Source: a virus
Reading direction: 5' to 3' (one strand)
Length of the DNA: 27,890 nucleotides
Virus record (IMG/VR): IMGVR_UViG_3300006033_001287
Span: 1-27,890 of that record
Shown: piece after piece, positions 1 to 27,890 of the stretch
Layout of the letters: each line of letters opens with the position of its first letter
Position numbering within the stretch: the stretch's first letter is position 1
Translations under genes and position numbers: made by a program
Notes under the pieces: model-generated
Databases searched by the model: none
The model's input: the letters and a program-made list of their open reading frames with translations, nothing else
What the model was told of the DNA's origin: nothing

Positions 1-1296
1 CGCATACCCTGGGCCGATCCGCAACGCGACGGGGTGATCTATCTGGGGGGGATTTGCCTGTCCTTCCTGACCGGGGCGGTGCCGCACCGGCCGGGGTTTT
101 TCGTGACCTCCGCATTCGGGGGAGGCAAATCGACCATCAGCCGGTTGGCGGCGCTGCTGACCGATGGCCAATATCTGCGCAATTACAGCGAGGCGCGCAT
201 CCGCGATGATGCGGTGGAGCGGCGCGGGGCCAGCCTGATCGTGATTGATGAGGCGGAAAAAAAGGCGGGTCCGGACAGCCAGGAAAAAATCCTGCCCATC
301 GTGGAGATTGCCCGCCATGCCTATGACTGGGCCGGGGGGACGTTCGGGCGCGCGGGTGGGGGCAGCACCGGCATTATCCATGCCAATTTCATGTTTTTCG
401 GCATCGATCCGCCGCACATGGACAACCAGGATATCAGCCGCTTTCCGACCCTGCGTTTAAAACCGTTGGAGGCGGGACCGGAAGAGATATTGGATTTTGA
501 GGGGCATAAGCAGCGCATCAGCACCTATGGCGGGGCTATGCGACGGCGCATGCTGGATGGCTGGCATCGCATGGGCGATCTGCATGGGCGGTTCCGCCGT
601 GCCCTGTTGCTGGCGGGGCATGACACGCGCGGGGCCGATGTGTTCGCGGCATTCCTGGCCTGTGGGACGTTGCTGAAATTCGGGGGGGGTGCGATGCCCG
701 ATACATTCGTGGCGCGCATGGTGGCGCGCTTCGCGCCCGATAACATGACCAATGCCCAGGAATTCCGCGACCCGGCCGAGAGCTGCCTGAACCGGTTGCT
801 GACCAGCTATAACCCCGAATGGCATTCGGGCACGCAGGAGCTGATCGGGGAGATCGTAACGGCTGCCCTGCAGGCAAGCCATGTTCCAACCGACCCGTCC
901 CACACCAAGCTCCGCCGGTTGGGGCTGGCGTGGCGGGAGGTGGATTGCGGCGACGCAGGGACGTTCCAGCACCTCGCGGTAGCCTATGAGTGGGAGGCGC
1001 TGCGCAAGCTGTTTCACGCCTCGGTCTGGGATCATGGCGGCTGGAAAGCCGCGCTCCTGAAACTGCCCCCGCATGTGATGATCAGCGGGGCGGTGCTCGG
1101 CCCCCGCCGCAGTAGCGAGCCGATACGGTTCGGTCGGGGCTCATCCAGTGCCGCAACCTGCCGGGCGGTGCTGATCCCGGTCCACATCATCAACCGCTAC
1201 CTGTCGACGGAATCGGCCGATACTCCCCCCGCACCCCCCTCTGCGGGTTGGGATGGGTCCGCCTCCGGCGACCCGCTGGATGGGGATGGGGCATGA
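1..1296 (+). CDS. Phage replication P-loop ATPase (primase-helicase type), 5' end outside window
   Basis: The reading frame is open from base 1, so the true start lies upstream and only the C-terminal part is seen (about 431 codons). Counting from the in-frame GTG at 34, a Walker A motif (AFGGGKST) lies at residues 27-34 and a Walker B motif (LIVIDEAE) at about 68-75. This is the layout of the ATPase half of phage primase-helicase or DUF927/D5-type replication proteins. Its expected role is DNA unwinding or origin loading during phage replication; the priming domain, if any, is out of view. The C-terminal tail is rich in Pro, Gly and Asp and looks disordered. The next gene is 211 bp away, across a repeat-rich spacer that could be its target. 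The ATPase call is firm; the exact family is inferred. Confidence 0.7.
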   Translation, partial: RIPWADPQRDGVIYLGGICLSFLTGAVPHRPGFFVTSAFGGGKSTISRLAALLTDGQYLRNYSEARIRDDAVERRGASLIVIDEAEKKAGPDSQEKILPIVEIARHAYDWAGGTFGRAGGGSTGIIHANFMFFGIDPPHMDNQDISRFPTLRLKPLEAGPEEILDFEGHKQRISTYGGAMRRRMLDGWHRMGDLHGRFRRALLLAGHDTRGADVFAAFLACGTLLKFGGGAMPDTFVARMVARFAPDNMTNAQEFRDPAESCLNRLLTSYNPEWHSGTQELIGEIVTAALQASHVPTDPSHTKLRRLGLAWREVDCGDAGTFQHLAVAYEWEALRKLFHASVWDHGGWKAALLKLPPHVMISGAVLGPRRSSEPIRFGRGSSSAATCRAVLIPVHIINRYLSTESADTPPAPPSAGWDGSASGDPLDGDGA

Positions 1297-1308
1297 TCAT
1301 GGCGCCCA

Positions 1309-1562
1309 TGTCCCGTTTTAGGGCTGCCTGTCCCGCCCCTGTCCCGCCCTGCGGGTCAGGCCGAAACCCAGGCATTTCCTGGGGTTGCGGGCCTCCTGTC
1401 CCGGTTGTCCCGGTTTCGCCGGATTAGCGGCCTCGGATGGGCATGCACGCGCGCACGCGCCTCACACATCTTCTTCTTATTCTTAATATCGGGACAGGAT
1501 TAATATAATGGCTCAACCCCGCCGTATCGCTGGTGTCCCGGTGCTGACCCGGTCCTGTCCCG
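1309..1562. repeat. Cluster of eight TGTCCCG repeats
   Basis: TGTCCCG occurs at 1309-1315, 1329-1335, 1340-1346, 1397-1403, 1406-1412, 1534-1540 and 1556-1562, and inverted at 1490-1496. Five copies are extended to CCTGTCCCG, counting the inverted one. The first and last copies share the longer word TGTCCCGTTTT. The cluster fills the spacer after the replication ATPase and runs into the first 55 bases of the next gene. It could be operator sites for that regulator or iterons of a replication origin; the sequence alone does not decide. Confidence 0.75.
1441..1509. promoter_or_regulatory. Alternating purine-pyrimidine tract, pyrimidine/AT-rich tract and TATAAT box
   Basis: Bases 1441-1460 alternate purine and pyrimidine without a break, a Z-DNA-prone pattern. 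A pyrimidine- and AT-rich stretch follows (1461-1489). TTAATAT is present twice (1483-1489 and 1500-1506), flanking the inverted CGGGACA repeat. A perfect TATAAT lies at 1504-1509 and overlaps the ATG of the next gene; the best -35 candidate (TTCTTA, 1480-1485) is poor. This is either a regulated promoter or an unwinding region of an origin. Confidence 0.4.
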
Positions 1563-2209
1563 TTTTGCCCGAAACCGGGTCAGAGATCGTAAGGGCCAAG
1601 GTCGAGGCGGAATTTATGCGCCGTGCGGACCCCGATAGCGTGGCGCTGGTATCAACCGGCGTCGCCAGGGTCGAAGACGGGAAGGTCTTGCGGCTGCGGG
1701 TCGATGGGGATGGGCGGGAATACTGGATTACCGATCCGGAATTGACGCTGGGTTGGCGCGCGGGGCTGGCGCTGGATACCAGGGCGGAGATCATAACCGG
1801 GGTGCGCGTGCTGCTGCGCGACCACGGCCGCCGCTATCTGCGCATGCCCCGTGCCCAGGTGGATCGGTTCGAAGGGCAGCTCCGCTCCTGGGCCGGGCTG
1901 CGCATCCCCGATGATGACCGGGCCGATATGGCGGCGGCGCGTTATGCGCTGGGCCTGTCGGACCAAACCGATGGGCGATGGACGGAAGCCGACGAACGGT
2001 CGTTCGCGCTGATGGAAGGCTGGATTGGCGCCCTGCCGGATGATCAGCGCCGCGCCGTGATGGCGGTCGGGGTGCGCGGCATGTCGCTGCGCAAGGCGGC
2101 CAAGGCGTTCGATCTGGGGGGCAAGACCTGGGTTGCCCGCCTGCTGGATCGGGGCTGCGATGCGCTGGAAACCGCCATTCGCGAGCATGCTGAAAAAAAT
2201 CTGAAATAG
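1508..2209 (+). CDS. Phage regulator with sigma-region-4-like helix-turn-helix
   Basis: A 233-residue protein. The last 60 or so residues (about 177-228) have the pattern of a sigma-70 region 4 or related helix-turn-helix: an LPDDQRRAV helix, a turn around GMSLRKAAKAF, then a recognition helix ending in a run of hydrophobic and basic residues. The N-terminal 150 residues match nothing I recognise. Proteins of this layout sit just before the packaging genes in many alphaproteobacterial prophages and are candidates for late-gene regulators. A weak ribosome site (ACAGG) lies 9 bases before the ATG. However, TGTCCCG repeats and a TATAAT box overlap the start, so a start further in, such as the Met at residue 37, is possible. 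A strong terminator follows at 2265-2292. Confidence 0.6.
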   Translation: MAQPRRIAGVPVLTRSCPVLPETGSEIVRAKVEAEFMRRADPDSVALVSTGVARVEDGKVLRLRVDGDGREYWITDPELTLGWRAGLALDTRAEIITGVRVLLRDHGRRYLRMPRAQVDRFEGQLRSWAGLRIPDDDRADMAAARYALGLSDQTDGRWTEADERSFALMEGWIGALPDDQRRAVMAVGVRGMSLRKAAKAFDLGGKTWVARLLDRGCDALETAIREHAEKNLK

Positions 2210-2264
2210 GGGGTGGACAGTTTCGCCGGAATCACGGCCCGAATATGGGACTGTTGGATAACTG

Positions 2265-2292
2265 GGCCTCGGGGCAACCCCCGGGGCCTTTT
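2265..2292 (+). terminator. Rho-independent terminator after the regulator
   Basis: A 10-bp stem (2265-2274 with 2279-2288, one G-T pair) closes a CAAC loop and is followed by TTTT. It separates the regulator's transcript from the late genes and shows that the downstream gene starts after it. Confidence 0.8.
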
Positions 2293-2340
2293 CCATTTCC
2301 GGGGTTCGGTCGGCTCTGGCTGCTGACGTGCGAGGGTGCC

Positions 2341-2967
2341 ATGCCGGTAATCCTGAAGGTCGGGGTTGATATGCAGCCCGCCGATGATCTGCTGAAGCGC
2401 CTGAAACCACGCGATGTTGGTCGCGCCCTGTCCCTGTCGATCAATGATTCCCTGCGCCAGACGGTAAAGTTCGGGGCAGGGGTTGGCGCGGCGGCGGCGG
2501 GCGTGCCGGTATCATCGGCCCGCAAGCGGTTCTTCGTGGACCGGGCCAGCCCCTCGCGTCCCGAAGGTGCCGTGCGGGTCAAGCATCAGGCGCTTAACCT
2601 GATCAACTTCATGGCCGGGGCGCGTCCACCGAAAGCCAAGCCGAAGAAGGGCGTGCGAGCCAAGGCCTGGGGAAAGTCGAAGCTTTACAAAGGGACGTTT
2701 ACGGCCCCCGCATCCGAAAGCGGGCGGGTAATCGTGTGGCACCGGACGGATGTTAAGCGCATTGCGTCCAAGGGCAGATATAAGGGCAAGCTTCGAGAGG
2801 TGATCGAACCCGTTTGGGGGCCATCGATCTATCAGGTGCTGAAGGAAACCCGCGCGATGGAACGGATCGAGGCCCACGGCCTGTCACGCATGCGGGCAAA
2901 CCTGCTGCGCCAGGTGGATCGCATCCTGCGCCGGCGGGCTATCGGCATCAAATCGGGTCGGGCGTAG
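2341..2967 (+). CDS. Phage minor tail protein Z (GPZ)-like protein
   Basis: A 208-residue basic protein. The central part (roughly residues 90-135), with the GVRAKAWGKSKLYKGTF stretch followed by a beta-rich VIVWHRTD region, resembles the GPZ family of phage minor tail proteins. The N-terminal region (helix around DVGRALSLSINDSLRQTV) also fits: these proteins begin with a helix resembling 'RALNRTA..G'. In lambda, Z belongs to the tail-completion genes near the head-tail junction. Here it lies alone ahead of the terminase genes, about 8.5 kb from the tail module. I chose the ATG at 2341 (GAGGG just upstream) because the in-frame ATG at 2245 would place a terminator inside the gene. Family assignment is by pattern only. 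Confidence 0.6.
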   Translation: MPVILKVGVDMQPADDLLKRLKPRDVGRALSLSINDSLRQTVKFGAGVGAAAAGVPVSSARKRFFVDRASPSRPEGAVRVKHQALNLINFMAGARPPKAKPKKGVRAKAWGKSKLYKGTFTAPASESGRVIVWHRTDVKRIASKGRYKGKLREVIEPVWGPSIYQVLKETRAMERIEAHGLSRMRANLLRQVDRILRRRAIGIKSGRA

Positions 2968-3066
2968 TGGGGTTGGGGTAGGGCTCATGGGTCCTTCCCC
3001 CTGTTCCCAAAGCCTGCGGGCAATGTAACCGCGGGGTTTCTCACGAATGAGGGGGTTCGCAAGAGC

Positions 3067-3115
3067 CTGAACAAACTGAACAAATAGCGTTCAGGGGACT
3101 GAACATGAACGTTCA
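3067..3115. promoter_or_regulatory. TGAAC/GTTCA repeat cluster over the small-terminase start
   Basis: CTGAACAAA is repeated exactly in tandem at 3067-3075 and 3076-3084. GTTCAG (3089-3094) and CTGAAC (3099-3104) form an inverted repeat with a 4-base gap, and TGAACGTTCA (3106-3115) is a perfect palindrome that includes the start codon region of the next gene. That makes six half-sites in 49 bp. The likely binder is the gene's own helix-turn-helix product, either as autoregulation or as a packaging recognition site. Confidence 0.55.
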
Positions 3116-3755
3116 ACAGGTGGTGACAAAGGCGGAATTCGCAAGAATTCTGGGCGTGGGCCGCAGTGCCGTCGCCCATCACCTGCCCAAGCTGTCGCGT
3201 GAGGCCAAGCCGTTCGTCAACGGCAAGGAGATGATCGACGTTGCCCGCGCCAAGGCCGAGCTGAACCAGACTACCGACATGGTGCAGCGGTCGGTCAATG
3301 GCCAGATGGATTTGTCGCCCGCGGGGCCGACGGATGGTGCGGCCCCGGCGCCGGCCCCGGTGCTGCCGATTGGCGGGGTTGATGCCGAATACAAAGCGGA
3401 ACGCCTGCGTAAAATTCAGCGCGAGAATGCCGAGGGTGATCTGGCCCTGGCGGAGCGCGCCGGGACCCTGACCCCGGCCGACCGTGCGCGCACGGCGTTC
3501 GCCCGCGCCATGGGTGATGTGCTTCAGGCATTCGATGCGGCAATTCCCGATTGGGCGGCGCGGATCGCCGGCGCGGTGCCGGGCGCGGATGTTCGCACCG
3601 TGACGCTGGAACTGCGGGCTGGCCTGCGTGAGACGCGCGCCCGGCTGGCCAAGGTGCAGGCGGCACGGGCGGATGGCCTGCCGCAGCTGTTCGAGGTGGA
3701 GATTGCGGGGCAGGGCGCGGATGACGATCACCCGATGCCGGCGGCGGCGGAGTAG
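3105..3755 (+). CDS. terS: Terminase small subunit (gpNu1-like)
   Basis: A 216-residue protein with an N-terminal helix-turn-helix at about residues 6-30 (VVTKAEFARILGVGRSAVAHH), as in lambda gpNu1, which recognises the packaging site and recruits the large subunit. The middle (about 55-85) is Pro/Ala-rich and probably a linker. A helical segment rich in charged residues follows (EYKAERLRKIQRENAEGDLA, about 94-113), typical of oligomerisation regions in this family. Three bases separate it from the large subunit gene, a standard terS-terL pair. The TGAAC repeats immediately upstream and inside the start could be its binding sites. The last residues are acidic and Pro/Ala-rich. Confidence 0.85.
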   Translation: MNVQQVVTKAEFARILGVGRSAVAHHLPKLSREAKPFVNGKEMIDVARAKAELNQTTDMVQRSVNGQMDLSPAGPTDGAAPAPAPVLPIGGVDAEYKAERLRKIQRENAEGDLALAERAGTLTPADRARTAFARAMGDVLQAFDAAIPDWAARIAGAVPGADVRTVTLELRAGLRETRARLAKVQAARADGLPQLFEVEIAGQGADDDHPMPAAAE

Positions 3756-3758
3756 ACC

Positions 3759-5714
3759 ATGGGCATGATGCTGGCCAACCCTGAGCGGATCGTGGCGGAA
3801 GCCCTGGCCGCCGCGCTGACCCCACCCCCGCCGTTGGACCTGAACCGCTGGGCGGAAGAAAACGTGGTGTTTGGGAGGGAGTCTCCCCGTCCGGGGCCGT
3901 ATACAACGGATGCGTATCCCTGGAACCGCAGGATCCTGGAAGTGCTGCAGCCGGATCACCCCGCGCGCGAGGTGGCGCTGCGCGGATCGGCGCAGTTCGG
4001 CAAGACGGTGGTGGCTCTGGTGTTCACCTGCGGAACGGCAGCGGTCGAGGGCGGATATCTGCTGTACACCCATCCGCAGGAAGACAACGCCAAGCGGTGG
4101 GCAAAGACGAAGCTGCGCCCGATGTTGCGCCAATCCACAGCGTTGCGGAGCGTCTTTGGCGAGGTTGACGACAATTCGCTGTCCTACATCGCGCGACGCG
4201 ACGGGCAGGGCGCGATCCAGATTTCGGGCGCCCGGTCGGAATCCAGCCTGTCGATGATTTCGGTGTCGGCCCAGGTCCAGGACGATCTGGCCAAATGGGA
4301 GGATAACAACGCCGGCGATCCGGAAATGCAGGCGGATAGCCGGTCGGATGGGTTCCCATTCGCAAAGAAGTTCAAGGTTTCCACCCCGATGGTGGCGCCG
4401 GGCTGTCGCATCACGCGTGCATTTTTGAAGGGAAGCCAAGAACACTGGCATGTGCCCTGCCCGCATTGCGGACACCACCAGCCGCTGACCTGGGACAATT
4501 TCCTGGACAATCTGCGCGAGGAAAACCCCGATGCGGCGTGCTTCAGTTGCACGGGACCTGACTGCGGGTGTCTGATCGAGAACCATCATGTGATGGCGAT
4601 CCGCCTGAAGGGAAGCTGGGTGGCGCATAATCCGTCCGCCCCCACCGATTGCGTGTCGTTTCATTTCTGGCGCGTCTACACCGGTGTGTTCACGCTGGCC
4701 CAGATCGCGCGCAAATGGCTGGAGGTGAAGGGCGACCCGGAATCCGAACGGGTGTTCTTCAACGACTGGCTGGGCCTGCCTTATGAGGTGGCGGGTACCG
4801 CACCGGCCTGGGAAGGGCTGCGTGACCGGGCGGATGAATCCGGCCGCCGGCGCGGCATCATCCCGGCAGGGTATCCGCTGCTGACGATCGGCGTCGACGT
4901 GCAGGGCGGGGAGACGGACCCGCGCCTGGAATGCCAGATCGTGGCCTGGGGTCCGGAACTGCGCCGCGCCGTGGTGGATTATGTCGTGATACCCGGTTGG
5001 ATCGGGGACGAGAAAATCCGGTCCGCGCTGACCACCTTCCTGGCCCGCAAATGGCGGAATGAGGCGGGCAATGAGATCGAGGCCGACATGCTGGCCATCG
5101 ACGCGAACGCTTATACCGATGAGGTGGAGGATTGGGTGCGGCTACATCCCAGGTCGCGCGTGATCGCGGTGCGCGGATCGAACCGTGACACCGCCCCGCC
5201 AATTGAACCGGTTGCCTATGAGCGCAACAAGAAGGGCAAGAAAAAGCGGCTGCAGGGCCGCTGGTACAATGTCGGCGTGTCGGGCATGCGGGCTGCGTTC
5301 TATCGCAACCTGACAAAAACCGACCCGCAGGAACGCGGCTATATCGACCTGCCGCGCGGCATGGGTGACCAGTTCTACAGGCAGGCGACCGCCCTGCGCC
5401 GTGTGCGCATCCACGCCAAAGGCAAGCGCGGCGTGACGGATGGCATCGACCGCTATTCCTGGGAATTGCCTTCGGGAGAGCGCAAGGAAGCCCTGGATAC
5501 GGGCCTGTATGCCGAGGCGGCCGCTATCCGCCAGGGTTGGCGGGAACGCCAGATGGATGAGGTGTTCTGGGAGGGGCTGATCGCCGAACGCGAGAAGCCC
5601 CGGCCGGGCAGCGCTCAGCTGGATTTCGAGGATTTGACCCGGCCCGGCCCGGTTCCGCAAACCGCACCGGCATCCAAGCCGACGAAGGGCGACCGGGCCA
5701 ACCGGTTGGCCTGA
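3759..5714 (+). CDS. terL: Terminase large subunit, GpA family
   Basis: A 651-residue packaging motor and nuclease. The Walker A-type motif GSAQFGKT is at residues 76-83, in the position and variant form expected of lambda gpA-like terminases. An acidic VQDDLAKW segment near 173-180 is the likely Walker B region. Cysteine pairs CPHC (234-237), CFSC (261-264) and CGC (269-271) suggest a zinc-binding insert. The C-terminal nuclease domain begins at TIGVDVQ (D380), with further acidic residues at LAID (D448), DRYSWE (564-569) and EALD (580). Length and order match the family (lambda gpA is 641 residues). GpA enzymes usually cut at cos sites, so cohesive ends are likely, but I cannot locate the site. 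The ribosome site is GGAG just before the ATG. Confidence 0.95.
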   Translation: MGMMLANPERIVAEALAAALTPPPPLDLNRWAEENVVFGRESPRPGPYTTDAYPWNRRILEVLQPDHPAREVALRGSAQFGKTVVALVFTCGTAAVEGGYLLYTHPQEDNAKRWAKTKLRPMLRQSTALRSVFGEVDDNSLSYIARRDGQGAIQISGARSESSLSMISVSAQVQDDLAKWEDNNAGDPEMQADSRSDGFPFAKKFKVSTPMVAPGCRITRAFLKGSQEHWHVPCPHCGHHQPLTWDNFLDNLREENPDAACFSCTGPDCGCLIENHHVMAIRLKGSWVAHNPSAPTDCVSFHFWRVYTGVFTLAQIARKWLEVKGDPESERVFFNDWLGLPYEVAGTAPAWEGLRDRADESGRRRGIIPAGYPLLTIGVDVQGGETDPRLECQIVAWGPELRRAVVDYVVIPGWIGDEKIRSALTTFLARKWRNEAGNEIEADMLAIDANAYTDEVEDWVRLHPRSRVIAVRGSNRDTAPPIEPVAYERNKKGKKKRLQGRWYNVGVSGMRAAFYRNLTKTDPQERGYIDLPRGMGDQFYRQATALRRVRIHAKGKRGVTDGIDRYSWELPSGERKEALDTGLYAEAAAIRQGWRERQMDEVFWEGLIAEREKPRPGSAQLDFEDLTRPGPVPQTAPASKPTKGDRANRLA

Positions 5715-5728
5715 TCGAAAGGAACGGC

Positions 5729-5947
5729 ATGACCGATACCGCCACATTGCAGGCCCGCCTGGATGAGGCGGAGGGGGTGCTGCATGACTGGATCATGGGC
5801 TGCCGCGAAACGGCCATTGCCTATAACGGCCGTAGCCTGACCTACAACCAGACCAACGAGGCGGTGTTGCGCCGCTATATCGCCGAGTTGAAGCGACAAC
5901 TGGGCCAGGCATCAGGCCTGCGCCCGTTGCGCCCGTTCTTCCGCTGA
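5729..5947 (+). CDS. Head-tail connector, gpW-like
   Basis: A 72-residue protein with the gpW pattern: an N-terminal helix (LQARLDEAEGVLHDWIMG), a short beta hairpin (TAIAYNGRSLTY), and a second helix ending in YIAELKRQL, then a basic tail. gpW binds the portal after DNA packaging and is needed for tail attachment. It lies between terminase and portal, exactly as lambda W lies between A and B. A clear GAAAGGA ribosome site precedes the ATG by seven bases. The size matches lambda W (68 residues). Confidence 0.9.
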   Translation: MTDTATLQARLDEAEGVLHDWIMGCRETAIAYNGRSLTYNQTNEAVLRRYIAELKRQLGQASGLRPLRPFFR

Positions 5948-5963
5948 TATCGAGGATTGATCG

Positions 5964-7577
5964 ATGCCTGAAGGCGTTTCCCAGCTGGTGCTTGGAGCGG
6001 ATGGGCAGCCCATGCCGCGCGCCCGCTCCATGGCGGGCGGCATGATGGATACCGCCAATGCGTCGGCCAGCGTGACCAGCCAGGAACTGGCCGGGTGGCA
6101 TCCAGGCCTGCGCAGCGCGGACGGCGCATGGCTCTACGAACGCGACCAGACGGTCGCGCGCATCCGCGATCTGGTGCGCAACAACGGCTATGCCAGTGCG
6201 GCGGTGCAGCGCCAGCTGGACAGCGTGATCGGCGCAGGCCTGAAACTATCGGCGCGCCCGATGTGGGACATTCTGGACCCTGCAGGAAAGCTGGATCGTA
6301 AGGCCCGGCGAGCGATCGAACGCCAGATCGAATCCGAATTTCGCGCCTATGCGTATGACCCGCGCTTCTTCATCGATGCCAGCCGGCAGACCAACCTGTC
6401 CGGCCTGCTGGGGCTGATGTACCGGCATCGCATCATCGATGGCGAAGCGGTCGCGGTGCCGCATTGGATTGAAGGGCGACCTGGTTCCCGGTTTTCAACC
6501 GCGATTGAGGTGGTGGACCCGGACCGTCTGGTCAACCCGATGGGCGCGACCGACAGCGAGTATATGCGCAAAGGGGTGGAACTGGATGGCTGGGGCGCCT
6601 GGGTTGCCCTGCATATCCGCGTCACGCACCCATCCGAAATCGGCTGGGTCGAGCGCAGTTTCGAGACCGTGCGGGTGCCCCGCGAAACCGAATGGGGCCG
6701 GATCAGCGCGATCCATCATTTCGAGCGCGACCAGGCCAACCAGCATCGCGGGCGGTCGCTGCTGTCGGCCGTGGTCAAGAAGCTGAAGATGGGCGAGCGC
6801 TATGATGAGACGGAGATGCAGGCGGCCCTGCTGAACGCGATCTATGCCGCCTATATCGAAAGCCCAATGGATAATGAATTCCTGGCGGAAATGCTGGGCG
6901 ATGACCGCAATTCCATCGGTGCCTATCAGGCGGAACGCGCGAGCTTCTATGACAAGCGCAACATCTATCTGAACGGGGCGCTGATCACCAAGCTGTTCCC
7001 CGGTGACAAGTTCAATTTCCGAACCGTCGAGCGCCCGCATGCCGGGCATTGGCCCTTCCTGCAGGCGGTGATCCGGTCGGTCGCGACGGCGACGGGGTCC
7101 AGCTATGAACAGGTGTCCGGCGATTGGTCGCAGGGCAATTATTCCAGCCTGCGCGCCGCGATGATCGAAGTGTTCAAATTCATCCATGCCCGCCGGTCCA
7201 TCTTCGGGGAATCCGTTGCCCGTCCTGTCTATGCGCTGTGGCTGGAAGAGGCGGTCGATAACGGCACGATCATCCTGCCGCAGGGGCTGCCCGGGTTCTG
7301 GGAAGCCTATGCGGCCTGGACCGCGTGCCAATGGATCGGACCGGCGCGGGGTTGGGTCGACCCGACGAAGGAAGCCCAGGCCGCACAGATGCTCATGCAA
7401 TCCGGCATCTCGACCCTGCGCGACCAGGGCGCGGAACAGGGTGTCGATTGGGAAGACCAGCTGTATCAGCAGGCTCATGAAAACGACATGCGCGAGGAAT
7501 TGGGCCTGCCGCCGCCCGGTGCAGTCGGGCCGGTGACGCATGCCAGCGATGTTGAGGCGATGGGAGGGCGGACATGA
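5964..7577 (+). CDS. Portal protein, lambda family
   Basis: A 537-residue portal subunit of the lambda gpB family (PF05136 type). It forms the ring at the capsid vertex through which DNA enters and to which the connector binds. Recognisable segments are ARIRDLVRNNGYASAAVQ with a following VIGAGLKL (about residues 67-95), the DGEAVAV segment near 161, the VVDPDRLVNP region, and the 'HRGRSLLSAV' block near 260. The last four bases (ATGA) overlap the start of the protease gene, so the two are probably translationally coupled. Length matches lambda B (533 residues). Confidence 0.95.
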   Translation: MPEGVSQLVLGADGQPMPRARSMAGGMMDTANASASVTSQELAGWHPGLRSADGAWLYERDQTVARIRDLVRNNGYASAAVQRQLDSVIGAGLKLSARPMWDILDPAGKLDRKARRAIERQIESEFRAYAYDPRFFIDASRQTNLSGLLGLMYRHRIIDGEAVAVPHWIEGRPGSRFSTAIEVVDPDRLVNPMGATDSEYMRKGVELDGWGAWVALHIRVTHPSEIGWVERSFETVRVPRETEWGRISAIHHFERDQANQHRGRSLLSAVVKKLKMGERYDETEMQAALLNAIYAAYIESPMDNEFLAEMLGDDRNSIGAYQAERASFYDKRNIYLNGALITKLFPGDKFNFRTVERPHAGHWPFLQAVIRSVATATGSSYEQVSGDWSQGNYSSLRAAMIEVFKFIHARRSIFGESVARPVYALWLEEAVDNGTIILPQGLPGFWEAYAAWTACQWIGPARGWVDPTKEAQAAQMLMQSGISTLRDQGAEQGVDWEDQLYQQAHENDMREELGLPPPGAVGPVTHASDVEAMGGRT

Positions 7578-8431
7578 GCCATATGCGCAACCTGTCGAGC
7601 CTGATCAACCGGCCGCTTTGCCTGGCGCCTGCGGCTATCCGGGTGCTGGCATCGCAATTCGGCCTGCGGCTGGATGACGGGCTTCCTGCATCCGCGTCGC
7701 TCACCCGCGCCATGATGCCGGGCGATGTAAGCCCCGATGACGGCTGGCGGCCGTATCGCAGCCAAGGCGGTGTTGCCTATATTCCGATCCAGGGCGTGCT
7801 GGACCATAAGGCGGGTTGGATGGATTGGTGCGGTTGGGGCACCAGCTATGAAGTGATCCGCTATCAGCTGGATATGGCCGCCAATGACGACACGGTGCGC
7901 GGCATCTTCCTGGATGTTGACAGCCCTGGCGGCAATGTGTCGGGCTGTTTCGATCTGGCGCGGCGGATCCGTACCGTGTCGGCACTGAAGCCGGTCTGGG
8001 CGGCCCTGTCGGATGACGCCTGTTCGGCGGCCTATGCCCTGGCGTCTGCCGCTGGCTATGTGTTCATTCCCGGTACCGGCAATGCCGGGCATGTCGGCTG
8101 CTGGCGCCTGCATGTCGATATCAGCCGTGCCCTGGACGAAAACGGAATCACAGCGACCCTGGTTGCGTCGGGCGCGCATAAGGTCGACGGCAACCCGTAT
8201 GAACCGCTGCCGGGCGATGTGCGTGCCGATTGGCAAAACGATATGGATGCCATCCGTGCCGAATTCGCGGGGCTGGTCGCTGCACATCGCGGCTTGTCCG
8301 TCGATGCCGTTCTGGCGACGGAAGCCCGAACCTATATGGGCCGGGCGGCGGTCGATATCGGTTTCGCCGATGGCGTTGCCGACCGCCACACGGTGTTTCA
8401 AACGCTGATCGAGGAGCTGGGCCGGGCCTGA
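7574..8431 (+). CDS. Capsid maturation protease, S49 (SppA/lambda C) family
   Basis: A 285-residue serine peptidase that trims scaffold or portal during prohead maturation. The DVDSPGG motif is at about residues 114-120. The nucleophile candidate is Ser151 in ACSAAYALAS, and the general base candidate is Lys203 in GAHKVDGNPYEPL, matching the Ser-Lys dyad of phage S49 proteases. It overlaps the portal gene by four bases. Lambda C (439 residues) carries its scaffold in frame at the C-terminus. Here the protein ends right after the protease domain and the scaffold appears as a separate gene in another frame. Confidence 0.93.
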   Translation: MSHMRNLSSLINRPLCLAPAAIRVLASQFGLRLDDGLPASASLTRAMMPGDVSPDDGWRPYRSQGGVAYIPIQGVLDHKAGWMDWCGWGTSYEVIRYQLDMAANDDTVRGIFLDVDSPGGNVSGCFDLARRIRTVSALKPVWAALSDDACSAAYALASAAGYVFIPGTGNAGHVGCWRLHVDISRALDENGITATLVASGAHKVDGNPYEPLPGDVRADWQNDMDAIRAEFAGLVAAHRGLSVDAVLATEARTYMGRAAVDIGFADGVADRHTVFQTLIEELGRA

Positions 8432-8469
8432 TGCCCCGCCCGAACAGCCAGAAAAGAAAGGATTTTCCC

Positions 8470-9066
8470 ATGGCGAAGCGCAGCATGTCCGCGCTATCCC
8501 GGCTGTTGGGCCGTGGCAGCAGGACCCGGGCCGAGGATGGCCAGGAAGAGGAAGACAAGAATAAGCCGATGGAAGGCGACGGCGCGGTTGATCCGAACGA
8601 GGAAGAGGATGCCGCCGAAGATCAGGACACCGAAGACGGCGCGGCGGAGCCGGGCGAGGATGAAGACGAGGATATGGCCGAAGGCGAAGACGGCGAGGAA
8701 GACGCGGGGAAGGCCAAGGGCAAGGGCGGCGCGCACGGCGTTCGCGCGTCTGCCGATTTCCGCAAGGGCCGTGACACCGGCGTGGCGGCGGAACGCGCGC
8801 GATGGGCCAGCGTGTTCGGGAACAAGGCGGTGCAGGGGCGGGAAGCAACGGCGGCGGCCCTGCTGGCGGCGGGCAATGCATCGGCCCGGGAAATCACGGC
8901 CATGCTGCCCACCCTGCCGCAGGGCGGGGCATCCGCCGCGACCGGGTTGGCCGACCGCATGCGCCAGACCCAGACCCGCAACCCGCTGGGCGCGGGTGGC
9001 CCGGCCGATGGTGGCAGGCGCGCCAGCCTGGCCGACCGGATGAAGGCCATGACCGCCAAGAGCTGA
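8470..9066 (+). CDS. Probable capsid scaffold protein (Nu3-like role)
   Basis: A 198-residue protein between the protease and the decoration protein, where the lambda scaffold Nu3 sits. Residues about 21-80 are extremely acidic (long Glu/Asp runs), followed by a Lys/Gly-rich turn and a helical half containing ERARWASVFGN and repeated LADRM helices near the C-terminus. This composition is typical of assembly scaffolds and of the related protease-associated domains; I infer the role from composition and position, not from homology. The ATG at 8470 is chosen because it has AAAGGA upstream and sits after the protease stop; the frame is open further left but only as a shadow of the protease gene. 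A terminator-like hairpin follows. Confidence 0.65.
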   Translation: MAKRSMSALSRLLGRGSRTRAEDGQEEEDKNKPMEGDGAVDPNEEEDAAEDQDTEDGAAEPGEDEDEDMAEGEDGEEDAGKAKGKGGAHGVRASADFRKGRDTGVAAERARWASVFGNKAVQGREATAAALLAAGNASAREITAMLPTLPQGGASAATGLADRMRQTQTRNPLGAGGPADGGRRASLADRMKAMTAKS

Positions 9067-9095
9067 CCGGCCCCATCCATCCACAAAGCCAAGCA

Positions 9096-9120
9096 GGGGC
9101 CGGGGCAACCCGGCCCCTTT
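9096..9120 (+). terminator. GC-rich hairpin between scaffold and decoration genes
   Basis: A perfect 9-bp stem (9096-9104 with 9109-9117) with a GCAA tetraloop is followed by only three T residues. It may be a partial terminator, or an RNA processing or stability element, because the strongly needed capsid genes lie downstream and no new promoter is visible in the 27 bases that remain. Confidence 0.6.
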
Positions 9121-9147
9121 GCTGTCTGAACGAACGGAGAGCAATCC

Positions 9148-9525
9148 ATGACGACGCTGACCGAACGCAAATACATGTCCGATCTGATCCTGATGGAAGG
9201 GGATCGGTTCTATTCCCGCGACCGCGTGACGGTTGCCGAGAGTGATGCCCTGACCATCGGGTCGGTGTTGGGCAAGATCACCACGGGCGGGAAATACGTG
9301 CTGTCCGATCCGGATGCCGAAGACGGGTCGGAAGACCCGGTCGCCGTGCTGATCGAAGATGCCGATGCGTCGGACGGCGATGTGCAGGCCTTTGTCCTGG
9401 CCCGCCATGCCATCGTGCAGCGCGCCGGGCTGGTGCTCCACGCCGGGGTCGATGACGGCACCAAGCGCGCGGCGCTTGAGGCGGCGCTTGCCGCGCGCGG
9501 CATCCTGGTGCGCGACAGCGCCTGA
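9148..9525 (+). CDS. Head decoration protein, gpD-like
   Basis: A 125-residue protein of the lambda gpD type (PF02924), which sits as trimers on the expanded capsid and stabilises it. The family signature is visible: GSVLGKITTGGKYVL (about residues 32-46), then an acidic DAEDGSEDPVAVLIED segment and the C-terminal helix with KRAALEAALAARGI. Lambda D has 110 residues. A ribosome site (GGAGAG) precedes the ATG. The next gene is the major capsid protein, in the same order as lambda D-E. Confidence 0.93.
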   Translation: MTTLTERKYMSDLILMEGDRFYSRDRVTVAESDALTIGSVLGKITTGGKYVLSDPDAEDGSEDPVAVLIEDADASDGDVQAFVLARHAIVQRAGLVLHAGVDDGTKRAALEAALAARGILVRDSA

Positions 9526-9601
9526 CCCCGGAAACCCTGACCAAACCAACCAATACAGGCGGCATCGTGATGCCCCGCCTGCGAGCCTAGGAGTGATCAC
9601 G

Positions 9602-10648
9602 ATGAACCTGGTTGATATTTTCGGGAACGATCTGTTTTCCACCGCCAGCCTGACCGCCGCAATCCGCGTGGTGCCAAACCAGTATGACCGGGTCGGCCAG
9701 CTGGGCATGTTCCAGTTCGAAGGCGTCAACACTACCAGCGTGGTGGTGGAGATCGATAATGGCGTGTTGAACCTGCTGCCCACCAAGCCGCGCAATGGCG
9801 GCGGGTCGGGCGAGGTGACGGGCAAGCGGACTGGCAAGTCCTTCCTGATCCCGCACATCCCGCATGAAGGCAAGATCATGCCGGATGAGGTGCAGGGCGT
9901 GCGCCAGTTCGGCACCGTCGATCAGCTGGAAACGGTGGCGAATGTCACCAATCGCAAGCTGATGAATATGGCGAACAAGCATTATCAGACCTGGGAATTC
10001 CACCGGGCCGGTGCGGTCTCTGGCGTGGTGCTGGATGCGGACGGGTCGACCCTGTTCAACTGGTTCACCGAATTCGGGGTGACCCAGCAGGCGGTCGATT
10101 TCGTGTTGGGTACCGACGCCACCGACGTGCAGACCAAGTGCTTCGATGTTTCGCGCGTCGTCGAAGACAATCTGCTGGGCGACCGCATGGATTATGTCCA
10201 TTGCCTGGCCAGCCAGACCTGGTTCGACAAGCTGATCAAGCATCCCAAGGTGCGTGATGCCTGGCAGTTTCATGCCATGGTCATGGCCAAGGGTGCGTCC
10301 GAGAACGGGAAGGCGAACGACCCCCGCAAAGGGTTCTGGTTTGGTGGCATCCTGTTCGAGGAATATCGCGGGCGGGCCACGGTGCAGAACGCGGACGGTA
10401 CCACCACGACGCGGAAGTTCATCGTGGAGGGCGATGCCCGTTTCTTCCCGGTCGGCACCACGGAAACCTTCCGCCACTGGGGTGCCCCGGCCAATTGGAT
10501 GGAAACGGTCAACACCCTGGGCATCGAAATGTACGCCAAGGCGACGGTCGACCCGCGCGGCCGTTGGGTCGATCTGGATTCCGAATCCAACCCGCTGCTG
10601 ATGTGCATGCGCCCGGGCGTGCTGGTGCGCGGGCATTCGTCGAACTGA
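9602..10648 (+). CDS. Major capsid protein, gpE-like
   Basis: A 348-residue protein of the lambda gpE family (PF03864), close to the 341 residues of lambda E. Recognisable parts are the N-terminal DIFGNDLFS start, the LTAAI helix, the loop with PTKPRNGGGSGE that precedes the IPHIPHE strand, the QLETVANVTNRKL helix, and the C-terminal FRHWGAPANWMETVNTLG region typical of gpE (gpE proteins end with a P-domain containing 'F...yAPad...vNt.G'). The ATG at 9602 has a good AGGAG site at 9588-9592; the frame is open further left but only as an antisense-like shadow of the gpD gene. Confidence 0.95.
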   Translation: MNLVDIFGNDLFSTASLTAAIRVVPNQYDRVGQLGMFQFEGVNTTSVVVEIDNGVLNLLPTKPRNGGGSGEVTGKRTGKSFLIPHIPHEGKIMPDEVQGVRQFGTVDQLETVANVTNRKLMNMANKHYQTWEFHRAGAVSGVVLDADGSTLFNWFTEFGVTQQAVDFVLGTDATDVQTKCFDVSRVVEDNLLGDRMDYVHCLASQTWFDKLIKHPKVRDAWQFHAMVMAKGASENGKANDPRKGFWFGGILFEEYRGRATVQNADGTTTTRKFIVEGDARFFPVGTTETFRHWGAPANWMETVNTLGIEMYAKATVDPRGRWVDLDSESNPLLMCMRPGVLVRGHSSN

Positions 10649-10676
10649 TCGCCCGCGACCGACGGGGGATGCGATG

Positions 10677-10710
10677 CGGCCCCGGGCAATCCCCGGGGCC
10701 GTTGCTTTTT
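10677..10710 (+). terminator. Terminator-like hairpin after the major capsid gene
   Basis: A 9-bp perfect stem (10678-10686 with 10692-10700), extended by a C-G pair at 10677/10701, closes a CAATC loop. TTTTT follows at 10706-10710 after a short gap. It probably lowers transcription into the minor head and tail genes. Confidence 0.65.
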
Positions 10711-10730
10711 GGGCTGAAAGGATCAATCCC

Positions 10731-11153
10731 ATGCATGTGATCAAGACGCTGGCGCCACTGTCATTCCCGGAGAATAAGCGCGGTGATATCCGCAATGTAC
10801 CGGAGGGGCGCCGGATCGGCGTGCCAGACCCGTTGCCGCTGGATGTGGCGGAACAGGCTGTGGCCGATGGCCGCGCGGAATGGGTGGGTGCTGCGCCCGG
10901 CGCCGCTTCCCCGCCCGCTGCCCCGACAGAGGAACAGGTGGCGGGGGCAATTGCCCAGGCCCTGGCCCAGGGCGAATGGGACCCGGCCGATCTGGGCAAG
11001 GATGGTGTTGTGAACCTGAAGCCGCTCGCGGCCCGCGTTTCGAACATTCTGGGTGTGCCCGTGCGGGTTACCGCAGCGGATCGGGATGCCATTCTCGCCC
11101 AGCAGGCGAAGTCCGGTGCGGGCGAGGGTGACGGCAAAGGCAGTCTGGTCTGA
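10731..11153 (+). CDS. Small head-region protein of unknown function
   Basis: A 140-residue protein between the capsid and head-tail attachment genes, the position held in lambda by FI (a packaging accessory). The N-terminal 50 residues look folded and include EGRRIGVPDPLPLD; a Pro/Ala-rich linker follows; the C-terminal 60 residues contain the pattern KDGVVNLKPLAARVSNILGV then VTAADRDAI. That pattern recurs in small phage head proteins ('DGkP.v.AL...LG..vTA.eRD'). I do not assign a biochemical function. The ATG at 10731 directly follows the hairpin and has GAAAGGA upstream. The stop overlaps the next start (TGATG). Confidence 0.7.
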   Translation: MHVIKTLAPLSFPENKRGDIRNVPEGRRIGVPDPLPLDVAEQAVADGRAEWVGAAPGAASPPAAPTEEQVAGAIAQALAQGEWDPADLGKDGVVNLKPLAARVSNILGVPVRVTAADRDAILAQQAKSGAGEGDGKGSLV

Positions 11154-11506
11154 TGGCGGTCTGGCGCGACAATGCCGCCCGGCTGCATCGCGCCGGACGG
11201 CGGGCCTTTGGCGAGGATGCCAGCCTGACACCCGGCCTGGGCCGACCGCAGGCGGGCGTCACCATCTCGGGCTTCAGCGTCGTGTTCGACGAAGCCTATC
11301 AGCTGACAGGCGCTGCGGAAGGGCAGGGCGTAAGCGACACCGCGCCCGTGGCCGAAATCCGGCTGGGCGATCTGCCCGCCGGTGTGGTGCCCTATCGCGG
11401 CGATGGGTTGCAGGTGAAGGTTTTTGAGGTTTGGACGTCCTGGACCATCACCGATGTGCAGCCCGATGGGCATGGCATCGTGATGGCGATCCTGCGGGAG
11501 GCGTGA
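11153..11506 (+). CDS. Head-tail attachment protein (gpFII-like)
   Basis: A 117-residue protein in the size range and position of lambda FII, which joins the finished head to the tail. It is mostly beta: strands around GVTISGFSVVFD, APVAEIRLGDL, LQVKVFEVWTSWTITDVQPDG and GIVMAIL, a pattern shared with the FII-like attachment family (PF05354 type). It starts on the last base of the preceding stop codon (TGATG) and is followed three bases later by the tail terminator candidate. Function is inferred from fold pattern and gene order. Confidence 0.7.
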   Translation: MAVWRDNAARLHRAGRRAFGEDASLTPGLGRPQAGVTISGFSVVFDEAYQLTGAAEGQGVSDTAPVAEIRLGDLPAGVVPYRGDGLQVKVFEVWTSWTITDVQPDGHGIVMAILREA

Positions 11507-11509
11507 TCG

Positions 11510-12079
11510 ATGACCCTGCCGTCGAACCATGTCGCGCCCGATCTGGTCTGGACCGGGATCGTGCAACCCATTCTGGCGCAGCTCGCGTCCCATGCGTCCT
11601 GGCTACAGGTCGCGGGCATCGACATTCTGGATCACCCGGTCGATCCGCAGCCCGGCGATAAGGGCAATGTGATCGAGGTTTATTTGGAACAGTCGGCCGA
11701 AGATTTCGCGCATGCGGGCCACCCGATTGCGCCCGATGCGGGTTGCACGCTGGCCATCGTGGCGCGGGTGCGCGCCAAATCGGGATGGGGGGCTGCGCTG
11801 TCGGGCCTATGCGCCCGCATCCGGGCGGCGCTGTTGCAGGATCCGGGTTTCGCCCTTGGGCGCCATATCCGCCGCATTGAGCGTGGCCCCGTCTTCGATG
11901 GGTCCGGGCGGCTGGTGTCGGGCGTCGCGGCGCTGCGCGTGACGCTGGGCGGCTACATGACGGAATACCCGCCGGTGATACCGGATCAGCTGGACCTTGT
12001 GGTGGTGGATGTGGCGGCCGAAGGGCCGACCGGCACACTGCCGCATGCATCCGCCGATATCGATCTGACAGAGGAATGA
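11510..12079 (+). CDS. Probable tail terminator / tail completion protein
   Basis: A 189-residue protein at the head-tail boundary, just before the DUF2635 and sheath genes. In Mu-like genomes this slot holds gp37-type and tail-completion proteins, and in lambda gpU. The N-terminal half fits the alpha/beta pattern of tail terminators: a helix (IVQPILAQLASHASWLQ), then strands containing GNVIEVYLEQ, CTLAIVARVRA and a helix LSGLCARIRAALL, then RIERGPVFDG and a final strand. The C-terminal 45 residues are extra, with PPVIPDQLDLVVVDV. Three bases separate it from the preceding gene. The role is inferred. Confidence 0.55.
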   Translation: MTLPSNHVAPDLVWTGIVQPILAQLASHASWLQVAGIDILDHPVDPQPGDKGNVIEVYLEQSAEDFAHAGHPIAPDAGCTLAIVARVRAKSGWGAALSGLCARIRAALLQDPGFALGRHIRRIERGPVFDGSGRLVSGVAALRVTLGGYMTEYPPVIPDQLDLVVVDVAAEGPTGTLPHASADIDLTEE

Positions 12080-12083
12080 TCCG

Positions 12084-12278
12084 ATGAAACTGCGCGTAAT
12101 CCCCGCGCCGGGGCGGCTGGTCCGCTATCCGGCCGATGGCAGGGTATTGCCCGGAACCGGCGGCAATGTGCCCGACGATGTGTATTGGCGCCGTCGCCTG
12201 GCTGATGGGGATGTGACGCGCGAACCCGCAGATGCTGCCCCCGTGGCGGCACCCACCACCCGCAAGCGCAAGGGGTAA
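12084..12278 (+). CDS. DUF2635 protein (Mu gp38-like)
   Basis: A 64-residue protein with the DUF2635 pattern: KLRVIPAPGRLVRYPADG near the N-terminus, then LPGTGG.VPDDVYWRRRLADGDV. Small proteins of this type lie directly before the sheath gene in Mu-like tails; their function is unknown. The C-terminal 18 residues (Ala/Pro then TRKRKG) are an extension. It is four bases downstream of the tail terminator candidate and four bases upstream of the sheath start. Confidence 0.9.
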   Translation: MKLRVIPAPGRLVRYPADGRVLPGTGGNVPDDVYWRRRLADGDVTREPADAAPVAAPTTRKRKG

Positions 12279-12282
12279 ACAG

Positions 12283-13776
12283 ATGGTCAGCTTCAATTCG
12301 ATTCCGTCCAACATCCGCGTGCCGTTGTTTTATGCGGAGGTGGACAACAGCCAGGCATCCGCCCCCAGCTATTCCGAGCGCACGGTGCTGCTGGGCCACA
12401 AGCTGTCGGCGGGCGTGTCGGCGGCCAACGTTCCGCAGCAGGTGCCTTCGGCGGATCAGGCGGCCTATCTGTTCGGGGCCGGATCGATGCTGCACCATAT
12501 GGCGCGCATCGCCCGCCAGAATGACCCGTTCGGCGAAATCTGGGCCGTCGCCGTCGCGGAACCCGATGGTGGTGTGGCTGCTGCCGCCGATATCGTGATC
12601 GCCGGCCCGGCCAGTGCGGCGGGCACCCTGCCCATCTATATCGGCAACCGGAAATACGCGGTCGCGGTTGCGTCCGGTGATACGGCGGCGGAGGTGGCAA
12701 CCGCCCTGGCTGCGGCGATCCAGGCGGATTCCTACCGCCATGTCACGGCGGCGGCGGATGACGACACCGTGACCGTCACGGCCCGGCATACCGGCACGGT
12801 CGGGAATGGGTTGCGGGTGGAAGTCGCGCCGCTTGGCCTGCTGGGTGGGGAGGCTTTGCCCGCCGGCATTGCCGTAACCGTGGCCGATCTGGCCGATGGG
12901 ACGGGCGTGGTCGATCTGGCCGATGCGCTGGCCGCGATTGGCGATGACCCGGCGGATTACATCGCCCTGCCCTGGACCGATACCGGCGCGCTGGATGCGA
13001 TCAAGGCATTCCTGGCCGATGATGCCGGGCGCTGGGGGCCGCTGCAGCAGCTGTATGGCGGGGCGTTTGCCGCGCGCGTCGATACGCTGGGGAACCTGAC
13101 CACCTTCGGCAATGCCCGCAACGATCAGCATGTATCGGTGCTGGGGCTGCGCGACTGCGCCAACCCGGTCTGGGAGGTGGCGTCGGCCTATGCCGCGCGC
13201 TGCGGTCAGTCGCTGAAGATCGACCCGGCCCGTCCGGTGCAGACCCTGGCCCTGAACGGGGTCGCGATCCGAACCGGCATGGCGCGGTTCGCGCTGGTGG
13301 AACGCAACACCCTGCTGTTTGACGGCTCATCGACCACCTATATCGGTGATGACGGCACGGTGCATATCGAACGCGCCATCACCACCTATCAGACGAATGC
13401 CTGGGGCCAGGGCGATGCCAGCTATCTGGATGTCACCACGCCCTACACCCTGGCTGCCGTGCTGCGGCGGCTGCGCTATCGCATCACCCAAAAATTCCCG
13501 CGCCACAAGCTGGCCAATGACGGCACGCCCTTCGGCGCGGGCCAGGCCATCGTCACGCCCAAGATGATCCGGGCGGAGCTGATCGCGGAGTATAAGGAGA
13601 TGATGCGCCTGGGTCTGGTGGAAAACCTGGAAGCGTTCCAGGCAAGCCTGATTGTGGAACGCAACGCGACGGACCCGAACAGGATCGACGTGGTCTATGG
13701 CCCCGATCTGGTCAACCAGCTGCGCATCTTCGCGGTGCTGGCACAGTTCCGCCTGCAATACGCGGATGCGGCCTAA
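12283..13776 (+). CDS. Contractile tail sheath protein (Mu gpL-like)
   Basis: A 497-residue sheath subunit, similar in size to Mu gpL (495). It begins with the family signature FNSIPSNIRVPLFYAEVDNSQA and continues with RTVLLGHKL. Central domains contain TLPIYIGNRKYAVAVASGD and the Ala-rich domain to about residue 225. The C-terminal conserved sheath domain includes ALNGVAIRTGMARF, ERAITTYQTNAWG and YRITQKFPRHKLANDG. It surrounds the tube and contracts during DNA injection. The ATG at 12283 follows AAGGGG by seven bases and starts the conserved signature, so the upstream in-frame start is rejected. Confidence 0.97.
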   Translation: MVSFNSIPSNIRVPLFYAEVDNSQASAPSYSERTVLLGHKLSAGVSAANVPQQVPSADQAAYLFGAGSMLHHMARIARQNDPFGEIWAVAVAEPDGGVAAAADIVIAGPASAAGTLPIYIGNRKYAVAVASGDTAAEVATALAAAIQADSYRHVTAAADDDTVTVTARHTGTVGNGLRVEVAPLGLLGGEALPAGIAVTVADLADGTGVVDLADALAAIGDDPADYIALPWTDTGALDAIKAFLADDAGRWGPLQQLYGGAFAARVDTLGNLTTFGNARNDQHVSVLGLRDCANPVWEVASAYAARCGQSLKIDPARPVQTLALNGVAIRTGMARFALVERNTLLFDGSSTTYIGDDGTVHIERAITTYQTNAWGQGDASYLDVTTPYTLAAVLRRLRYRITQKFPRHKLANDGTPFGAGQAIVTPKMIRAELIAEYKEMMRLGLVENLEAFQASLIVERNATDPNRIDVVYGPDLVNQLRIFAVLAQFRLQYADAA

Positions 13777-13815
13777 GTCGGCCCGACCATCCCAGCCATT
13801 TGATAGGAGGCTTCC

Positions 13816-14178
13816 ATGCCGTTGCCGACCATTGCCGGTACCGCCTATTTCCGGACCGATCAGGGCACGATTTCGACCGATGCCGATATCGTGCTGCAGC
13901 ACGCCAACCCCGCCAAGGAAGCCGTGCTGGACGCATCGGGCCGGGTGGTGGGCACCACCGATACCCACCGGGCACCGGGCATCACGGTGACCGCGATCAA
14001 GACACCTGACCTGGACCTGGCGCGTCTGCAACGGGTGCAGACCGTGACGGTCGAGCTGGCATCGGGCGAAACCTGGGTGCTGTCCAATGCCGTGCTGGCC
14101 AACCATCTGGATCAGCAGGTATCGGACGGCAAGCTGGCGCTGGCCTTCCTGGGTACCGATCTGGATAAGGTGGCGTGA
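13816..14178 (+). CDS. Tail tube protein (Mu gpM-like)
   Basis: A 120-residue tube subunit matching the Mu gpM / PF10618 pattern: IAGTAYFRTDQGTISTDADIVLQ near the N-terminus (the family usually reads 'GtayikvdG..y...G.f'), HRAPGITVTAIKTPDLDL in the middle, and TVTVELASGETWVLSNAVL near the C-terminus. It forms the inner channel inside the sheath. A strong TAGGAGG ribosome site lies seven bases before the ATG, fitting the high expression expected. It follows the sheath gene by 39 bases with no visible hairpin. Confidence 0.92.
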   Translation: MPLPTIAGTAYFRTDQGTISTDADIVLQHANPAKEAVLDASGRVVGTTDTHRAPGITVTAIKTPDLDLARLQRVQTVTVELASGETWVLSNAVLANHLDQQVSDGKLALAFLGTDLDKVA

Positions 14179-14180
14179 CC

Positions 14181-14477
14181 ATGGCTGATATCGTCATCAA
14201 GCTGGGCAAGGCGATCACCGCGCATGGGCAGGATGTGCAGGAGTTGCGCCTGCGCGAACCGACGACCTCCGATATCCGCCAGTGCGGCTATCCCATGGCA
14301 TTCGATGCCGATGGCGTGCTGCACCCGCAGGGCGCGGTGATCGCCAAATATATCGGGCGTCTGGGCAATCTGCCCGCCGCATCGGTCGATCAGCTGGCGC
14401 TGCCCGACTTCACCTCGGCCATGCAGGCCATTCTCCCTTTCTTCGGGGGTTCGGATCAGACCGCGCCCGGATCCTGA
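14181..14477 (+). CDS. Tail assembly chaperone, short form (Mu gp41-like)
   Basis: A 98-residue protein with the pattern of Mu gp41-type chaperones: VIKLGKAITAHGQDVQELRLREPTTSDI near the N-terminus (these share 'L..P...g.....l.lreP.a.D'), then a helix ending in AMQAILPFFGGS. It keeps the tape measure soluble during tail assembly. Two bases separate it from the tube gene. A CCCTTTC slippery heptamer at 14435-14441 allows a fraction of ribosomes to enter the -1 frame and make the longer form; see the next entry. The 0-frame stop is 36 bases beyond the slip site. Confidence 0.88.
   Translation: MADIVIKLGKAITAHGQDVQELRLREPTTSDIRQCGYPMAFDADGVLHPQGAVIAKYIGRLGNLPAASVDQLALPDFTSAMQAILPFFGGSDQTAPGS
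14435..14441 (+). promoter_or_regulatory. -1 programmed ribosomal frameshift site CCCTTTC
   Basis: The heptamer C CCT TTC lies in the correct phase of the chaperone gene (codons CCT at 14436-14438 and TTC at 14439-14441). It fits X XXY YYZ, so both tRNAs can re-pair with CCC and TTT. The -1 frame is then open from 14441 to 14704. Confidence 0.8.
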
Positions 14478-14704
14478 ACTGGCTGAAGGCCAATCCCCCG
14501 TCCCCGGCGGAACCGAACCCTGCGGGGGAGGAACTGACCCGGCGCTGCTTCGATATTGCCTATTTCTGGCGCCTCGACCCGGCGCGGGTGATGGATATGA
14601 CCCTGGCGGAACTGGTGCTGTACGAGGCGGAAACCGCGCGGATCAATGAGCGGATCGAGGCGGAGACGAAAGCGATCCAGGCCCAGGCGCGGCTGGGGCG
14701 GTGA
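14441..14704 (+). CDS. Frameshift extension of the tail assembly chaperone (long form)
   Basis: This frame lacks a plausible start of its own: no ribosome site, and upstream of 14441 it only mirrors the chaperone gene in a meaningless Arg/Gly-rich frame. After a -1 slip at CCCTTTC it adds 87 residues to the first 87 of the short form, giving a product of about 174 residues. The extension contains RRCFDIAYFWRLDPARVMDMTLAELVLYEAETARI, a helical segment of the kind found in the 'T' part of G/GT and gp41/42 chaperones ('M..e.l..y...a....e'). Such long forms bind the tape measure and tube proteins. A terminator and then the tape measure gene follow, as in other tails. Confidence 0.85.
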   Translation, partial: LRGFGSDRARILNWLKANPPSPAEPNPAGEELTRRCFDIAYFWRLDPARVMDMTLAELVLYEAETARINERIEAETKAIQAQARLGR

Positions 14705-14734
14705 TGGCTACTTGCCGTCGCGGGGCGCGTAGCA

Positions 14735-14755
14735 GGGGGCTTTGGCCCCCTTTTT
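14735..14755 (+). terminator. Terminator between tail chaperone and tape measure
   Basis: A 6-bp G/C stem (14735-14740 with 14745-14750) with a TTTG loop is followed by TTTTT. It is the most canonical U-tract among the in-operon hairpins. Confidence 0.7.
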
Positions 14756-14788
14756 CTTTGACTGAAATTTGGGCGAGGTGCGAAACCG

Positions 14789-16573
14789 ATGGCTGAACAG
14801 CGCGAGGTCAAATTCTGGTTTCGCGGCTTCGACGGTGTGTCGGGCGTGGCGCGCAATGTGGCGCGGTCGATGCGGACCAGCCTGTCCCCCATTGGGCGGC
14901 AGCTGGGCGCGGTCGGCCGGTCGGCTGGGGTGGCTGCGCGCGGTATCGGGTCCATCGTGGCGCCGCTGGGGGCGTTGGGCGGCGCGGCTGGCTTGGCATC
15001 GCTGGGCGCCATGGTCAAGGGGTTCGCCGATCTGGGCGACACATCGGCCAAGACCGCGCGGCGTATGAACCTGTCGGTCGGCGCGTTCGGGGAACTGAAC
15101 TATTGGGCTGAACGCAACGGGTTGTCGACCGAGGAATGGAACGGCGCACTGAAGGCGCTGTCCGGGCGCCTGGCCAATGCAGCCGGCGGGCAGAACAAGA
15201 ATTTGGCCGAGTTGCTAGGCCGGTTGGGAATCAGCCTGCGCGATGCGTCCGGCAAGGCGCGCATGACGGAAGATGTGTTGGGCGATCTGGCCCTGGCTTT
15301 TGAGAAGAATATCGATCCGTTGAAACGCAACCAGATGGCTATCGCCCTGTTTGGGGAGGATGCTGGCAACAAGCTGGTCGATGCCTTGTCGCAGGGCAAG
15401 GATGCGATGACGGCGCTGCGTGAGGAAGCGAAGGCCCTGGGCCTGTCGCTTTCCAATGAGGACGCGACGAATGCGGAGATTTTTACCGATTCCCTGACCA
15501 ATCTGACCCGGTCGTTCGAAGGCGTGCGGAACGTGATCGGCGCAAAGCTGCTGCCGATGCTGACCCCGCTGATCGACAGCTTCAAGGATTGGGTGGTGGC
15601 CAACCGCGAGATCATCGCCACCAGCATCGCCGGCGCGGTCGAAAAACTGGTGCGCGCCCTGTCTGAATTCGATTGGTCGGGCTTCGGGGACACGCTGGGG
15701 CGCGTCGGGTCCGGCATTGGGTCTGTCGTGGATTTTCTGGGCGGCTGGGAAAATGCGGCAATCGCGCTGGCTGTGGTGATGAATGGATCGCTGATCGCAG
15801 CGGTTGCCGGGCTGGCGGTGCAGATGATCAAACTGGTCGGTGTGTCCGGCGGTGCCGCCATGTTCCGCGCGATGACGGCGGCGGTTTCGAATTTCGGCCT
15901 GGCGCTGCGGGCGGGCTATGGGCCGCTGAAGGCGTTCAATCTGGCGCTGAAGGCCAATCCCGTCGGCGCCGTCATCACGGCCCTGGAACTACTGATCGGT
16001 GTTGGCTGGCTGGTTTATGAGAATTGGGACAGCATCGTCGCGGGTCTGAAGAAAATCTGGGACGTGTTGCCGGGTTGGGCACAATCGGCCTTCGGTGGCA
16101 TCGCGGATGTTGTCGGCGGGTTGATCGATATCGTCAGCGCGTTGTTCCAGGGCGACATGGAAGGGGCGTTGGAGGGCGGCAAACGCGTGCTGTCCGGCTA
16201 TGTCCAGTTCTGGGAATCCATGTTCGGTGGATTGCTGGAAACGATTTCCGGCATTGCGGACAAGATCGGCGCCGTGATCGGCGGTGTTGCCGGCGCCTTC
16301 GATAAGGCGGCCGGGTGGCTGGGGCTGGGTAGCGGATCGACTGCGGTCGTTCCGGGCGAAGACGGCATGGCCCCCGGCATGGCGCCGTCCGGGTCGGGCG
16401 TGCTGGCTGGGGCGGTGCAGTCCGGCGCGGTCGGTAATGCCGGTTCCGGGCCGGGGAATGTCTCGGTCGAAAACAAGATCGTGGGCAGGGTCGACAGTAT
16501 CGACACCACGGTTACCGCGCCCAATCAGACGGATCGCACGCTGGGCTTCGGTCTGGCGGGCGCTATGCCGTAA
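14789..16573 (+). CDS. Tail tape measure protein
   Basis: A 594-residue protein in the position of Mu gp42, between the chaperones and gpN. It has the usual tape measure layout: an N-terminal region with coil-forming helices (REVKFWFRGFDGVSGVARNV and following), hydrophobic stretches that may insert in the host membrane (about 50-75, 325-350 and 390-410), alternating helical segments, and a flexible Gly/Ser/Pro-rich C-terminus ending in a beta-like segment. Tape measures set tail length at roughly 0.15 nm per residue, so a tail of about 90 nm is expected (inference). GGCGAGGTG precedes the ATG. Confidence 0.92.
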   Translation: MAEQREVKFWFRGFDGVSGVARNVARSMRTSLSPIGRQLGAVGRSAGVAARGIGSIVAPLGALGGAAGLASLGAMVKGFADLGDTSAKTARRMNLSVGAFGELNYWAERNGLSTEEWNGALKALSGRLANAAGGQNKNLAELLGRLGISLRDASGKARMTEDVLGDLALAFEKNIDPLKRNQMAIALFGEDAGNKLVDALSQGKDAMTALREEAKALGLSLSNEDATNAEIFTDSLTNLTRSFEGVRNVIGAKLLPMLTPLIDSFKDWVVANREIIATSIAGAVEKLVRALSEFDWSGFGDTLGRVGSGIGSVVDFLGGWENAAIALAVVMNGSLIAAVAGLAVQMIKLVGVSGGAAMFRAMTAAVSNFGLALRAGYGPLKAFNLALKANPVGAVITALELLIGVGWLVYENWDSIVAGLKKIWDVLPGWAQSAFGGIADVVGGLIDIVSALFQGDMEGALEGGKRVLSGYVQFWESMFGGLLETISGIADKIGAVIGGVAGAFDKAAGWLGLGSGSTAVVPGEDGMAPGMAPSGSGVLAGAVQSGAVGNAGSGPGNVSVENKIVGRVDSIDTTVTAPNQTDRTLGFGLAGAMP

Positions 16574-16584
16574 GGGGGAATCCC

Positions 16585-17763
16585 ATGTCCTGGAAAGATC
16601 GGCTGCGCCCGGCATCGTTCCGGGGCGTGGTGTTTCATGCCGATGCGGCGGAATATGAATTTGGGCGCCGTGCGGTGGTGCATGACCTGCCGCTGCGCGA
16701 TGGCGGAATTCCTGAGGATCTGGGTGCTGCGCCGCGTGCATTCCGGCTGACCGGTTTTGTACTGGGCCAGGATTACGATCAGGCGCGCGATGCGCTGATC
16801 GCGGCCCTGATGCAGGAAGGGCCGGGTGCACTGGTGCATCCTTGGCGCGGGGAAATCCGGGTGCAGCCTGGGCGCGTCAGGATGCAGGAATCGCGCGGCG
16901 AAGGCGGCATCGCGCGGTTTGACATGGAATTCTTCGAAGCGCCGCTTCGAACCGTGGCGCCAGTATCCACGGTCGCGACCGATGCGGCGGTTAACCAATC
17001 GGCCAAGGGTGTCGATCAGGCAACGGCGAGCGCGTTCGCGGGGGAGTACAATCCGGACGGTCTGCCCGCCTATGCCGCCGATGGCAGCGCGAACGCCGTG
17101 CGCAGGGCAACCGTGATCGCCAATTCCGTTGGCGCGGCGGTGACGGCTGATCGGTGGCTGAAGGCACAGGCGGGTCTAGCGCCGCTGGCGGATCAGGTCG
17201 CGGCCGGTATCGGTGCTGCGCATATCCTGTCGGTCGTGACGGGCCTGTATGGGGCGATGCTGTCGGCGATATCGCCGGGAATCCTGGCGCGCGATCTGGC
17301 GCCGATGTCCGGGCTGACCTATCTGTCCGCGCCGTCCCCAACCCCGGTCTATGCCCGCATGGAACGGCAGGGCGCGCTGCTGTCGGCCCTGTTTCGGCAG
17401 GGGGCGTTGACCACACGGGCGCGCGCCAATGCTGCGTTGACCTATCCCAGCTTCGACGCGGCAGAGGAAGCGCGCGCGGCGCTGGTGACCGATATCGCGG
17501 TGGAACGGCGGGCGGCGGCCGATCTGGGCCATGACGATGTCTATCGTGCGCTGGGCGGGCTGCAGGCCAGTGTGACGCGCGACAGCCGCACCCGGTCGCG
17601 CGATCTGGCGCGGCTGGTGGATTACGATGTGGGGCCGGGTCCGGCGCTGGTTATCGCACATCGGCTGTGGCGCGATGCCAGGCGGGCTGACGATCTGGGC
17701 CAGGGTGCGGCGGTGTGGCATCCGGCATTCCTTCCCGGCCGGGGCCGGGCGCTATCGGCATAG
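16585..17763 (+). CDS. Baseplate/DNA circularisation protein (Mu gpN-like)
   Basis: A 392-residue protein whose first 120 residues match the DNA_circ_N pattern: WKDRLRPASFRGVVFHADA, then HDLPLRDGGIPEDLG and FRLTGFVLGQDYDQARDALIAAL, followed by GPGALVHPWRGEI and FDMEFFEA. Mu gpN belongs to the same family and is part of the baseplate; the historical name refers to circularisation. The remainder is alpha-helical and Ala-rich (VERRAAADLGHDD near the end). A GGGGGAA site precedes the ATG. It is followed after eight bases by the gpP-like gene, as in Mu. Confidence 0.92.
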   Translation: MSWKDRLRPASFRGVVFHADAAEYEFGRRAVVHDLPLRDGGIPEDLGAAPRAFRLTGFVLGQDYDQARDALIAALMQEGPGALVHPWRGEIRVQPGRVRMQESRGEGGIARFDMEFFEAPLRTVAPVSTVATDAAVNQSAKGVDQATASAFAGEYNPDGLPAYAADGSANAVRRATVIANSVGAAVTADRWLKAQAGLAPLADQVAAGIGAAHILSVVTGLYGAMLSAISPGILARDLAPMSGLTYLSAPSPTPVYARMERQGALLSALFRQGALTTRARANAALTYPSFDAAEEARAALVTDIAVERRAAADLGHDDVYRALGGLQASVTRDSRTRSRDLARLVDYDVGPGPALVIAHRLWRDARRADDLGQGAAVWHPAFLPGRGRALSA

Positions 17764-17771
17764 GTGCTGTC

Positions 17772-18857
17772 ATGACCGGGTCACTCGTGCTGCGCATCGA
17801 CGGGCGGGATTATGAAACCTGGCTGTCGGCATCGGTGGATCGCGCCATGGGGCAGGAGGCGGGGCAGTTCGCGCTGTCGGTCACCGAACGCTGGCAGGCG
17901 GGGGATGAACCCTGGCCGATCCGCCCCGGGGCGCGATGTGAATTGTTCGATGCCGGCGAGCGACTGATCACCGGCTGGGTCGATTCCTATGAACCTTCGA
18001 TCAGCGCCACGGATCATGCCGTTTCGGTGCGCGGTGCATCGCTGACCGTCGATCTGGCGGATTGCAGCGCGGTGGTACCGGGCGGGCAATTGTCCGGCTA
18101 TTCCCTGGCCGCGATCGCCCGGCTGTTGGCGCAGCCCTTCGGGGTGTCGGTTGTGGTGGAAGCGGGCGCGTCGGCGTCGGCTGGCCAGGCCTTTCCTGTG
18201 GTGCAGATCACCCAGGGCGAGCGGGTGGCGGAGGTGCTGGGGCGGTTGGCGGCATCGCTTGGTCTGCTGTTGTGGGACAATGCCGCCGGGCAGCTGGTGA
18301 TCGGGCGGGCCGGTTCGTCCCGGTCCGGTACCGTGCTGCGCATGGGGGAGAATGTGCTGCAGGCCCAGGCGACGCTAAGCCATGCCGGGCGCTATTCCGA
18401 CTATATTCTGCGGTCACAGATCCCCGGCAATGATCAGGTTTTCGGGGTCGCGGCGGCGGAGGTGGAGGGCAGGGCCAGGGATACCGGCATCGGGCGATAC
18501 CGCCCGCTGCTGATCGCCAATGAAAGCCCGGCTGACCCTGCCCTGGCGCGGCGCAGGGCGGCCTGGGAAGTCGCGACCCGCATGGCGAAGGGCATTTCCC
18601 TGCGCGCCACTGTGCCCGGCTGGCGCCAGGATGACGGCAGGCTGTGGGCCATCAATACGCTGGTCGCGGTCGACATGCCGATCTTGGGCCTGGGGCGGGA
18701 ATTGCTGATCCTCTCCACCGGGTTCCGGCTCGATGGTGGTGGGCGGCGGACCGAGCTGGTCTTGGCCCCGCCGGAAGCGCTGACACCGGAACCATCCGAC
18801 CCTGCTGTGACGGGGGCTAACGGGTCGGTGTGGTCCGGGTTGGTATCGATCAATTAG
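17772..18857 (+). CDS. Baseplate hub protein (Mu gpP/gp44-like)
   Basis: A 361-residue protein with the hub pattern of Mu gp44 and related T4 gp27-like proteins: LVLRIDGRDYETWLSASVDRAM at the start, FALSVTERWQ, then RPGARCELFDAGERLITGWVDS, followed by VSVRGASLTVDLADCS and the GERVAEVLGRLAASLGLLLWDN region. It forms the trimeric hub onto which the spike is placed. The ATG at 17772 is preferred; the frame runs further left only through the end of gpN. It is followed after eight bases by the spike gene. Confidence 0.93.
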   Translation: MTGSLVLRIDGRDYETWLSASVDRAMGQEAGQFALSVTERWQAGDEPWPIRPGARCELFDAGERLITGWVDSYEPSISATDHAVSVRGASLTVDLADCSAVVPGGQLSGYSLAAIARLLAQPFGVSVVVEAGASASAGQAFPVVQITQGERVAEVLGRLAASLGLLLWDNAAGQLVIGRAGSSRSGTVLRMGENVLQAQATLSHAGRYSDYILRSQIPGNDQVFGVAAAEVEGRARDTGIGRYRPLLIANESPADPALARRRAAWEVATRMAKGISLRATVPGWRQDDGRLWAINTLVAVDMPILGLGRELLILSTGFRLDGGGRRTELVLAPPEALTPEPSDPAVTGANGSVWSGLVSIN

Positions 18858-18865
18858 GGGGTGTC

Positions 18866-19456
18866 ATGGCAGGCCCGATTGCACTGATCGACGCCATTCG
18901 CCGGGTGCGCAACATGATTGCGCGCGCGACCGTGGCGGCCATTCGGCAGGATCAGAAAATCCAGCGGGCCGATCTGCGCCTGCTGGCCGATGAAGCGGCC
19001 CGGAATGTCGAGCATTTCCAGCCCTATGGCTTCGCCCATCATCCGCTGCCCGGTGCGGAGGCTGTGGTGGTGTTCCCCGGCGGGGACCGTGGCCATGCCA
19101 TCGTGCTTGTGGTGGAAGATCGGCGCTATCGCCTGCATGTCGCGGCGGGGGAGGTGGCGCTGTTCGATGATCAGGGTCAGGTGGTGCATGTGAAGCGCAG
19201 CGGGATTGAGATTGAGGGGCAGAACATCCTGCTGAAAACGTCCGGCGTGCTGCGCTTGGATGGGGAACATGTCGAAATCCGGGGCGGAACCTCTCTGCAA
19301 CAGGAAGTGCACGGCCGGGGCCAGCGTCAAAGCCATGCCGGGGGCGTGAATTACGAAACCGACAGCTATCAGACCGGTGCGGTGGATGCCCCGGCGGTGG
19401 AACACGGGCTGGATCAGCCCGATCTGCCGTCCGCCCATCCGTCCGCCGGCGCGTGA
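18866..19456 (+). CDS. Baseplate spike / assembly protein (Mu gp45-like)
   Basis: A 196-residue protein of the Mu gp45 (PF06890) type, the membrane-piercing central spike. The N-terminal region contains ARNVEHFQPYGFAHHPLPGAEAVVVFPGGDR, the family's 'fQ.YGft..P..GaEai....gGdr' signature, followed by an OB-like strand set (AIVLVVEDRRYRL). The C-terminal part is repetitive beta (VEIEGQNILLKTSG-type strands), as expected of a triple-stranded beta-helix. The His-rich metal-binding tip seen in Mu is not obvious; one His-containing stretch (HGRGQRQSHAGG) is present at about 147-158. Confidence 0.93.
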   Translation: MAGPIALIDAIRRVRNMIARATVAAIRQDQKIQRADLRLLADEAARNVEHFQPYGFAHHPLPGAEAVVVFPGGDRGHAIVLVVEDRRYRLHVAAGEVALFDDQGQVVHVKRSGIEIEGQNILLKTSGVLRLDGEHVEIRGGTSLQQEVHGRGQRQSHAGGVNYETDSYQTGAVDAPAVEHGLDQPDLPSAHPSAGA

Positions 19457-19466
19457 AGGGCAAATC

Positions 19467-19949
19467 ATGGCGGAATTGACCGGTGATATCGCACATATCT
19501 GGGACCCGGATCGTATTCGCGGCGATTGGACGGCAGGAACAGTCGGGTTGGCACAGGACCCGGGGCTGGCGACGTCCGTAATCCTGTCCCTGTTTACGGA
19601 TCGGGAGGCAGAAGCGGCGGATATTCTGCCGGACGGCACCCGGAACCGGCGCGGATGGTGGGGGGATCGCGCATTTCTGGACGATGGGGCGCAGCCCTGG
19701 CTGCGCGGATCGCGGCTGTGGCTGTTGTCCCGAGAAAAATGGACCCAAGACACCGCGAACCGCGCCGTGAACTACGCGCGGGAGGCCTTGGCCTGGATGC
19801 TGGAAGACGGCGTGGCCGATGCGGTGGACGTCGTCGCGGAAATGTCGGCTGTCGGGCGCATCAATCTGATCGTCACCATCACCAAAGACGGCCGGACAGT
19901 CGGCGCGGGGCGCTATGGCCTGACTTGGGCGGCCTTGGCCGCCGCGTGA
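19467..19949 (+). CDS. Baseplate protein gp46-like (GPW_gp25-related)
   Basis: A 160-residue protein with the Mu gp46 pattern (PF07409): a TSVILSLFTDREAEAADILPDG stretch, RRGWWGDRAFLDD, LRGSRLWLLSREKWTQDTANRAVNYAREAL, and a C-terminal pair of strands (GRINLIVTITKDG). It is a baseplate wedge component like T4 gp25. The ATG at 19467 follows GAAGGGCAAATC. Seventeen bases separate it from the gp47-like gene. Confidence 0.93.
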   Translation: MAELTGDIAHIWDPDRIRGDWTAGTVGLAQDPGLATSVILSLFTDREAEAADILPDGTRNRRGWWGDRAFLDDGAQPWLRGSRLWLLSREKWTQDTANRAVNYAREALAWMLEDGVADAVDVVAEMSAVGRINLIVTITKDGRTVGAGRYGLTWAALAAA

Positions 19950-19965
19950 AGAGGGAGTATTAGCC

Positions 19966-21021
19966 ATGCCGTTTACCCGCCCGACCCTGGCCGAGCTGCG
20001 CGAGGATGCGTTCCGCGCGTTCGAGGCGGAAATGCCGGATGTCGCCCTGTTGCGGCAATCCAATGTCGGGGTGATTGCCGCCGTTTTGGGCGGTATGATG
20101 CATCTGCAATACGGCTATCTGGACTGGATCGCCCGGCAGGTGATGGCCGACACGGCGGAGACGGCGTTTCTGGAACGCTGGGCCTTGATGTTCGGCCTGT
20201 CCCGCAAGCCCGCGAGTTTCGCGTCCGGGCAGATCGTGGTGACGGGTGTGACCGGAACGGTGGTGCCCAGTGGAACCCGGTTGGATCGGGCCGATGGGCA
20301 GTCGGTGGCGACCCAGGCCGAGGCGGTGGTGGCGTCCGGCACCGCGACGATAGACGTACAGGCCCTGGAATCCGGCCCGAACGCCAATGCGGCGGCTGGT
20401 GCCGCCTATGCCCTGGCTTCGGCTATTGTCGGCTTGGATGCATCCGCCACGGTTGCAGCCGGTGGGTTGACCGGGGGCGCGGCGGCGGAAGGCGACGATA
20501 GTCTGCGTTCGCGGCTGCTGGCGCGTATCCAGGCCCCGCCGCATGGGGGAAGCGTGGCCGATTATCTGGCATGGGCGCTGTCCGTGCCGGGTGTGACCAG
20601 GGCCTGGGTGTTGCCGGAATGGCTGGGCATCGGCACGGTCGGCGTTGCGATTGCGGCGGATGATGCGGAAGGTGGTCCGGCGCCCGATAGCGAGACGATC
20701 ACGGCGGCGCAGGATTACATCGACACGGTGCGGCCGGTGACGGCTGCTGTCACGGTGTTCGCGCCGGAACTGCTGACAGTCAATATCACGATTGCTGGAC
20801 TGTCGCCCGACACCGCCGCGACACGGGCAGCCGTGGCGGCGGAACTGGCGGCGCTGTTCCGCCGGTCCGGTGATCTGGGCAGCGTCTTTTATCGGTCCTG
20901 GATCTGGGAATCCGTGTCGCTGGCTGCGGGGGTGACCTCGCACGCCATCACGGTGCCGGCCGGTGATGTCGAACCGGAAGACAATGAACTGCCGGTGCTG
21001 GGGGCCATCACCTATGCCTGA
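19966..21021 (+). CDS. Baseplate wedge protein J (Mu gp47-like)
   Basis: A 351-residue protein of the baseplate J family (PF04865), equivalent to T4 gp6. It starts with PTLAELREDAFRAFEAEMPD, contains LDWIARQVMADTAETAFLERWALMFGL, GTVVPSGTRLDRADG, and later LRSRLLARIQAPPHGGSVADYLAWAL with VPGVTRAWV, all hallmarks of the family. The GAAGAGGGAG ribosome site lies ten bases before the ATG. The 3' end overlaps the gp48-like gene by eight bases in another frame. Confidence 0.95.
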   Translation: MPFTRPTLAELREDAFRAFEAEMPDVALLRQSNVGVIAAVLGGMMHLQYGYLDWIARQVMADTAETAFLERWALMFGLSRKPASFASGQIVVTGVTGTVVPSGTRLDRADGQSVATQAEAVVASGTATIDVQALESGPNANAAAGAAYALASAIVGLDASATVAAGGLTGGAAAEGDDSLRSRLLARIQAPPHGGSVADYLAWALSVPGVTRAWVLPEWLGIGTVGVAIAADDAEGGPAPDSETITAAQDYIDTVRPVTAAVTVFAPELLTVNITIAGLSPDTAATRAAVAAELAALFRRSGDLGSVFYRSWIWESVSLAAGVTSHAITVPAGDVEPEDNELPVLGAITYA

Positions 21022-21613
21022 TGCCCTGTATCAAGCGGCGGCGACGGACTATGCCCGCGCGTTCCTGGCCATGCTGCCGCAGGGGCTGGCCTGGCCGCGC
21101 GATGATGATTCCGTGCTGGCCCAGGCTGCCCGCGCCATGGGGCAGGTGCTGCAGCGCCACCATACACGCGCGTTGACCCTGGTCGATGAATCCTGGCCGG
21201 TGCTCACCTTGGAACTGCTGTCGGATTGGGAACGGGTGGCAGGGCTCCCCGATCCCTGCACCGGCCCCCTGGAATCCGTGGTGCAGCGCCGCAATGCCCT
21301 GGTGGCGCGGTTGACCGCGCGGGGCGGGCAATCCCGCGCCTATTTTATCGGGCTGGCGGCCGAGCTTGGCTATCAGATCGGGATCACGGAATTCCGTCTG
21401 CACGACTGCGAGATGGATTGCGAGGCCCCGGTCTATGACGATGGATGGCTGTTCACCTGGCGCGTCGATGCCCCTGCGGTGACCGTTATCGATTCCACCA
21501 GCGAATCCCCCTGCGAAGAACCGTTGCGGGTCTGGGGCAACACCCTGCTGGAATGCCGGATCCGCGCGCACGCCCCGGCCCATACCACGGTGCTGTTCGG
21601 TTATCAGGATTAG
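21014..21613 (+). CDS. Baseplate/tail protein gp48-like (YmfQ family)
   Basis: A 199-residue protein of the Mu gp48 (PF10076) type, which links wedge and fibres. The family signature is clear: ALLPQGLAWPR-like LAMLPQGLAWPRDDDS, TLELLSDWERVAGLPDPC, ERRNALVARLTARGGQSRAYFIGLAAELGY (reads QRRNAL here), and EEPLRVWGNTLLECRIRAHAPAHTTVLFGY at the end. The start at 21014 lies inside the last eight bases of gp47, so the two are translationally coupled. It closes the Mu-like baseplate block. Confidence 0.95.
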   Translation: MPDALYQAAATDYARAFLAMLPQGLAWPRDDDSVLAQAARAMGQVLQRHHTRALTLVDESWPVLTLELLSDWERVAGLPDPCTGPLESVVQRRNALVARLTARGGQSRAYFIGLAAELGYQIGITEFRLHDCEMDCEAPVYDDGWLFTWRVDAPAVTVIDSTSESPCEEPLRVWGNTLLECRIRAHAPAHTTVLFGYQD

Positions 21614-21622
21614 GAGAAGGAT

Positions 21623-22258
21623 ATGCGGCTGCCCTTTAAGAACGCGTTGGCGGAGCTGCCGACACCGTCCGGCGATGGGGAGGATGGGGGGTATTTCGGG
21701 CCGGGCAATCCTGGTACCGGCCAACCCGCGACGTCTCCCGGCTACGATTGGTTTAACGATATCAGTCTGAACCTGCGCTACCTGCTGACACAGGCCGGCA
21801 TCACGCCCTCGGTGCCGGGTGCGGCCTATGATCAGACAAAGCTGAAGGCGGCCATCGATGCCCTGATCGCAGAAGCTGCACCCGCCGCCCCCGCCTACGA
21901 CATTCCGTTTCTGGCGGGCTACGGCAAAGGGATGGTCGGCGAGGACATCGAAGCAGAAGCGTATGGCGCCGTCCCGCTCGTCCGCGATGTGGTGTTTAGC
22001 GGGGAGGTCGCCAAAATCGCTCTTGCCCCAACCGGCGCGGCGCTGATCATGGATATTCTGGCAGACGGCGTGTCGATCTATGCCACGCCGCCGCAATTCG
22101 CGGCGGGCAGCACCGTGCTGACCCCCGGTATATTTGTCGGCGCGGTGGAGACGCTCACCTTGCCCACAGGAACCGTGGTTACATTCGATGTGCCACAGGT
22201 GGGATCGGTCATAGCTGGGCAGGGCCTGCTATTCACGCTCGTCGGCCGGGAGGCGTAA
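21623..22258 (+). CDS. Tail fibre-related protein
   Basis: A 211-residue protein directly after the baseplate block with a very strong ribosome site (AGGAGAAGGA). The N-terminal 90 residues contain DWFNDISLNLRYLLTQAGITPS and a following LKAAIDAL helix, as in phage fibre N-terminal adaptor regions. The C-terminal half is beta-rich and Gly-rich: GKGMVGEDIEAEAYGAVPLVRDVVFSGEV, then ALIMDILADGVSIYATPPQFAAGS and GTVVTFDVPQVGSVIAGQGLLFTLVG. I have seen that C-terminal pattern on other phage structural proteins, where it probably makes a trimer-exposed beta domain. Receptor contact is inferred. Confidence 0.65.
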   Translation: MRLPFKNALAELPTPSGDGEDGGYFGPGNPGTGQPATSPGYDWFNDISLNLRYLLTQAGITPSVPGAAYDQTKLKAAIDALIAEAAPAAPAYDIPFLAGYGKGMVGEDIEAEAYGAVPLVRDVVFSGEVAKIALAPTGAALIMDILADGVSIYATPPQFAAGSTVLTPGIFVGAVETLTLPTGTVVTFDVPQVGSVIAGQGLLFTLVGREA

Positions 22259-22259
22259 C

Positions 22260-23081
22260 ATGCTGTACGCGTCGCATAGGCAAACCTCCGCACCCGTTGG
22301 CGGGTTGCTGCCATTGTGGGACATATTAGGCCGCGCAGGCTGTCAGGCTGATGCGCTGCTGTGTCTGGATGGGGGGGATATGTTGTCCTACCCAGGATCG
22401 GGGCAGACATGGGCGGACCGTTCGGGCACGGGGTCGGATTTCGTTGTCGGGGCATCCGCGTCTGTTGAGGGCACTGACCCTGCGTTCACGGGCGGCGCGG
22501 GCGACCTCACCGCTGACACGCACTGGCAATTCGAATCCGGTGATCGGTTCGCGTGGCCATCTGCCCCCGCTGCGTGGATGTCGAGCCTGCACAAGGACAA
22601 CGCGGCCTATACCGTATTGGCATTGGTCAACATCAACGGCGCGCCGTCGCTGCCTGCGGTGTTGTTCGGGACGGGCGATGTCGTCAATAACCTGACCGGC
22701 ATGCTGTTTTCTGTCTCATCCGCGCGCAAATTGCACCTCGTGGTTTTTAATGGGTCCTCCACCGTGCGCCTGGTTGAGACGGACGCCGCGCTGACGGCAG
22801 GGTGGCATCTCCTTGCCGTCGCGGTTGACGAGGCGTCAACGGGGCGGTTCTGGGTCGATGGCGCGCCGGCCCCGTCCGGCGGGGTGGATGATTGGTCCGC
22901 AAGCTATCCCGGACCTTCCGCTGGTGGGTGTGCGGGCGCCCGGATTGGTACCGATGTCGGCGGCTATTACGCCATGCCCACGGGCACGTTGCTGGGTGGT
23001 GTGGCTGTGATTGATCGTCCCGTAACGCCCTTGGAGATGGGCGTGATTTGGCAATTGGCGCGCCAGCGCCTCGGGCTGTGA
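22260..23081 (+). CDS. LamG-like / concanavalin-fold tail protein, candidate receptor binder
   Basis: A 273-residue protein whose strands resemble a LamG-like jelly roll: TWADRSGTGSDFVVG near residue 48, a WQFESGDRFAW stretch, then AYTVLALVNINGAPSLPAVLFGTG, KLHLVVFNGSSTVRLV, GWHLLAVAVDEASTGRFWVDGAPAP and a final TLLGGVAVIDRPVTPLEMGVIWQLARQRLG. The last block is typical of LamG domains in phage fibres ('G.ig....yn.aLs..ei..l...'). It is therefore a good candidate for surface carbohydrate binding. It starts one base after the previous stop, with GGGAGG upstream, and its stop overlaps the next gene region. Substrate cannot be predicted. Confidence 0.6.
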   Translation: MLYASHRQTSAPVGGLLPLWDILGRAGCQADALLCLDGGDMLSYPGSGQTWADRSGTGSDFVVGASASVEGTDPAFTGGAGDLTADTHWQFESGDRFAWPSAPAAWMSSLHKDNAAYTVLALVNINGAPSLPAVLFGTGDVVNNLTGMLFSVSSARKLHLVVFNGSSTVRLVETDAALTAGWHLLAVAVDEASTGRFWVDGAPAPSGGVDDWSASYPGPSAGGCAGARIGTDVGGYYAMPTGTLLGGVAVIDRPVTPLEMGVIWQLARQRLGL

Positions 23082-23092
23082 TGGAGGTGGAT

Positions 23093-23695
23093 ATGGCGGC
23101 GCTGTATATGACGATCAATGGGTATCCTGGCGCGCGACCTGTTCGCGTCCGGCTGCTCGACGGTGGCGCGCTGGTCGGTTGCGCCCATTGGACCGATCAG
23201 CAATTGATCGATCTGGCAGGCGTCTATCCCGTGGTCGGTTTCGATCCGGCTACCCATACCGCTACGGGTGGCGGGGAATTGGTGGAGGGCAGGATTGCGC
23301 CGAATGTCGAGGCAATCCCGGCGGAGGTACTGCGTGCCCGCGCGGTGGAGCGTGTGCTGGCGGAGCGCGCGCGGCGCATGGCGCAGGGCTTTGACTATGA
23401 TTTCGGCGATGCGCGCGGCGTGGTCCGAATTGGCACCGATGCGGCCGATCTGGCGGGGTGGAGCGAGGTTACCACGCTATCCAATGCGATGATCGCGCTG
23501 GGGCAGGGTTCGGCTGAAATCGAGATTTACCCGGATGCGGTGCCCGTCACGGTCACGGCGCTGGAGTGGCAGACGATTCTGGTGGCGTCCGGACAGTTCC
23601 GCCAGCCAATCTGGCTGGCCTCGTTTGTCCTGCAGTCGATGGATCCGATCCCTGCAGATGTCACGGATGACGTCTATTGGCCGGTTCCTGCGTGA
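23093..23695 (+). CDS. DUF4376-like tail fibre-associated protein
   Basis: A 200-residue protein. Residues about 1-90 are unknown (GYPGARPVRVRLLDGGALVG near the start). A helix VERVLAERARRMAQGFDYDF (roughly 86-105) and a C-terminal domain with GWSEVTTLSNAMIALGQG and PVTVTALEWQTILVASGQFRQ resemble DUF4376 domains, which occur in fibre-assembly or fibre-tip proteins. I prefer the ATG at 23093 because GGAGG lies five bases before it; the in-frame ATG at 23081, overlapping the previous stop (TGATG), is the alternative and would add four residues. Its role with the two preceding fibre genes is inferred from position. Confidence 0.55.
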   Translation: MAALYMTINGYPGARPVRVRLLDGGALVGCAHWTDQQLIDLAGVYPVVGFDPATHTATGGGELVEGRIAPNVEAIPAEVLRARAVERVLAERARRMAQGFDYDFGDARGVVRIGTDAADLAGWSEVTTLSNAMIALGQGSAEIEIYPDAVPVTVTALEWQTILVASGQFRQPIWLASFVLQSMDPIPADVTDDVYWPVPA

Positions 23696-23725
23696 TCAGC
23701 GCAACCTGAAACGGGGAGAGTCCCG

Positions 23726-24079
23726 ATGGACACGCCTGCAACGCTGGGCAATCTGTGGGCCGTAATCGGGATTTTCTCGGTTGCCCTGGTCTCTCTGGCG
23801 GGCTGGGTTTGGGTCAACCTCAAATCCAAGGCCAGCGCGACCAGCAATGAGCGGCTCTGGGCCTCCCATAACGAGCAATCACGGGAGCAATCGCGGGGGC
23901 TGACGGAATTCCGGGTCGCGGTTGCCCGGGAATATGTGACGGCCCAGCAGCTTGCCGCCATGCGCGGCGATCTGGAGCGGCATATCGACCGTCAATTCGC
24001 GGATTTGCAAAAAGCCGTCGAAACCCTGCGGGCGGATCTGCGGGAGGATCGACGCGCCCGCGCACCCGTCGCCGAATAG
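23726..24079 (+). CDS. One-TM coiled-coil membrane protein, possible holin or lysis regulator
   Basis: A 117-residue protein with one transmembrane segment (about residues 9-31, LWAVIGIFSVALVSLAGWVWV), followed by a basic NLKSK stretch and a long charged helix (EQSREQSRGLTEFRVAV to LQKAVETLRADLREDRR) that should form a coiled coil. The positive-inside rule puts the coil in the cytoplasm. It stands where a holin is expected, just before the hydrolase gene, and no other holin candidate is visible; but a single TM with a cytoplasmic coil is not a standard holin layout. A good ribosome site (GGGGAGAG) precedes the ATG. Function is uncertain. Confidence 0.55.
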   Translation: MDTPATLGNLWAVIGIFSVALVSLAGWVWVNLKSKASATSNERLWASHNEQSREQSRGLTEFRVAVAREYVTAQQLAAMRGDLERHIDRQFADLQKAVETLRADLREDRRARAPVAE

Positions 24080-24104
24080 GGCCATCCCATCATCCCATTA
24101 TCCC

Positions 24105-24181
24105 AGCCTCGCGAACGGCGTTCGCGGAGGCTTTCCCATTCCCCGCAAATCCGGGCGACTGTGTCGCCGCTTGCGGGGTTT
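24105..24181 (+). terminator. Two successive hairpins before the cell wall hydrolase gene
   Basis: Hairpin 1: 24105-24116 pairs with 24120-24132 with one bulged G, followed by TT. Hairpin 2: CCCCGCAA (24141-24148) pairs with TTGCGGGG (24171-24178), with an inner GGCGAC/GTCGCC stem (24154-24159 with 24163-24168), followed by TTT. Together they fill most of the 124-bp spacer and probably reduce read-through into the hydrolase gene. Confidence 0.6.
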
Positions 24182-24203
24182 CCGTCCTTTGAGGAGATCG
24201 CCC

Positions 24204-24914
24204 ATGCAGCCCCATGGCATCCAATTCTCGTCCGCCGATATCGATATCCTGGCCCGCACCTTGTATGGCGAGGCGGAGGGGGGCGATATCGATGATGCGA
24301 TTGCCATCGCCTGGGTGGTGGTCAACCGGGCCACCTTGCCTAGTTGGCCGGATCGTCCGGCGGCGGTGTGTAAACAGCCCTGGCAGTTTTCGTGCTGGAA
24401 TGCGGACAACCCCAGGCTGGGCCAGATGATGGCCGCCGTCCGGAACGGTACGGATCGCTGGTTTAACCAGTGCTGGCAGGTGGCGGAGGGGGTGGCGGCC
24501 GGGGAATACCCCGACCCGACCGAGCGCGCCACGCATTACCACACGACCTATATCGCCACGCCCAAATGGGCGCGGGGTAAAACCCCCACCTATCAGACAC
24601 CGGGCGGGCGGTACAATCACCTGTTTTACAACGATATCGATACGCCCCCGCCGCAATCCGCCCGCCAGGCACTGGATCAGCAGCGCCCGTTGATCAATAC
24701 CCGCACCGGCCGGGGATCGGTCCTGGCTGGCGTCGCCATTACCGGCGGGCTGGCGGAGCAGGTTGCGGAGGTGTCGCAGACCGTCTCGCAAATCAGCTGG
24801 TCCGTCTCCTCCCTGCTGTCGCTCGGCCTGCCGGTATTGCTGCTGGTAGCGCTCGGTGCCGTGGTCTGGATCTGGTACGCGCGCTGCGATGACCGCAAGC
24901 GTGGGCTGCGATGA
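24204..24914 (+). CDS. SleB-type cell wall hydrolase (endolysin) with C-terminal membrane segment
   Basis: A 236-residue enzyme. Residues about 8-145 match the cell wall hydrolase SleB (Hydrolase_2) pattern: DIDILARTLYGEAEGG, AIAWVVVNRA, VCKQPWQFSCWN, and a later CWQVAEGVAAGE and THYHTTYIATPKWARG segment. The glutamate in TLYGEAEGG is the likely catalytic acid. The predicted role is cleavage of peptidoglycan glycan strands during lysis. The C-terminal quarter has a linker, a SQTVSQISWSVSS helix, a transmembrane segment (about 204-224) and a basic tail (RKRGLR). There is no N-terminal signal peptide. The start at 24204 has GAGGAG eight bases upstream and lies after the hairpins; the frame is open further left only by chance. 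Confidence 0.88.
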   Translation: MQPHGIQFSSADIDILARTLYGEAEGGDIDDAIAIAWVVVNRATLPSWPDRPAAVCKQPWQFSCWNADNPRLGQMMAAVRNGTDRWFNQCWQVAEGVAAGEYPDPTERATHYHTTYIATPKWARGKTPTYQTPGGRYNHLFYNDIDTPPPQSARQALDQQRPLINTRTGRGSVLAGVAITGGLAEQVAEVSQTVSQISWSVSSLLSLGLPVLLLVALGAVVWIWYARCDDRKRGLR

Positions 24915-24927
24915 TCGGCGTCCCATG

Positions 24928-25016
24928 CTTCGAGACGCGCGCGCCGCGCGCCCTCAGCATGAGGGAATTTGCAAGTCCCCCTCACCCTGAGGAGGGCCGA
25001 TAGGCCCGTCTCGAAG
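24928..25016. repeat. REP-like palindromic intergenic repeat
   Basis: An 89-bp element bounded by CTTCGAGACG (24928-24937) and its exact reverse complement CGTCTCGAAG (25007-25016). Inside are two smaller hairpins, CCCTCA-GCA-TGAGGG (24951-24965) and CCTCA-CCC-TGAGG (24980-24992). This matches the type of repeated extragenic palindrome that I recall from many alphaproteobacterial chromosomes. It lies between the hydrolase and spanin genes. Confidence 0.75.
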
Positions 25017-25061
25017 GGCGAGGGGGAGTCGCGCGGCTCGGCAATCCAGGAGGGTAAAATC

Positions 25062-25511
25062 ATGGCATGGTTGACGGCGATCCTGGCCCGCCTCGGTGGG
25101 GCGCGTGTGCTGGGCGGGCTGGTCCTGGGGCTGGGCGGGCTGTCGCTGCTGTTGGCGGGCGTACTGCACTATCGGGGCCTTCAGCGCGATCTGGCCCGCG
25201 CCCAATTATCGGTGCAGCAGCTGACCACGGATCGGGATGTGGCGGCGGCGGCGGCGGAAGCGAATGCGGATGCGGCGCGCATGTATCGCGATCAGGCCCG
25301 CCTGACGTCCCGGGTGCTGGCCCGGGATCGCGATGCCGCGCTCGCCCGCGCCGACCAATATCAACGTTTGATGCGGAGGATTCGCAATGCGGATGATGCG
25401 CCTGCTGCCCCTGTGCTGCGCGACATTATTGATGGGCTGCGCTGCCTCCGCACCCCCCGCCCCGACGGTTGTAACGCGGGTGGAGGTGGTGCGGATAGCC
25501 CCGCCCGGTGA
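25062..25511 (+). CDS. Rz: Inner membrane spanin subunit (Rz-like)
   Basis: A 149-residue protein with one N-terminal transmembrane segment (about 17-36, GLVLGLGGLSLLLAGVL) and a long charged periplasmic helix (LQRDLARAQLSVQQLTTDRD to LARADQYQRLMRRIRNADD), the layout of i-spanins. The spanin complex fuses inner and outer membranes in the last step of Gram-negative host lysis. The start at 25062 has AGGAGGG at 25048-25054. The Rz1-like gene begins inside it in the +1 frame at 25387, which strongly supports the assignment. The C-terminal 30 residues, over the overlap, are Pro/Gly-rich. Confidence 0.88.
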   Translation: MAWLTAILARLGGARVLGGLVLGLGGLSLLLAGVLHYRGLQRDLARAQLSVQQLTTDRDVAAAAAEANADAARMYRDQARLTSRVLARDRDAALARADQYQRLMRRIRNADDAPAAPVLRDIIDGLRCLRTPRPDGCNAGGGGADSPAR

Positions 25512-25671
25512 ACTGCTGACCTGTCCGGATATCCCGCAGGAGCCGTTGCGGGACGCAGCGGGCAATATCGCGCAATCCGCTATTGCCGAGTACCTCGCGC
25601 TGGTGCATCGCGCCTGGGCTGATTGTCACGGCCGGTTGGTTGCGGTGCGGGACTGGGTGGCGGGGGATTAG
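25387..25671 (+). CDS. Rz1: Outer membrane spanin lipoprotein (Rz1-like)
   Basis: A 94-residue lipoprotein. The signal peptide MRMMRLLPLCCATLLMGC ends in a lipobox (LMGC, Cys18), so it should be lipidated and sorted to the outer membrane. A Pro/Ala-rich segment follows (AASAPPAPTVV), typical of o-spanins, then an unusual C-terminal part (residues 45-94) with two cysteines. It overlaps the Rz-like gene by 125 bases in a different frame and continues 160 bases beyond it. The GGAGGA site at 25375-25380 lies inside the Rz gene. Its end overlaps the convergent minus-strand gene by four bases. Confidence 0.88.
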   Translation: MRMMRLLPLCCATLLMGCAASAPPAPTVVTRVEVVRIAPPGELLTCPDIPQEPLRDAAGNIAQSAIAEYLALVHRAWADCHGRLVAVRDWVAGD

Positions 25672-26009
25672 TGTGGGGAATACCCGTTTATCCTGGACAA
25701 TTGGTCGGCACTCAGATCGGTGCAAAGCGCCAGTACGTCACCGCGATCTATTGTGACGGCCCAAACAGTTCGAAATGCGACACGGCGGGCTTCCGACGGT
25801 ATGCCGTCAATCATATCTCGCACCTCAATCACACCGCGCTTTGCGATCTGTTCTGCCGATAGATTGTGCTGCAACTGGCCGATCAGGCGCATACTGCCAT
25901 TATCGAGGTTTCGATAGACGGGAATAGTGTGCATGGTGTTTAGGCCCTCCGCATCCTCGGCCGTTGCCGCTTCGATTGCTGCCAGTCCGGTGCATGTAAT
26001 GCGGGCCAT
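25668..26009 (-). CDS. Hypothetical protein at the end of the minus-strand operon
   Basis: A 113-residue protein I do not recognise. It shows a mixed alpha/beta composition without membrane segments: a strand pair around MHTIPVYRNLDNGSMRLIGQ, a helix NLSAEQIAKRGVIEVRDMIDG, then RRVAFRTVWAVTID and LALCTDLSADQLSRINGY. It has its own strong promoter and operator (26054-26089), so it can be expressed apart from the genes upstream of it. GGGAG lies about nine bases before the ATG. Its 3' end overlaps the spanin gene tail to tail by four bases. It could be a lysogeny or early gene; nothing specific supports a function. Confidence 0.6.
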   Translation of the reverse strand: MARITCTGLAAIEAATAEDAEGLNTMHTIPVYRNLDNGSMRLIGQLQHNLSAEQIAKRGVIEVRDMIDGIPSEARRVAFRTVWAVTIDRGDVLALCTDLSADQLSRINGYSPH

Positions 26010-26053
26010 GATCTCGACTCCCTGTTTTGGGCGGCGCCATCGCCACCCCTTGT

Positions 26054-26089
26054 GTGCCTAAATATAGGCACGATCTGCGAATGTGTCAA
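26054..26089 (-). promoter_or_regulatory. Near-consensus promoter with palindromic operator
   Basis: On the minus strand, TTGACA (26084-26089) is separated by 17 bases from TATATT (26061-26066): a perfect -35 and a five-of-six -10 box. An 18-bp inverted repeat, GTGCCTA-4-TAGGCAC (26054-26071), covers the -10. The -35 overlaps the last codons of the upstream helix-turn-helix gene. It drives the gene ending at 25668, with a leader of about 45 bases. Confidence 0.8.
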
Positions 26090-26373
26090 CCGGCTTTCTT
26101 TGCCTGTTGATGATTATTTTCGTCCTTTAGCCCCGCCTCCATCTCTGACGCGATCTGATTGAGGGTCTGTGCCCTGGCGCGACACAGGGCCGCCAGATCG
26201 GCCCGCGCGCCATCTGGTGGCGTGCGCTCCCCGCTCGCCCAATAGCGCACGCTGCGCGGCGCTACGCCCAGGGCCTCGGACAATGGCGTCTGCCAGGATG
26301 GGCCATAGATCGCCTCCCCGACGCGGCGCATCCATTCCCGGTTGCGGTGCATATCGTCATCAAACATTGCCAC
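26086..26373 (-). CDS. Helix-turn-helix DNA-binding protein (XRE/Cro-like)
   Basis: A 95-residue protein. The segment PLSEALGVAPRSVRYWASGERTPPDG (about 30-55) is a helix-turn-helix of the XRE or related type; the rest is helical (ADLAALCRARAQTLNQIASEM) with a basic tail. Small proteins with the 'W..pLa.aLGV..rtVr.WasGe' pattern are common in alphaproteobacterial prophages. It may bind the palindrome that begins 15 bases below its own stop codon. The start is taken as GTG at 26373 (GAGGAG eight bases upstream); the ATG two codons further in is the alternative. The upstream gene overlaps it by 14 bases. Confidence 0.75.
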   Translation of the reverse strand: MAMFDDDMHRNREWMRRVGEAIYGPSWQTPLSEALGVAPRSVRYWASGERTPPDGARADLAALCRARAQTLNQIASEMEAGLKDENNHQQAKKAG

Positions 26374-26746
26374 GGTTGTCTCTCCTCGGTGTGGTGTCTA
26401 TCGTCAGCCTGTCCGGTAGCGCCGTCAGGCTGTGCAGTGGTATCCATCGTCCTGGTTCCTGGCCGTCTGTGTCTGCGACCGCGATGATGGGGCGCCCGTC
26501 CTGCGTGCCATGATCCAGGACCGTCATATTTACAATTGCGGCGAACGGCAGGAGATCGAGCATCATCCTCGCCCCTATGGGGATGGCGACCGCAACGGGC
26601 ACGCGCCGGGATATGCCCATAAAATGCCATGCCCCCGTCTCCGGATGCGGCACCACCAGCGGCAGTTGACGGTGACCGTCATCCCCTTCCGGAAAATCAT
26701 CGGGCTCCATTCCCAGCGACAGCAGACGGTCATATAGCGAGATCAC
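26360..26746 (-). CDS. Hypothetical protein, minus-strand operon
   Basis: A 128-residue protein of unknown function. It is Pro-rich and beta-like, with DGHRQLPLVVPHPETGAWHFMGISRRVPVAVAIPIGARMMLDLLPFAAIVNMTVLDHG forming the conserved-looking core, and a VADTDGQEPGRWIPL segment near the end. No membrane segment or catalytic motif is evident. I take GTG at 26746 as start because AGGGG lies about ten bases upstream and the gene then begins three bases after the preceding stop; the ATG at 26710 (residue 13) is possible. It overlaps the helix-turn-helix gene by 14 bases, so the two are probably translationally coupled. Confidence 0.6.
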   Translation of the reverse strand: MISLYDRLLSLGMEPDDFPEGDDGHRQLPLVVPHPETGAWHFMGISRRVPVAVAIPIGARMMLDLLPFAAIVNMTVLDHGTQDGRPIIAVADTDGQEPGRWIPLHSLTALPDRLTIDTTPRRDNRGNV

Positions 26747-26749
26747 GTG

Positions 26750-27382
26750 TTACACCCCTGTCAATTTGATCAATGCCCGCCGCAGGGCGATGCGATAGCG
26801 TGGCTGGATAATCCATTCCCGGGCGCCCCTGTCCCATCGTGCGGTCGGAATAGCTCGTATCGCGTCGCGCAAATCGGCGCGAAAGGGGGATCGTATCGAA
26901 ACCGTGCCGTCGCCCCGGGTCTGTATTGTTATCGCGTCTATCCTGGGCCACTCCAGGTCGCGCGCACGTTCAGCAGCCTCGCGACTTTCCTGGATCAGGC
27001 TGTGTAGCAGATCAAATTCGGTATAGGGCAGGCGGAATGCCCCGTTGACCCATTGTGCGCCGATCCGTTTCAGGCGCGGCACATAGGGTTTCGGGCAGGA
27101 TATTTCCCAATATCCGTCGCGTGCGGCGGTAGTATAGGCGCCGTGCAATCCGTTGGGGATTGTGCCGCTCGCGATTCCTGCCCCGATCCGCTCCGCTGCC
27201 CCCTCCAGATATTGAGGCAGGATTTTAATTCGTTTGATCGAAATCGTCCAGATTGCCCGCCCGCGATGGGTGGCGCCAGCGCGGCGCGCTTCGCGGTGAA
27301 TCAGGGGGGTGTTGCTGTGGTGGAGGATTTTCACCACAGCCCCCTCTTTCCCATCCAGGTCGATTACGCGGATCGTGTCCAT
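26750..27382 (-). CDS. Protein with two HARP-like motifs, unknown function
   Basis: A 210-residue protein. Two segments resemble each other and the HARP motif of SMARCAL1-type annealing helicases: residues about 98-130 (KPYVPRLKRIGAQWVNGAF, then LLHSLI) and 165-204 (SPFRADLRDAIRAIPTARWD, then REWIIQ and RRALI). In the HARP family the pattern is an L..aI..lp.r.wd...k.W.. core that binds branched or single-stranded DNA. A weaker possible third copy lies near 25-58. No helicase motifs are present. It lies one base from the preceding gene and three bases from the next start, so it is part of one operon. The DNA-binding role is inference. Confidence 0.6.
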   Translation of the reverse strand: MDTIRVIDLDGKEGAVVKILHHSNTPLIHREARRAGATHRGRAIWTISIKRIKILPQYLEGAAERIGAGIASGTIPNGLHGAYTTAARDGYWEISCPKPYVPRLKRIGAQWVNGAFRLPYTEFDLLHSLIQESREAAERARDLEWPRIDAITIQTRGDGTVSIRSPFRADLRDAIRAIPTARWDRGAREWIIQPRYRIALRRALIKLTGV

Positions 27383-27383
27383 C

Positions 27384-27848
27384 TCAATCGCCGAGGGGTT
27401 TCAGATCGCGGGCAGCGGCATCCACCGCCGCCAGGGCGTTCCCGAATTCCTCCAGGCTCTCGACCAGACATGCGCACCGCGCACGCGCCGACGCAACGTC
27501 GCGGATACCGAGCCACTCGATCTGACGCATGGATGCTGCCAGCTCATCCGCCACCTCGGCCAGCGCGTCCACCTCTTTCTTGATCGGCCGGCAATTGAAC
27601 GCAACAACCGGAGCCATGCTTGCAAGCCCGGTGAACCACTTCGCGCAGTTCTCGAACTGCACCTGATACAGTTTTTCTTTATCGGTGCCACGGGCAGCGA
27701 TGGTGTTTGCGAGGGCCACACCATAGGCATTGATCGCCTGGCTGGTCGTCAATCGGATCAGCTCGCACCCGCCGTCAAACCCGGTGTGCATTTTGGGGCG
27801 GATCGCTGCTTCGATCCACGTTGCGGCCTCATTCAGGGGGGTGTTCAT
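27384..27848 (-). CDS. Hypothetical helical protein, first visible gene of the minus-strand operon
   Basis: A protein of 154 residues starting at the ATG at 27848 (MNTPLNEAATWIEAAIRP), which has AAGGA eight bases upstream. The frame is open to the window edge at 27890, which also ends in an in-frame ATG, so a longer form is possible but less likely. It is mostly helical, with SQAINAYGVALANTIAARG and KKEVDALAEVADELAASMR, and carries five scattered cysteines. I do not recognise it. The promoter for the operon must lie outside the window. Confidence 0.6.
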   Translation of the reverse strand: MNTPLNEAATWIEAAIRPKMHTGFDGGCELIRLTTSQAINAYGVALANTIAARGTDKEKLYQVQFENCAKWFTGLASMAPVVAFNCRPIKKEVDALAEVADELAASMRQIEWLGIRDVASARARCACLVESLEEFGNALAAVDAAARDLKPLGD

Positions 27849-27890
27849 TGCTTTGGTCCTTTCGACCGTTCCGGGCAGCGCCAGCGCCAT

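Follow-up and report, generated by a model that had tools for sequence, protein, structure and literature searches.

We consider it likely that a small helix-turn-helix (HTH) protein encoded near the end of a phage contig works as an Aca-like repressor on an operator in front of a neighbouring 113-aa gene, that this operator marks the second promoter of a regulon, and that the leader RNA of the gene may provide further control. In the manner of Aca repressors, the small HTH protein would act as a dimer that occupies GTGCCTA-N4-TAGGCAC, covers the -10 element of a strong sigma-70 promoter and excludes RNA polymerase. On entry into a new cell, with the repressor scarce, the 113-aa gene would be strongly transcribed, and it would be shut off as the HTH protein accumulates from the upstream operon. 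Conserved hairpins in the leaders of the family, one of which often carries the Shine-Dalgarno sequence, make a second, translational control likely, possibly exerted by the same HTH protein.

The window, i.e., the whole stretch of DNA analysed, is a linear viral contig of 27,890 b from a contractile-tailed phage, in which genes for terminase, portal, head protease, head protein, sheath, tape measure and hub were recognised. Cell-wall hydrolase and spanin genes lie close to its end, and 3′ of the spanin gene, which ends at 25671, the block of minus-strand genes listed in Table 1 faces the lysis genes. Neither megablast nor a search with the baseplate protein revealed close phage relatives of the window. 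Elsewhere on the contig, an ORF at 1508-2209 (233 aa) is weakly similar to NCBIfam models of RNA polymerase sigma factors, the best E being 3e-4 and the scores falling far short of the cut-offs.

Table 1. Features of the minus-strand gene block and its control elements, with positions in the window.
Feature	Position	Strand	Basis or remark
First visible gene of HTH operon	27384..27848	-	start inferred at ATG 27848
210-aa ORF, function unassigned, HTH operon	26750..27382	-	
128-aa ORF, function unassigned, directly upstream of HTH gene in operon	26360..26746	-	
HTH protein, 95 aa, predicted repressor	26086..26373	-	PHROG 12690/3626
Controlled gene, 113 aa, no recognisable family	25668..26009	-	
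-35 element TTGACA	26084..26089	-	sequence, promoter scan; overlaps HTH stop codon
-10 element TATATT	26061..26066	-	within operator core CC[TATATT]TAGG; spacer 17 nt
Palindrome, predicted operator GTGCCTA-N4-TAGGCAC (core CCTA-N4-TAGG)	26054..26071	.	pattern search, comparison
Leader RNA hairpin GGGUGGCG-AUGG-CGCCGCCC, first hairpin of family leader	26029..26048	-	covariance model
Shine-Dalgarno AGGGAG of controlled gene	26018..26023	-	outside any hairpin loop here
Possible Shine-Dalgarno hairpin GGUC-GAAAG-GACC, truncated HTH-operon leader	27855..27867	-	

Promoter and palindrome behind the HTH gene

The sequence itself, a promoter scan and a pattern search agree on the minus-strand promoter that the sequence-only reading had pointed out, and its two boxes match the consensus at 11 of 12 letters. 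That reading had also called such a combination rare in GC-rich DNA, and the promoter is indeed the single exact occurrence of TTGACA-N15-19-TANNNT in the window (64.8% G+C). The 18-bp palindrome spans the -10 element, and the HTH ORF and the controlled ORF lie upstream and downstream of the promoter as it had described, with a gap of 76 bases between the two genes. Its placing of the whole arrangement within the end of the HTH gene is right for the -35 element, the TGA of which is the HTH stop codon, and wrong for the -10 element and the palindrome, both of which are intergenic.

On its own the palindrome is unremarkable and proves nothing, because about 1.7 perfect 7+4+7 palindromes are expected by chance in 27,890 b (27,890/4^7); by our own estimate, the chance of its coinciding with the best promoter is roughly 0.002. 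That expected number of repeats, together with the near-consensus promoter, would suit an unregulated moron promoter with a chance palindrome at its -10, a reading that we consider very unlikely given that the core and its promoter register are conserved among relatives. On the question of chance, we regard the conserved pairing of this palindrome core with an HTH family, as seen in sequence comparison, as decisive.

Operator core beside relatives of the HTH protein

The HTH protein matches PHROG 12690 at 5e-16 and PHROG 3626 at 7e-11, both without recorded function. Its relatives are found in phages of Morganella, Acidovorax, Edwardsiella, Klebsiella, Mannheimia and Dinoroseobacter, on plasmids of Magnetospirillum, Klebsiella, Acinetobacter, Paraburkholderia and Stenotrophomonas, and also in genomes and IMG/VR contigs, and they share the core GEALYGPxWQSxLARxLGVsDRTVRxWxAG. 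On phage and plasmid DNA alike, members of the family are encoded last in small accessory operons, as Aca repressors are. The true start of the window's protein may be an internal Met, since the relatives begin there. A single-sequence structure model of it (pLDDT 84) has one long terminal helix, and no Aca2 C-terminal domain is seen in it. One relative, in a proteobacterial MAG (L008:5600-6780), adjoins an integrase-like gene and a long run of repeats at regular spacing that includes a Cas2-like ORF and looks like a CRISPR array; no operator like the window's accompanies this relative.

The core CCTA-N4-TAGG occurs at 10 sites in 26 loci of HTH relatives (58,180 b) versus an average of 0.20 over 400 dinucleotide shuffles, among which the largest count was 3, and sites with at least two further flanking pairs number 9 versus 0.0075; the few loci in which the motif was first noticed are included in these counts. 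The 16 viral loci fetched later are a clean test of the core, which was present in six of them, always 268-500 b upstream and on the HTH strand, three of the six (L045, L048 and L052) having nearly identical leaders and hence not being fully independent. When 305 promoter registers were compared over the ten sites found first, the highest score, a mean of 7.2 of 12 versus 3.3 +/- 0.8 over all registers, went to the one with the -10 at CC[TANNNT]TAGG (core offset 2) and a spacer of 17, and TTG stands at the expected -35, 17 nt upstream, in 10 of 16 core sites. The site beside an HTH protein 58% identical to the window's (G321) reads CTGGTGTTCCTATACTTAGGAACACCAG. Other palindromes occupy the operator position in L011 and L050 (TCGTA...TACGA) and in L015 (TTCCGA...TCGGAA), some HTH relatives have no palindrome at that position, and a search of viral contigs with two forms of the promoter-operator pattern returned none.

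Because the same core stands beside distant homologues in the same register over the -10, the palindrome is very probably an operator bound by the adjacent HTH protein, and in this respect the sequence-only reading was sound. The palindrome could also belong to another regulator, e.g., a main phage repressor encoded off the contig, with the neighbouring HTH protein controlling something else; no immunity region is apparent on the contig, and a pattern search of the window showed no second copy of the palindrome, for which the sequence-only reading had proposed looking upstream of 27890. Such a regulator is unlikely, as it would leave unexplained why core and register recur beside one HTH family across different hosts, on phage and plasmid DNA as well as in genomes. 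The same want of an immunity region, together with the family's place at the end of small accessory operons, makes the earlier reading's reference to lysogens an assumption. Action of the inverted repeat as RNA, i.e., as a terminator or attenuator of the HTH operon, is exceedingly unlikely in our view: the read-through transcript does fold a 7-bp hairpin at the repeat, but no U tract follows it, the arms vary among relatives while the promoter register stays, and transcripts from this promoter should begin at the palindrome's edge.

If the palindrome is a DNA operator of the HTH protein, its position needs comment. The commonest layout among relatives is the operator, one to four small genes and then the HTH gene, and the window differs in that site and cargo stand behind the HTH gene. 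A Stenotrophomonas plasmid (L021) carries the site TTTCCTAATTATAGGAAA twice, once ahead of the operon and once behind the HTH gene; in G449, identical operator and leader precede both the HTH operon and a HigB-like toxin gene; and in L047 a second leader, with a different palindrome, lies behind the HTH gene. This suggests that one such HTH regulator can face more than one promoter, and by analogy with L021 and G449 the window's site would be the second promoter of a small regulon. In the majority of relatives, the site serves autoregulation of the HTH operon, so that the operon's own autoregulatory operator is predicted within about 20 bases beyond the contig end; it is expected off the contig because the first operon gene starts at 27848 and the contig ends at 27890.

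Some of these loci have further features of their own. The HigB-like toxin gene in L057 (G449, leader 1501-1541) lies beside the HTH operon and is followed by a further small ORF, perhaps its antitoxin. Next after the second leader of L047, whose palindrome is ATACACTTACAGTGTAT, come a small gene and another HTH-like ORF (L047:3274-3309 and 3612-4040). Magnetospirillum sp. XM-1 plasmid II encodes a second HTH relative, and the operon of this relative is preceded in the equivalent position, at a distance of 37 b, by a separate palindrome, TAGGGCGATTCGCCCTA (L009:10970-10986).

Leader RNA and the controlled gene

Behind the operator, many leaders of the family have an outer stem, an asymmetric internal loop and an inner stem starting with GG, the loop of which is often AUNGG, and a second hairpin holds the Shine-Dalgarno sequence in its loop in 9 of 15 leaders versus 1.2 expected from shuffles. 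The descriptor of the first hairpin is weak by itself (10 of 15 leaders versus 3.9 expected). RNAalifold on a MAFFT alignment of the leaders gave 3 pairs only, owing to misregister, and a covariance model built from seven leaders (R1) was used instead. Outside the training set, R1 matched L040 and L041 (1e-7), L047, L048, L052, L016 and L044 (0.008), and more weakly L038, L046, L050 and L011, of which L044, L038, L046, L050 and L011 are independent matches, some others being near-identical to training leaders. In loci outside the training set, the matches follow the promoter immediately and share the strand of the HTH gene. Covariation in the leader reached 0.397 versus 0.131 +/- 0.020 in shuffled alignments and at most 0.129 for slid structures, with two-sided changes at 11 of 13 base pairs, a count that is biased towards the structure, since the alignment was fitted to the model and contains training leaders and weak matches. 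Rfam gave no match to the leaders of 8 sources up to E 1.

The best R1 match in the window is the leader of the controlled gene (26013-26050; 17.4 bits, E 0.89 over 289 kb), and its hairpin was missed by the sequence-only reading. This leader has no Shine-Dalgarno hairpin. The one in the truncated leader of the HTH operon is a possible example, weak as evidence because it comes from a single leader.

Searches of viral contigs, phages and 385 genomes gave no homologue of the 113-aa product; weak Pfam and PHROG matches to DUF7463 and phrog_5017 (E 0.035) were rejected as chance, and its structure model (pLDDT 49) was not used. The codon-position G+C of its frame (0.61, 0.46 and 0.59) is compatible with a gene, weakly so. 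Among the cargo genes of relatives are those for an acetyltransferase (L005), for an LPD29 protein (L020) and for the HigB-like toxin of G449; that the controlled gene serves anti-defence or host takeover is a guess.

The controlled gene meets the spanin gene tail-to-tail, their stops overlapping at 25668-25671, so that transcription from the promoter would run antisense to the lysis genes, and a terminator scan met no minus-strand terminator-like site until 23845. Antisense transcription into the spanin and endolysin genes might be the main product, and interference would then delay lysis until the promoter is repressed. We think this improbable, given that the leader has a Shine-Dalgarno sequence followed by an open frame of 113 codons and that the promoters of relatives stand in front of various small genes that are not near lysis genes.

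Comparison with Aca systems and wider meaning

We tentatively raise the possibility, which we rate below an even chance, that a widespread and previously undescribed HTH repressor family outside Pfam's Aca2 runs accessory regulons of phages and plasmids at two levels, through an operator bearing the -10 and a two-hairpin leader RNA bound by the same protein, and that this module marks new counter-defence and toxin genes, the controlled gene of the window included. If so, CC[TANNNT]TAGG with TTG 17 nt upstream and a hairpin leader would be a searchable signature joining a regulator with its regulated genes, even for cargo without relatives. Furthermore, the combined DNA and RNA control that is known for Aca2 among small HTH proteins would extend to a family across phages and plasmids of several proteobacterial hosts, and one such repressor could run more than one promoter.

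In the Aca mode of control, a dimer sits on a promoter repeat, with expression on entry in the absence of repressor and subsequent shut-off (PMC9410906). An inverted repeat over the -35/-10 of a strong promoter, a feature of acr-aca operons, is present in the window, and another such feature, an operon in which the HTH gene follows the cargo, is seen in most relatives and not in the window. The operator half-site of Aca1 (Pseudomonas phage JBD30, acrIF1-aca1), TAGGCAC/GTGCCTA, has the same seven letters as the window's arms, whereas the half-sites are inverted in order (TAGGCAC-3-GTGCCTA). Aca1 and the window's protein are alike in the HTH core only (hhalign probability 69.5%, 21 columns), and no such leader hairpins were found in the Aca1 system. 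On Magnetospirillum sp. XM-1 plasmid II, the repeat TAGGCACAATGTGCCTA before the operon of an HTH relative (L006:1982-1998) equals an Aca1 operator repeat of JBD30 (L035) in every letter.

Aca2 (Pectobacterium phage ZF40, acrIF8-aca2; PMC8434428) is a small dimer-type HTH protein, as the window's repressor is predicted to be; its recognition region VSxRSxxYWxSG resembles VAPRSVRYWASG of the window's HTH, and in both systems the inverted repeat overlaps the core promoter. The gene order of the Aca2 system differs from the window's, and its half-site is GTTCGC versus CCTA in the window's family. The published Aca2 probe (PMC9410881) folds a hairpin with the loop AUUGG, a loop also present in the family locus L043, and the probe has no match in the phage collection. 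When the profile of the HTH family was compared with solved structures, Aca2 came first (E 1.5e-4 to 3e-4), and the top Foldseek matches of the HTH model are Aca2 as well, weakly (TM 0.63 to 7vjq, E 0.2; best E 0.13). With 14.1 bits (E 0.052), the HTH protein scores below the Pfam gathering score of PF08965 Aca2_YdiL (23.8), and we therefore claim that it works like Aca2, not that it is Aca2. For the phage proteins of PHROG 12690/3626 that match the window's HTH, no function is recorded there, and an operator and a leader RNA are described here. Birkholz et al. reportedly found in 2024 that Aca2 binds both DNA and RNA, and RNA control is therefore plausible for the switch proposed here.
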